From: Ectocarpus siliculosus
Lineage: Eukaryota > Sar > Phaeophyceae > Ectocarpales > Ectocarpaceae
DNA: 64,000 bases
Reading direction: 5' to 3'
Assembly (NCBI GenBank): GCA_000310025.1
Contig: FN648459.1
Location: 7,031-71,030, forward strand
Made by a program: the position numbers and the translations under genes. The notes beneath the pieces are model-generated. The model saw only the letters and a program-made list of their open reading frames with translations. It was not told where the DNA came from and searched no databases. The stretch's first letter is position 1. The number at the start of each line of letters is the position of its first letter. Below are positions 1-64,000 of this stretch, one piece after another.

Positions 1-117
1 GGGCGGCCCCCCCCCGGGCCCGGAAGCGCCAAGAGAGCCGGCAGCGGCAGGGAAAGGACGCCCCCCCCCCCCGCGGACGTAGCCGCCGCGTGCGCCGACG
101 GCCACCGAGCGCCGAGG

Positions 118-412
118 TCAGCACCGAACGGTGGGGCCGGGTTTCGGAGCCCGAGACAGGTAGGAGATCGCACGCCCCCCTGGGGAAGAGCGGTGGGACG
201 TCTGGCCCCACAGAGTCATGAAGGAGGCCCCCTTGGATCCCCCGCTGGCCTTGAACAAGCTCTTGACCGCGTCGCGGTCTGCCTGCATGGTCTCAGGGGC
301 GACGTTGCGGCAGCTCGCGAGGAGCTGCGTGAACCTGCGCAGCACATGGGCGGGGTCGCTCCCCCCGGCGATGAGCTGGTTTCCCCCGCCACAAGAGTTT
401 GTCGAGGATAGT
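118..412 (-). CDS. 3' exon of an unrecognised protein
   Basis: The minus strand is open down to a TGA at 118-120. It reads with protein-like composition, for example SDPAHVLRRFTQLLASC, then ADRDAVKSLFKASGG and MTLWGQTSHRSSPGG. A possible 3' splice site (GAGAGCAG) lies just upstream, so the exon may begin near 412. No family was recognised. It shares the strand of the coding region at 1,719-2,466 and could be the last exon of the same gene, with the tandem repeat at 0.6-1.0 kb in the intron; this is inferred. The plus-strand frames here look like shadows. Exon status rests on composition and the splice-like boundary only. Confidence 0.35.
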
Positions 413-589
413 CTGCTCTCGCGTGAGGCCGCGGGTGGTACATTGATAGATGAACTCGTGCAATACCGGCACAACGCCAAACCAGGACGTGCGTGAGCTG
501 CCACGCGTGTGGCTGGATCTGCGTGGGGTGTGCAGGCAAGCAAACGGAACAGCACCCAGAGGGGGGGGGGGGGCGCGTGCGGTAAGCTC

Positions 590-1015
590 GGCCCTGGCGA
601 GTACGAGGTAGCGTTGGCGGCTAACCCGCGGATGGCCCCTGACGGGAAATTAGACTGCTGTCGTGGCGCGGACGAAACACAGGCTACTGTCGTCGTGCGG
701 ATCGAAACACCCACCCACGCCGCACGGTAGCGTCGGCGGCCAACCCACTGATGGCGTTAGTGGGGGGAGGAAAAAAATGACGACTGTCGTTGCATGGATA
801 AGAAAAAGAGCACCCACCCACACCACACGGTAGCGTCGGCGGCAAACCCACTGATGGCGTTAGTGGGGAGGGGACATACTACTGTTGTTGCGTGGGTAAA
901 ACACCCACCAGCACCGCAGGGTGGCGTCGGCGGCAAACTCACTGATGGCTTTTGTGGGGGGGGGAAGGAAGGATACCGTTGTTAGGCTGATAAAAAAACC
1001 ACCCCACGGCAGCGC
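590..1015. repeat. tandem repeat, about 91-119 bp period, four units
   Basis: A block reading GGTAGCGTCGGCGGC, then AACCCACTGATGGCG and a G run, recurs at about 606, 726, 829 and 920. Each copy is followed by a variable spacer with ACTGTCGTTG-like sequence and CACCCACC. Spacings are roughly 119, 103 and 91 bp. The units are diverged but aligned by eye without difficulty. No coding role is apparent. Confidence 0.75.
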
Positions 1016-1718
1016 CCGCGGCACCCATGACCCCGGAAAAGAACGAAATATGGCAAATAGCGCAACATGACAATCACATTGCAGGGGGCGCAACCATGAT
1101 AGTTCTGACGCAACCAAGAAACCAGCGTACGAGTTTTTACAACACCAGTGTGACGAGGCCGAAATGCATTGTGGCGGAAACGCCCGTGAACCAAGAAGAA
1201 CCCATCACGGAGTATCTTGCTGTGTGCGAACAAAAGGCGAGGGCTGCGGGCCGCGGTCGGCAGAGTCAGCCGGCAAGGGCGGAGATCCTACTGCAATAAA
1301 ACGTGCTCTACGCACCAGGCGCGACCCATGAGCGGCTCGACGCGTCGCGAAGGATCCCTCTGGCAGCCAGGTGGCCGGATAGAGGTCAGAGGAGGGGGGA
1401 AACAGGAAGCGGGTTGACAGGAAGCGGGTTCGCGCACCCGCCTTGACCCGACTACTAAACTTTCGTGTCCACGAAAAAGAGCAGGGAACAAACATAGTTC
1501 TTCTAACATCAGCAAGAACTCATTTTGTCGCGAAGAAGCAAACATGATCTCATCTCGCTGTTGCGAGTCGGCTGGGTACACAGGGCCACGATCTCCTCAT
1601 TGTCTGTGTTCCGCGCGGGAGCGGCCGGCCGCTGGCAGAGCTGCCCCCCCCCCCCCCATGTCCCGCCGGAGCCTCTCGCTGCTCCAGCATGAACGAGCTA
1701 AAAAAGGCGTTGCATCGC
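1016..1718. other. spacer, no gene seen
   Basis: No frame in this stretch has convincing coding character. It has a short direct duplication of GGAAGCGGGTT near 1,405-1,430 and a C12 run near 1,647. If the exon at 118-412 and the coding region at 1,719-2,466 belong together, this is intron sequence. Confidence 0.4.
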
Positions 1719-1768
1719 CTAGAAACCCAACCCATTAAAAGCCGCCGGGCGTTCCTCTCCCTCCTGGC

Positions 1769-1801
<33 letters not shown>

Positions 1802-2466
1802 GCCCCGATCCTCCGTTCCCACGCCCCTCCAGCTCCCTCGCTGTAGGCAGGGTGACGCAGCCTTCCCCGCGCTTGAGGAACCCAGCGCTGTCGGCCAGGC
1901 GGACGATGCACTCCGTCACGACGCGCTTCCCCAGGTGCGCCCAGAACTCCCGCGAGGCATCACCTTCAATGTTGGATAGGCTCGCCACGGGTAAAAGCTG
2001 CATAAACGTTTTCCCCAGGCGGGACAGGCGGGACAGTTGTAGCCAGCGGCACCAGCTGCACGGTCGCTTCCGCCGCAGGGAGGCTACCGAGGTATACCTC
2101 CTTGTCGGGAAGCCACACCCGGTTGGGATTCACGGACGAGACAACGCCGATGCTGGCGCGGTCAAAACACGGCAGATCCTCGATCGACGTTGATGACAGC
2201 ACGACTGTGGCATCAGCAAGGATCGGCGGCGGCGGGAGGGTCGACGCTGCCGCCGGCTGCTTCGCGGCAGGCGCCGAGTCCTGAGGAGGACAGGACCGCG
2301 GCGGCCGCCGGCTAGCCCGGGAAGGCGACGTGGGCGGGCTGGCCGTGGGGAGCGACGACGATAGCGTGTTCGGCATCACGATCGTCTCGAATTTTCTGTC
2401 CTGTACGTCCTTTCGAGAGGTTATTGCTTTTCGAGAGAGAAGTGCCAACGGGGGTACCGATTTCAA
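1719..2466 (-). CDS. hypothetical protein, Ser-homopolymer C-terminus, one frame change
   Basis: Two overlapping minus-strand frames look coding. The first (about 2,466 to 2,030) is Pro/Ala/Ser-rich and then reads SSTSIEDLPCFDRASIG and NPNRVWLPDKEVYLGSL. The second (about 2,030 to 1,719) reads SLSNIEGDASREFWAHLGK and GFLKRGEGCVTLPTAREL, followed by a ten-serine tract encoded by a (CTG)10 microsatellite and a short tail ending at TAG (1,719-1,721). The frame switch near 2,030 has no room for a normal intron, so it is either an indel (decay or a sequence error) or a very short intron. No family was recognised. The Glu-Phe-Trp and GEGC segments look conserved but I cannot name them. Confidence 0.45.
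1771..1800. repeat. (CTG)10 microsatellite
   Basis: Ten uninterrupted CTG triplets. On the minus strand they are AGC codons and encode the serine run of the 1,719-2,466 coding region. Confidence 0.9.
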
Positions 2467-3304
2467 GTAACTTGGGGGGTCCTGCAGCTGGTGGTGTTCG
2501 GTGCCGGAACTGGATTTTCATCTGATTGACTCCCAATATACTGTTGTTCTCGAGTGGTGTGGTGGTGGATTGCTGGACGTACCATGGAGGGCACGATATT
2601 TACCCATCCTTGCTACAATGTCGCACATTCCGTGTGTACTCGTGTAGTTGTCGATTGCCGCCTCAGGCCTCTTGTACGAGCCTACGGTATTGGGCGCACC
2701 CTAGGGGGTGCTGTACGCAGTGTACCCTGCAGCCGGGGAGTGTGCTGGTGCGCTGTTCAACCGCTGTACACAGGGTGCGTTTCCCCGTGTGGTAGGTCTT
2801 TAGCAACACGCATACGCGTTCGCCATCTAGGCGCTGCCAAAGCTGGAGGAATGGGTGGAGTGATATCATCAAGACGCCTTCGCGGCTGTGTCGTATCGTG
2901 CTCTGTAGGCCATTGCTGTATTAACTACTGCTGACTGCTCAGACTTGCACATGTATGTCCTGACCGCAACTAACTATATACTCTGACAGACCTCCGCCAG
3001 TGTACATCTGCTGGACTGCCGTTCTTTCCGACGCGTTATGCAGTGAGGACGCTCCTGGAGCCCTCGCATGGCGTCTGTACATGGTCGGCCTGGTACTACT
3101 ATCCGCCAACGACTCAACCTAGTCACACAACAACTATACTCACACCCGCCAAGACTCCACACAGATACACAACAACAGCAAAAAAACGGACAAAAAATAT
3201 TGAAATTTTCATATATGTATTGTGCCCGTAGTCTACTTTCAAGCAAATTGCCGACCGACGGTCGACGAAGACGTTCTGCGAGAATATAACTTGGGTTATA
3301 ATGG
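2467..3304. other. spacer, no gene seen
   Basis: Short overlapping frames on both strands lack consistent coding character. No splice-bounded exon, repeat or RNA gene was recognised. Confidence 0.4.
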
Positions 3305-3550
3305 CCGGAACCATGCACATCAATAGTGTCTGGCGGCCTTGGTCGGTGGATCGGTTTCTATTCAACAACGCTACATACATATCAGGGTTGTTGCCTTGTG
3401 GGCGATTCACGCATATATACAGCGCATATATACAGAGAGTAGAAATGCCGGAGCCATACACATGAATAGTGTCTGGCGGTCGTGGTCGGTGGACTTGTTT
3501 GTCAACAATGCTCCCTACCAGGGTTGTTGGCGGGCGATTCACGCATAAAT
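3305..3550 (+). repeat. satellite S, two monomers
   Basis: Two head-to-tail copies of an approximately 120-bp unit. Each has GCCGGAACCAT-type sequence, ATAGTGTCTGGCGG, GGTCGGTGGA, AACAATGCTCC or AACAACGCTAC, CAGGGTTGTTG and GGCGATTCACGCAT. The same monomer occurs six times in the opposite orientation at 41.07-41.78 kb, and a fragment lies at about 8.5 kb. Confidence 0.8.
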
Positions 3551-3564
3551 ACAGAGAAGACCAT

Positions 3565-3640
3565 CCTTCCCCGGCCTGCTGGGGTGGGCCCAGGTCCGAA
3601 AGTGGACATAGACCTCAAAAACACCACCACAGACAGTCGC
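3565..3640 (+). repeat. copy 1 of a 75-bp direct repeat
   Basis: Contains CGGCCTGCTGGGGTGGGCC followed by AGTGGACATAGACCTC and an ACACCACC end. A second direct copy sits at 4,672-4,750, about 1.1 kb downstream and just upstream of the LINE. Confidence 0.7.
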
Positions 3641-4671
3641 TCCGCCTTCGATTTCGCTCGGATAGGGGTGAGTGGGTTGGGCAAGTTGCATTTTGGCAGA
3701 CCCGGATGTAGAACGGGTCGGCTATGATCTGATGGATAGCGACTCGTTTCTTTCGGTCGATTACCGAGGGGTCCCGGCGTAGCAACCATTGGTTTCAATA
3801 ACGTGAAACACTCGCTACAATAGTATGCTATGTAGTCATACGTGGTGCAATACTTGTACCAAGGCCATTTTTCTACTCATTTCGCAAACGTGATCGAAAA
3901 AGAGGGTGGTTAAGTCCTTCACGCGTGTGAGCTTGATACACAGGGTGTCACCTCTCCTCTCAGTTAAGGAGATGGTGCGCACATTTGAACATCTTTTGAC
4001 TACTGCTTGTACTGTTGGACACAGCATCCCCTTGCATGCTAACCACGCGACGAAACTAGGACCATCAGCCATACATCGACTCTGGTTGAAGGGCTCAAAT
4101 CGGCGTCACCAAACGAATAAAATCCTAACGTGCCTAAACGTACTATCCGCCAACAAGTAGCCGAGACAACGAGTAAGGGTCGTGTTTTCCTCGGCAAGGT
4201 CCCCTAAAGCTGCGCTACACTCCAGAAACCCGGGTCGTCTGTCGTAGTCCTATCCGCAAACCCCAGCTTTATCGACGGGCCCGGACCTCCACTTCACACG
4301 CCAAGAGTTACTGCTTGCGTTCGATACCATATTGTATCTTGACATGAGCACAGCACCGAACGAGTATTAGGGGTTAGTGCGAAGGTGTACCGATTATGGT
4401 AAAGTCAATCGACGGATACCCTGCGAATTGGGTCTCTCCGCCGGCAGAATTTACCCGCAATCAACTGGGAACGCAGTGCGGGCCAGGACGGGTGATTGGA
4501 TGGAAATGTCATAAGGTTCTTCGTAGGATCGACTCCAAGAGGTGCTCTCAGGACTGACACATATATATTTGTGTCAATGGGAAAATGTCCAAATCAAGAG
4601 AAAAATGTGCGCCCTAGGATATTTCAAGCAGCGTCCTGCCGAGGCCATATATATGCGAAGAAGGTGATTCT
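3641..4671. other. spacer, no gene seen
   Basis: A relatively AT-balanced stretch with short random-looking frames. It sits between the two copies of the 75-bp direct repeat and could be an element bounded by them, but I see no coding core. Confidence 0.35.
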
Positions 4672-4750
4672 CCTCCCCCCCGGCCTGCCCCCCTCCCTGC
4701 TGGGGTGGGCCGAGGTCAGTGAGTGGACTTAGACCTCGAAACACCACCCA
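4672..4750 (+). repeat. copy 2 of a 75-bp direct repeat
   Basis: Matches 3,565-3,640: CTGCTGGGGTGGGCCGAGG then AGTGGACTTAGACCTC and ACACCACC. It abuts the presumed 5' end of the non-LTR retrotransposon. Confidence 0.7.
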
Positions 4751-5189
4751 GCAAACGAGGGATACACAGTCCCTAGCACTGATCAGAAGGGAATCCTGAG
4801 TTTGGCGGCCAGGAACTGCCGCTATCGTAAGATCGGGGTAGCTTGCGACCTAGCCGACTTGGGTATAGCTGCAAGTGAGACTGAATCCAGACGCCCCGGC
4901 TTGGACACCGGGGCCAAGCAGCAGCAGAGAGCACGGTGTACACCGTGGGGGAATGCACCAGAGACGGGAAAGTAGAGGGTCCAGCGCTGGAGGGCCGCAC
5001 CACGCCGGGACAAGACAACTCGATGGGCCAAAAGGCAAGCACCGGGGTAACTTTTACAGTAGCCCGAGAGCCCGCAAAAAAACAAAAGAACGACAAAAAA
5101 AAGAGGGGACGGAGGAAGAAAAGGAGGGGACGGGCGAAGCGTGAGCTGGCTAAGAGAGCAGCACGCACCGCCCGAGAGAGACAGCAGGG

Positions 5190-5937
5190 TCGAATTCTTA
5201 GGGTAGCAACCTGTGCGGACTCTGGCTGCGGGAAGAACAGGCGGGCGAGCCTACAGTATCCTACGAGTCAGCGAAGCAAGATGTATCGGTGGTAGGGCTG
5301 CAGGAAATCAGGAGGTCAGGTCACACGGAGTTCGCGGCAGCGAGGTTCCGAGTGTTCTGCTGTGGTACGGAGAAGTGTAGTGTCCATCGTGTGGGAGTAG
5401 CGAGTCACTGTGTAAGACCTCCATTTTCACCACGAACTATGTCGATGAACGCCTCATGGCCATGAGGTTGAGATGACGGGCCACCAAGGAGCTGTGAACT
5501 TCGTTGCTGCGTACGCCCCGACCGAGGTCTCCGCCGACGACAGCAAGACAGAGTTCTGGGGGAAACCTGACAGTCTCGTGCGGAGGATTCCCTCCAAAGA
5601 GTGCGTGTATTTCGTGATAGACGCTAATGGTCGGAACGGAGAGAGGATGGATGGGGAGGACGAGGGAGTCATGGGGATGCATGGGCGTGATGAGCTGATC
5701 GAGAATGGCCGACTTCTGCTGACCTTTGCAACGGACAACAAGCTAGCACTCGCGAACACTTTCGTCAAGACACGCAAGGGCGGAATATGGCACACATACA
5801 ACAGTGCGTCAGGAACCGGCCGCAGGCGCATAGACTACATCCTAACGCGGCAGGTACACCGCGGCCGAGTGTCTAACACGTTGTTATCCACCAGCCCGTA
5901 TACCCAGTCAAGGCGGACTCAGATCACGACATGGTGA
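5190..5937 (+). pseudogene. LINE endonuclease (EEP family), frameshifted
   Basis: Endonuclease/exonuclease/phosphatase fold of a LINE, which nicks target DNA for target-primed reverse transcription. Motifs in order: a strand reading RILRVAT (about 5,190), VVGLQEIRRSG with the metal-binding Glu (about 5,300), NFVAAYAPTEVSADD (about 5,500), VIDANGRNGE in the place of the usual GDFN (about 5,620), NTFVKTRKGGIWHTY, RRRIDYILTRQ (about 5,830), and SDHDMV with the catalytic His region (about 5,925). The pieces lie in different frames with at least two shifts (near 5,400-5,470 and 5,880-5,920), so no intact protein is made. Confidence 0.8.
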
Positions 5938-6659
5938 TAGCCACCGTCTACCTCGGTGGCAGGCTTGCTCACAACCGAGCAGTCCTGACCAAACCGAAAC
6001 AGAAGCAGTTCAACCGACGGGAACTGCAGGTCGAAGCAACACGATGGGCGGTGAATGCGCGGTTCCTCCTCAACCGCGACCAACGGCAGGGGGGCCGAGC
6101 GACCACCACCTCGGAGAAGGCGACCGAGTTCACCAATGCTCTCCTCGAAGCGGCGAGGGCAATATGACGCACGCAGGAATGGTGTGAGACCCCTGAGACA
6201 AGAGCAGCATTGCAGGAGGCCCTGACCAAACGGCGGGAAGCGCGCCGAGCGATGAAGGACCAAGTTGAACACAACATCGTGGAGGGCCCTCAAAGCAGCG
6301 TGTAAGGGAGTGGCCGCAGCAGTCGAAACGGGCATATATGCCCACTGGACAGATATGTGACGGAATGAGATGCCTCTACCCACACGTCAAGAGATCAGTG
6401 GGGCTCAGTGGGAGATAAGTGGGAGGACAGCAGCCCGTTGCGGACGAGAATGGCGTGCTGCTCGGGAGAAAAAACGACATCCTCCAGTGATGGGCGAGAT
6501 TCTTCGGCACCCTCGTCAATACCAAGCCCCCCACCCTGAACCCAGACATCATCGAACAAGTGACGCAGCGACCGGCGACACGTGCCACTCGACGGTTAAG
6601 ACAACAACAACACCGCCCCCACCGCCGCCACCGCTGACCATCTAGGCAGCAGAGCAGAG

Positions 6660-7515
6660 GTACGCCCAGACGACTGAATTCCGGTACCTCGGTGGCGTCG
6701 TCAACGAACATGACGACCTCTCCCGGGAGATAAATTACCGGAGCAGAACAGCGTGGGCATGCGTCAGGAGATATGGCCAGAAGCTCTTCGACAGGCCGAG
6801 GGCACCGTTCGGACTCAAGACGCGCGTGCCCCAGGCCGAGGCGATGGAGACACTGCTGCACGGCTGCATGACATGGGCCCCACGTCAAGATCAATACCGG
6901 ACGTTGTGGGCGATACATCACCACCTGCTTTTGCGAGTTATCGGTTACCATCGCAAGAAGGGCAGCTACCGGCAGCTTCACTACGCCCAGACCCTGAATA
7001 GGGTAGGGTGCCAGAGCGTGGAAGCTACTGTCCGGCAACGGCGCCTGCTGTTCGCGGGAGCACTGGCAAGGAAACCAGACGGACGACTCCCGAAAGGGTT
7101 GATGCTTGGCGACCTGGTGGGAGGAGACGGCCCAGGCAGGGGGAAACCGGAGCTAACCTGGCAGATGTGCCTGAAGCACGACCTCAAGATGTTCGAAGCA
7201 GAGCACGGATCTACGGACGCCGAGCCATGCCTCTTCGGAGTCGCAGCAGCAACTTGGGTGAAGGCAGCGAAGGTGGACCGGGGGGTACCGCGGCATACAG
7301 GGGTACTGCAGGGAGCTAAGAGGTTCATGACCTCCTGGCACAAGAAGGAAGAGAAGGCTAGCCGACAACGAGCACTCAAACGAAACAAATCCCGCAACAC
7401 GGACACGGCTATATCCACGGGGGCGGGAGGGGTACAGCAGGCTCATGAGACGGCCAGGGAAGACGGGGAACGCGAAGAGGCGGACCGAGTGGCGCGAAAT
7501 ACTGTCCCGCTTTGA
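6660..7515 (+). pseudogene. LINE ORF2 C-terminal (post-RT) region
   Basis: The reading frame continues from FRYLGGVVNEHDDLSREI, typical of the segment just after the RT thumb in LINEs, through LLHGCMTWAPRQDQYRTLW, LLLRVIGYHRKKGSY and RQRRLLFAGALARKPDGRL to a stop at 7,513-7,515. The last 229 codons (from about 6,826) are open. It lacks any RT catalytic residues because the core is deleted upstream, so it is non-functional. Confidence 0.8.
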
Positions 7516-7551
7516 ATCCCTTACTTGACTTAATCCCCCCCCCCCCCCCCC

Positions 7552-8344
7552 GGTAAGCGTAACGATGTTTGTTTGCCATCGGGGTTGGGTTTTCGTCGCT
7601 TGGCAGCGACGTTGTCAAACAAGCCGATCACTTCGTGAGCTCGGCAACCAGGTTACCGCTTTTTTTTTTGCCTGTTTTTTTTTTTTTTGCGGTAACCATG
7701 AATGGTGGTCGAGTAGATTATGTTGTGCGGGGTCGAGAACCCTCACGCCGCGCAAAGGGGATAATCGCACGTTGTGTTAAGTTGGTCAAGCACCCTCGAG
7801 GCAGTTACACAGGGCTTTCAACTGGCTCTGAAAGTGAAAGCACCTGAAAATAAATTAAGTCATACGCAGCTGTCATCCGTAAGCAAGGAAGTAAGCACAA
7901 TATGCCGAACACCCTTAGCAGGATGCAGCGCACCCTTCATGCGACTCGCCAAAAACCTCACGGTGCTTCGCGCTTGGTGATGTGAGTGCCTGGTCCGGTG
8001 AGAACCCGGCGTGCTCCGTCCCGGCTTTGTAGGGATGCGAGGTCAATGGTCTAACGACTACGGCATGCACGACTATGAGTACCCCCCCCCCCCCCCCCCC
8101 GACACTGCACCATTTCATCCACCCCCCGCGAAAGAAGACGTGCATTTTCTGGCTCGGGGGGCCCGCTTTGGGTTGGGTTGTTTTGGGCCGGCCTGGTTTA
8201 CCCCGGTTGTTTCTTTGGTTGGTGGTTTTCTCTGTCTGTGTCTTTCTCCTTCTCCCTTCTCTCCATCTGCTCTCCTTTTCTTCATTTTCTTTCGTATTCC
8301 GCAGAGCGTGCAGAGACGAGCGGAATGGCCTAGACTACCTATCG
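7552..8344. other. spacer with homopolymers and a short dispersed repeat
   Basis: Holds T-rich tracts near 7,660-7,690 and a C18 run near 8,084-8,100. That run follows a dispersed repeat (7,988-8,085) that recurs at 22.2 and 57.1 kb. A pyrimidine-rich stretch lies at 8,225-8,300. No gene was recognised. Confidence 0.5.
7988..8100 (+). repeat. dispersed repeat B ending in a C run
   Basis: GGTCCGGTGAGAACCCGGC, then TTTGTAGGGATGCGAGGTCA, then ACTACGGCATGCACGACTAT, followed by a long C run. Related copies with the same order lie at 57,115-57,200 (plus) and at 22,235-22,310 (minus). Confidence 0.75.
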
Positions 8345-8540
8345 TTGACTACTATTGGCTTGCGGACCCTTCGCGTCCACTACATTCGTAAACCTGTGAC
8401 CACGGGAATTGACCCCGTCAAGTGTTAGACTATGTTGTACGGACACAAGAAGGTACTGGACAGAGGGAATGGAACGGTTTAATGTGAAGAAAACAACAAC
8501 ATACATGCCAGAACCATACTCATCAATATTGTGGCGGCCG
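8345..8540 (-). repeat. dispersed repeat A, copy 1
   Basis: Read on the minus strand it carries TCCGTAC, ACACTTGACGGGGTCAAT and CGTGGTCACAGG, then GGACGCGAAGGGTCCGC. Other copies are at 12.13, 18.2, 32.3 and 38.2 kb. Next to it is a fragment of satellite S (GCCAGAACCATACTCATCAA). Confidence 0.75.
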
Positions 8541-9267
8541 TGGGACACGAAAAATAAAAAAGAGAAGAAAAAATAAACGGTGTTTTTACCCCCTCGTGGA
8601 CGATTGACTATCACGAACGAATGGGTAAGGCACAATTTGCAATACACTTGCACCCAACCACAACCCACCATCGCACCTCTCCTCTTATCATTCCTCTGCT
8701 GGTAACAGCGGCAAGATTCAACACAGATCCCGAAACCCTACGTTTTCAGGTATGATGGTCGCAACACGCTGCGAGCATGCTGCCTACCATGCACAGCAGT
8801 AGACTATTGTCCTCCTTTCTGAGGTTGGCTACTTTTCTCTATGATGTTAGGTGGTTCTTTTCCAGCAGATGTTTGGGATGGGCTCAGATATCGCATAACT
8901 ACGGGGGTCGACATCCCCCTGGGTCACTGCCCACGACGATGATCGGTGTTGCCACTTAGCTGTAACTAAGAACGAGTGTGTTTTTGAAAACGATTCGCGT
9001 GCACCTGACAAGGCTCAAAAACTGTGCGTTGAGTGTTGGTTGGTTGAGTGGGCACTGTTGTTATCGCTGGTTTCCTGTCGAAACAAGGCGACAAAGTTAA
9101 CATGTGGTAGTTGTCCGTCATGGTCTATGCTGTCACTCATTTTACTCGGGACCTCCCACGACCGTTGTATGTGGTGGGTAATATTGCAAACTTCGTGTTG
9201 TGGAAAGCATCTTCCAATCATGTTATATATACACGGGCTCCGGACTTCGGGCCCAGCGCCCTCGTCC
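8541..9267. other. spacer, no gene seen
   Basis: AT-richer sequence with short frames on both strands. No domain, repeat or RNA gene was recognised. The presumed helicase half of the neighbouring Helitron would lie here if present, but no helicase motif is visible. Confidence 0.4.
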
Positions 9268-10530
9268 TCAGTAGTAGGCATACAGGGAAGGTGTGAAGGC
9301 TGTGCACTGCATACCAAGGGTGACCGAATGAACGGTGTGAAGGTGTTCGCGTTTTATTTGAGAAATGTGCCGTTCCCGGTGAAACATGAAGCCAATAGAG
9401 TCGCGTGTACGTGAATTTTTGTCTAGCTTCGCCCAGTGAGAACGAAAAAGAGATTTAGCTACGGTCGCCTCTCTTTTCTTGCGCCGGTAAGAACGTAGCC
9501 GTGAAGCATTAGCATCGGAAACTGAAGACTTTGGCACGCTGCACTCCACAGGGGCAGGAACCTAGGCTTGTCGTCCGGACTGTCACGTGGATAGGTTACT
9601 ACACGCGATCCGCTGTTTTCCTGACCTGATGTGAAGACTAAAGCTGCAATTTCCGGTGCTGAAACGTTTTCACCTACAACGGGTCCGTCGTTTGTTCGAC
9701 TTACTTCAGCAAACTCAATGTACGCAGGGTCCGCGGATTCAGCGTGGTGGGCGTTAGGTTGATTAATAATGCTTTGTACAGCAGATAGATCGGTATTGTT
9801 GTGCCCACGGAATGTTGTTGTGCACATGCGCTCGTAAAATTGCCGCGATGTTTGCGTCTAATTTAAGAGATGAAATGTTCTGTGTGAATTCAGAATCGCA
9901 TATCTAAAACCTCGAGTTGTTCGACACGGAATAATTCTCATAATGAATGTTGTTGGAGGTCGAATATGCGGTGGTAAGCACGTCCATGCAAGGCGAGCAT
10001 TGAAGGGGCTGGCGGTTCAGTCCATGTCTTTTTTTTAATATCACCTGCGCCTAATGCGGTAAATCCGAAAAGCCCGTTGTACCTTCTTTGAGCAGAAATG
10101 AATTGAGTAGTTTCAAACAGCGCCATAAGATGGTGGGGGATAGATTTGAGAGGATGGATACACGACTTGCCTTTGTTACAACGATTTAATATTTTTCTTT
10201 TTCCAAAGTTGAGCATTGTGGATCATCCAAATCCGTGTGTTTTAGCTCGAAAGGCGTGCCGATTGCGAGTCAATGTCTTGCACTCGAAGGCTTATTTGGT
10301 TATTAGCATCACCGCGATGGCTGTCTAGACTCGGTGCCGGTAACCTTGGTGCACGATTCCTCATTTGGCTAAATGTTGACGTATCATATCGAGTTCAGGG
10401 TCTGAGTCGTGTGGTGTGCTATTGTTTGCATTGCGACGTCGACGTTCCGTTAAGATTCCGGCACGTCTTCGTCTGCGAGATCTTGCTAGTTCTGCGTGTT
10501 ACGCGTTATCCGCATACGGTGACGTGCTTG
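9268..10530 (-). pseudogene. Helitron Rep/helicase N-terminal region, frameshifted remnant
   Basis: Pieces of the Helitron-like N-terminal domain occur in family order on the minus strand. A basic start reads RNANNSTPHDSDPELDM (about 10,430). Next are NKGKSCIHPLKSIPHHLMAL, RRYNGLFGFTALGAG and MLALHGRAYHRI (10,200-9,950), matching the usual GKV-x-LPPLK, YN-x-F-x-TSLG and G-x-YHRIG blocks. Then come LDANIAAILRAHVHNNIPW (about 9,850), and SRTNDGPVVGENVSAPEIAAL, RVVTYPRDSPDDKPRFLPLW and LQFPMLML (9,750-9,540). At least three frame changes and in-frame stops separate them. Neither the HUH Rep motif nor helicase motifs were found, so this is a truncated dead copy. Family assignment is from memory of Helitron proteins. 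Confidence 0.65.
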
Positions 10531-12129
10531 AACTTCTTGCCGTCGGAAGAGTTGGCACCAGGGTAAAGACGCCACACCGCGTGGATATTATTCCACTCTG
10601 ACAACAACAGCAAGCAAAAAGGGTGTTGTTGTGGAGAGATTTAGCGGTTGCGGTTGCGATGCAGTTTCATGTCAGGGCTTCATGCATCACCTGAACAACA
10701 TTCGGGCACATATCAGGCGGACATTCCTTGATAAAATTAAAGAGAGAAATTGCTTTTACCTTTCTAGCCGTGGCTGTTGACCTGTTCGGTTGGGATCCCG
10801 AGCGAAGGAGTACCTCCCACCGGGGCGAGGCAGAGCTGGCACGGCTTGGGGTACGTTGTCGACGGTGTGAGGATGGTGCAGGATACGCTGCAACTGTCCT
10901 CGTCGCGGTTGTTGTTACGGTCGCAAGGGGCAAACTTGCCTTTACCGTCGCGCTTGTTAATGAGCTAAAGGTGACCGCCGTCGTCGCAGTCGGGCCCGGG
11001 GCAAGGCCAGTTGGGGTCGGCCTTTTTTATAGGGCGGCGGGACTCTCCACTACGACTCTCTGACTGGGTGGACTTACGCTTTGCTGGGGAGCGACGGGAG
11101 AGGGCGTTCATGTTGTGTTGTAGCTGAAGGTCGATGCGGGGATGAGAGGGGAGGATGTCGAAAGTGAGAGTGACCGGGTGGGGCCGGTGGGGCTGGAGCA
11201 CGTTTTCACGCTTTACAGACTAAATTCTGACTAACTTGGAGAGGAAATTCGGAACATTCGACGAAATGTGCACTCTTTCATTCACTCTGCACAGACTAAC
11301 TTCTGACTAACTTCCAGCAATTATTCCATGAAACGGTGTGGTATCACAAAAAGTTTATTTCTCTTGTTTAACTGTATATACACGATATAGCGCAGTCTAC
11401 AGCTGCACCTTCAACACAACAACAGCAGTACAACAACAGCAGTGTTCACAGTATTACAGAAGACATATGCCTCCAACCTTGCAGCACTTGCAGCAGTTGA
11501 TGATGCCGTGAGATTTGCGTGCATGTTCAAGCTCAAAACAAAGCAAGTTAAGTCTAAAGTTGTGGCGTACCACAACAACAACAATCAATCTACATTGTGA
11601 TAGCAACTCGACGAGTATCGTCGCGTTGCCTGTCTGAAGCTTTCCAGTTTTTGAACGGTCAGCGAAGTCGAGGGCGCACACCGCGACACGCTCGCCCACC
11701 GAGCACGACAAAGAGTTCTGTACACAGAGTAGATGACATAAGATGTCACACCCCCTGAACATTTTTTTAAAATTTTCAAAGCTCGATTACTCCACCGCAG
11801 AAAGCGTGGCGTGGTCGGGCGGCGTTGGCACCGATAGGTTTCCGAAACAAAACTACCTATCGTTTGACATCCTCGTCGTCGTGGACTCTAACATTATTTG
11901 TTGTGGATATCGATGATGCGATATATCATGTCACCTACTGCCCGTACGTGCCATGCATAAGAACAAGGAGCACCCTCCATACTCCAGTAAGTTATTGGAT
12001 TTATTTTGTAGTTGAATGAAACCTCTCATTATACCCATCCATGAAGAAGTCGTTTTACACGCTTATGTTGCAAAAACTATCCATGGACGAACCCAGCAGT
12101 TCCGTTGTTGTTGGCTTCACAGTCAATTA
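10531..12129. other. spacer, no gene seen
   Basis: Holds two copies of ACAGACTAA plus TTCTGACTAACTT (11,215 and 11,288), CAACAACAGCAGTA microsatellite-like sequence near 11,415, and a block at 11,775-11,960 that resembles 21,310-21,460 (CAAAGCT, ATTACTCCA, CGTCGTGGA, GATATCGAT). No gene was recognised. Confidence 0.45.
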
Positions 12130-12330
12130 CAATCCCGTTCGTTCAATTACAATCCCGCTCTCCCAGTACCTCCTTCGTCTGTCCGTACTACTATGTATGA
12201 TAGTCTGACACTTGACGCTGTCGATCCCCGCCGTGGTCACAAGCTAACTTACCCAAAAAAGTTGCACGAAAATAAAATGGACCCGAAGAAGGGTCCGCAA
12301 GTCAACGACGGATTAGTCTAGGACCCCCCG
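12130..12330 (+). repeat. dispersed repeat A, copy 2
   Basis: Carries CCAGTACCTCCTTCGTCTG, TCCGTACT, GACACTTGACGCTGTCGAT, GTGGTCACAAGCTAACTTAC and GGGTCCGCAAGTCAA in the same order as the 18.2 kb copy. Confidence 0.8.
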
Positions 12331-12924
12331 CTCGCTTCAACACGCTATGCGACGTAGTAGCCATAGGCTGGACAATAAAGAAAAAAAAGCAAAATAATAA
12401 TAGAGGCGACCTCGCGCGCACCCGAACAAACCGTCAGTCTTCTACCGGCACTTCTCACTACGCCCATCCATGCGCATGCACATTTTGGTGCCGAGGGACT
12501 CCATGCTTTCAATCATGCCGCCAATCATCTCGTTGATCTTTTTTCTGTCGTTTACATACATACATGTGGTACGCACGTCACATCCGAAAGAAAAGGAGAT
12601 GACATCAGAACGCGCTCTCCGCACGCTTGGAAAGAGTCCGGGACTGTATGAATGCGGACCCCAGAAGATTCGCTTTTCACAGTAGGTTTCCTCTCCGAAA
12701 CGAAAGAAACGGACGGGAGAGAGGGAAAAGAGAAAAAAGAAGAGGCGTACAGTAGTACGCGTTCCCTGTCATGGACATTTAATAAGAGTCGTATTGTGGT
12801 AGTGGCAGGAACCTCTCTCTGCGATCAACTCAGAAGGCCACCAGTTCCCGGGGCTCTTCTGTTGCACCCACCCATGGACGGACGCAGCAGTAGTAGCGCA
12901 TGTCCTGTAGTGGACAACTAACAA
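12331..12924. other. spacer, no gene seen
   Basis: A-rich and mixed sequence with no coding-like exon. It ends at the terminal inverted repeat of the pogo-like element. Confidence 0.4.
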
Positions 12925-14329
12925 CACTCGTGGGCCCGGTTTAGCGGTCCATAGTGTCACGAAAAATTATAACCGATATTCAGGGCATCGCCGCTAAACT
13001 TCTGTAGCGGTTATGAACCGCTAAACCGGGAGGCTCAATAGCGGTGATGAACCGCTAAACCGGGAAAAAGCCCATTTTTGCCCAACATGAGCAGCGTCCA
13101 AAGTTCATCTTGATGTAGGGCCTGCATGTGTCTCATGGCAGCAGTCATACGAGGGTCCAGATGAAGAAGTATCGACCCTCAGGATGACAACACAGCAAGC
13201 ACATAATATGTGCATTTCACTTCACGAAAGCGCAACGCTTGTTTTCCCTGATGGACTGTATGCTGTTCATTAAGACTGGAGAATCGTCCCCGCTCTAACG
13301 AACGTGGGGCAAGTTCGTCACAACGCAATGGCAACTAACCACGTGCTTGAGCAGCTCATTTGTACTACTTACTCGTCGCGTGTTTCCATGATGCTTAACC
13401 CAACATCTCTCTGATATTCGCTGCGAGCAATGCCCTTTTTGCCTTGCGAAGATAGTGTGCTGCCTCGCCCATGCCACACAACTCAGCGCACTCTTCAAGC
13501 TGGCCAAAATCCGTCGATAGCTCCGAGTATGGCGGCTGCGCCATCACCCCCTTGCCCTTCGCACCGTCAACTTCTGCGGTGCAATCTCGCTCTAGCTCTA
13601 GCTCTAACTCGTCGTCGGAGGGATTAGGCCCCTCCGTGTACAGTGTACATACTGGAGAACTTCTCAACGAGCTTGTTATTCGATCCTTCGGCAAAGCTTC
13701 GATCTCTTCCTGCGCGTTATTTCTGAGTGCGCTACCTTCTGGTCAAGAATATTCAAAACCTCAGGCTTCTGGCCAAAGTTGGGCCGCGTGCGGGGCTGTC
13801 GTGTAGGTGCAGTGAGATTTTTTTTTTTCCGCGCCAGGTGCTAGGAAGCCATTTTCCGCCTCTTTGCGCTTGATTGGGTGGATTTGAGACGGGAGGGGGA
13901 CTCGGGGCCTTCTTCGTTGCACACTATTGACAAATGCGGTGCATCCTACATTTCTTCGTACATGCCGTGCATGCGGACACCACAGTCACCTTTAAAATCG
14001 TGCCCGCCGCTTGGACTCAGTGCCGCATCTGAAAGCTAGAGTTATTCATCCGCGCACCGCATGGTGTGTGTGTGTGGGTGTGTGGGTGTGTGTTGCTGTG
14101 TGCTTTTATTACGAGCATCGACCACCCCAAGCGGCTGACCAATGTCGCTGTGTCTCTGCAAAAATTGAATCAATAACCGCTATTGGTGACTGAAAATATG
14201 TCCAGTAGTAACCGCTATTATTGAGGGCACAACCGGTTTAGCGGTTACCTTAGCCGTGTCACGAGATTTTATAACTTCTATTTAGGGCATCCCGCTAAAC
14301 AGGGAACCGCTAAACCGGGCCCACGACTG
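12925..14329. mobile_element. pogo/Tigger-like DNA transposon, 1.4 kb, intact TIRs
   Basis: The left end reads CACTCGTGGGCCCGGTTTAG and the right end, reverse-complemented, CAGTCGTGGGCCCGGTTTAG. The two inverted repeats match over about 25 bp with one or two differences. The right end is followed directly by TA, the usual target of the Tc1/mariner/pogo superfamily; the left flank is not TA and may be mutated. CAGT at the tip and the GGTTTAGCGG core suit pogo/Tigger elements (established knowledge). Each end also carries a direct repeat with TGTCACGA, TTATAAC and AGGGCAT. The only coding piece is a transposase-tail-like exon at 13,395-13,770 (minus). Confidence 0.7.
13395..13770 (-). pseudogene. 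C-terminal piece of a putative pogo-like transposase
   Basis: Open from a stop near 13,755 to a stop at 13,395. It reads NNAQEEIEALPKDRITSS, then an acidic stretch (NPSDDELELELERD) and a helix-like end (EECAELCGMGEAAHYLRKAK, ending EMLG). It has no ATG in frame and no DDE catalytic residues, so it is only the tail of a longer protein. Its position between the terminal inverted repeats suggests a transposase C-terminus, which in pogo/Tigger elements is often acidic. That assignment is inferred from context. The sequence itself was not recognised. Confidence 0.45.
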
Positions 14330-14375
14330 TACTGCTGAAAATATTGGAGACCACGAATCAAACCGACAGGTGGGT

Positions 14376-15671
14376 CGTGGGTGGGCGGGGGACCCTAAGA
14401 AACAGCGAGACTCAGCCAGTTTACATCCTCACAGTTTCTTGCAAGCAAGAACGAAGGGCGATAAAAAAAGAGAGACCGCCAGCGACAGGAAACAAAGAAG
14501 TAGAGGAGAGCAGAGCTAAGAAACAAGTGAAGAAACAAGACCCCCTTGCCGCTCTGACCCACCGGAAGCTTTCCATGTACCGCAGCAAACATCAGGGGCA
14601 GCACCCACTACCTCACAACATGTACCCGGGTACACGGACTGTTACGTTCTGTAGTAGAAGTTTAGTCTCTCTCTCCGGTAAGAACAAATAACGCCCGGGC
14701 GAACTTGAACTTGTCGTCACAAGAAATACAAGCGTCATGATGACGTACTTCATTCTGCTTGCCGTGGGAGATGCGCATCGTTACGCGAGGAAGGCGTTAA
14801 CTCCTCGCACAGAATATATGCTGCCGTAGACCCTATCCCTCAACCTCAACCACAGCTATACCCGATACATGGTAGCATCATGTCCAGCTGTAGAAGAATC
14901 GAAAAAAAAAACTGTCTTCTTGGTGGCGAAGCGGACCCTCTTTATTGTGAATCTCCAACTGCTTTCTGTTCGTGGATGGCCACATGGCGACACAGACAAA
15001 ATCTAGGGTTTGACGTCGGTCTTATCCGCCGCAGGAGGTTGAAGCTATACTCATAGTCGGGGAGGGGTCGTGATTTGCAATTCCCTACGGAACCGTACTT
15101 GAGGCGCCATGAAATTTGCACTGCAGTAGCCGAGGTTGTTAGTCGGCAGGGACACAAATAACAAAATCATGTTTGGGTTGGGTGAGTGGGGGACCCCAAA
15201 ACAATGAAACAGTCGTGGTTCGCGTTTTTATGGGGCCCTACTGGCGAAAAACATCGTCGCCGCTCGCTCTGAATCGCTGGAAGCTGTCACACAGCGCTGC
15301 ATGTGCGGCGAACCGTAGGGGCCATGCGCAGTGCTTGACGAAAAGAGGCGGCGCCCATCGCCTCACATGCAGCAACCGGGTACACGAGTAGCCTCCTACT
15401 CAGCAAGATGCAAAACGATTGCCGTTTACGTTCGATGTTATTGGGACCCTAACGGTAAAAATGCAACAGAGAGAGAGAGAGGTAGACTAAAGGAAGGGAG
15501 ACTCGAGAAGACAAGGCATGAACTCTAAAGAAGACACCCACACTCTCATCCCTCTGGCCCACCGCAGGCTTGAACACGTGTAACGAACGGCGACATCCGA
15601 TGTGCGCTCAGCAACAACAAACACGACAAAAGAAAAATTGTCTAGTCGATGTTCCGAACTGCTGTGGAGAT
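14376..15671. repeat. diverged repeat blocks flanking the SINE
   Basis: A block starting GGGGGACCC, with CGCTCTGACCCACCGGAAGC, GCAGCAAACATC and CCGGGTACACGG (14,385-14,640), recurs diverged at 15,185-15,395 and in part at 15,445-15,570. A second block at 14,935-15,150 (CGGAACCGTACTTGAGGCGCC) recurs at 16,395-16,620 (CCGAACCATACTCGAGGCGCC). A GA-dinucleotide tract lies near 15,467. No gene was recognised. Confidence 0.55.
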
Positions 15672-15992
15672 TTTTTTTTTTTTTTTTGTTCTTCACTTCA
15701 AATCAGCGCTCACAGCACTAGTGCCGTTTATTCCAACCCGTGGTCACACAGAAGAGCCTCTCTCTACCCTCCCCTCCTGCGGTACTTTGCCTTCGATTTT
15801 TAATGCGAGAAGAGTTCAGCACGCTCTTCCCTCTGTGTACACACGAACTAGCGCTATCCACTTGGCCAGGAGCGGAAGCGAGAGAAAAATTCACTTTGCA
15901 AGGAAAGCTCGCCTACGCCGGGATTCGAACCCCTGACCTGACCGCTAGAAGGTTACGAGGCTACCAACTAGACCACCGGGGCGACCGGCATC
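15672..15992 (-). mobile_element. tRNA-derived SINE with poly(A) and 8-bp TSD
   Basis: On the minus strand the element begins with a tRNA-like head holding an A box (TGGTCTAGTTGG) and a B box (GGTTCGAATCC), the internal RNA polymerase III promoter. A 200-bp body follows, then an A tract (the T run near 15,672-15,687 on the plus strand). ATCTCCAC (GTGGAGAT on the plus strand) flanks it on both sides, at 15,664-15,671 and 15,993-16,000, as a target-site duplication. The anticodon arm can fold, but the T and acceptor stems are mispaired, so this is a SINE head and not a functional tRNA gene. Confidence 0.85.
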
Positions 15993-16000
15993 GTGGAGAT

Positions 16001-17495
16001 ACTGTAAGTTGGTGGAGACTTTCTTTCTTTTCTGGTATGAAGTGGCAACAAAGAAGAACACGCCTATCTGTGTAGACTAGAAGCACAAACAAAGATAGTC
16101 GCCGTGTGCGAACTGTGGACTATCCTGTTATTGGAAGTGAGAACTAAAAAGAACATGACTACATAGCACCACAGACGAACTATTGTCTCAATGCGCTTGC
16201 CGTCGCGATAGATGCGCACCCCTACCGCTACTCGAACGAGCAGACTGTTGTCAAACCTGACTACGATAACCGTACGACCATTGCAGCACATTCCGAGCAT
16301 AGCAGCAGCAACCGCAGCAGCAGCCGCATGTGTACAATGGTCACTCAAGAACAAACGCAAAAAATAAATAAAAAAACATTGTGGCGCGCAGCACGCAGGA
16401 CCCTCTTTCGCTGTTCAACCGGCCGTTCCCATGGCGAAACAGGGCAAGGAACAGTCAAGATCGACTCTTGCCGGCCACAGGGGGCGGAAGCTGCTCAAAC
16501 TCGAGGACGGCTCATGGTTTGCGATTCCACACCGAACCATACTCGAGGCGCCACGAGATTTACAATGTAGCTCGAGATCGGCATTTGAGACAGGGTCGGG
16601 CAAGGGGTGGGCTACGCGAATAAAAGTTCCACGGATATTGAAAGATGAGACTGAAGGTAAAGCTTCAGAATTTGTCCAATCTTCCTTGCTATAGCTGTAG
16701 AACATGTGCATCTTGGAGGGTGTGTGTGGCATATACATAGTACGTAACCATCCGCACGGTGACAATACACGATGCACATACTCCAGTTCGCGTTGCTTAC
16801 GCTAGAGAAGGCGACAGGACGCATGCATGCACTACTGTACCTACAACGCATACCACATAGTACGGACAGTCTGTCGATATCTATCTACAGATGAGACGAT
16901 GCGGCAAAAAAAAGTCTGTGCTAGGTACTGCATGTATGTTGCTTGTACTTGAAGTATGTGTCATGATTTTTGAGTTGACGTTCTCCAAAATCTCGTCCAA
17001 TGAGCTGCGTGATTCTTTAGAGATCGCAGTCCCTTGAAGTCCCTTGCGTAGACGCGCCCGGATGCAGGAGATTTAGCCGTACTTCACGGTGCTGTAACTC
17101 GGCTCGCCCTTGGAGTCTAGAGCTCGCGACAGGGGCGCTGTGATCGTGAGAGTGGCACGCCGACGTCGGCGAAGACGGCAGAAAAAAATGTTTAAACCCC
17201 ATTTAAAAACAATTAAAACCGATTTACCGCACGGCAACGTCTCGCTCAATGACTGAAATAATGGTTGCGTGCATTCACCGTGCTGTAACTCTACTCGCCT
17301 TTGGAGTTTCGAGCTCGCGACAGGGGCGATGCGATCCAGAGGCTGGCCCGCTGCAGCGAGCAACAGCCGGCGAAAAAAAAAGTCTCAAGGCGACCGCGAA
17401 CTGATGCACCGAAAAGAAACGTCTTGCTTTTAGAGTGCAACAATGGTTGAACTCTTGCGTCTCAGGCGTCCGACATAATTGTAGTTAAGTCTATA
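16001..17495. other. spacer with a repeated block
   Basis: 16,395-16,620 is the second copy of the 14,935-15,150 block. Two related segments at 17,080-17,160 and 17,270-17,360 both carry CGGTGCTGTAACTC, TTTGGAGT-like sequence and GAGCTCGCGACAGGGGCG, making a diverged tandem pair about 190 bp apart. No gene was recognised. Confidence 0.5.
17080..17375. repeat. tandem pair, about 190-bp spacing
   Basis: Both copies share CACGGTGCTGTAACTC (CACCGTGCTGTAACTC in the second), CGAGCTCGCGACAGGGGCG or AGAGCTCGCGACAGGGGCG, and downstream GGCGAA. Each is followed by an A-rich tract. Confidence 0.7.
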
Positions 17496-18205
17496 CTCGC
17501 AGGATGGTCGTCGTGACGTGATACATTTCTTGTTATTAGTATGGAAAAAAATAAAAAAAAGATGGCTCGATTTTTGTATTTCTACAGCAGTATGAATAGC
17601 TCGATTACTGCTGTTTTTTTGCAACAGCAGTATAGACTAGACGCCGAACGACGTCCGCGTACTACCGCAACGACCAAACTGGATGGGATACTTCCTGCCA
17701 CGGGGAACCATAGTACAATGCGATGCAAACATCCGTTCGTGTGTCGCGCGGCTACCACATGTGTCGACGACAGGTACACGTAGAGCTCTCGCCATGTTGT
17801 CGTTACCGCGCAGGAGGACCCCTCGGAGATCTTCCGCATGGTGCTACAACAACAGCAGTACATATGTCGTAGGAGAATGGAGTTGTAGTGTCACGGCATC
17901 TCCCACGCACTCTCCTACCCGTGCTTGTATCGATTGGAGTCTTGTAGGCCGAAATACAAGAGTGGGTTGGGCTCCCGGGTTGTGGAAGCACACCTGCCTG
18001 GAACAACAGAGAAGGCGGTGTTCTATTTACTACAGTATCCCGCTCAACCTTTTTTTTTATTGCGGCATGTGGTTGCATATACTTCTTTGCCACTGCCGAA
18101 AAAGACCGCTGGATCTTTACGCAGTCCATCTTTCGCATTTATCATTTTACACCGAACGACGCAAGACGGGTCGACCTTCATCATTGTTGTTGTTGTTGTT
18201 GCCTC
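17496..18205 (+). mobile_element. element X, copy 1 (non-coding)
   Basis: Begins AGGATGGTCGTCGTGACGTG. It includes CGCCGAACGACGTCCGCG, TGGGATACTTCCTGCCACGG, ACACGTAGAGCTCTCGCCAT, CGGCATCTCCCACGCACTCT and ATACAAGAGTGGGTTGGG, and ends in a (GTT) tract. An inverted, near full-length copy lies at 45,485-46,375 and diverged copies at 19.5-20.0 and 48.8-49.0 kb. No conserved protein frame or catalytic motif was found, so it is probably a non-autonomous element of unknown class. Confidence 0.75.
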
Positions 18206-18520
18206 CACATTAAAAACCGTTTCGATCTCGCTCTACCCAGTACCTTCATATGTCCGTACTGATCCAACACTTGACGCGGTCGATTCCCGTGGTCACAGGC
18301 TAACTTACCCTAAAAAGGTACGCTCCAACAAACTGGCCCCGAGGGGTCCGCAGGTCAATAGAAATCAACGACAGATATTGTGGAGTTCTCCGCTCCCTCT
18401 GCGCGCTATGCGAGGTAACAACTGAGACTAGGAGTCAGCATCACGGGCCAGAGAGAAAGAGGTACACCCCCTCGGTTCAATCTTGGTGCTTTACACGCAA
18501 GCAGAGACAAGGCCATCTGA
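18206..18520 (+). repeat. dispersed repeat A, copy 3
   Basis: Runs from CGTTTCGATCTCGCTCTACC through TCCGTACTGATCCAACACTT, GACGCGGTCGATTCCCGTGG, GGGGTCCGCAGGTCAATAG and CGGTTCAATCTTGGTGC to CAGAGACAAGGCC. The 32.3 kb copy matches it inverted along almost its whole length. Confidence 0.85.
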
Positions 18521-18817
18521 CACAGAAAAATAGAGAAAAAAGAGCGAAAAAGAGAAGAAAATACTTCGTAAAAGGAAACAGGAAGAAAAGAGAAAAGAAA
18601 ACGAAGAAGAAAAAGAAAGATAATCTGTCTCTGACCCTTTCCTATGATAGAGATGGATTCGTTGTGTCATACTAAGAAAAAAAATGGAAAGAGAGCGAGG
18701 ACAAAAAGAGACCAGACCGAAAATAACAAGAAATAAAAGACAGAATAAGGCACACGGTGGAGAGACCTCTAACGAACGAACAGCAAACGCGCAAACATGG
18801 TCACCAACCAGCGATAC
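18521..18817. repeat. purine-rich segment repeated inverted at 29.87-29.99 kb
   Basis: An A/G-rich strand (AGAGCGAGGACAAAAAGAG, CACGGTGGAGAGACCTCTAA, CAAACATGGTCACCAACCAG) that reappears reverse-complemented at 29,850-29,990. No gene. Confidence 0.75.
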
Positions 18818-18827
18818 ATTGTAATGG

Positions 18828-19324
18828 TGTTCGCACACAACCGGAGCAAACGCCCACGTCAAAAGAAAAAGTGCCCCACCGAGTGAGTCAGAGAGAGCAA
18901 GACCGTGCCCTCTCTAAAACCAGGTAACTACAATAAATCGAGAAGACTTAAATGCGAGAGGTTCACGCGAACGATGAGCACCGAAGCGAAGGACCGGTGT
19001 CCAAATGCCATACGACGCCACAATGTTACGGAGGAACAGCGAAATAAAAGAGGGAAGGGAGCATGTTCGTTGCTGCTGGCTTCGGGTACTCACAGTTGTT
19101 GTTTGATCTCTTGTTTCAGCCTTCTTAACCAGGTCCACTCAGCGCCCACTCGTAGAGTGAGGGCGCGGGGCTGGGATATTGATCTTCCTTCAAGCTACTT
19201 CAATACCCCTCAACGTCGCCAAATATCCATTTTCAAAGAAAATTCAAAATATCCAATAAGCCCTCATACAACGTTCATGAAACGCTCGTACAAAGTAAAT
19301 ACACTAGTTGCTCCATTACAATGG
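18828..19324. mobile_element. MITE-like insertion with CATTGTAATGG ends
   Basis: Flanked by CATTGTAATGG (18,817-18,827) and its inverse CCATTACAATGG (19,313-19,324). The related sequence at 29.83-29.84 kb joins the two flanks directly (GTACCATTACAATCGCTG on the plus strand), so it looks like the empty site, and AATGG may be the target duplication. The inside has no recognised coding sequence. Confidence 0.55.
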
Positions 19325-19494
19325 TACGTCATCACTAGTGGGGGGTCGGTGCAATGGTGCAGCGTTGGGGGGGGGAATTGGCTAAAATAAATTGAATCCG
19401 GCACGTATCACGCCACTCGGTCCGTCTCTTCTCGCTTACTTTCTTCCCTCGCCGTCTCATCATGCCTACCTTCGACTTTCTTATCGACCAGACA

Positions 19495-21065
19495 CAGACT
19501 GTACATAGTCGTAGGAGTGTGGAATTAGCTGTGCTGTGACGGCATTTTCCACGCACCCACTCCTCTCACCCGTCCGTGCTGGTGTGTCGATGGGAGTCTT
19601 GTACGTCGGGATACAGCAGTGGAATTCTCGGGTTCTTTATGGAAGCAAGTTTGCCTGCAGCAGCGGGAGCAAAAAAATTCATGCATGCATATATGTAGAT
19701 AGCTCGACCACTGTTTGTTGATGCTTCACAGCAGCGTGGACCAGACGCCGGACGACGTCCGCCTATTACGGCAGGTAGCGACCATGATTGAATGGGATAC
19801 CTCCTGCGACGGCGAGCCATACTACAATTATTACTATGTGATGCAAACATCTGTTCGCGTGTCGTGCGCCTGCCACATGTCCACCAACAGGTACACGCAG
19901 AGCTCCCGCTCTCTCTGTAGTTGTTGCCGCGCAAAGGCTCCCTCGGGGATCTTCCACATCGTATATACTACTGCGGTACTACTGTACATAGAAGTCGTGA
20001 TGGGAGCGTCGAGGTACTTGTGTTGTCGCGGCAGCTTCCTGCCGTTGCGATTGCCATGGTCGCGTAAGCGCTTGTGTCTTCTTAGCCGGCCTTCAAACTT
20101 CTCCCTAATAAGTCTCCATGTTAACTTCTCCGCGCATGAGTCATATGCAGTGATGACCTGCGCTTTGACCTTCACGATGGGTATTTTACCTCCCCGTCTT
20201 GCGTTGGTGAGTGAAGGTATAAGGAAGAATTTCATTGAAGTACGAATATGTTCCCCTTGGGTTTCCTTCCCCTATCCTTCTTTGCGTACCACATGTGTGT
20301 CATTAATCATCGTCGGCCTTCTCGATACTTGTGGATTACCTGTTGGAATTTGTGGGAATCCCTTCATTCCGAGAGAGCCATAGGTCGGCATCCGGCCTTT
20401 TCTTTTTTTGTATGCACTTTTATTCTTGTGAAGTTTTGACGTTGCGCTTGCCATGGTCACCTAAGTGTTTGTTTTTTCAAACCTTGTTAGCCGGCCTTTA
20501 AACTTCTTGTTGATAAGCTTCCGTGGTAACTTCTCCGCGCATGAGTCATATGCAGTTATGACCTACGCTTTGACTTTCACGATGGGTGTTTTACCTCCCC
20601 GTCTTGCATTGGTGTGTACCTGCGTTATACGGAAGGATCGTTCCACGACGCAAACGTCGACGTCTCCTTTTTTTTTTTTTTCTCCCTTCGCACTCCTTCC
20701 TTGCGGCGGTTTTCACACCGACTTCGAACGTGGGGTGCAATCTCCTCTCTTCGTACCTTCCTCGTCGGCCTTCTCCATCATTGTGTACATAATGTATACC
20801 TCGATTTTTTCGGCTTTTTGATTCCGATAGGCAAGAATACGGACTGACATGTCTCTTTCACCCCTGACGGGACCGCGCGCTCGTCGAGTGCCGAAATTCT
20901 TCACCACTTCCTTGTCTCTCCCAACACCGTCCCTTCTTCCCGCCCCTACAAATCCTATCCCCTTCTTCTTCATCTTTCCTTCCTCCCGGACACTCACCAC
21001 CATCCGTCCTGGATGTTGGCCCACAGCCCCATTGGGGGGCGTGGCCAATCCTTAACCCTAGTACT
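19495..21065 (+). mobile_element. element X, copy 2 plus distal arm
   Basis: A partial X unit (19,500-19,690) is followed by a second diverged unit from GATAGCTCGACCACTG (19,700-20,030). Then comes a distal arm with two diverged copies of CGCATGAGTCATATGCAGT (20,136 and 20,538), ending at GGGGGGCGTGGCCAATCCTT and AACCCTAGTACTAG (about 21,065). The distal arm is matched inverted at 44,911-45,460. ORFs here track the repeat and show no domain. Confidence 0.7.
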
Positions 21066-21080
21066 AGATAGGGCGGGGTA

Positions 21081-21800
21081 ATGAGCCGCGGGGTAGCCGA
21101 CTCAATACCTTGCAGTAGTATTTGCTTATTGCGGCGGCGGCAGCCGATTAATCTTAATCTTGAATCCGAGTCATCATCAACTCAACAACAACAAAAATGG
21201 AGATGGACCCGGTGTATCGTTGCAAAAAAGACAAAGCCTCCCTCTGAACGAACGTCCGTTGGGATTCGTGCGCATACAGCACTACCGTCGGTGACACACG
21301 ATACCACATATGGCCCGATATTCAAAGCTTGGTTGCTCCACACGACGAAGAGTGGCGCATCCTCTTGGTCGTGGAATACTGGAGCCCTGATATCGATTCA
21401 GGAGGTGCGGTATCCCATGTCACCCACGGTAGACCTGTGTGCATACGTCATGCGTACGTTCCCGATTTGTTCTCTCGGTGGTTTCTCGGTACAGAGTGAC
21501 GCACCAGCAAAATTGAAAAGCTATTCCCCGCCACCTGTGTGTATGCTACGTTCCGTGTTGCGGCTGACAGAGGCCAAGGGGCCAGAGGCCCCACCGAAGT
21601 TGAATTGGCGAAAGTCGGCAGTGCACATACATGCGAGAAAAACACCCCGCCAAATAAAAGAGGCTCTTCTTTTGTACTTGTACCAGGTGATCTGGCGGCT
21701 TTCGCCGCCCCGGTCAATAGATATATTCCAAGATACGACAACAGTGGTACTGAGCATTCCTGTCGGTGGCTCTTTGATTGATAATGAGAACATCAATTGA
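21081..21800 (+). other. 239-codon open frame, probably fortuitous
   Basis: An ATG-started frame with no recognised domain, no low-complexity bias and no splice context. Part of it (21,310-21,460) belongs to a diverged repeat also seen at 11,775-11,960. I treat it as repeat sequence, not a gene. Confidence 0.2.
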
Positions 21801-22698
21801 TCGGGGCAGAAAGAAAGGGGGCGTACTCCATTACGCTATACAGCAAGGTACAGTAGTATCCGACAAAACCTTAAAATAAAATATTTAGATGAAGGGAGAG
21901 CAATAGTGCTGGCGGTTCTCGCGTGGTTCAGGCTGTACTGTATTGCGGCACACAGAGTTCAATGTACATGCATGCGGACTGCGAAGTTCCAAGCGCGGAG
22001 TGCGGAGTTGGAAAATATTTGCTCCACCACAACATACATATGTGGACTGTGGGGTTCCAAACGTACTGAGCGGCTCAGCGAGAGGAAAAAGGCTGAGCAA
22101 CAAACGGTCCAAATCGTTCGATCTATTGTACTGGCGTCATCAACAGCTTGTTTACGCTTAACCCTTTGTCAATGAGTTATTTCTGGATCTTCCGCTTTTG
22201 TTTTTGTTCCGCTGGGGTCAAAGAGACCGCCAAGTCATGCCTGAGACACACGGGTCCCCTGCGCTGGAAGGGGGGGGGGGACTCATAGTCGTGCATGCCG
22301 TAGTCGCCAAAGTAACATCGCAGGGGGGCGGCTGTTTTTATCAGGGAGTACATTCCGCGAGCTTGCTTCCTCCCTTGCAAATCCCATGCATGTTACGATC
22401 GTACGCAGCACCTCAGGAGCGAAGTATGCTACCCCGCGTGTTTGACAATATTAGTATCATGCAGATATACTTTCGGGCAGTATGATTAGGCGCCCAAGGT
22501 AGGCAAACCGTATCATGCAGTTTTAACACAAGCAATGGGCATACACTTGAAAAAATGTCACCCCCTCCCCCTGCGGAACCACTAGGTAGTCCGACGCATG
22601 ACGGCTCGACGGTTCCTTACTTGCGTGCAACCCCCCCAATGAACTGAGTCGATACAAATAAATATGGAATGCGACTAGATGCAAACACCAATGCTCAC
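21801..22698. other. spacer with repeat B fragment
   Basis: Holds repeat B on the minus strand (22,235-22,310: GACTACGGCATGCACGACTA next to a G run) and no convincing gene. Confidence 0.5.
22235..22310 (-). repeat. dispersed repeat B, minus copy
   Basis: The minus strand reads GGCGACTACGGCATGCACGA, then CTATGAGTCC and a C run, as at 8.06 and 57.17 kb. Confidence 0.7.
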
Positions 22699-23112
22699 CT
22701 TTTCCACGAAAAGATCAACCGCGTCGTCGGGCAACGTCATGTCGAAGCACGTCATCATCAAACCACTCAGGGGGAACTCTCCGGTCTCGTCGAGACTGTC
22801 CACGAAGGTATCGAGAGAGGGCAGCTTCTCGCACGCGGACGCCGCCAGCGAAGCGGAGCTTACCGTCGACCACCGGGTCCTTTGTGGTCCGCCGTTCCCG
22901 CAAAGTCAGGAATGCCCCGGTCAGTCAACGTGACCGACTCGTCCTCTTCCTCCTCCTCGTCCTCCTCTTCTTCCTCCTGCTGCTGCTTGTCTACGTGCTC
23001 CGTCTCTCGTCGCTCCTACTCCTCCACCTCGTGTCGTGGTCGATGCTGGTAATTTGTTTTTTTCTGCCGCTTTCTTGAGCCACTCTTTCTTCTTGTCGGC
23101 GATGGCCTTGAG
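22699..23112 (-). pseudogene. acidic coiled-coil-like coding region, interrupted
   Basis: A 3' splice site (CCACCCAG) at 23,113 leads into LKAIADKKKEWLKKAAEKNK. A frame change at an A7 run follows, then a Glu/Asp tract (QQQEEEEEEDEEEEEDESV) and TLTDRGIPDFAGTADHKGPG. After a second frame change it reads KLPSLDTF, VDSLDETGEFPLSGLMMT and PDDAVDLFVEK, and it ends exactly at a GTGAGC donor (22,698). The good splice sites at both ends suggest one real exon that has gained two indels, plus an in-frame TAG. No family was recognised. It lies on the same strand downstream of the OTU-like gene. Confidence 0.45.
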
Positions 23113-23877
23113 CTGGGTGGAGCACGTCATCGACAAACAGTGGAAACAGAGCGGCAGGTGTGCTATTATACCCCCTCCCGTGTTGTGTTCAATGGTCCCA
23201 AAAATAATAAACAAAGTCGTGCGAAGCGACGGCGCCTCCAACGAAGGAGCGAGAAATTTACGTGACATCGATACGGCCATCACGAGTAACAAGATAGGCC
23301 GGCAGGGTGGGCAGGTCACGCACATGCGTTTACATACTCCCTCTGAACGCAACATTCGTCGCCCCCTGCCTGGCACGGAGGCGTTCCATCAACAATGCTA
23401 ACGATCAACCCTTTTAAGATACGTTGTTTTCGAGACAGGCGACGACCGGAGCCGAACGGAAGCGCCTGCCTAGACACGCGTTTGTTCAGTGTGGATAGGG
23501 CACGCGCTCCTCGGTAACCCAAGCAATCAAATATCTCCAAAATACTCTACTACAATAGTGATGCCCACTCATTTATGGACTCTCAAGTTTGCACTCCTTT
23601 TTTGACTCTCAACGTTTTACCACCACAAATCTGTCGTCTTCTCTTTGATCCTAATCGGGAGGCCAATGCCAAAAGAACAGCCTACACGAACACAATCCTA
23701 CGTTGATACCCCGCGCCCTGCTCTTGTTGCTAACGCCCGCTTGTAACCCCGCTCCGGGATCTTCTTAATGGCGGTCTCCAGCTTCTTCTTGTTCTGCGGT
23801 ATGGTAGCAAAGGAGCCCTGGGTTTGCTTGTGGTCTAAGTATTCCCCCCCGATGCTGCCGTCGAAATGATAGTTGGC
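23113..23877. other. spacer, no gene seen
   Basis: Short overlapping frames only. It could be intron or intergenic sequence between the acidic exon and the OTU-like gene. Confidence 0.4.
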
Positions 23878-25124
23878 TTAGTCTTCTTTGCCGTTGTTCT
23901 TCAAGGTTTGCCTCTTGCCCGTCGGCGTACTCTTGCCTTTTTTTTGGCACCTCTCCCCTCCCCCAGTGCAACCCCCGCCTTGCGATCCCCGTCGCAACAA
24001 ACTCCTTGCGCTTGTTCCCTGGTTGACCCCTCGCCTTGTGCGTCTTGCACATCCGCTGACTGCCCCTCGGTTGGTCGCTTTACCCCGACATTCCGCCCGA
24101 CCTTCGCCTTTTTTTTTCTTTCTTGCTCCAGCCTTTCCCCCCGCCTTCCGGCTGCTGCTACTGCTGTTGCTGCCACGGGGGAGAGGTCCCATGCTGAACT
24201 CGGGATGTTCCTCCTCTTCTCCGCCCACCATTGAGGACCCTCCCGCTTTCCCGCCTGCTGTGTGAGTCGCTGACAGCATCAACGTGACCATTCCTAGCTC
24301 TGGCTTCGATGATGCAAGGTTTTCGATGAAGGAAACAACTGCATAGGTCCCAAGCTGCGAACGGTCGAAGTGGTTGAGATCATGGCTACCCTTGCGCGCT
24401 GCCCATGGATTCTTGTTTTCCTGATAGATTAGATGCACCCAGTAATCTCCCTCCTTGGGCATTTGGTCTTCTTTCTCGAACAAGAACATGCCTGCCGTGT
24501 TGGCTGAGTAGGGTTGACTGTGCCGTACGCAGCGCTTGGCTCCCACACCATGATCACCCCGTACTCCTAGGTCAGGAAGGACATCCAGGTCACGTCAACC
24601 CAGTCCTCCGCACTTCGACCGGCTAGATCGCAAAACCACCGAACCGTCTTGTCCTCCGCAGCCATCACGTCTTCGACATCCCCTAAAACATGCGGAATAC
24701 GGACACTCCGGGCCCGCCCAAGTTGGTCCTTTGAGAGTATCGCTGTCAAGTCCTCAACGTCGGATGCGCCGAGAACATGTTGCGTGGCTCTACGGGCAAC
24801 CGCTCCCCCCATATGCTGCACGCTGGAAGTCCTTGATGTACCCAGGTAAACTTGCAGACCCGCACGTAGCGGGTTCCACCCGCACTTGCCATCCCCAGCT
24901 ACAGTACGCACACCAGCTCCTGACAAGGGGGTGATAACCCTCCCACCTTTTGTCAATGCCGTTCTGCACTGCAAGCTGAGCGCCTGAGGTCCACCGATGT
25001 GCTCCAGTGCCTTCGCGTCCAATGCAGCTTGCGACCCACCTGGGTATACCGAGTCCGAACCCGCAGCCGTGTCCACCGCTCTCGTGCGAAAAATAGCCAG
25101 AAGCAAGAGAAAAAACGGCCTCAT
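23878..25124 (-). pseudogene. OTU-type cysteine protease-like protein, interrupted
   Basis: ATG at 25,122-25,124 starts a signal-peptide-like N-terminus (MRPFFLLLLAIFRTRAV). The body reads GVRTVAGDGKCGWNPL with the candidate nucleophile Cys in the OTU D-G-x-C context, then helices ending VRWFCDL and WVDVTWMSFLT. A TAG at 24,567 interrupts, yet the same frame continues EYGVIMVWEPSAAYG, as expected for an OTU strand. A frame change leads to NTAGMFLFEKEDQMPKEGDY, WVHLIYQENKNP and HDLNHFDRSQ with the candidate catalytic His. A Gly/Ser/Lys-rich tail follows to the stop at 23,878. OTU enzymes cleave ubiquitin chains and also occur in transposons. Two lesions argue for a pseudogene. A sequence error is the alternative. 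Confidence 0.55.
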
Positions 25125-26331
25125 GATCGCGTTTCTGCGTGCTGGACTGCGGTCTCTTGCACAACGCGGAAGCGCGGTGTCCAGCAAGAGTGCAACTGCC
25201 AAGCTTTGTTTTTTGTGTAGGCGACGCTACTGCTGCTGTCCCCCCCGCTATGTTGTTTCTTTTCGACGGTCTACTCGTCCAGTCCATCCCTCGTCGACGC
25301 AGGTTCGATAATTGTAGCATAAAAGAGTTATCGTGCATGTTCAACTGCACGATTCGGGGGTGTAGTCACATAAGGGTTAATGTGCAACAGACACAGCGGA
25401 GAGTGCTGAGAGTCAGAAAAGGAGCGCCGCTCATGTGAAGAAATGAATAATATGGGTTGGCAGGATACTGCATACGCGTTGGTACATAGTGTCCCCGCCG
25501 AGATATACTGTAAGCGACCCCGCCGAGAGCAGCCTGAAGCATTAACCGCCCCAGATCGATTGAGGCGTCCGCTGATCGGCTCGTCCTGGTTCCACGAGCA
25601 CGCGAGGCAGAACCACCAGCGAAGTACGGGTACGTGAGAACAGAAGAAGCGGAACGATAACGGGAACATTAGAAAGCTCCATAGATCTATGATGAGAAGA
25701 GAGATGCCAATATGTGAAGAATATACGACATGTGAGAGCCAAGACAGCGGCTGGTCTACATATGAGAGGCGCCAGAGACTGGCATGCAATGTGATGTGTG
25801 TACAATGGGGAGCAGAAGAAGGGGAATTAGTTTACGCGAGCGAGCGATGCAATCACACGCGTCCCGAATACGGCACTGGTAAGCCAAGATACCCTTTTGG
25901 AAAATTGCTTATGTTATCTTCTCGAACTTGCCACGCTACTGACAAATGATGAAAGAATGTGCTCGGACTTTCCATGACGTATCCTATTTATTTCTGTGGG
26001 ATGTACGGAATAGAATTCCAAACGTACCTCCTAGAAACAATGTTCTCATATCGAAGTGTCAACCACAATAAGTGTCAGCCACCCAGATGTACAAGACCTG
26101 TGTGTGTGCACACACAGCACATACGTACACAGACACGACCAAAACTGCTGTGATACTGCAATCGGACACAGAGGAAAGGCATGAATTGATGCTAGATACT
26201 GCCGATGATTACTCATGCACATGATGCATATCCCCGACACGACCCCTCGATCAAGCAAGACGGTAAGAAGAAACACGTACATACCGCAGTCTCACAAGGC
26301 ATATAAATACCTGATCGATGGCTCAAGATAT
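25125..26331. other. spacer, no gene seen
   Basis: No exon-like frame bounded by splice sites was found on either strand. The stretch separates two same-strand coding relics. Confidence 0.4.
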
Positions 26332-26604
26332 TTACGTATCAGGGCGGCATCGAGTGAGACACCAGTTTTGTTGGCGGGGACAAGGCCAGAGAAATGGACG
26401 TTTGCCCTCCAGCAGGTTCATGGCAGTGGCATACACATCCATCTCTACACAGACCGATAAGAAGGGACGGGCAGCCAGTCTCATGCAAAGGTCCATCCCC
26501 TGCTTCGTGAGCCCCTCCCAGTTGGTTGCAGTTTCGTCGTCGCCAGGGTACTCCACTATCCAGTAGAGGTCATGATAGTCGACGACGGTAGCCTTGAGGA
26601 CCAC
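26332..26604 (-). pseudogene. Tudor/chromo-like exon fragment
   Basis: Reads KATVVDYHDLYWIVEYPGDD and ETATNWEGLTKQGMDLCMRL. This matches the pattern 'V-x-x-Y-x-x-x-Y-x-I-x-Y-x-D-x-D-x-E-x-x-x-W-x-x-L' of small Tudor/chromo-type barrels, often found at the ends of transposon and chromatin proteins. The resemblance is by eye. Upstream in the same frame is SLDIIDIEY followed by TGA, so the piece is either spliced or broken. It continues to a stop at 26,332. Confidence 0.4.
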
Positions 26605-26690
26605 CGTATGTCAGTACTCGATGTCGATGATATCGAGGCTTACTTGTGTACTTTCTCGTCGCGTTCCCGCGTCTCTATTTCCCGTGCGGT

Positions 26691-27107
26691 TCAAGAATGA
26701 GTATTGTCCTCGGCAAGGTAGTCCTCATACGACGATAGCTGCCACACCGACACGGCCGTGCTTTTGGGGTGCCTACTGAGTTGAGCAAAGAAGGTCGTGG
26801 CGAAATTGTGGAAGCAGTCCTTCCACAGTTCTTCGTGCAGGCTGATCTGGTGGGAGCCGAGAGTGTGAGAGTCTATCGTGCATGACTCGCACCAGGTGGT
26901 CTGCGTGAAGCATAGCAACACGGCCGGGTTCATGGGATAGTGAAGGGCCTTTGCAGTCAGGACCACCTAGAAGTACGATTCTTCCACCAAGTAGGGGCGG
27001 TCCGGGAGCACGCTCGCCGCGCGCGCCATTTGGGCGAGGCGGTTAATGCCCGTGATCCAACATTCCCCATCCTGCAAGCGGATGTGGTCCAGGGCGTGCT
27101 CCGGGTG
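26691..27107 (-). pseudogene. unrecognised coding segment with in-frame TAG
   Basis: One continuous minus frame reads GVHPEHALDHIRLQDGECWI, TGINRLAQMARAASVLPDRP and YLVEESYF. A TAG follows at about 26,968, and the same frame then goes on VVLTAKALHYPMNPAVLLCF, SCTIDSHTLGSHQISLHEEL, FAQLSRHPKSTAVSVWQL and YEDYLAEDNTHS to a TGA. It is strongly protein-like on both sides of the stop. A Ulp1-like (C48) helix pattern is conceivable around GECWITGINRLAQM, but no His-Trp or catalytic Cys context is visible, so no function is assigned. Confidence 0.45.
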
Positions 27108-27409
27108 AACGCCGGAGGGCGTCGGTCACCGAAAAATGTTCTAACCGCAACCAAGACATGCCCCCGTTCAGGTAGTAGACTTGGACATCCTGACCGCAAG
27201 AGATGGCGGCCGTGACCACCATCGTCGGGCGGAACATGTTGTAGATTGTATTGAACGGCAAAGGCGTGCGGTTGTCCGACCAGGCTTTCATCACATTTCC
27301 CGGGCCGGCAGGAGTTAACACGTCCTCCTTCAGGAGGTTAATGTCCATGCACACCATGCGGGAGGCTTCCTTGCGACCGTCACTGAACGGCGAGGGGTCC
27401 GGCCGGACG
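27108..27409 (-). pseudogene. unrecognised exon, frame-linked to the downstream segment
   Basis: A 3' splice-like CGGTCAG precedes VRPDPSPFSDGRKEASRMVC, MDINLLKEDVLTPAGPGNVM, KAWSDNRTPLPFNTIYNMF and VTAAISCGQDVQVYYLNGG. The frame then differs from the next segment by one base at a G5 run (about 27,163). The simplest reading is a single gene with an indel in the homopolymer. No family was recognised. Confidence 0.45.
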
Positions 27410-27541
27410 CTGACCGCAGCATGCGGTCACTGGCGGTCCCTGGAATACGGGCGTGCCGAAGGATTTGGTTGAGGCGCCTTTCATCCTGGTTACTCTGTTC
27501 GGGATATCCTCTCACCACCTGTGCTGGGTAAGGTCGCCCAA

Positions 27542-28004
27542 CTACCCAGTGTTGTTGACGGGGCCTACTGCTGCCCGGGGTGCTGGGCCGGCCCCACCTG
27601 ATGCTGCTGGACCGGCTGCTGAAGGTGCTGCCCAAGCAGGTGATGCTGAAGCTGCTGCTGCTGCTCCTTTTGACCGGCGGCTGCTGGGGCCGAACTCCGC
27701 CTGCCGCATCAGCATCGGCGGCAGCAGCGGGGGCGGCGGTAGGAGGCCACCCGGGTGAGCGGGTGGGAACCCTCCAGCCTCCCCTGGCAGAGCGGGGTGC
27801 GCCGCTCCCTGCGGGGGAAGTGGCGGCGGCAGCGGCGAGTGAGGTACTCCGCCGTGCGAGGGGGAAGCCTGCAGCAGTCCCCCCCCTTGTCCCAGGGCAG
27901 GGTGAGCTGCTCCGGGGTAGAGGAGTTGGTGTCCGGCATACGTCTGACAACACAGGGAGAGGGGGGGGGGGGGTACAACAAGTACAACGATCCACAGCAT
28001 GCAC
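27542..28004 (-). CDS. Pro/Gly/Ala-rich coding-like region
   Basis: A long minus frame of low complexity: AAHPALGQGGGLLQ, SPLPPPLPPQGAAHPALPGE, AGGFPPAHPGGLLPPPPLL, then Ala-rich sequence ending VGPVNNTG. Another minus frame (27,330-28,004) is also open, so frame choice is uncertain. It could be the N-terminal part of the broken protein continuing at 27,409. GC-rich composition alone can give such frames. Confidence 0.25.
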
Positions 28005-28139
28005 ATCACTGTGACGAGCATTTATAGGGGGTTCCCCCCCTCACATGCACAACAAATCTCCAAATACCAGCTCAACACACAAGTCGAAGGCCCATGTGGT
28101 GGGGACTGAACCGTCGTTTCCCCATGGGTTTCCTTTATT

Positions 28140-28970
28140 ACCTACTGATTTGGCGGCGGCAGCCGGAGCCCGCCACAAATTTAGGAACAGGGCACCGTTC
28201 GAGCGACTATCATTGCTCTCCGGATCGTACTATTCTACTGAGATTCCAGCGGCAGCCGAAGCCAGTCGCGAACTCAGTAACGGTGCACCATTCGATGAAA
28301 TGAGGACTTCGTACCCGTGTCCATTCCCCCACCTTCGAAAGACACGGGGTGGGTGGGTGGGAACAAGACACTACTTCCTGTGGCCATATTCCGAGATCAC
28401 CTCTCGCGCTCACGAGCGCTTCGACCTACGGCGCTGGCGCCCTCGAAGCCGCGTGTGACGGCATATCTGGTCATGGTGACAAATTTTGGGTGCGACCAAA
28501 ATCTTACGAGACATGGCGTCAGATTTCATCGGCAATCGACGTTCGACTGACTCGAAGCCGCGTATGACGGCATATCTGGTCATGGTGACAAATTTTGGGT
28601 GCGACCAAAACCTTTCGAGACATGGCGTCAGATTTCATCGGCAATCGACGTTCAACTGGCTTTCATTTTTGCACTCCGGATTCGACTACCTACTGTGGAG
28701 GCGGCGGTGGCCGAAGCCCGCCTCTGAGCTCAGTAACAGGGCACCGTTCGAGCGACAAGTCTTTTTTTTCATAGTATTGATTTATTTCATTGCACTCCGG
28801 ATCCGACTACCTGCTAAATTTGCGGCAGAGACCTACACCAGCCGCAAACTCAGCGAGAGGGCCCCGTTCGAGCCACAATTCATTCTTGTTGGACATTGTC
28901 GACTAACCGGCTCAGCAACAGACCACCGTTCGAGCGACGTCCACTCCGGATCCAACTACCTACCGTAGGT
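28140..28970 (+). repeat. satellite Y monomers (ACCGTTCGAGCGAC family)
   Basis: Units of about 80-110 bp contain CTCCGGATC, GACTACCTACTG, a GGCGGCGGC-type block, CCGAAGCC, AACTCAGTAACAGGG and CACCGTTCGAGCGAC. Copies are seen at about 28,145, 28,240, 28,675, 28,795 and 28,905. More lie at 29,510-29,690 and 32,650-32,760. Confidence 0.75.
28442..28659 (+). repeat. 109-bp tandem duplication
   Basis: Two nearly identical copies (28,442-28,550 and 28,551-28,659) begin CTCGAAGCCGCGT and contain GACGGCATATCTGGTCATGG, ACAAATTTTGGGTGCGACC and AGATTTCATCGGCAATCGAC. Only a few bases differ, so the duplication is recent relative to the surrounding repeats. Confidence 0.9.
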
Positions 28971-28975
28971 AGCAC

Positions 28976-29510
28976 ATGATACCACACCCACAGAAGATAT
29001 CACACCCTATCACACCCTCCCAACAACACCTCCTGTGCCTGGCACCACCCGGGCTGCTGAGGTCCGGTCAGCAGAACCTACTACCGCTGACACTCCCGCA
29101 ACAACACCTGCTGTGCCTGGCACCGCCAGTGCTGCTGACGCCGCAACCCAGAAATCTTGTGGGGGCACTCCATGATAGGTGTAACGTTATCAAACCCCAT
29201 GATTTCGCACTCCCTGTAGGTTGGGTTGTGTGGGCGCACTTCTTCCCACGGGTGACAATTTCACCCCCCCTTGTTACCACCCCCCCCCCCCCCCTCGGGT
29301 GGAGTCGTGTAGGCGCAGTTATTTCGTTTGTGACGTTATCACATACCCTTTTGATCATACACCCCTGTTATCACACCCTCTGCGGGGTGAATCCTCTGCG
29401 GGGAGTTATCACACGGGTGAAACGAGATATCACACCCCCTACCACACCCGTGTGATACCTTTTGGACCTTCAAAAATGTTATCACACGGGTGTGATATCT
29501 TGTGTCACCT
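28976..29510. repeat. array of TATCACACCC / GGGTGTGATA motifs
   Basis: Eight or more occurrences of TATCACACCC-like words in both orientations, with inverted pairs such as ACCACACCCGTGTGATA and TTATCACACGGGTGTGATAT. The stretch also holds an approximately 80-bp tandem duplication (CAACAACACCTCCTGTGCCT and CAACAACACCTGCTGTGCCT) and a C14 run. Confidence 0.7.
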
Positions 29511-29695
29511 ACGGTACTGGGTTGGCGGCGATGACCGAAGCCAGCCATTAACTCAGGACAGGGCGCCGTTCGAGGGACTAATATTTGCACTCCGGATAAG
29601 ACTACCCCCTAAGTTGGCGGTGACGGCTGAAGCCAGCCCCAAACTCCGCAACAGGGCACCGTTCGAGCGACAAAATTATTGTTGTATGACATTTT
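29510..29695 (+). repeat. satellite Y monomers, second cluster
   Basis: Two units: GTTGGCGGCGATGACCGAAG with GGCGCCGTTCGAGGGAC, and GTTGGCGGTGACGGCTGAAG with GGCACCGTTCGAGCGAC. Confidence 0.8.
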
Positions 29696-29699
29696 GATA

Positions 29700-29989
29700 T
29701 TCATGCATTGTATAAAAAGCAATCGAGAAGAGACGGACCGAGTGGCACCATGCGTGCCGGATTGAATTTCTTTTAGCCAATTCCCCCCCCCGAACGCTGC
29801 ACCATTGCACCAACCCCCAGTAGTGATGACGTACCATTACAATCGCTGATTGGTGGCCATGTTTGCGTGTTTGCTTGTTCGTTAGTGGTCTCTCCACCGT
29901 GTGCCTGTTTCTGCCTCATATTTCTTGTTATTTTTGGCCTGTTCCTTTTTTGTCCTCGCTCTTTTTCATTTTATGTTCTCTTTTTCTTG
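29700..29989. repeat. inverted copy of 18.52-18.82 and 19.32-19.44 kb
   Basis: Contains, inverted, AAATTGAATCCGGCACG, the GATGACGTACCATTACAAT junction (lacking the 18.83-19.32 insertion) and the CTCTCCACCGTGTGCC / CTTGTTATTTTTGGCC pyrimidine strand. Confidence 0.8.
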
Positions 29990-31090
29990 GGTTTAATTAT
30001 TTCCGGATTGGGTTTGGTGGGGGGGTCCTTTTCTGAGCCAAAACGGGTAGGAAAATGACATTTTCCAACAGCGCAGTTTCCAACAGCGATTCCGGCCGGC
30101 CTGTTAGAAAATTGGCCCATTTTCCAACACCGATCCTGTTAAAAAAATCGCTGTTAGAAATGGGGGGGGGTACCACCTGGTCACACCCCGATCGTGCCAG
30201 AACGAGGAACTACACCGTCTGCTGGCCAAACGGTGGCCAGTATCATGAGGTCATGCACAAACCCTCTCCAGGTCTCTAAAATTCAGGGCGTTCTGCGTCG
30301 TGTTGGCCGCACACGAGCAGAAAACGTCAACCTTGCCACATTGCTCTGCTGACGTTCTTGCCTTTGGGCCGAAAAGAGCCGTTTTTGCGCATGCTGCATG
30401 TGTGACCAGTTCAAAACGCATGCCAGAGAGAGGCCTTAAGCCGTCGACATCCACAAACTGCAGCCAATGGCGTGTGTTCATACTCATGCCCTCTGGTCGC
30501 GTACCAGAAACAGAGATGGTTGTCCAGTTTTGATTGCACACGGCCTGTAAACGTGAACCAAAGTGTGTTGCGGTGCTGACTTTTTGGTCTTTTTTCTTGT
30601 TTCGCCGCATGTTTGCTCCGCGTGTCATCCGCGACCAGTCAAAAACGCATGCCAGAGAGAGGCCTTTGGCCGACGACATCACGAACAGCAGCCAGTGGCG
30701 TGTGGTCATACACATACCCTCTGCTCGCGTCCCAGAAACAGCGTATTGTCCAGTTTTGATTGCACACGGCCTGCAAACGTGAATCGAGCTGTGGTTCGGT
30801 GTTGCCTTTTTTGCACGTTGCTTTTTTTTCTGCCGCTTGCTCCGAGTCGATCTACAACGCATGCCATCAGAGAGAGGCCTTTGGCCGACGACATCCACAA
30901 ACTTCCGCCACTGGCGTGCGATGATATACATGCCCTCTGCAGGCGACCCATACACAGGGCGCTCGGTGTCTTGTTGGTCGCACACGAGACAAAACCGTGT
31001 ACTGAAGCATGTTGTGACTCACAAGAACATGAATCAGCCTCTTTTTTCCCTTCAGAAAAAAATATACCTCAAGAAACCGTAAGGCCGAGT
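29990..31090 (-). repeat. 1.1-kb tandem duplication, left copy
   Basis: Starts ATTATTTCCGGATTGGGTTT and a G run, has inverted TTTCCAAC / GTTAGAAA words, then TGGTCACACCCCGATCGTGC. Three internal monomers of about 205-225 bp follow, with GCATGCCAGAGAGAGGCCTT, CCGACGACATCC, CAGTTTTGATTGCACACGGC and CTGTAAACGTGAA. A 244-codon minus frame (30,251-30,985) passes through all three monomers without a stop and reads TRHWLQFVDVDGLRPLSGM-type sequence in each, so the monomer may derive from coding DNA. Confidence 0.85.
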
Positions 31091-32200
31091 CTTACGTCGT
31101 GATTATTTCCGGATTGGGTTTGGGGGGGGGGTCATTTTCTCAGCCCAAATATTTTTTTGAGCGTCTTACGCGGAGGAATTTGGCCAATTCCAAACGCCCA
31201 AACTCCAAATCGCCGAATATTTCCTAGGGTCCCAGCTGCCGCGTTGGAAAATAGGCCCATTTTCCAAACTGGATCGGCTGATAATTTCCAGTTTGGAATT
31301 GGGGGGGGGTACCCCCTGGTCACACCCCGATCGTGCCAGAGCGAGGAGCTACACCGTCTGCTGGCGAAACAGAGACCAGTATCATTAGGCCATGCACAAA
31401 CCCTCTGCAGGTATCAAAATTTCAGGGCGTTCTGGGTCGTGTTGGCCGCACACGAGCCGATAACGTCAACCCTGCCACATTGCTCTGCTGACGTTCTTGC
31501 CTTTGGGCCGAAAAGAGCCGTTTTTGTGCCTGCTGCGTGTGTGACCAGTCAAAACACACGCCAGAGAGAGGCTTTATGCCGTCGACATCCACAAACTGCA
31601 GCCAGTGGCGTGTGATCATATGCGTACCCTCTGCTCGCATCCCAGAAACACATCATATTGTCCAATTTTGATTGCACATGGGCTGTAAACGTGAACCGAA
31701 GTGCGTTGCGGTGTTGACTTTTTGGACTTTTTTCTTGTTCCGCCGCGTGTTTGCTCCGTGTGTCACCCGCTACCAGTCCACAACACATGCCAGAGAGAGG
31801 CTTTCGGCCGATGACATCCACAATGGCGTGTGATAATACATAATCGCTCTGCTCGCCCCAGAAGCAGAGCGTATTGTCCAGTTTGATTGCACACGGCCTG
31901 TAAACGTGAACCGAAGTGTGTTGCGATGTTGACTTTTTTGAACGTTGCCTTTTTTTTTCTGGTTGCTCCGAGCGTGATCAATCCACAACGCATGCCAGAG
32001 AGAGGCCTTTGGCCGACGACATCCACAAACTGCAGTCACTGGCGTGCGATTATATACATGCCCTCTGGAGGCGACCCCAAAACAGGGCATTTGGTGTCTT
32101 GTTGGTCGCACAAGAGCCAAAACCGTGAACTGAAGCATGTTGTGACCCACAACGACTTTGAATCGGCCCCTTTTTTCCCCTGAGAACAATATCTGTCTCG
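31091..32200 (-). repeat. 1.1-kb tandem duplication, right copy
   Basis: Repeats the whole order of 29,990-31,090: ATTATTTCCGGATTGGGTTT, the TTTCCAA inverted words, CTGGTCACACCCCGATCGTG, and three monomers. Open minus frames are shorter or longer in places (31,770-32,531 is 253 codons). Divergence from the left copy looks like roughly a tenth of positions by eye. Confidence 0.85.
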
Positions 32201-32303
32201 AGGAACCGTAAGACGGTCGTATGGATCCAGATAATTTTTCCCTTGCAGACAACCCCCCCCCCCACCGAGAGAAAAAAATAATCTCAGAAAAAGTTCTCTC
32301 TTT

Positions 32304-32650
32304 TTCTGTGCTAGGCCTTGTCTCTGCTTGCGTTGTGAAGTACCAAGATTGAACCAAGGGGGTGTACCTCTTTCTCTCCGGCCCATGATATTGACTCCTA
32401 GTCTCAGTTGAAACCTCGCATAGCTCGCAGAGGGGGTGGAGGACTCCAGAGTTTCTGTCGTTGGTTTCTATTGACTTGCGGACCCCTCGGGGCCAGTTTA
32501 TTTGAGTGTACCTTTTTTCGGGTAAGTTCACCTGTGACCACGGGAATCGACCGCGCCGAGTGTTGGATCAGTATGGACATACGGAGGTACTGGGTAGAGA
32601 GAGATCGGAACGGTATTTTATGTGAAGACAACAACAATTTGTATCGCGCT
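32304..32650 (-). repeat. dispersed repeat A, copy 4
   Basis: The reverse complement matches 18,206-18,520 along nearly its full length, including CAAGATTGAACC, GCGGACCCCTCGGGGCCAG, GTGACCACGGGAATCGACCG and GTTGGATCAGTATGGAC. Confidence 0.85.
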
Positions 32651-32760
32651 CCGGATCCGACTGCGTACTGAGTTGGCGGCGATGGCTGGGGCCATACCCC
32701 GGTGCAGCAACGGGCACCGTTCGAGCGACGTCAACCCGGATCCGATTATCCGGGAGAACC
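32650..32760 (+). repeat. satellite Y monomer
   Basis: CTCCGGATCCGACTGCGTAC, GTTGGCGGCGATGGCTGGGG and GGGCACCGTTCGAGCGAC, followed by the start of another unit (CCGGATCCGATTATCC). Confidence 0.8.
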
Positions 32761-33445
32761 TACGGAATACGTGCATCGACAGTATCTTTTGACACGTGCA
32801 TGACACGCGTACGGTTGTTTCATTTGCAGTGAAGTGTGCTTCGTCGTTGCAGGGGGCATCCGCGTCTTACCTCCCCCTCGCCCCCACCCAGCTCAATTGC
32901 ATTTCCACCCATCGTGTGCCCGATTTTGCAGTGCTGGCACTGCGGCTCACACGCATTATCTTCCGGGTTCCTTGAAATGTACATCTGGTATCGCAGGCGA
33001 CGGCGTGACGTTCGGCCCTAAGACGACAGCAGCGCACAGACATGGCTACAACAAGGGTGAGACAAGGGTCTGCCGGTCGCGGTTCCATCCGTTGTGTTAC
33101 TCATGGGTTTCACCGAATTTCGTTTTGAATCTGACCCGCCCAAAGCGTTAGCTGAGGCGTTGCTCGAGGTCGAGATTCCCGCAGCATTACCTTCGGGATA
33201 GCATACCCACCGAATGTTTCCATCAAAACCCATGGCAAGGGACAGTGTCGTTCGTTCACATCATGATACAAGGCCCCAAATGACAATATATTTTTCCGTT
33301 GAAGGGGGCTACGTTTGCTCGCGGAAAAATTGGCAGGTTGTCGAACATATGGGTCGGTTCGCCATGACGCATCGTCGGGGTCCACATGGAGCTCCAGTCA
33401 GTACCACCCTTAGTGTTACGCAACCCTTCTTCTTGACTGTTCCAG
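32761..33445. other. spacer, possibly 5' region of the PC-esterase-like gene
   Basis: No exon could be fixed. A missing first exon with the ATG of the downstream gene may lie here or further upstream. ATG-started frames exist (for example near 33,214) but none ends in a convincing donor. Confidence 0.35.
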
Positions 33446-33756
33446 GGGGCTCTACGGAAATGCACACCTCACACACTACACCCAAGCAACCTTGGTACCT
33501 TGATTCCGTGTACGTGCCTGGTACCTGCCAAGGTCAAGTTCGGGATATGGGCGGGAATAGTGGCGTTGCTGTTGGCGGGTTCATTGGGGGTGCATCCCGG
33601 GCCGGCGATCAACATGGAGACCTCCCTTAGGGCTTGTACCGTCGACGAACTCCTACCGCCAGCAATTTCTGAGGGGGCCTCGCGATCGCCTGAGTGGGTT
33701 GATTCGTTCGACCTTGAACCTCTATATGGGTGCAACTGCAGCTTCTATAAGGCCAG
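33446..33756 (+). CDS. membrane-anchor exon, probable 5' part of the PC-esterase-like gene
   Basis: A pyrimidine-rich 3' splice site (CTTCTTGACTGTTCCAG) at 33,445 opens a frame that carries VKFGIWAGIVALLLAGSL, a single hydrophobic segment. It then reads GPAINMETSLRACTVDELLP, RSPEWVDSFDLEPLYGCNC and FYKA, and ends at a clear donor (GCCAG|GTGAGC). The exon ends in phase 2, and the next candidate exon at 42,572 starts in the matching phase, joining as SFYKAR then YFCPSLSGF. A type II anchor followed by a Cys-rich stem is how TBL/PC-esterase proteins begin. The frame has no ATG upstream of the hydrophobic segment, so a first exon is missing. The link across an 8.8-kb intron is inferred. Confidence 0.5.
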
Positions 33757-36700
33757 GTGAGCTGACACGGTACACACTGCAACATATGGTTCATGGCGAG
33801 CGGAGGAAAAAATATCCTCGATATGCTGCAATGATTCAAGGAGAGTGTATGTATGTATATCGGCAGGAGAACATCCACCAACAGGAGTATATTCATCCAG
33901 GACAACTGTTGTCTACGCTGAACATCTCATTCACTGCTTTGACTCGATATTTTCGCGAGCTCTTCTTGTTGGCAGCCGGAGAACGATCCACACGCGAGCA
34001 CGCAGCCCCTTCTCCGCCCACCAGCTGCTGCTGCACCGCATAACGCCGCGCACACGCTTCATCACACGTAACTGCGCAGCGCCTCCCACCAACCAGTATG
34101 GCACTTATTGTCGAGGTTTCCAACAAGGCGGTGCACTGCCAGTCGAACGCACGAATGACCTCATGGATGCAATTGAGGTAATTAGCGATACGTTTGGAGG
34201 TGCGGCGATCGGCGAGGCTTCAATGAAAGCCCTGCAGTGCTTCCCTCTAGCATGGGCTTGTCTCACCGCCAACAACGAGGCAGAACAGAAGCAGAAAAAC
34301 GGTCGTAGATGTATCGAGGTTCTAGTAGATAGTATATAAACCCAGACCAACCGCCGTACACGGAGATATCACAAAGAGTGAGGTCGACCACAGAACGACG
34401 AGACGAACTACTGTACGCAGCAGCAGTAACTCCTCCGCATGTACGTTACGTTCCAAACTTGGACCATGAACGAGAGGACAACTGAACATTTCCATAACAC
34501 TCCCCCTCTTGAAAGTTCGGACAGGGACTCCAAATTTGCTAAGATAAAACAGGTTTTGAGATAAATCGTGAACACTTTTCCACCTTAAGAGCCTCTCTCC
34601 GCTGTTCAATCTGATTTTTTTTGCCTTATCTTGGATTCTAGCGAGCCTATCAGGAACGATCCTCTAAACGATGGCTTCAATCAAAATATATTTCCCAGAA
34701 AATTTGTGAGTCCGAAAGAGTCTTAAGAATAAAAATATCTAAAAGTTTTATGTGAAAGTGCTTCTGTGCTAACCAAGTGCTAAACTGCTGAGAGCGTTCA
34801 TTGCGTTTTATCGACGATGATCCTACGTCGAGTCATAAGAAGCTAAACTCTCAAACACTCAAAGATGAAGGAATGAACATACGCGGAAGGCACCTCTAGA
34901 CTGCGGTCCTGTGACGTCGGAGTTGCCAACTCCGGCCACGTCCTGCAGGCACACGGATCAGATGTACTGCCCAGACTGCTGCCTTTCAGTGCAGGCTACA
35001 AGCTGTAACAACACAAAGTGCGAGCAGGCCAAAGGCTTCACGTCAGTAGCGATACCACACGCTCTGACAGACTTTGATGCGCGGCTTGCGCGCAGAATTC
35101 CAGCTACGCGTCGTTCAGCGTAGGTTTTTCTTGTGGGGAGATCGTAGACGGTATCCCTATTTTGGTGTTTGTTTCGCACGCCCCAAGTCACGAAATCGCG
35201 TGATTGACGCGCGGAAATAACAAGCAGAATGGACGCCTAGACACTATGCCCCCCGAATACCCCCCCCCTCGGTGATGTTACTACCGAATAGTCCGTTTTA
35301 GACGCCAGGTGATCAGTCTGTTTCTAAAGCAAGCGAGTTGACTCAGTGTCATCTCTAACCAGTGTCCAGCCTTGAATACTGTATAGATTCCGATGTTCGT
35401 ATCGCACCTTTGACTCCTTAGATATCTTGGCACCACGCTTTACCACGTCGCTCGTAACCTATTCTAGGGATTATGGTGTATGTCCCAGCACACAGCAACG
35501 AAGTATAAACGTATGTTCAAACATAGTACCGTTCCATCGCAGCCGTGATTAAAACATACTTCCTGGTATCATTTTTGCGAGTAGCTGTCCTCCATCGAAC
35601 GACCCGTCATGTTGTACGTGTAATCACTCAGAAAGTATGATGGAAAGGCATGCAGTAGACCCGTGCTACATCAGCAGTAGCTGCAAAAGCGCTAGAGAGG
35701 CGGTGAGCTTCAGGAGGGCGCATGCGGACGGCCCTTTTCAGAAGCCATTTCACGCTGACTTTGCAGAAATCTACACAATGACAATGCGAATGCATACAGC
35801 AGTGGCTCCACGTTTCGGATCAGCGCCAGTCCAGAGGAATGTTGTATAAGGGTTTTACTACAGTTCTCCTTCATCGATAGTACATTGGGAAACTAAAAAA
35901 AAAAACGTTGGCATGCATGGGGTGTCAGGGTAGTTCATGGATGGGCAGTTTTGGGTGCCTTACTGCTGCGTACCAGGTACGAGAGAGCAGCAGCAGTTGA
36001 AGAGGCAGCAGCACTGAAAGCAGGCCTTAGTCAAGCGGCAGCCGTCCATCCTGCCGCAGTAGACAGTGGTGGACCCATGCTGCAGCAGCCCCAAGAAGGG
36101 GGCGCCCCGCCCGCCGTCCCCCAAGACTTCATGCAAAATCACTCAACGGTTTGGAACAGATTCAAGGTTATGAACTAGTTCACGAAGGGCCCTTCGCCCT
36201 AGATCAGCAAGTAAGTACAGTAGCTTGTGTAGCACCCCGCCGGACCCCTCCCCCTGAGTGTTTTGCATTACAGATCCTTTGCTGCTGGTTTGTGGTAAAA
36301 GATTCTAATGTAGCGTAGGAGTGGTTTGAGTGCGATACACACCCCAAGCACGACACGAATATCATACTCGTGTTTGCAAGCCTAAACATGTGGACGAGGT
36401 CTCCTGCTGTTGGGCTACGGTGATTTTGCGAGTGCATATGATGTGTCCGTGTGTTTATATTGTTAGCATCGACCGCGCTAACCGGCTGACCAATTACATT
36501 ACGTCAGTCCCGGTGCGGTTGAAAACAGAAAACAATTCTAAATGCCGTTAACTGGGCCCCTGTGAGGGGGCGGCATGGTGTCCGTGTGTTTGACTGGGGT
36601 GCTGTCCACGCGGGTGTGTCCGTGCGTGTGATTTTGCTGTCCTGACCCTGGTCGGAAAAAAAATAATGTGATCGAGTCCATGTGGTCGAGCACTCATGCG

Positions 36701-36988
36701 CTTAGTTCAATCTCCCACATTTCTGGCAGTTTTGCTACACCACCCATGGAGCACCCATGGGCAGCCCATGAACTGCCCACGAAGTGCCCACCGTGGGCAC
36801 TTCAACCTAAACTTAGCCACCCAGCGCCAACCTAGCACGTCGTATCGTGCGGGCTTGGGGTTAGGATAGGGTTAGCATAAGGATTTTCAGCCGTTATGAT
36901 GCCCCTAGCAGATAATCATATGTTTAAGAGTACACTGGTTCCGGTTGAAGAGGACTGATTGACGGTACATGGGCCGTCCATCAGCTAG
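33757..36988. other. probable intron, no gene seen
   Basis: Contains a plus frame ending near 34,339 (RTNDLMDAIEVISDTFGG-like) that might be an exon of something else, CAG-rich sequence near 35,985-36,080, and a GC palindrome at 36,781. Nothing else was recognised. Confidence 0.35.
36781..36803. repeat. perfect 11-bp-arm hairpin
   Basis: GAAGTGCCCAC, one C, then GTGGGCACTTC. It is preceded by a cluster of CCCATGG and GCCCATG words (36,742-36,775). Confidence 0.9.
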
Positions 36989-37702
36989 CTGTCCACGGGC
37001 TGGGAGCAGCGGATGGGGCGGGGACCGCGGGCGGGATCTACGGTCGCGGCTCCGACTTCTGGGGCTGGGACTGAAGCGGGGGAGTGGAGGCATTTCACCC
37101 CGGCACCTGACGCCGCTCTCCGCCAATCGCGGGCTGGTATGCAGGAGTCGGCGACGACCGCCGGTGCGCCGGTGCCTGCGACGGGGCCGTAACCCACCGA
37201 CCTGGCCGCCAACGCGCGGCGAGACCTACATGACGATCCGGGGTCCACGCCGAGTAGCTACTGCTACTATACCATGGCGAGGACGTGGGGGCGACACGAG
37301 AGGTGCCCCACCGAATTGAAATACGTCGCCTGCTCCGGCCCGAAGGACGGATCCAATAGCGCAAAGGGACACGCGGTCGAACATGAGGACTCCACTGTCG
37401 CGTTCGAGGCGGCTGTGGATCGAGCCTGGCCGAACACCCCGTGAGCCTTCGCAAAGCGGTGGCATACAAGGGAGGAGCAGAATAAGAAGGCAGCCTCAGC
37501 GGAGGCTGACAAGGGGAATGAAAATAGATCGTCAGAGGAGGCCGCGAGCAAGAGGAAAAGGCTGGAAGATCTTCAGGCCGCTACTGAGGGAAAAACGAAG
37601 GTCGCCACATGCCCCGCCAAGATAGCGGCGATCAAGGAAGCGGAGCAGGAGAGCGGCAAGCGCAAAACAATGATCACCAGTCCGAAAACAAACCTGGGTT
37701 AA
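36989..37702 (+). pseudogene. decayed coding region with two in-frame stops
   Basis: One plus frame, interrupted by TAA (37,190-37,192) and TGA (37,442-37,444), reads protein-like throughout. Segments in order: GSTVAAPTSGAGTEAGEW, AALRQSRAGMQESATTAG, DLAANARRDLHDDPGSTPSS, MARTWGRHERCPTELKYV (ATG at 37,274), ACSGPKDGSNSAKGHAVEHE, AFAKRWHTREEQNKKAAS, EEAASKRKRLEDLQAATEG and KIAAIKEAEQESGKRKTM, ending TAA at 37,700-37,702. The second half looks like a coiled coil. No family was recognised. A gag-like or host-gene relic inside the intron is the likely origin. Confidence 0.5.
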
Positions 37703-40446
37703 GTCTAGGAGACGAGGCTGGAATCAAATAGTGTGCAGTAACAGCCTACGAAAGTATGGTTTGCATTTTGGTTTCCAACAAACCTCGTTTGATTCTTGTT
37801 GAGTTGTTTTGGTTTCCAACTTGAATACACGACGGAGCGTCAGGGGTGTGATATTTCGTTTTGGCACGAGTAACGGAACGCATTTGTATAATTTTTAGCG
37901 CCGGAGGATATCCAAGCCTCGCCACATCAAGGCGTCCCCGTTCGCGCGTTTCCAGAGAACACTACGTGTTGGAGAGAGATCGGGGGGGAGGCTAGAGAAT
38001 CAAAGTGGAGCTGTCGTTTCGGGGGGAAGGGTTCGCTTTGGCGCCTAGAAAATGGTGGCTGTCAGGAAACCTAACCTTTTGTCCAGAGGCACGCCCAAAA
38101 AATCTGACACATCCGGTACTGGGAAAGCACCAGAAAGAACGATTTTTCCCTATAAATGCAGTTTTGCCGAGGGGGTGGAGGGTATCAGCAACTACAAATC
38201 CGTGATTCTCTCAGCTACAAAACTATTGTTGACGCTGTTATTGTGGTCTCCACATTAAAACCCGTTCCGATCTCTCTACTCGGTTCCTCGATCCGTCCGT
38301 ACTGATCCAACACTTGGCGAGTTCAATTTTCGTACTCAACAGACTAACGGGCATGTTTGCTCAAGCTAGAAGAGCCAGAACCAGTCAGGATGGAGCCCTC
38401 CGACTCGCTCTATACGGTATGTGACGCACAAGTGACACGGAAGTCTAAATCATACCCAATCTCAGGATACGCGTCATTCTCGATACCCCAATATATGCCG
38501 GGGTGTTGCGTGTCGGATTCTCGATGGCCAGAAAAAATATCTACTTCTCCCCACGGACAATACCGCACACATGACTCAAGGAAAGTCCGCTCCTGCCGAC
38601 ATACTTCCGGTCTTCCGGCAGTACAGTTGCACGGGAGGTATCAAACTCAATAACACGCTAGCAATATTTCGGTCAGATTAAACCAGTGCAACGACGAATT
38701 CCACAAACTCGCACATCAATACAGTCCTCTTCGTACGCCGACGGCAAGGGGAAAAGGACAGAACACAATCAGGCGGCCAAGATGTCTTTTTGCCGCTGCC
38801 GTTCTGAACCTCACAACCTCCCTATAGGCCCGTGTGACAGAGAAGTAAGTAACCAGCATCACGCGAAACCCTTCGGACCCTGTGGATAATGTCTCTCTGT
38901 CTTTGTCGTCCCCCCCCAAGGGCCTGGCCGATCCCTCCCAGCCGTAGGCCTCCGTCATGTTGGAGGAAACACAGTGATCCATGCGTTGTCGATGCTGTCG
39001 GGCTTTGTGAAGAGAATGCCTCCCTATATTGGTTTTCGTTCGAACAGCTCTTGTCATTATTTTCCTACGCCTGAGGAAAGAGAGAGATGCCAACTTGGCA
39101 GAACACATTTCCCCGCAGACACATTTCTGCGCCTTTTCTAACGTATCTCCGTCTTTGAACTCATCAAAGTGATTTCTCTCTCTTTCCTCCGTGTAGGAAC
39201 TAATCTCATACGACCAAGTCCACATGATGGTACCCTGCTATTTCTCCGCCAACTTCGAGGTCATCATGCTGCTGCTCGTCCAGTGATATTAACCTCCTCT
39301 TTTGTCTTCCCCATACCGCGCCTGCTCCTGGCTGCGGGCCGACTTCGCTGCCCTTGTCTCCAAGTGTCCGCGAGACCATTCGCGATTACTCTTTTGCCGA
39401 AACGTGACCACCAGCCGCCGACGTGGAAGCCCCCCCAATCCGAAGCGACTGTAATGCAAACTCCTTTGGGTTATTCCCCGATTTCTCAACCATCTCTCTC
39501 AATGCACGAAAGGCTTGGTCTTAATTCAGAACCCTCTCTTCACGACCGCTACGGAATGACGACAGTGGCGTATCGTCGGGCAACGTTGCATGACATGACA
39601 ACAAATCCACCATCGGCGCAAATGCTCCGCCGTCTGCTCCGTACCCAATCGCGGGCCGCTAACGTAATCCCGAGATTGAGCCCTGACCGATTCTACCTGG
39701 TCCTGGTCGACCTTGTGCCTCTGGCAACCGAGTATTCTCCAACTGCTCCTCGCGATACGTATACAGTGCCCTGGACACTCGGCAAATTTTTCGTCCGACC
39801 GAGTGACAAATAAATAGCTCAGGCCCAAATATATATATCCACATCACGCGTCCTCCCATTTCGCAAGTTGGAATAATGACCGCACCCCGCAGTCAAACTC
39901 GGTGGCGTACCCCCGCGTCCACGTGGGACCTGGCAATGCCCCGTAGGGCGCAATTCAAAAACGGAAACGTCGTGAGTTTCCCTACGTCCTCTGTGGTAGT
40001 ACTGCACCGCTGCCAACTTCGCCGAGATGGTCCCGGCAAGGTTCCGTCCTGACTGCAAACCCCACGCGGCAAATCAAGCAGAGCCTAAACCATATCTGCG
40101 GGTGCCGATTCTGTTTGCAAAGATTTCTCGCAACCCATACAAGTGCAAAAGACATACAAGACCGGAAACCTGAGAATAATCGCGTTCAGAACTCGCAACT
40201 GATGTCGCGATGAACTTGAGGACAAGACCACGGCATTGACGTCCATCGCTTCTTGGCCTCAATGCTGATCCTTGCTGTGGACTGGGCGCCGGCCCCGTCG
40301 GCTCTTTTGCTCTACCCTCCTCAAAGACGCCCGCGAGCAGCTTGTCGAGGTTCACCCTGTCGTATGACAGACCCCGTATCCCTAGTTAAGTCTTAGCTCG
40401 GCTGCCGCCACCAGATGCTGGAAGTGAGCGGACTGTGCTTTCACCG
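37703..40446. other. probable intron sequence with repeat fragments
   Basis: Includes repeat A at 38.2 kb and a 214-codon plus frame (39,169-39,813) without a recognised domain or splice context. A 169-codon minus frame (38,716-39,225) is equally unsupported. Confidence 0.35.
38235..38345 (+). repeat. dispersed repeat A, copy 5 (partial)
   Basis: CCACATTAAAACCCGTTCCG, ATCTCTCTACTCGGTTCCTC and TCCGTACTGATCCAACACTT, then the match ends. Confidence 0.8.
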
Positions 40447-40820
40447 TTATCGTCGCTCGTCCAGCCGCCACCCCCCGTAGGCAGCGGAACCGTCTCCACG
40501 ATGGCCACCTCGCCGCCCCCCGCGGGCGGCCCGGCCTGTCGGAATCGGGACGTTGCGAGCGTTAATGTCGTCGATCTCTAACTGGAACTGTTGTATTGCG
40601 CCATCCCTGTTGTAGATGACGCCTTGTAGTTGTTCAATGACATCGTCACGTTCCGCGGTCACACCACGTAGTTTGTAGTTCCGCGGTCACACGCGTAAAT
40701 CGGCAATGGTGTCGCGGTCAGTTTCGCCGTCATCCTCATTCCGCGGAGACGACCGTGCCCGCGACGGGCGGCATGCTCCCCGCTCAGACGTACGCAGTAC
40801 TGCCCGGGAAGACCGTCGTT
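40447..40820 (-). pseudogene. coiled-coil/RGG-like coding relic
   Basis: The minus frame reads Ser/Arg-rich sequence, RNEDDGETDRDTIADLRV, a TGA, then RGVTAERDDVIEQLQGVIYN and RDGAIQQFQLEIDDINARN (coiled-coil-like), and GRAARGGRRGGHRG to a stop at 40,447. A GTGTGACCGCGGAAC word is duplicated 28 bp apart at the break. No family was recognised. Confidence 0.35.
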
Positions 40821-41064
40821 ACGCGGAACGCCCGGCCGAATCCGATGCCGCTGGCGCCCTCCACGTGGACCGCCCGGCAGACTGGCGGCGCCCTGGCGCA
40901 CCAGTCCGCCCTCGTCCTGCTGTCCACCATTGGCGCGACCTCGTTTCGATAAGAATCTGAAGGGTTTGCGACGTACACGATCATTCGCGCAATATTCGTC
41001 AGATTGGACAACAAAATGACTGGTGTAGTAAATATGTACATGTGCGTGTTTCGACACGTCCTCG

Positions 41065-41780
41065 ACTGCGTGAATCGCCCAAGGCGACAACCAAGGTAGA
41101 TAGCGCCGTTCAAAATCAAGCGCGCCCACCACGGCCGCCACACACTTTTCATTCGTGTGGTTCCGGAACACTCTCATTATCTTTTCGTGAATCGCCCCCG
41201 GCGACAGCCCTACAGTAGTAGGTAGCGCTTGTCAAAAACAAAACAAGTTCACCGACCACGGCCGCCACATACCATTCATGTGTGTGGTCCCAGCAGGTAA
41301 CACACCTATTATATTGGTGCTTGAATCGTCCCATGGCCACAACCCTGGTAGGTAACGCCGTTGAAGTACAAGTCCACCCACCACGGCCGCCAAGCGCTAT
41401 TGTTGCGATTTGGTTCTGGCAGGAACATTCTTCCTGCGTGAATCGCCCAAAGGCAACAACCCTAGTAGGCAGCACTGTTGACGAACAAGACTACCGACCA
41501 CGTCCGCCAAGAGCTCTTGATGCGGTTGGGTTGATCGAGTAACGTTGTCTTCTCTGCGTCAATCGCCCAAGGCGACAACCCTAGGAAGTAGTACTCCTGA
41601 TGAACCCAACAACCAACCATGGTCGCCAAGCACTATGCATGTGCTGTGGTTCCGGCAGTTGTACTCGGGAATCGCGCCATGCGACGACCCTGGTAAATGG
41701 CACTTTCAAACAACAAACCCACCTACTACGACTGCTCAACGCCAGGTATTGTGTGTTTTCTCCGGCAGAAAATGTCCAAC
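41065..41780 (-). repeat. satellite S array, six monomers of 111-133 bp
   Basis: Monomers begin near 41,071, 41,189, 41,322, 41,439, 41,558 and 41,669. Each has GAATCGCCCAAGGCGACAAC, CCTGGTAGGTAGC, CCGACCACGGCCGCCA and a GGTTCCGGCA-like end. Relative to 3,305-3,550 the array is inverted. It lies inside the proposed first long intron of the PC-esterase-like gene. Confidence 0.85.
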
Positions 41781-42571
41781 AACCAAACAACAATGTGTAG
41801 TTTTTTGTGTATCGTCTTGTTTGGTTGTGCACCTGAGTTGTTCAATTATTATCTCAACCCAACCAGAAAACTATTTTGCGTGGTCCTTGATAGTATATGT
41901 ATCGCGTGTAAAAGCGATAAACCTCGGTACAGCGAATGCATCTACGGCCTTGGATACGCCAGTCTACCTTGGCGTGGTGTTCAGCATATTGTATAGAAAT
42001 AGCAGCACTGCTGTGAGACCCTCTTTTGCATCTCTGCTGTACCTCACGCCGCTGATTGCACAGTCTGTGGACGATCAAAACCCGGCATATTCTCAACACC
42101 ACCCGTAGCAGTCACTAAGACAAACGCTACCCTTCACATTCTTGCCCTGCTTGTTGCGGTCTGCCGTTCTGAAGTCGAAATTCGGGAGCATCAACACCAG
42201 CACCAGGGCATGCCAACACTAGCAAAATCTATGCAACACCATTGCTGCTACGATGGAGCCGGGAATTGACAAGTCCAATACTCGCATGGGTGACCCATGG
42301 GTTTCCAATGGGCGGTATAACACAACTGTCGGTAGTAGTGGAGATGGATTGTTTCGTCCCCCCCGTAAAAGCTGCTTTTGTGCAATTCGTTTAGTTTAGC
42401 GAAACGCCATCCCCTTTGTACAACGCTTTATTCTTGTGAGGAGCCTTGCGTGTAGCCTTAACGCGTGCGACTCAGGGCAGGACGTCATAGCGGACTGTGG
42501 AATGTCCGGATGGCTAGCACACTCTGAATCTGACACGACAAATTATTTTCATACCTTTCCAAGTACTGTAG

Positions 42572-45500
42572 GTACTTCTGTCCAAGCCTCTCCGGGTTTG
42601 ATCGAGGCTACCCAAAGTGGGTTCCGCATCATGTTGCTGCCGGTCAATGCGGAGATACGTCGCAGTCAGAGCTATCTGAGGCGCCGTTGCCGCCCAACTT
42701 CAAGGTGCTCATGTACGGGAACTCACACATGCGTCAGGTGAGGTTCAACCTATGGCAATCGAAGCGGGGGAGGGGACACCATGTTCAGATGTTGCGCGCC
42801 TTGTTCTGTTAAACGGCGTTTCGCTAGAAGTGGTACATCATGTAGGTATGCAAGGGGTGCTTCGCCCGCCTTGCCTATGGGGGACTGTCTCGCCTAACAC
42901 CGACAGAAAAAAAATGCAAGGGCGTGCTTGAGGGTACTGTTGTTGAAGACATCGACGAGTGGTGTAAGTAGGTCGAGGATCGGATAGATACTGCTGAAGC
43001 AAAAGAACCATAGCCTAGATGCAGGTTCGAACGTTCGCACATCGGACTTTGAAAGAAGTGCGTCATCACCGCTTGGTCATGCTGCGTAGTGTCCATCTTC
43101 GCTAGCAGTATGCGCCAACTGACCCCCCGAAGGACATGAAAAGATGACGTATCCGTATCGTCGTTGACACGTCGCCCGGAAACAGCGTTGGTCAAATCGT
43201 GACATACTCTGACCTTCGACGCCGACGCAGCAACTGTCATCGGTGACACGCGAATACCTGGAATGCGACTAGCCGATTCTCGGGGAAACACAAATGCTCG
43301 TCCTGCCAAAAAGTCCTCCACAATTATTGTCCTGACCTCCGCAGAAAACCTACGAGTCGAACTGTTGTTTCCGTACTTTATCGCGGTCCGCACTTCCCCT
43401 TGTCCGGTGACAGCTACAGGAGCTCCCTCGCTGACTATTTCCGTCAACATATCGATATTTGGAATTTTTTCACTTAACCGAACCACCAACGAACTCGTAC
43501 GGCGTCAACTCGTGGGCAGGCAGTGTACCCAATGTCTCAAGCATGCATTCGAAACGCCCAGCATTCCTGTCCAGCCATTTCAATTTCGAATTCGCTAGAC
43601 TGCCTAGTATTCTTTGGATGGATTGCGAGTCCGTGGCCTCTGCTATTTGCTGAAATGACATGACGCATTCACCAAGGCTCTCAACCCCTTCTCTTGTGAT
43701 CATGCAGCCGATCCACCCTGCGCCCTCGTTCAGCCGTCTTAAGATAGGCAATATGTAGGTCTACATGCATAGCGGCAACCACGAGTTGGTTTCGGCCGAA
43801 TGACGACTTACGCGACAGCCCGTGGCCATGGAGACACAGTAAAGATGGTTTTGTGCAAATCGGATGTGTTCTCTGAAATTCGCACGGTGTCGTAAGTCAG
43901 CCTTAGTTGCGACACCGCGGAGGTGGTCCTGCGGTCGCATTCTTGAGCCTTTCTCGGCAACATGTTGGTTTTCCGTCACTATTGGAGAGCAGTACCGTTA
44001 CGTTTTTGCATGTAATATTTTGGTACACTCGAGAGAGAGAGGCGACGGATCAGCAGCAGCGACCAGTAGCAGCGGCAGCAGCTTCAGCCGAGAATAATCA
44101 CCCTCACACAGCGTTTTTGAAGCAGCAGACCGCAACAGATGTCTAGAGGAGGTGGAGCCGACAGCGAGTAACAGGAGGCATCTTTTGGTCCACCTCCCAG
44201 CAGTTCGAGTGGCCCACAGCTCATGGTCTGGGTGTTCTGCTGGACTGGTTGTAGGCACGAAGTTGCTCTATTTAGAGGCTGTTGAACCTTGCCTCATCCC
44301 GCCCTTCCTTGTTGGTTGCCCCCACAGCGATCACCACATACATACACGCTGTAGACGCACACCGCCCGCATCGGAGGGGGAGCAGGTCTGTCTATCCGGT
44401 GGTGGTTACATGAGACTCGCACGAGTCTGTACCCTGCGATGCCATCTCTTTATGGTTTGCTACTCTGTTTCTACTGAAACATCTGGACCTACAAAACACA
44501 GGAACCCACGCCTCAGATAAAGTGAGGGTGGTGAGAGGTTTTCGTCTAAGTCGTGGGTGTACAGTGGGGCGGTCTCGCCCTACACTGCTCTCTGTATCCC
44601 TCGCTCTTTTTCGCGTTCCCACACCCGTTCTCCCCCTCTCTTCTCTCTCTTTTTTCCCGCCCTCTCTGTGTTCGTCTGGCTGTATGCTTAGCCCTTGCAG
44701 CCCCCCCCGCGCTTTCTCGTCTTGACTCGTTTAGAGCGGCTGTCTGGTGTAGTGTGTTTTGCGCACGATCTATGTCCTATCTCGTCACCGGTTCCAACCA
44801 CTTTTTGGCCCATTCAGTCGGGCCACCGGTCCGTGGAATCCTCCATACATTGCGTCCCCAACACTGAAGACTACGCAACACCCCAAACAGAACACACCTT
44901 ACGCTATTGTGATACTAGGGTTAAGGATTGGCCCCCCGCCCCCCAATGGGGCTGTGGGCCAACGTCCAGGACGGATGGTGGTGAGTGTCCGGGAGGACGG
45001 AAAGAAGAAGAAGAAGGGGAGAGGATTTGTAAGGGCGGGAAGGGACGGTGTTGAGAGAGGCAAGGAAGTGATGAAGAATTTCGGCACTCGACGAGCGCGC
45101 GGTCCCGTCGGGGGTGAAAGGAACATGTCAGTCCGTAGTCTTGTCTATCGGAATCGAAAAGCCGAAAAATCGAGGTATACATTATGTACACAACGACGGA
45201 GAAGGCCGACGAGGAAGGTACGAAGAGAGGAAATTGCAGCATGAGTCATAGCTGCATATGACTCATGCGCGGAGAAGTTACCACACGGAGACTTACCAAC
45301 AAGAGGTTTGAAGGCCGGCTGAGAAGATTTGAAGACACCAACACTTACGCGGCGACGATGGCAAGCGCAACGTCAAAACTTCACAAGAAGAAAAGTGCAT
45401 ACAAAAAAAAGAAAAGGCCGGATGGCGACCTATGGCTCTCTCTCTCAGAATGAAGGGATTCCCACAATTTCCAACAGGTAGCAGCAACAACAACGATGAA

Positions 45501-47437
45501 GGTCGACCCGTCCTGCGTCGTTCAGTGTAAAATGATAAATGCCAAGAGGTACTGCGTAAAGATCCAGCGGTCTTTTTCGGCAGTGGCAAAGAAATATGCG
45601 ACCACATGCCGCGAAAAAAAAAAAAAGATGAGCGGGATACTCTATTATAGTAAATAGAACACCGCCTTTTCTGTTGTTGCAGGCAGGTTTGCTTCCACAA
45701 CCCGGGAACCCAACCCACTCTTGTATTTCGGCCTACAAGACTCCAATCGGCACAAGCACCGGTAGGAGAGTGCGTGGGAGATGCCGTGACAGCACAACTC
45801 CACTCTCCTACGACATCTATGTACAGTAGTACTGCTGTCGTTGTAGCACCATGTGGAAGATCTCCGAGGGGTCCTCCTGCGCGGTAACGACAACATGGCG
45901 AGAGCTCTACGTGTACCTGTCGTCGACACATGTGGCAGCCGCGCGACACACGAACGAATGTTTGCATCGCACTGTACTATGCTTCGCCGTGGCAGGAAGT
46001 ATCCCATCCCGTTAGGTCGTTGCGGTACTTGTAGCACGCGGACGTCGTTCGGCGTCTAGTCCATACTGCTGTAGCAAAAACACAGCAGCAGTAATCGAGC
46101 TACGCATGCAATTTTTTGCTCTGGTTCACTTTTGCCTCCACAACCCGAGAATCCCACTGCTGTATCTCGACCTACAAGACTCCAATCAACAAACCAGCAC
46201 TGGCAGAAGTGCGTGGAAGATGCTGTGACAGCACAACTAAGTCGACACTCGTACGACTTCCATGTAAAGTCGGCGTCTGGTCCATACTGATGTAGAAATT
46301 CAAAAATCGACCCGTCCTTTTTTATTTTTTTCCATACTAATAACAAGAAATGTATCACGTCACGACGACCATCCTGTAAGTATATATATAACATGATCAC
46401 ACCCCTTAAGGGAATTTGGCTGCAGGTTGTTGGGAACTTTGTCACCATCTCCCGTTCTTCTATCATACTGTCCCGGATGAATGAAGGCTTCGTCAACGGG
46501 TGAACCTTTTGACGCCAGTGACACAAGATATCACGTCCCTTTCCGGCCTCAACTCCCCGTTGACAAATTATATAAACTTCAAAACCTTACAGCCGAAGTC
46601 TTTCGTCTTGTACCTCTTGCGGCAGGTCGCTGAGACGATAATGTGCAATTTTTGGGACAAGGTAATTGCGAAGCAGGTTACCTACCGGCAATCAGGCAAC
46701 GACGTGGACTGGTGGGTACACGGGGCTACCCAATGCCGTGCCTGCATGCACTTCGGCCACACGCAAGTGGACTTTGGTTGCATAGATCAAGACGTCCTCT
46801 ACGACGCTTGCAGGTATGTCGTGGCTTCAGTTTGTACACAACTATTTGTGCCATAAAGAGAGCTGCACAACCACCGCTTGGGCACATCGTGCTTGACCCC
46901 CACGAGGTGATCATTATTCCCTTATATCCAAGTTTCTTTTTGTCTATCTCCAGGTGTAACGACGACCATGCAGAGTATTTGTTCGAGAACGGTGCTATCG
47001 TCCACTACTACTACGCCGGTGGTGATCCAGACAAGAGCATCGAGGATGCATTGCTTGGACATGGAAATGTTTCCCTGTCTTACTACGACGCGGTTCTTGC
47101 CAACAACGGGAATGGTCCAAAAATGACCGTAGACAATGTTTGTAAAGCAGCATTCGAGCTACAAGCACTGTCGGTGCCCTTCTTCTGGCTCAGTACTTAC
47201 AGTGGGCAGGGTAGCGTCAATATGTGGAACGATACGCAGAAGGCACAGTTTACTCAGTCTGGCGCCCGATTTGTAGACGTCGGCCATATGGTTTTGGGGC
47301 TGTCGAATTTCACAAAGGGAGTGGTTGAAGATCTTGTTGATCCTCACTTTTGCCTGCCAGGCCCTCCGGATGAGTTAGGTTTCCTCTTTTTGAAGATAAT
47401 TTGGGCACTTTACCTCGAGGGAGGAGCTGCAGCGTAG
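42572..47437 (+). CDS. PC-esterase / TBL-like protein, exons 42,572-42,737, 46,626-46,813, 46,954-47,437
   Basis: Exon 1 follows a TACTGTAG acceptor, reads YFCPSLSGFDRGYPKWVPHH and ends NFKVLMYGNSHMRQ at a GTGAGG donor. The GNSH block sits where SGNH hydrolases carry the GDS nucleophile. Exon 2 (CTTGCGGCAG acceptor, GTATGT donor) reads VAETIMCNFWDKVIAKQV and ends QDVLYDACR. Exon 3 (TCTATCTCCAG acceptor) reads NDDHAEYLFENGAIVHYYY, FFWLSTYSGQGSVNMWN, RFVDVGHMVLGLSNF and VDPHFCLPGPPDELGFLF. The DxxHxCLPGxPD block is diagnostic of PC-esterases (plant TBL/Cas1p type), which add or remove acetyl groups on polysaccharides. Junction phases agree (0, then 2). Stop TAG at 47,435-47,437. Upstream anchor exon proposed at 33,446-33,756. 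Probably Golgi-resident; the substrate is unknown. Confidence 0.8.
43050..43751 (-). pseudogene. retrotransposon reverse-transcriptase N-terminal remnant, antisense in intron
   Basis: Minus frames read NEGAGWIGCMITREGVESLG, FQQIAEATDSQSIQRILG and ECMLETLGTLPAHELTPYEF. After a frame change near 43,480 they read SEGAPVAVTGQGEVRTAIKY, RTIIVEDFLAGRAFVFPRES and SKVRVCHDLTNAVSGRRVND, then RILLAKMD before decay. The sequence K-x-R-x-x-HDLT followed by a VN motif and a (L)AKMD strand is the start of an RT palm; the YxDD part is absent. The class (LTR-like or DIRS-like) is unresolved. It lies in the 3.9-kb intron of the PC-esterase-like gene. Confidence 0.55.
43752..44910. other. intron sequence, no gene seen
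   Basis: GA and CAG-rich tracts at 44,033-44,100 and a long pyrimidine-rich stretch at 44,580-44,740. No coding exon was identified. Confidence 0.45.
44911..46375 (-). mobile_element. element X, inverted copy inside the PC-esterase intron
   Basis: Its reverse complement runs through the X unit of 17,496-18,205 (46,375-45,485, with a second diverged unit inserted at 46,290-46,090) and then the distal arm of 20,050-21,065 (45,460-44,911). The outer end CTAGGGTTAAGGATTGGCC (44,918) mirrors GGCCAATCCTTAACCCTAG (about 21,045). No protein-coding core. Confidence 0.8.
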
Positions 47438-48250
47438 TTACCCCCAAAACTGTCGGCAATGACCCACAATGACGTCGTCTCGGCACGGCTTGTAGGTCTA
47501 CGTGAGAGCTTGCCGAAGGTGTTCGCTCAGAAAGGCAGCCTGCAAAATCCCGACAGGTGGGACATTGCTGCGTGATGTTCCGAAATGTGGTGACCCTCAA
47601 AATGATGAGATAATAGAGGTCATGGCTACTGGCTGACCCTAGGGCAAGGGTTTGACGCTTGAAGAGGAGAATGGGGTATAGAGCGGAGTTTACCTGACGT
47701 TCCGACTTCCACTGTCTACGTCTCAAGAGTCCTGACGCCGAACACTGCCGGCAGTTTCTCTCTTTCGTGCGTGGACCGGGGTAAAACCAAGGGGTTCGAA
47801 GGGGAAAACCGAGCGTATTCAAGGTCATATTCTTCAGTTGAAGATCGTGTTCGTCAGGGAGACCGGTTGACGGCGGCCAGACCACTGGTGGTCACCGTTT
47901 GAGGTTGATGACTTCCAAGTGGTACATAGCATCAACGTCGACTTCAAGACCGGCATCCACCCATCAATTCCCGGTGGTGGTCTAACCTAGGAAGGGTGGT
48001 ATCCTCTCTGTATCGACCGGTGTGGTATAGCCTGGGAAGGGAGAAGCGAGCGTTCAGCTGCCTCCTTGGCATATTGCCCTTTGAATAAATAATTAATGGG
48101 GAGGGGTCGCGGCAGTATACAGCGCTCAGGACAAAAGAGAACCAACCAACTGAGAACATGGTCGGGGAGGGATAGGGCGTCGAAAGACTCTAGAAACGCA
48201 CCACGTGTAGTCATGTGGTTCTCGCTACGTACGGCCGACCAACTGTTAAG
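47438..48250. other. 3' flank of the PC-esterase-like gene, no gene seen
   Basis: No coding exon was recognised. AATAAATAATTAAT near 48,085 is the first clear A/T cluster after the stop codon, but no definite polyadenylation site can be named. Confidence 0.4.
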
Positions 48251-48574
48251 AAGCACGATGACCACTAGACCGCTAGTCAGCGCTGACTGGTAAGTGGTCA
48301 TCGTGACTCGCAACAAAAGTAAATGCGTCAAGCATTATTTCAAGCCACGAACACATTCCCCCAGGGTTGCATGAACCTCTTGTATTCTACGATCATGGAT
48401 CGGGATCGCCGATCGGATCGCCGAGCGCTGATCACAGGGACGGCAACCCATGGGGAAGGTTTTCGTGGCTTGAAAAACGTTTGACAGACTCGGGCATTAA
48501 CAATTATTTATTTTGGAGCCCGGTCACCCACCACTTGTCGGCGATTGACTAGTAGTTTAGTGGTCATCGTGCTT
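48251..48574. mobile_element. MITE-like element, 324 bp
   Basis: Left end AAGCACGATGACCACTAGAC. The right end, reverse-complemented, is AAGCACGATGACCACTAAAC; both continue into CTAGTCA with a few mismatches. A third inverted copy of the core (AGTGGTCATCGTG, about 48,292) makes an internal hairpin. Target duplication is unclear. No coding sequence. Confidence 0.6.
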
Positions 48575-48819
48575 TTCAGCACAAACGCTTGAAAGCAACC
48601 CCACTTGTGAACAACCGAGACTGATGTTAGCCTTCGCATCTCTCGTGAGACCAAAGGAATATCTGAAGGGCGCAGTGCAACGGTGCACTGAGGTACGCGA
48701 AGTTTCCTCTTCGACAATTCAGGAAACGCCGGAATAATATGTGAGTTTTACAAAGTCTAACTCCGGGTGCCTTCATGTATTTGTCCATTCCATGAAGGAA
48801 CACCATGGAATACTCTACA

Positions 48820-49040
48820 CACAACACGGCATCTCCCACGCACTCTCCTACTGGTGCTTGTGTCGATTGGAGTCTTGTAGGCCGAAATACAAGAGTGGGT
48901 TGGGCTCCCGGGTTGTGGAAGCAAACTTGCCTGCAGCAACAGAGAAGGCGGTGTCCTACGGTATCCCCCTCAATTTTTTTTTTTTGCGGCATGTGGTTGC
49001 ATATACTTCTTTGCCACTGCCAAAAAATACCGCTGGATAG
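48820..49040 (+). repeat. element X fragment
   Basis: CGGCATCTCCCACGCACTCT, GGCCGAAATACAAGAGTGGG, GAAGGCGGTGTCCTACGG and GTGGTTGCATATACTTCTTT match 17,895-18,115 in the same orientation. Confidence 0.85.
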
Positions 49041-49302
49041 ACTACTAATTTTTCGGCCCGAAACATTCCGAGAACGACCCAGTCGCAGGCTATTTCAGCG
49101 GTCCCAAGCGATGCCGGTTCGCAAATCAAAATTTTCCTCCTTTATAAAATCTCCAAATTTTAAAAAAGACAACTATTTGTACTACAGTACACACAGCTCT
49201 AGTCTACATCGACTAATAGTCACCGGTACCTATATACTACATATGCATACACACCGGCATACATACCCTGTGTACAGCACAACCAACCTCCTCCGATGGC
49301 AA

Positions 49303-49749
49303 AGCAACTGCTGTGTATATGCTCAAGTAGAGCATGTCGGGAAGCTGGTGGCATGGCCAGCCTTACCCTACCGTCGGATGACCGGAGGGCGAGATGGCTG
49401 AGATGTTTATTTTGGCGGCCGAACAGAACTACACGAAGCTTGTCGGGCGGGCGTCTCTCGTTCATGTCTCCCCAAGACCACCAATTGAAAAGCAACAAGC
49501 CGAATCAGGGCGGTGGCGGTTTCCCTCCGTTTGTTCGCGGACGCAAGGAAGGGTGCTGTCCCAGATCAGACGGACGGGCAGACAAGGGTGGCGACAGCAG
49601 GAGCCTTGGGGAAGTTTCGGAAGGCCGAAGCTCCGGCCGAAGCTCGGTGTGCTGCCTGGGAAAACGAAGCCTCGAAGCAAGGAGCTGGGGCATCGGACTT
49701 GCTTGATAAATTGCGGCTGTAGGACGAAGGACGATGTCATCTCTTCACT
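49303..49749 (+). repeat. left arm of a 447-bp inverted repeat
   Basis: Runs from GCTGTGTATATGCTCAAGTA to GATGTCATCTCTTCACT. The right arm at 50,057-50,505 is its reverse complement, with roughly 5 percent mismatches by eye. Two frames within the arm (MAEMFILAAEQNYTKL and LFADARKGAVPDQTDGQT) remain open in both arms. This suggests coding origin or merely recent duplication. Confidence 0.9.
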
Positions 49750-50056
49750 CCGAAGTGATGTTGTTACTTGTTTCGCTTCAATAATGGTCGCCACCCACAC
49801 ACATCACAAGCGACGGTAGCGTTGTCGAACACACTCCCGGACGCGGCGAGCCCCTCTAGGTTACGCACGGACACGATCCAGAAGCGACGATGCTCTTACG
49901 GGACCACAGATACTACGCGCTGCGCTTGGCTGCAACCGCTTCAGGATCGTGTGGTTGAATCTCCCCTCCCGCCTGCCCCCCCCCCCCGTCTCTGTGCCTT
50001 CCACACGCCTGCCTGCCGTCGTTCTCACCATACCCCGCACCAGCAACATTATTCTC

Positions 50057-50505
50057 AGTGAAGAGATGACATCGTCCTTCGTCCTACAGCCGTAATTTAT
50101 CAAGCAAGTCCGATGCCCCAGCTCCTTGCCTCGAGGCTTCGTTTTCCCAGGCAGCACACCGAGCTTCGGCCGGATCTTCGGTCTTCCGAAACTTCCCCAA
50201 GGCTCCTGCTGTCGCCTCCCTTTTCTGCCCGTCCGTCTGATCTGGGATAGCACCCTTCCTTGCGTCCGCGAACAAACGGAGGGAAACCGCCACTGCCCTG
50301 TTTCGGCTTGTTGCTTTTCAATTGGTGGTCTTGGGGAGACATGAACGAGAGACGCCCGCCCGCCAAGCTTCGTGTAGTTCTGTTCGGCCGCCAAAATAAA
50401 CATCTCAGCCATCTCGCCCTCCGGTCATCCGACGGTAGGGTAAGGCTGGCCATGCCACCAGCTTCCCGACATGCTCTACTTAAGCATATACACAGCGTTG
50501 TTTTG
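50057..50505 (-). repeat. right arm of the inverted repeat
   Basis: Reverse complement of 49,303-49,749. The loop (49,750-50,056) is about 307 bp and contains a C-rich run and no recognised gene. A transcript across both arms would fold into one long hairpin. Confidence 0.9.
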
Positions 50506-51126
50506 TACGATACCGTAATATCCTTTGTCGTAGCCCCCCTCCGTGAAACCCCCCCTCCCCCCCAAAAAAGAAAAGAAAAATACCGCCGGGGTACCAAAAA
50601 TACATTGTCGTAGGCCCGGATGACCATAGTTTTTTTCGTACCCCCCCACCACTGTTTCTTGTGCGAGCCCCAGCGGGATGTTCTTCATTGACGTCAAAAT
50701 TGTCCTACCGATAGGGGCATTCACACACAAACCCAGGCATTCCATTATGGGAGAATCTTCGTGTGTGCGGTTGCCGATTTGTCGTATAATAGTAGGTGGT
50801 TTGCTGTTGGTGTTGCTTCTAGGGTGCTATGGCAGGTGCATCACAGCAGAGAACAGACAACACCGCGGGTACTATTCGCCCCGTGGCACTTTGTTTTTTT
50901 TATCGTTCTTCTACCGTTGTCTCAGTGTTTTATTCCAACAGGATATTTTGGTATGTTTCCATATGGCATGGTTTACAGTTTCACCCCTCTTATAGTAGCC
51001 AAAACCGGTTTACCAACACCTTGGATCTTGCCGAGTGTGTTTTTCACATCTTAGATCCGCACCGTTCAACCATAGCGACGGCACCACACAACAGAAGCAC
51101 CTGTAACCCACAGGGTTCACTTGCAG
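50506..51126 (+). other. possible upstream exon of the 51-kb gene
   Basis: An acceptor-like TTATTCCAACAG near 50,942 opens YFGMFPYGMVYSFTPLIVA and KTGLPTPWILPSVFFTS before a stop near 51,056. It looks membrane-like but could be fortuitous. No donor was fixed. Confidence 0.25.
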
Positions 51127-52363
51127 GCTTGCAGCGCTGAACTTGACGACCGTATCGCGCGTGTGTCTCTTGTCACCTCTCCCACCTTCCGTGTTCGCGT
51201 ACTTGCACCCCCCGAAACCCAGGTGCCCATGATGCAAGGGCAGCCTCCCGTTCCGTCGGACAAGGACACGGCGAACAAGACCCTACGCGGATCTGTGGGT
51301 AAAAGTACTTCTACGTAGATTGGCTCATTTGCTGACCCACTTGTGTGCTGACCCTAGTTGCATGTAGTTTGCGACACCAATGCTCCTCCACGCGGTCCGC
51401 GATATGGATTTTCTGCGTGTGTCCGAGATCGGCACGCACGAGTCGGCGGCGCGCAGGGCCACCAGGCAGATGCGGTCTTGGTCAAGGCTGATCAACGGGG
51501 GATTCCCTGACCGTCAAGCGCGAGCCTTCAGGAGAGGTGCATATTTTTGCTGATGTTGTGTTGCGATGAAATAATACATACTCTTACTTGTGTTGTCTTA
51601 TTTTAGTCCTCCCACCATAAAGAATTAGCTGCCTGCTCCCGTACGTACATGTAGTCTACGCACCGATACTTTAGACCAACCTTATTTCTAGCTTGACCAA
51701 GCCCAGGGCATTGATATCTAAGTGTTCACACTTCTTTGTGGCTTTCAGACGTTCCTCGCCAGCGTCTCGCCTGTCGCCCTATCCGACGACCCGTGTACTC
51801 ATGTTTTACTTTGCCAGCATGTGGCGCCAGCTGTTCCACTACATCACGGGACCCCGCCGCCACGGGCACGCCCTCCGGACGCTCTCCCACTGGGATTACG
51901 ACAAACCCAAGATCGTCAAGTTCCTGTGCCCGTACGCCGTCACCTCAGGTGCAACAAAACGTTAGTTGCAGGCCTCCGCGAAAAAGTCCGCTTGCTCACA
52001 GCTCTCAACAACATTTCCATCGACGTCGATGTTTGATAGCGCGCGTTGTGGGCGTCTGTCCCTTCCACTTGCTAAGTTAGGCCAATATCGATACGGAAAA
52101 TAGGTGGAACACAAAAAAAGCAGAGAGTTACACAGGTTCGTCAACACTGCGTGCGATGCCTCACATACCACAAGTAGTCCTGCCCCGTCAAAATGGTCCC
52201 ATCCGACTTTCCTCTCGGTCTTGTAAATTTCTCTGCAGAGGGCGTTGCCGGAGCATCGTCCGACACGGAGGGCCGCCTCATGGTCGCAGAGACCCTCCCC
52301 CGGGGAGACAGCATCGAGCTGGATGGCGAGGAGCTCGAGGACTTCCTTGCCGACATGAACTGA
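51127..52363 (+). CDS. gene of unknown function with acidic C-terminus, four candidate exons
   Basis: Exon a (51,127-51,294 or 51,298) reads AELDDRIARVSLVTSPTFRV and KDTANKTLRGS and ends at GTGGGT or GTAAAA. Exon b (51,368-51,536) reads FATPMLLHAVRDMDFLRVSE and RRATRQMRSWSRLINGGF, donor GTGCAT. Exon c (51,749-51,948) reads VLMFYFASMWRQLFHYITG and HWDYDKPKIVKFLCPYAV, donor GTGCAA. Exon d (52,239-52,363, acceptor TTTCTCTGCAG) reads GVAGASSDTEGRLMVAETLP and SIELDGEELEDFLADMN, ending TGA. Phases agree for a-b (using GTGGGT) and c-d, but b-c differ by one base, so a boundary or an indel there is unresolved. The 5' end is missing. No family was recognised. Confidence 0.55.
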
Positions 52364-53875
52364 GCTCAGGTTCTCCCACGCCGTCCTCGCCTTTGGCTTT
52401 CGGTGGGGATGGACCTGCCTCCCTGGGTCGCCTTTTAGGACGACGAACCTCGCACTTGTTTATTTTTTCTCAAGATTTCTGTCTGCCCTTTACACACGGT
52501 CCTGCATATGGAGATTCGCGACACGTGTGACGGGTTAGAATAAGTTGTGTTGGTGTGCTCTTGGCATGATTCGTCCCAAGATGTCCTACTTGGCGTCTTA
52601 GGTTCTTTGCGGGGCACGAGCTGTTCGCAAAGTTTAGTTTGGACTTGTTCTGTCGCCCTTTCACATACACAGAGGGGGGCTCCGGAGGTCCACTAGTCTG
52701 TAGGCTTGGTAGAGCATTCTATATTGGCTTGCTGTTGCATTGGATTTTTCTGCTGAAATGCGTGAGGATCCGTGGGTCCTTGTGTGGGTAGTATTCGGCT
52801 TGTCGCGTATACTCTTTGGGTATCCTGCACTCATGGTGTGCACCACGAGGTTGTTCGTTTATCCTAGTGATAACGGGGGGCGGGTTGCGGTGTGGATGGG
52901 GAGCTCATAATCACCGGCTGCTTTGTAGCAAGTGTAGCTCATGTGGGAAAGTTTTTTCCCTCTGTTGTCGTCACAACCTGTGGCAGTGTTTTGGCTCATA
53001 CGCTTGGGGGGCGGGCGGCTCCTCCTCTTGATTGCATGTTTTGCTCTGACCTTGTCAGATCATGTGTTTACGGGGTTGCATCGTATCTCGGGGCACAAAA
53101 TGATCCTCGCATAGGATTCGTTGTTGTTGGGATATAAGTTTTTATGGCTGGGTCTCTCGCTAAGCAGTTAGCGGGCTGAGAGAGGCTTTCTATTTTGGTC
53201 TGTCGCGCGTGCGTTTTTTTTTGTGTTTTTTTCCTCAAGGAAGTCTTGTGCAGGTCAGAGAAATGTGTGCGTTGGCACGGGTGTAGTTGGTGTGGAGAGA
53301 ACTCACAGCCTGTGTGGCAGGTTGTAGTGTTTGCTGTAGTGCTCCCAGCACGCCATGCTTCGTCATTTGTTGTTGGTGACCTCTTGGAATTGGAACCCAG
53401 TCCGCGTAGAGCGTCTTTTTGGGGGGGGGTACCAAGTGAGTCTAGCTGATCTTGTCCAGTGTTGTTGATGGCGATGTATTTTCTCGTCTTCTTTTGTCGC
53501 ACAGAAGCCCCCGCCCGGTGGGTTTCTTCATGTATTGAATTGAGATTCAACATGTACCGAGCCGGAGTCCGGGCTACAGCTTTGTGGGGCTGCTTGCCCG
53601 GACTTGAGGATTGTTTACGATGCTTGAATTCACGAGGAGGAACATGATGAATGAACAAACCCCGAATACGAAACAAATCGAGAAACTGAATGCTCATATA
53701 GCTAAATGCTCAGTGAAGCCTCGGCTTAACCCTGCGCAGAAGTTATCATTGCCAGGGCCCCCCCTTGCACGATGCCCCCTTGAGGAACCTCTCGGGTCTG
53801 TCCCGAGGGTTGTGATCAATCGACGAGGGTAACAGGGTATACCCTGAAATGTGTTTTTGCCAGGGTGGGACCATA
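52364..53875. other. 3' flank and spacer, no gene seen
   Basis: T- and G-rich tracts and short frames only. A minus frame at 53,068-53,697 (209 codons) is basic and low in complexity with no recognised motif, so it is not called. Confidence 0.4.
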
Positions 53876-54050
53876 AAATTGGTCCGCCATTCTATGTCAC
53901 CACCCTGCCAAGGTCGAAGTAGCCCACCCTGCACATGGAGCAAAGTGGTAACAGGGTGACCATTAATTTCGTCCGCCATTCTATGCCACCACCCTGCCAA
54001 GGTCGAAGTAGCCCACCCTGCACATGGAGCAAAGTGGCTACGTGAGGAGT
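53876..54050. repeat. 89-bp tandem duplication
   Basis: GTCCGCCATTCTATG, CACCACCCTGCCAAGGTCGA, AGTAGCCCACCCTGCACATG and GAGCAAAGTGG appear twice, starting at 53,882 and 53,971, with almost no differences. Confidence 0.9.
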
Positions 54051-54210
54051 ACCCTTTCCTGCAGGTTGGCTCACTACGTACAGGCCGATTAGGGGGCAGG
54101 TTGCCGGTGGCAGCGCAAGGTGTACCCTCTCTTGGAGGTTGGTCCACTGCCTACGGGCCGGTCGCCTAGATTGGAGCCTTGTGGTAGCGGGTTCAATCCC
54201 CCCTGCCAGT
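54044..54210 (+). repeat. tandem pair with a tRNA B-box-like end
   Basis: Two diverged units of about 75 bp both have GTACCCT, CTGCAGGTTGG or TTGGAGGTTGG, CACT, TAC and GGCCG. The second runs into GCGGGTTCAATCCCC, a good B box, with TCGCCTAGATTGG upstream as a possible A box. The A-to-B spacing is too short for a tRNA, so this is a tRNA-like relic or SINE head fragment. Confidence 0.5.
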
Positions 54211-54462
54211 TGTGCTTTCAACATATATTTCTCCAACTTTTTCCTTTTTTTGATGCGGGCATCAAAAATCACTGGAATATTACAACTAGAGTTCTGCTCG
54301 TACAGTATCGAATTTCCCCCCGCACGATCAGCGAAGTCCATCATGGAGACGATACACAATCCCCACTGAAAACTATCCTCTCCCAACAAAATAAAACCTA
54401 TTACGTTCTGCCCCCAAAGCCGTATTTCTCGAAGAACATACGACGCCGCCTTGTCCACAATA

Positions 54463-55170
54463 AATGAATAATAGAAACGGCGAAGTGGACAAGGGGCAGA
54501 AGCCACACAGACCCCAAACGCCGTCGCAAACGCAGTACAGAAAACACTCGACTCGCATCCCCCGCCGCCGAGAGCAACACATCAAAGCATTGTACGACTC
54601 TAAAGAAAAAAGCAAGACGCGATAGCAATGACAGGAGTACTGCCGAGACTGCAAGTATAACGTATCTACGCTCCGAGCAACACATAAAAAACGCCCCAAC
54701 CCCCCTGCCAGGGTTCGAATGCATATGAAAACACAATAAAAACGGCGAAGAAAACAAGAAGCAAAGGCCACACAGATCTCAAACGCCGTCGCAAACACAG
54801 TGAAGAAACACAAGATTCGCATCCCGCGCCAGCGAGGGCGACATATATCACAGCATTGTGTGATTCAAAATAAAATATGAAGACATCATCACTAACGGGG
54901 GTACTGCGGAGACTGCGGTAAGAGACGTATGTATGATGTACGCTCCGAGGACCACATCAAAAAATAACCCCCCACCACAACTATTGAGTACACCCCTCCT
55001 CCCCCAGGTAGGGTTCGTATGAATAAACAACAGAAACGGCGAGGAAGACAAGAGGCAGAGGCCACAGATCCCAAACGCCGTCGCACATGCATTAAGGAAA
55101 CACGACTCTCACCCCGCGCCAGCGAGAGCGACAAACCTATCACGGCATTGTGTGATTCAAATGAAAAATA
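54463..55170. repeat. tandem repeat, about 263 and 295 bp spacing, 2.5 units
   Basis: Units begin AATAGAAACGGCGAAG (about 54,470), AAAAACGGCGAAGAAAAC (about 54,735) and ACAGAAACGGCGAGG (about 55,030). Shared blocks are CCACACAGA, CAAACGCCGTCGCAAAC, CCGCGCCAGCGAGGGCGAC, GCATTGTGTGATTC, GAGTACTGCCGAGACTGC and ACGCTCCGAG. The first two units end at CAGGGTTCGAATGCATAT and GTAGGGTTCGTATGAAT, which resemble a tRNA B box. Confidence 0.85.
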
Positions 55171-55618
55171 TGTGGCGAAGGGGAGTCAAACATTTATCTG
55201 CCTCCTCCTTCAACGCTTCGTGCAGTTGTACACGTAATGAGGACCCGGGCCACGCGTTGCACGATGAAGCAGCGGAGACCCCGGCGACTGGACCTGGAGG
55301 TTAACGACCAGCAGCGAAATTTGATTCAAGTGTCAGGCAAAGGCGGGTAGTGGAAAACGACGGAGACCATCTACGTAAGTCTGTAGAACTAAAGGGGGGC
55401 AAGCTAGACTTGTGTAAACAAAAACTAGGAGTTCCAGCGGCGAACAGGCACCCTGTAATGGGGGAGAGAATGTCGAGAGGGGCACCCCGGGCAAGACAAA
55501 CAGTCCGGAAAAACACACGCAAGCACCCAACATCATCGCAGGCAGAGGGAGGAAGAGGGGCGCGATTCAAAGAAGGGACGACACATACAACAGGCCGAAA
55601 CACACCTTGCCACACGGT
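55171..55618. other. spacer downstream of the minus-strand gene
   Basis: No exon recognised. It contains the presumed 3' region of the gene read from 62.3 kb. Confidence 0.4.
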
Positions 55619-55720
55619 TTAGAGTTCCACCGAGGCTTCGGAATCCGCGTCGTCACCGCTGCTACCCCTGTTCTGGCCCGGAGATGAAGAACCATCCCCG
55701 TCTCCGTCTTTGTCGGTCCC
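55619..55720 (-). other. 33 coding-like codons after the TGA of exon 8
   Basis: Directly after TGA (55,721-55,723), in the same frame, the sequence reads GTDKDGDGDGSSSPGQNRGS and SGDDADSEASVEL to TAA (55,619-55,621). The Gly/Asp/Ser composition continues that of exon 8. It is either a C-terminal extension lost to a nonsense change or a readthrough product. Confidence 0.5.
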
Positions 55721-58700
55721 TCAACCCCCGCCTTCATCCCCGCCTCCGCCCCCGTTCTCCTGAGACCCTCCGCCCCCGTGCTCCTGGGACCCTCCGCCCC
55801 CGTTTTCCTGGGACCCTCCGCCCCCGTTTTCCTGAGACCCGCCGCCCCCGTTTTCCTGGGACCCTCCGTCCTCTCCCAAGGCGGACCCTCCGCCTTCTCC
55901 ATTGTCCTCGAATAGGTATGGCTTGAGGAAGCGCCTCGCATCCTCCGCACTTCGAATGCTGTCGGGCTCCTGGATGTCGCCGAGGTATTCCTCACCGAAC
56001 TCCATGAACTTGTCCCAGAAGCTGAAATAAGAAACAAAGATTACACCGGCAGTTTATGAACGTGCAGGAGGTCCATGTTTCAAAAATCTTCCGTCAACCA
56101 AATGCGTCTCGACCCATGCCTAGGAGCGGTGACAGGGCATGCTGAACCTGCGGCGAAATAGTGAACACTTGAGCGGGAGACAAGCCAGGGAAAAACAACT
56201 AACGGTAAAAACTTTGGGGCAGACCTTGCAGGACCGCTTTTGTGCCAGACAAATAAACTTACGAACGCCGCAGGAGACAGGGTTGGGTTGAAGAATACGC
56301 CAGTGTCACAGAGCTTGCAGTCAACATATCGAAACAATACCAGCATACGTTTCGCGGATGATGTGGTACTTTTCGCCGCCGCTGTGCTTTCCACCAAAGG
56401 CCTTCTCCAGGAATTCTTTGACCACGGGGAAGGTGCGGTACTTGTCGGGGTCGCTCTTGTTTGACGTTTTGTGGCCTGGCGTTACCCTCCTCGCGTTGAT
56501 TACGTCCCTCGAGACGAACAGCTCCATCTCCTGCAGAGCTACCTCCATAGTCGGCTGCAGAATCTTCGAAAGACGATCAGTCCATGTCGCCGCGTTTGGG
56601 GGGGTGGGGGTCGTGGTGCTTAGCGGGAAGTAGGCTAGATTGTTGGATGCACCAGAGTATATTTAGGAGTTGGTGAGCTGGAAATGTGCAGGGAAACAAA
56701 AAGGGGCGGAGCGAACATGGACAGCAGCAGCTATCACGACGTGAAGGCACACGCGGGTATTAGACCAAATGCGCCAAATACCACGGGGACTAGCTTAAGG
56801 GTAAATATAGTGGTACAATAGCGCGAAAGGGCGGAAAGCAAAACGGTTCATTACTATTGAAATAGTGATGCACATCGTGAGCAGCTTCGCAATGACACTT
56901 TGGATTGCTGCACTCCTGGCCCGCTCGATAAGCTCTTCCAATAAGGACACAGTCACAACCCAACAGAGGTCGTGTGCATCGACCAACGTCTACATCGGTC
57001 TACACATACGTCGCCAGGAATAGTTGCATGCGCTCGACAGCAGGTGCTGGGTCAGACCTTTTGTCTTTTTGAAAGGGGCGTGAGGGGGGCACGAGATCAA
57101 GTTACAACCCTCATTGGTCCGGCGAGCCCGGCGTGACCCGTCCCGGCGTTGTAGGGATGCGAGGTCAACTACGGCATGCACGGCTGTGAGCCCCCCCCTA
57201 TATATTCAATACATGGGGCACCGTGGTTTCATAAACCAGATCGTTCGTAATCCTAGTGTCATAAGTCTGAGAACCGGGGCAGACAGTACCTGGTTCCTCC
57301 ATGGTGCGGAGCGAGGGCAACTGTACACCTCGTAGAAGGACATCGTCATGGTCTCGTCCTTCGCTACGGGGACGCCGTGTCTTGCGGGGCTTCGGCCCTT
57401 TGAGAACATGGCGGTACCGAGGCCGCGCATGGCGGCGTCCGGCTGTAGAGATACAGGGGGCGGAAGACGGGAAGTCAAAAGGTGGTGAGAGGCAACAGAT
57501 TAAGTGGTCGCGAAAGGGGGTAGGTGGGGGGGGGTCCACGGTAAGGTCGAAGCCGGGTGTAGGATATGCCGTAGTCGCCCGTGTCGTGCACACGGGGAGG
57601 AGATGACCGTTGCGTTTCAAATGACCTCCTCCGAAGGGCAGGAGGGAGAGTCATTTTGTCTGTGACATACCTCCAAGGTTCTAACTGCTCTACTTTTCGT
57701 GAACACGCTCTCCGCCGGGGCTAAGACGAGTTACCGTGGGGTGGGTATGACACCGACAACTACATTACGACATCAGGCCCGACGAGACGGCGCAAAAACA
57801 AAAAACAAAAGCCACGACACTAAACCTCCGCGTAACGAGACAAACCACCCTAGGTTTTGGGCATTCTCAAGTTTGTCGCTCCGCATCCTCAAATGGATCG
57901 GGCAACCTTAGTTCCTCGACGCTGGTTGAACGCGCTGTTCTCGTTGTACACGCAAGTTTCAAAGGGAAAACTGCGCGAACTGCATCATGCGCCCCACCTG
58001 CTGTTCCATCTGAGTAGTCATCGTGTCCACGATGAAGGCTGACGTGAGCTCACGTGCTGGCGAGCCATCATCCTCCGTGTACTCGTGGGTGACCTTCTTC
58101 AGCATGGCCAACATGCTGGTGCGGAGCGCGGCCCGTGTTACGCGCCACGTGGTCGACTTCATGGGCGCGATGAGACGGCGACCTCCTCTGGAATCGAGGT
58201 GTCCGATCCGATACCGGAGGGGTCGGTCAGAGTGCAAGGGGGGTGGGTGGAGTTGGTGAGCGCAGTTGAAAGCGAAAGGTCTGCTGCAGGAGGCGGTATG
58301 CTGTACGAGTCGGAGACATGGCACCGAAATACGAAAAAAAACAAGAACGGCATGATTTAGTGGTGTCTCCGCTGTGCGATGCTAGCGAGCCCCCTTTTCA
58401 GATGGTGACAGTCTCAGTGGAACGCCACTCATTCATGTACGTATGCACGGTCGGCGCGGTTCGTGCGGGGTTCGCTGGTATTTTCATCTAGTGGTTGCCA
58501 ACCGTACCGTACACGACCCAAGTACACAACGTACGAGCGATACCTACCCCCACCGTCGGTGACGCAATCTAATGCACTGCTATTAATTGGCAAAGCAAGC
58601 CCGAAACGACGGCAGGAGACAGCCTGATACCGTATTTACCATTACCAAGGATGGAAATTTGACTCTGTCGTCCTTGCCATGCCATAGCCACTTCTTGCAG

Positions 58701-61700
58701 TAAAACCCAGGACCACTCGCTGCATACAAGCTGGTACTAAGGGGCCTACGTAACCTATAGGGAACACCGCACGTCGCCTGCTTGCATCAACATTAACACC
58801 AAAACTCCGTCCGGAACATGGCACCAGGGAGCGACAAATGGCACGGAGGAAATTACGTTAAACAACACGGGCGAGGTTGACCAGGTGAAGCTTGACTAAA
58901 AAGCGCAGGGCCGAAATCATGGCGGAGAATCGGAACTTACTCGAGAGCTCGGTCTGGGTGATGGGTCGTTCCGGGTCCCATTCACCCCACAAGTTTCCAA
59001 CTATCTTCAGCAGGCTGTGTTCCCTGCAGTCGATAGTCGTCAGGCAGATGCCCTTGAAGTACGCCATGAACGGCAAAATGAGGTGGAACGCGGCGCTTTT
59101 AAACGCCGTCTTCTTGTTCTCTGGTTCAGCATTAGCCTTACCAAAATCCGACTGGGAAGCGAACTGAAGCGAAAACATGCAAAAGCGGCGGGGCGTGAGG
59201 TGGGTGCACTGGCTTAGTAGTCAATGGAAGTGACATTGCTGAAAGAAGTTCACATCCGGACCACGGGAGTGCGCGAGCAAAATACAAGAGATACGTGAGC
59301 TCAGTACATCGAAAAAGCACGTGCGTGTGCGTAGTTTTGAATATTTCCGGGTGGGGGCCGGGGGGGGGGGGCATATTGAATGGCCATCCCGGGTTTTTAT
59401 GCCGATGCATTATGACTGGGACGGGGACATGAAACAGAGTTCCCTGGATGCATGCCGAGGCATTTTCGCTGAGGCTGTAAGATACTTCTGTGTGTGTGCA
59501 TGTCATCCGGGCTTGGGGAACCCCGAGAGGTGGCGGGCAAACCCCGCGACCCCTAACCTTGCCTTCGGAAGCTTTTCATGCGCACCCCGAATATCCTTGT
59601 GGATCAGCCTTTAGGCGTGGTGCACGCTTGTGTTCGTTGTACAATACAAGCTCTTGGTCGCCGGTAACTAAAAAAAAACTGTCAAATATTTCGCCGACAA
59701 ACGTAAATCGAACGCGCAAGGATCACAAACTTCCAACCCGAGTGGCTTGTGTGTAAACGGCGATTCGATATAAGGTTTCGAAAAAAAATGCCGGCGCCCA
59801 CGTGCGGGTGGCTTTCGTATCCGACATCTACGTTCGAGAACACCCTCGCCCGACCACTTAGAGATATACACGTCAGGACCGCAAATTGATTGTGGCTCGT
59901 TCCTCCGTCAAACGCTTCGGATTGGTTGAAAGCCTTGACGTGTTGTCTCTCACCATCAGGCCTTCATCTTTGGCCAGGCGGCAAAGCACTGTCGAACGTA
60001 GCGCCGGGCACCACTCCATGACGTGCATGGCGTCTAACATGGCGTCGGCGGCCTCAGGGATAGAAGAGGCAACTGCTTGCTTCGACGTCGCCTTCCGCAA
60101 TTTCGACTACAAGCAGACACATCAGGGCAGGCACGTGGATGTTAGATCGTGTGCTGTGGATGAAGGGAGGGAGGCCGTGTGACCTGCGTCACACGCACGA
60201 AGTAAAACGCGGAGTCTGCTAGTTTCATATTATAGGCCATACCTTTCCCGTCCAGCTCGAAGGGGGGGGGGGCGAGAGACATAAAGCGGTCTCAAGTGTC
60301 GCAGGGGTGGAGGAGGGAACGTGCCGTAAAAAAGCCTTCTGTGTACCAGAAGGATAAAGAGAAACCCTCGTAGTAGGCAGTCAGTGCCAGGTCATGGGTC
60401 ATCAATAAATCGTGTCCGATCACTGGGCAGAGTCTGTACAGTCCTGACTTGGCTCCAGTGTGGAAAGTGTTGCTGAAGCCAGTCAGCCAGATTTTAGCAG
60501 TACTACTGCTGCATGCTATGTGTACGAAGTATGCACAGGAGCAGTTTTACGAATAAAGGGACCCGCGGCTTTCGGATCTGTGTACAACAAGTCAGAGGGC
60601 CCCAGGAGAGGCCCACAACACACTGGTATTTCACAGCAGTACCGACACAGCGTATCGCCTCCACAAACATGCTATGCACATTAGGCAAAGGTTTCCGACA
60701 TACATTTCCCGCAACGAGCATGGTGACGACCACGGCGCGGCACACAGCAATTTGAGAGCCGTGTCCCCAGAGAGTATCCATTTGGGCTTACATCAGTACT
60801 GTGGAAGCCAGGATATTCGTTTCTTCATAAATTCGTATCTTCTTATAACTTACACACACATACGAAGGGCGTAAAGAACCTTCGACAGACGATAACTCAT
60901 CGCTCTGCTTTTGGATCATTTACTCCGTATGTTCTTTGCTCCGACAGGAGTCGTGGTGGATCTTTATGGTTGGTACCGAGAGCCAAGAAGGGTCTCGGCC
61001 AACGCCTACTCGCAACCTTACCCTAGCCTTGACCGAGCACGCTCGGTCACCGCTTGACATTCCTCGTCACATCTCAACAGAGGAAACTAGGCTGCCTCCG
61101 GTGGTAGGCATATTCCACCTCGCCATACTGGGAACTCAGCTCACACAGAGTTGAGGGTATTTACCTCAGCTCACACGGTATTCATAGTAATATGCATACG
61201 AGGGAGAAGATAAAAGGATGACACGAGGTGGAAACGTCGTCGAGGCGAAAGGGCGAAAGGCCGGCTGCTTGAAGGTCATAGCCCACGCAGAAGAGCAACA
61301 GGAACGAGGCTCTTGAGAATGCGTTGTAGGTGTAGTCTAGAATGGAATGAGTGGCTGATACGCCATGCAACAGCAAACCAACAACCAGGTACTTGTAGGT
61401 TGTGCACTGCTACATAGGGTCGAAGTGGTCCTGTTGATCTCGTGAGGACTGGAGTGTCACGGAGCAGAGGCTTGTGCGGTAAGAAATACGGAGAGGAGAT
61501 AGTGTCGGCGACTAAAATGTAGAGCCGTGCTTGCACCTCCCCCCCCCCCCCCCCCCGCGCGCGTGCCAACGCCGGCAAACAGGGGACAACAAAGCAAACG
61601 GGTGTCACAGCACACGAATCAAAATTCTAAAATTCTCCGGGATGTTGTACGTAGACTTGAGCTATTGACTTCTACTGCTACAAGCGCCGCTACATTGGAA

Positions 61701-62293
61701 TTTGAATAGGTTGCTTTTACGAAGATGTAGTCTCTCGAATTGGTTTCCAACAAGGGTTGTGTGGACAGGAGGCGCAGATGCTAGCGGTTGAGATCGGAGA
61801 AGGAACGCGGGAAAGGCCGGCAGTCGCACATCATGCTACATGCATAGGGGGATCGGTGGGACATAGCAGCAGGAGAACGTCGGGGTTTTAGACTTCAGCC
61901 CTGGCTTATGAACAGTTCAGCGTGTGGCCTGCAGCGAGCCACACACGCTACTGGGACAAGAGCACGACATGCACTTGACTAGAACTATTGTACAGTAATC
62001 GGAGACTATGTGCGAGATGTGTGCTCTAACGCCCGAGTTCTCACCTCCACTAGATCCGCGACGGCCTGTCGGGGGTCGACGTTCTCGTCCTCCTCTTCCG
62101 TGTCGAAGACGGCCGCACGCCGGGATCTGTTCTTACCGATGCCGGACCCGTTGGTGTGGCGGCGCTTGTTGCTGGAAGAACCTCTCGAGTCGCCGCTGGA
62201 GGACGACCCTCCCCCAGAAGAAGAGCTGTTGCGGGCGGGCCTCCTTTGCGAGTTGGACGACGACGGAGCGAGACGGTGCTGGTTCTGGGACAT
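55721..62293 (-). CDS. multi-exon gene of unknown function, Gly/Ser/Gln/Glu/Asn-repeat C-terminus
   Basis: Exon 1 (62,045-62,293) starts MSQNQHRLAPSS, is Ser/Gly/Arg-rich and ends FDTEEEDENVDPRQAVADLV at GTGAGA. Exon 2 (59,954-60,106; acceptor CTGCTTGTAG) reads SIPEAADAMLDAMHVMEW and ends LAKDEGLM at GTGAGA. Exon 3 (58,941-59,163) reads KTAFKSAAFHLILPFMAYF, IDCREHSLLKIVGNLWGEW and ITQTELS, donor GTAAGT. Exon 4 (57,998-58,185) reads APMKSTTWRVTRAALRTSML and FIVDTMTTQMEQQ. Exon 5 (57,329-57,442) reads PDAAMRGLGTAMFSKGRSPA and ends MTMSFYE at GTGTAC. Exon 7 (56,349-56,634) reads WTDRLSKILQPTMEVALQEM and FPVVKEFLEKAFGG. Exon 8 (55,721-56,021) reads FWDKFMEFGEEYLGDIQEPD and ends in GGSQENGG repeats. 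Phases match for 1-2-3-4-5 and 7-8; 5-7 needs exon 6 or another acceptor. Product unrecognised. Confidence 0.6.
55745..55880 (-). repeat. 24-bp coding minisatellite (GGSQENGG)
   Basis: Five or so units of a 24-base repeat with the plus-strand core CCGCCCCCGTTTTCCTGGGA encode Gly-Gly-Ser-Gln-Glu-Asn-Gly-Gly in exon 8. One unit has His in place of Asn. Confidence 0.9.
56855..56932 (-). CDS. candidate exon 6 of the 55.7-62.3 kb gene
   Basis: After TTATTGGAAGAG the minus strand reads LIERARSAAIQSVIAKLLTM, then CITISI, and meets a GTAATG donor. The start phase fits the end of exon 5 (SFYE then LIERAR). The end phase fits exon 7 only if exon 7 begins at 56,554 (acceptor TTCTGCAG). It looks helical and protein-like but is short. 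Confidence 0.35.
57115..57200 (+). repeat. dispersed repeat B, copy at 57.1 kb
   Basis: GGTCCGGCGAGCCCGGCGTG, CGTTGTAGGGATGCGAGGTC and ACTACGGCATGCACGGCTGT before a short C run. It lies in an intron of the minus-strand gene. Confidence 0.75.
60107..62044 (-). other. first intron of the 55.7-62.3 kb gene
   Basis: Bounded by the GTGAGA donor of exon 1 and the TGTCTGCTTGTAG acceptor of exon 2. It holds a C19 run near 61,540 and no recognised exon, repeat or RNA gene on either strand. Confidence 0.5.
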
Positions 62294-64000
62294 GGTGAAG
62301 GTGAAAAGGAAGAAAAGACGGGACAGAGGATGGAATAAGTTGTGGTTGCATGTGGCGCTAGCGCGTGGCGCGGAGAACTCCCGCAGAAGGCGTTCATCAG
62401 GGGAACGAAGGTTGATGAAACGCCCCCCTTTGTCCACCTATCCCTCCACGCGTCGCCCCTCTCCTGTCGCCAAAGATCGAGCGAGGCCTGCCCACGCGGA
62501 GGTCGCTCGCGAGCCACGCCCTTTCAGCAGCCAGTCAACACCAGAAGGGGGGTGAAGCACGTCCCCCCCCCCCCCCCCTGAAGAATGCGGCCCTGAGCCC
62601 CCCTCGAGTGCCCAGGTGCGTCGGCGTGGTGCGTGTCATCAGCGCGTCAGCGCAAGAGGGCGGCGTGAGTGGAAGATCCGGTGATGCCTCCGAAGTTGGA
62701 TTTTTGTGTTGGTGGCGGGTTTGTTTGCACCGGCTGCGCTAAAAGATTTACTCGCCAGCGAGACTGAACGAGGCACATAGGCAAGTGTTCAGCTTCCCAC
62801 CACACCCGCCGTCGCCTTTCCCAAACGATGTGAATGAGACTTCTGATTCGGTAGACGGAGGTGGACAAGATGGATCCGATACCTGGGACGGCCTGTTCGG
62901 CGGAGACAGTGGAGACGGGCCAGTTTTTCGAGATGAAGATGATGCAGGCATCGGAAAGATCTTGATTGACGCATTCACCATCACGCCATCACTTTTTTGT
63001 TTTTTCGACACACTCCCGCAGTCGAGATCAACATACACAACGGATACGTACAACCACAAGCAGTTTTTTTACAGTGAAAACTTCGCAGTTCATAGCGCTC
63101 ATGCACGTGCCCAGCCTGCCGGCCTGTGCTGCTATTTCATGGGTGCCCCGATAAGAGCATACAGCGATGATACAATAAGAGGGTGAGGTGGAATACTGTA
63201 GCGTTTTTGTGGAAAAGAGAAAAAAGTACCACCTGCTTTGTTACCGTTGGGTCGTTTATACCACACAGCGGCAGTGTTGAGTCGTGGGGCGCGTGCGATT
63301 TACAGAGATGGGGGGTGGTATTCATCATCATGAACTAGAGAGAAGGGGAGATGAGTGTTTTGATGAGCTATGTGTAGAGCAGCATAGGGAAAAAAGTCTC
63401 TGTTCCTCTCTTTGGTTCGCGGTTTCATCTGCAGGCAACTCCAAAAGCGTGTGAGTTGTGACCAAACTAGCACACGGAAGGCACACATGGCATCGTAGGC
63501 CCTCGCATACAAGTATAGAGAGTTTTACAGCAGTACATGCATCATCAATGGTGGTGTCTAGAAGCGTGGCGGTTGGTGTGTGACTTTTGTCCTCTCTCTC
63601 GCTGGTGACTAAAACGCTGCCACTCGCAAAACGCACACAACAACACAACAAAGTTGACACAACGCTTCTTCTCTCCTCTCGCATCCTCCGCCGATAGCTG
63701 ACAGCTGTATAGTAGGACACCCACACACCCCTCGCCCTCCCGGTGGTGTGTGGGTGTCTCCCGCCCCCCTTATGCATGTTACCTGTCTCTGTGTAGTGTG
63801 CGTCTTGCAACACAGCAGCTCACCGGCGGAATACAAAAAAATATCACGCCTGTCTGGTATTTGTGCGGGGACGCTTGGTTCCGCAAATCAAATGCAGCGC
63901 AGATGCTGTGCTATCTCGACGCACCGAGCCAGACTGTAAATTTAGCAGTTGGGACAGGTTGGGGAAAATGCTACTTGTTGTGCACAAGTTTCAGATTAAA
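62294..64000. other. upstream flank, no certain gene
   Basis: Contains the presumed promoter of the minus-strand gene (no clear TATA box) and a C17 run near 62,563. A plus frame at 62,785-63,186 has an acidic start (VNETSDSVDGGGQDGSDTWD), but a minus frame over the same bases is also open, so neither is called. Confidence 0.35.

What the first reader, a model, noticed from the sequence alone, without database searches (positions are those of the whole stretch)
49303..50505. Long hairpin locus: 447-bp arms around a 307-bp loop
The arms are nearly exact reverse complements and the loop is short, so any transcript across it makes long double-stranded RNA, a classic natural source of small RNAs. 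The arms are coding-like in two frames, so the small RNAs could act on a parent gene elsewhere.
Basis: partly seen in the sequence, partly recalled or inferred. Interest (0 to 1): 0.75.

Follow-up and report, generated by a model that had tools for sequence, protein, structure and literature searches.

The report
Truncated foldback transposon in brown alga
The long hairpin is one damaged copy of a repeated, gene-less DNA transposon with unusually long inverted ends, very probably moved by a Harbinger-type enzyme made elsewhere in the genome; it could in principle make double-stranded RNA, but nothing here shows that it does.

Summary
The inverted repeat is real: 445-nt arms, 97% complementary, 297 nt apart. 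It is not a unique hairpin gene. The same unit occurs at 18 places that cover at least 660 of the 1203 query bases (78-100% identity, the window's own included). Intact copies are longer, about 1.7 kb with inverted ends of about 720 bp. The window copy starts at 49039 with AGACTACTAATTTTTCGGCC and has lost about 265 bp of its right end: at about 50496 it is joined to the interior of another repeat.

25 of 28 ends that I counted follow AT (5% expected); in a wider count it is 28 of 39. One paralogous empty site holds exactly one AT. AT duplications are the published mark of ISL2EU, a Harbinger relative. One locus (C187, near-duplicate C454) joins a related end to an HTH_Tnp_4/DDE_Tnp_4 transposase; its other end was not found. 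The arms match that element's non-coding end and show no sign of coding.

Best reading: a non-autonomous foldback element of a Harbinger/ISL2EU-like system, ordinary in kind. Small-RNA production is possible but untested. The "parent gene" idea is not supported.

The parts
48825..49038 (+). flanking older repeat into which the element inserted; it ends in AT at 49037-49038
   Evidence: 90% identical to window 17892-18114, 87% to L004 3825-4048, 86% to window 45788-45562; these three uninterrupted paralogues read GGATCTTTACGC at the site
49039..50495 (+). whole surviving element (foldback, non-autonomous, right end truncated; right limit good to a few bases)
   Evidence: aligned to other copies from 49037 onward; right limit from comparison with five copies of the neighbouring repeat
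49039..49058 (+). conserved terminus AGACTACTAATTTTTCGGCC
   Evidence: with AT in front it occurs 30 times in the genome at up to 3 mismatches, 0 for the reversed control
49039..49309 (+). outer part of the left inverted end, whose partner is missing on the right in this copy
   Evidence: present at both ends in L004, L005, L007, L008; only one match on contig C74 (one search scored 40 of 48 candidates)
49755..50051 (+). loop; its right part (from about 49896, interpolated) is related to the C187 transposon next to its end
   Evidence: there to 50496
50496..51500 (.). interior of another high-copy repeat joined to the right arm (full extent not determined)
   Evidence: 16 other places match 50506-51500 at 94-97%; in five of them that I read, the repeat shares CGTTGTTTTG with window 50496-50505 and runs on to the left with sequence absent from the window at that point

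Best explanation
The locus is a truncated copy of a non-autonomous foldback DNA transposon family (about 1.7 kb, inverted ends of about 720 bp, no gene). A DDE transposase made by a Harbinger-type element elsewhere is inferred to have recognised the AGACTACTAATTTTTCGGCC ends, cut the element out and inserted it at an AT, which was duplicated. The family probably arose when the transposase-side end of such an element was duplicated in inverted orientation and the genes were lost: both ends of the foldback resemble the same end of the C187 element, and the right half is colinear with it further, into the loop. The window copy landed in an older repeat at 49038 and later lost the outer 265 bp or so of its right end in a deletion or rearrangement that joined it to the interior of another repeat, so it is probably no longer mobile. 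Shown: dispersed family, ends, AT flanks, one exact empty site, arms without coding signal, truncation. Inferred: transposition in trans, identity of the transposase, birth by end duplication, deletion as the cause of the truncation.
For: 18 places cover at least 660 of 1203 query bases. L002, L004, L005, L007 and L008 have inverted ends of 678-750 aligned positions at 92-98%. 25 of 28 counted ends follow AT against 5% AT in the window; with the 8 damaged ends that I had left out and three ends read later (L030, L031, L032) it is 28 of 39, one of these (L013 left) realigned by eye. The L004 site, with flanks joined over one AT, matches the uninterrupted paralogue at window 17212 without an indel at the junction; in the window copy the junction falls on an AT in three uninterrupted paralogues of the host repeat. 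C187 has a related end (88% over 123 bp, then 76-79% over a further 450-600 bp) about 2.2 kb upstream of an ORF with HTH_Tnp_4 and one with DDE_Tnp_4, read away from that end. Three sister copies (transposase 47-48% identical) have AT|AGGCTTCC ends about 1.9 kb upstream of the transposase, with different flanks. The literature gives AT duplications for ISL2EU.
Against: No complete autonomous element with both ends was found: the C187 element's second end is unknown, and a first candidate for it was disproved. In the sister loci the far limit of the shared sequence shows no AT|AGG end, so AT is seen there on one side only. C454 shares C187's flank, so it is not an independent insertion. C187 is only 76-88% identical to the family, so it may be a relative of the mobiliser, not the mobiliser itself. 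HTH_Tnp_4 in C187 is just under its cut-off (25.8 against 27 bits; 33 bits in L045). The second empty site (L008) is off by one T. 3 of 28 counted ends, and 11 of 39 in the wider count, do not follow AT.
Confidence: 0.82

Rival explanations
1. A Mu killer-like silencer: the foldback is transcribed, the duplex is cut into about 21-nt RNAs and these silence the transposon family in trans.
For: Very stable long duplex; 238 of 425 21-mers shared exactly by the two arms; Argonaute exons at one place; in maize Mu killer both ends also derive from the transposase-side end (PMC3440606, abstract and passages); 21-nt small RNAs lie on transposons in Ectocarpus (PMC12477816, passages).
Against: Many copies rather than one locus; the homology to C187 stops about 1.5 kb before the transposase ORF, while Mu killer carries about 1.3 kb of mudrA; only 21 of 1447 exact 21-mers match the C187 locus; no transcript data.
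Confidence: 0.1
2. A hairpin-RNA or microRNA-like gene derived from a host protein gene.
For: Long near-perfect hairpin; open frames of 175 and 183 aa across the right arm.
Against: No Pfam match; flat codon-position variability, 30 of 89 frame-keeping indels, stops in nearly every arm and frame; the relatives are transposon copies.
Confidence: 0.03
3. A foldback element of the Mutator superfamily, as most described foldbacks are.
For: Same architecture: long inverted ends, no gene, short middle (PMC4079207, passages).
Against: Target duplication is AT, not the 8-10 bp reported for Tetris; the linked transposase domain is DDE_Tnp_4.
Confidence: 0.04
4. Assembly artefact (a false palindrome).
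For: Palindromes are a known artefact class (recalled).
Against: The arms differ by about 3%, and the same structure with different flanks is found on other contigs, several of them of 4-9 Mb.
Confidence: 0.01

Closest known systems
ISL2EU group of the PHIS (Harbinger-like) transposons (PMC4482050: abstract and passages seen)
   Same: AT target duplication, with A in front in 11 of 25; HTH plus DDE domains at the linked locus
   Different: the linked second gene has XPG_N and XPG_I and a sub-threshold SWIM match, not YqaJ; no THAP match in the ORFs scanned; the window element itself has no gene
Foldback elements such as Tetris of Drosophila virilis (PMC4079207: passages seen)
   Same: long inverted ends, short middle, no gene
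   Different: 2-bp AT duplication instead of 8-10 bp; Harbinger-like rather than Mutator-like
Mu killer of maize (PMC3440606: abstract start and passages seen)
   Same: inverted duplication in which both ends come from the transposase-side end of an autonomous element
   Different: a dispersed family without transposase coding sequence; silencing untested here
Harbinger families of Ectocarpus (PMC12477816: abstract, section 5 and passages seen)
   Same: Harbinger-type transposons with two tail-to-tail genes and non-autonomous families; brown alga
   Different: that paper reports ANT and TNA duplications; the words ISL2EU, foldback, XPG, SWIM and YqaJ are not in its main text. Its supplements could not be searched

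Membership tests
Foldback / long-TIR non-autonomous DNA transposon | long inverted ends around a short middle | tested here: met
   678-750 aligned positions at 92-98% in L002, L004, L005, L007, L008
Foldback / long-TIR non-autonomous DNA transposon | many dispersed copies with sharp common ends | tested here: met
Foldback / long-TIR non-autonomous DNA transposon | target-site duplication | tested here: met
   AT at 25 of 28 counted ends, 28 of 39 in the wider count; one exact empty site, one off by a T
Foldback / long-TIR non-autonomous DNA transposon | no transposase gene of its own | tested here: met
   no Pfam match in the three ORFs that overlap the element; no coding signal in the arms
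ISL2EU | AT target duplication | tested here: met
ISL2EU | target A|AT|T | tested here: inconclusive
   A before AT at 11 of 25 AT ends; L004 fits exactly; the window site is G|AT|C
ISL2EU | DDE and HTH transposase on an element with the same ends | tested here: inconclusive
   C187: HTH_Tnp_4 (just below cut-off) and DDE_Tnp_4 inward of one matching end; second end not found
ISL2EU | THAP domain in the transposase | tested here: inconclusive
   no THAP match in the ORFs scanned, but no full gene model was made
ISL2EU | second ORF with YqaJ exonuclease (in most members) | tested here: not met
   neighbour gene has XPG_N/XPG_I; the one YqaJ match in the genome search is at C16:4387488, not near any copy found
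Mu killer-like silencing locus | inverted duplication of the transposase-side end | tested here: met
   both foldback ends match the transposase-side end of C187, with the reserve that C187's other end is unknown
Mu killer-like silencing locus | inverted transposase coding sequence | tested here: not met
   homology ends about 1.5 kb before the transposase ORF
Mu killer-like silencing locus | hairpin transcript, small RNAs, silencing | not testable with these tools
   no RNA data

The most novel reading that the evidence does not exclude
A whole family of self-copying Mu killers: a foldback transposon made from the transposase-side end of a Harbinger-type element that spreads with that element's enzyme and, wherever it is transcribed, makes hairpin RNA that silences the promoter end of the same elements, so that parasite and brake spread together in a lineage described as lacking an animal- or plant-like epigenetic silencing machinery (abstract of PMC12477816).
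Probability: 0.08. Interest if true: 0.65.

Novelty: new member of a known kind. Interest (0 to 1): 0.27.

Why it matters
It replaces a one-off hairpin gene with a transposon family whose ends, target site and probable enzyme type are now named, and it adds a Harbinger-like case to foldback elements, most of which are filed under Mutator. For brown algae, where 21-nt small RNAs lie on transposons, such foldbacks are natural, testable sources of double-stranded RNA.

Tried and rejected
Second end of the C187 element at L033 1272 (AGACTAATAATT after AT): at first it looked like the other terminus and would have given a 7.9-kb element. The five other genomic copies of that stretch that I read run on past it to L033 1392-1394, so it lies inside another repeat; rejected. 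The joined-flank search for its empty site gave two unrelated repeats, not an empty site. No second end in C187:40000-56400.

A second repeat 'starting' at 50506: my first reading, whose query began there. Reading five of its copies showed that the repeat runs further left in them and that the window is broken at about 50496; the claim was changed.

YqaJ as partner gene: one match in the genome search. Rfam: no match in the window at gathering scores. Coding arms: rejected. An autonomous copy in the long C39 copy (306088-316370): its extra length falls into separate inserts between family pieces; what they are was not determined. Single ends at C9:4129021, C17:4275254 and C16:1240759: no second end in the 9.9 kb fetched for each. 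Strict arm homogenisation within a copy: only 5 of 14 copies with two arms have arms more alike than to any arm of another copy. C206:4946 has a DDE_Tnp_4 match but lies 6 kb outside a copy with both ends.

Left out of the 25-of-28 count: eight damaged ends (L005 left, L006 left, L010 right twice, L013 left, L016 left, L019 right, L021 left); of these only L013 follows AT, if realigned by eye. The 28 include the C187 end (L024). L030 (AA), L031 and L032 (both AT) were read in the same call but outside the count. Arms matching less than 380 nt of the core were dropped; L023, L024 and L033 were dropped before the coding test. One self-comparison in the script printed nothing, probably because an option was given twice; it was redone.

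Literature, in the held library only: no paper with both ISL2EU and foldback or with all of Harbinger, XPG, SWIM and transposon. Five with ISL2EU and algae and four with brown alga, inverted repeat, hairpin RNA and transposon, seen as listings only apart from PMC4482050.

Full report
OBSERVATION. The inverted repeat is present as described: arms 49310-49754 and 50052-50496, 445 nt, 97% complementary, 297 nt apart, or 464 aligned positions at 96.3% when extended by BLAST. Folded as RNA, 49303-50505 gives one long duplex of -1044.9 kcal/mol (no shuffles at that length).

ORGANISM. The window is part of contig C74 of a 189-Mb, 492-contig genome. The EsV-1-7 cysteine motif, which the Ectocarpus transposon paper says has proliferated in brown algae, gives 150 scored matches from 880 candidates and none in the 14 control genomes. 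I therefore take the host to be a brown alga; the species was not determined.

A DISPERSED FAMILY. Of 78 matched segments of the 1203-bp stretch, 18 (the window's own included) cover at least 660 bases at 78-100% identity, and 13 of these cover at least 1120 (the tool calls its counts lower bounds). In other copies the homology runs further out on both sides: inverted ends of 678-750 aligned positions at 92-98% in L002, L004, L005, L007 and L008, and a unit of about 1.72 kb in L004. The window copy begins at 49039 and follows this unit to about 50495. The stretch 50506-51500 matches 16 other places at 94-97%. In five of these that I read, that repeat shares CGTTGTTTTG with window 50496-50505 and then runs on to the left with a sequence that the window lacks at that point. 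So the window shows a break that joins the right arm to the interior of another repeat, with about 265 bp of the arm missing. The missing part was not found elsewhere on C74; I infer a deletion or rearrangement.

TARGET SITE. The terminus with AT in front occurs 30 times in the genome at up to three mismatches; the reversed control pattern occurs 0 times. Of 28 ends that I counted, 25 follow AT, against an AT frequency of 5% in the window; 11 of the 25 have A before AT. I had left out eight damaged ends; with those and three ends read later the count is 28 of 39, one of them realigned by eye. Flanks of the L004 copy, joined over one AT, align to the uninterrupted paralogue at window 17212 with no indel at the junction; L008 against window 7628 differs by one T. 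For the window copy, three uninterrupted copies of the host repeat carry an AT at the insertion point. A published survey gives AT duplications and an A|AT|T target for the ISL2EU group of Harbinger-like transposons (PMC4482050, passages).

ENZYME PARTNER. Of 75 DDE_Tnp_4 matches in the genome, I saw two inward of family ends: C187:52500 and C454:8878. The two loci are about 96.5% identical, one flank included, so they are one insertion seen twice. In C187 the end matches the family at 88% over 123 bp and, after a gap of about 80 bp in the family sequence, at 76-79% over a further 450-600 bp, on one side continuing about 135 bp into the loop. An ORF with HTH_Tnp_4 (25.8 bits, just below its cut-off of 27) starts about 2.2 kb inward and is followed by one with DDE_Tnp_4 (101.8 bits), both read away from that end. 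A second gene with XPG_N, XPG_I and a sub-threshold SWIM match lies tail to tail with it. The element's other end was not found, and my first candidate was disproved. In three sister loci with 47-48% identical transposases the transposase-side end reads AT|AGGCTTCC, with different flanks. Two of them, L045 and L047, carry the XPG gene too; L046 showed none in the stretch held. The far limit of the sequence shared by L045 and L047 shows no such end.

ORIGIN AND MODE. Both foldback ends resemble the same, transposase-side end of the C187 element, and the right half keeps the longer colinear match. I infer birth by inverted duplication of that end with loss of the genes, then spread in trans. Arms within a copy are 95-99% alike, but only 5 of 14 copies have arms closer to each other than to arms elsewhere, which fits family spread rather than continual homogenisation.

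SMALL RNAS. The arms show no coding signal: mean variability over the three codon positions is 0.034, 0.044 and 0.041, 30 of 89 indels keep frame, and five frames are stopped in all 33 arms, the sixth in 30 of 33. The ORFs over the element match no Pfam family. Argonaute (Piwi) exons lie at one place, C2:6872705-6877263, and there are two RNase III matches, so processing of double-stranded RNA is conceivable. In Ectocarpus 21-nt RNAs map to transposons (PMC12477816, passages). Of the window copy's 1447 21-mers, 849 and 839 match two close family copies exactly, 60 and 99 two old ones, and 21 the C187 locus, so any small RNAs would mostly meet other foldback copies. The closest silencing parallel is maize Mu killer, whose two ends also come from the transposase-side end (PMC3440606, passages); but it carries transposase sequence, and this family does not.

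VERDICT. Observation confirmed; interpretation partly supported as a possibility and not supported as to a parent gene. It is a damaged copy of a foldback transposon family, Harbinger/ISL2EU-like by target site and by one linked locus. I do not file it as an ISL2EU member, because the YqaJ gene typical of that group was looked for and not met.

Noticed in passing
L033 (C187:46500-56400) 1439-4782; L045 and L047: Harbinger-like elements with an AT-preceded end carry a tail-to-tail second gene with XPG nuclease domains (XPG_N and XPG_I over cut-off in L033; XPG_N over cut-off in L045; XPG_I below it in L045 and L047) and a SWIM-like cysteine motif (sub-threshold Pfam match in L033 only). ISL2EU is described with YqaJ and other groups with Myb/SANT. 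Possibly a new subgroup.
   Followed up: partly
window 50496-51500: Interior of a high-copy repeat (16 further places at 94-97%); related, more diverged pieces lie further on in the same contig (C74:78825-81295, outside the window). Its type was not determined.
   Followed up: partly
window 48825-49038, 17892-18114, 45562-45788: An older repeat present three times in the window; the foldback inserted in one of them. It creates look-alike ORFs (THSPTxACxDWSLVGRNTRVGW).
   Followed up: partly
window 48244-48581 and 48338-48475: Two further short inverted repeats (36 and 33 nt, 83% and 88%) just left of the element.
   Followed up: no
window 5473-7515: ORFs that by eye resemble pieces of a non-LTR retrotransposon (endonuclease-like); the one scanned, 5473-5937, gave no Pfam match.
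   Followed up: no
L009 (C39:305500-314500) 2979-7643: A 4.7-kb insertion in a foldback copy with about 5 bp of query overlap at its edges, as a retrotransposon with a 5-bp duplication would leave.
   Followed up: no
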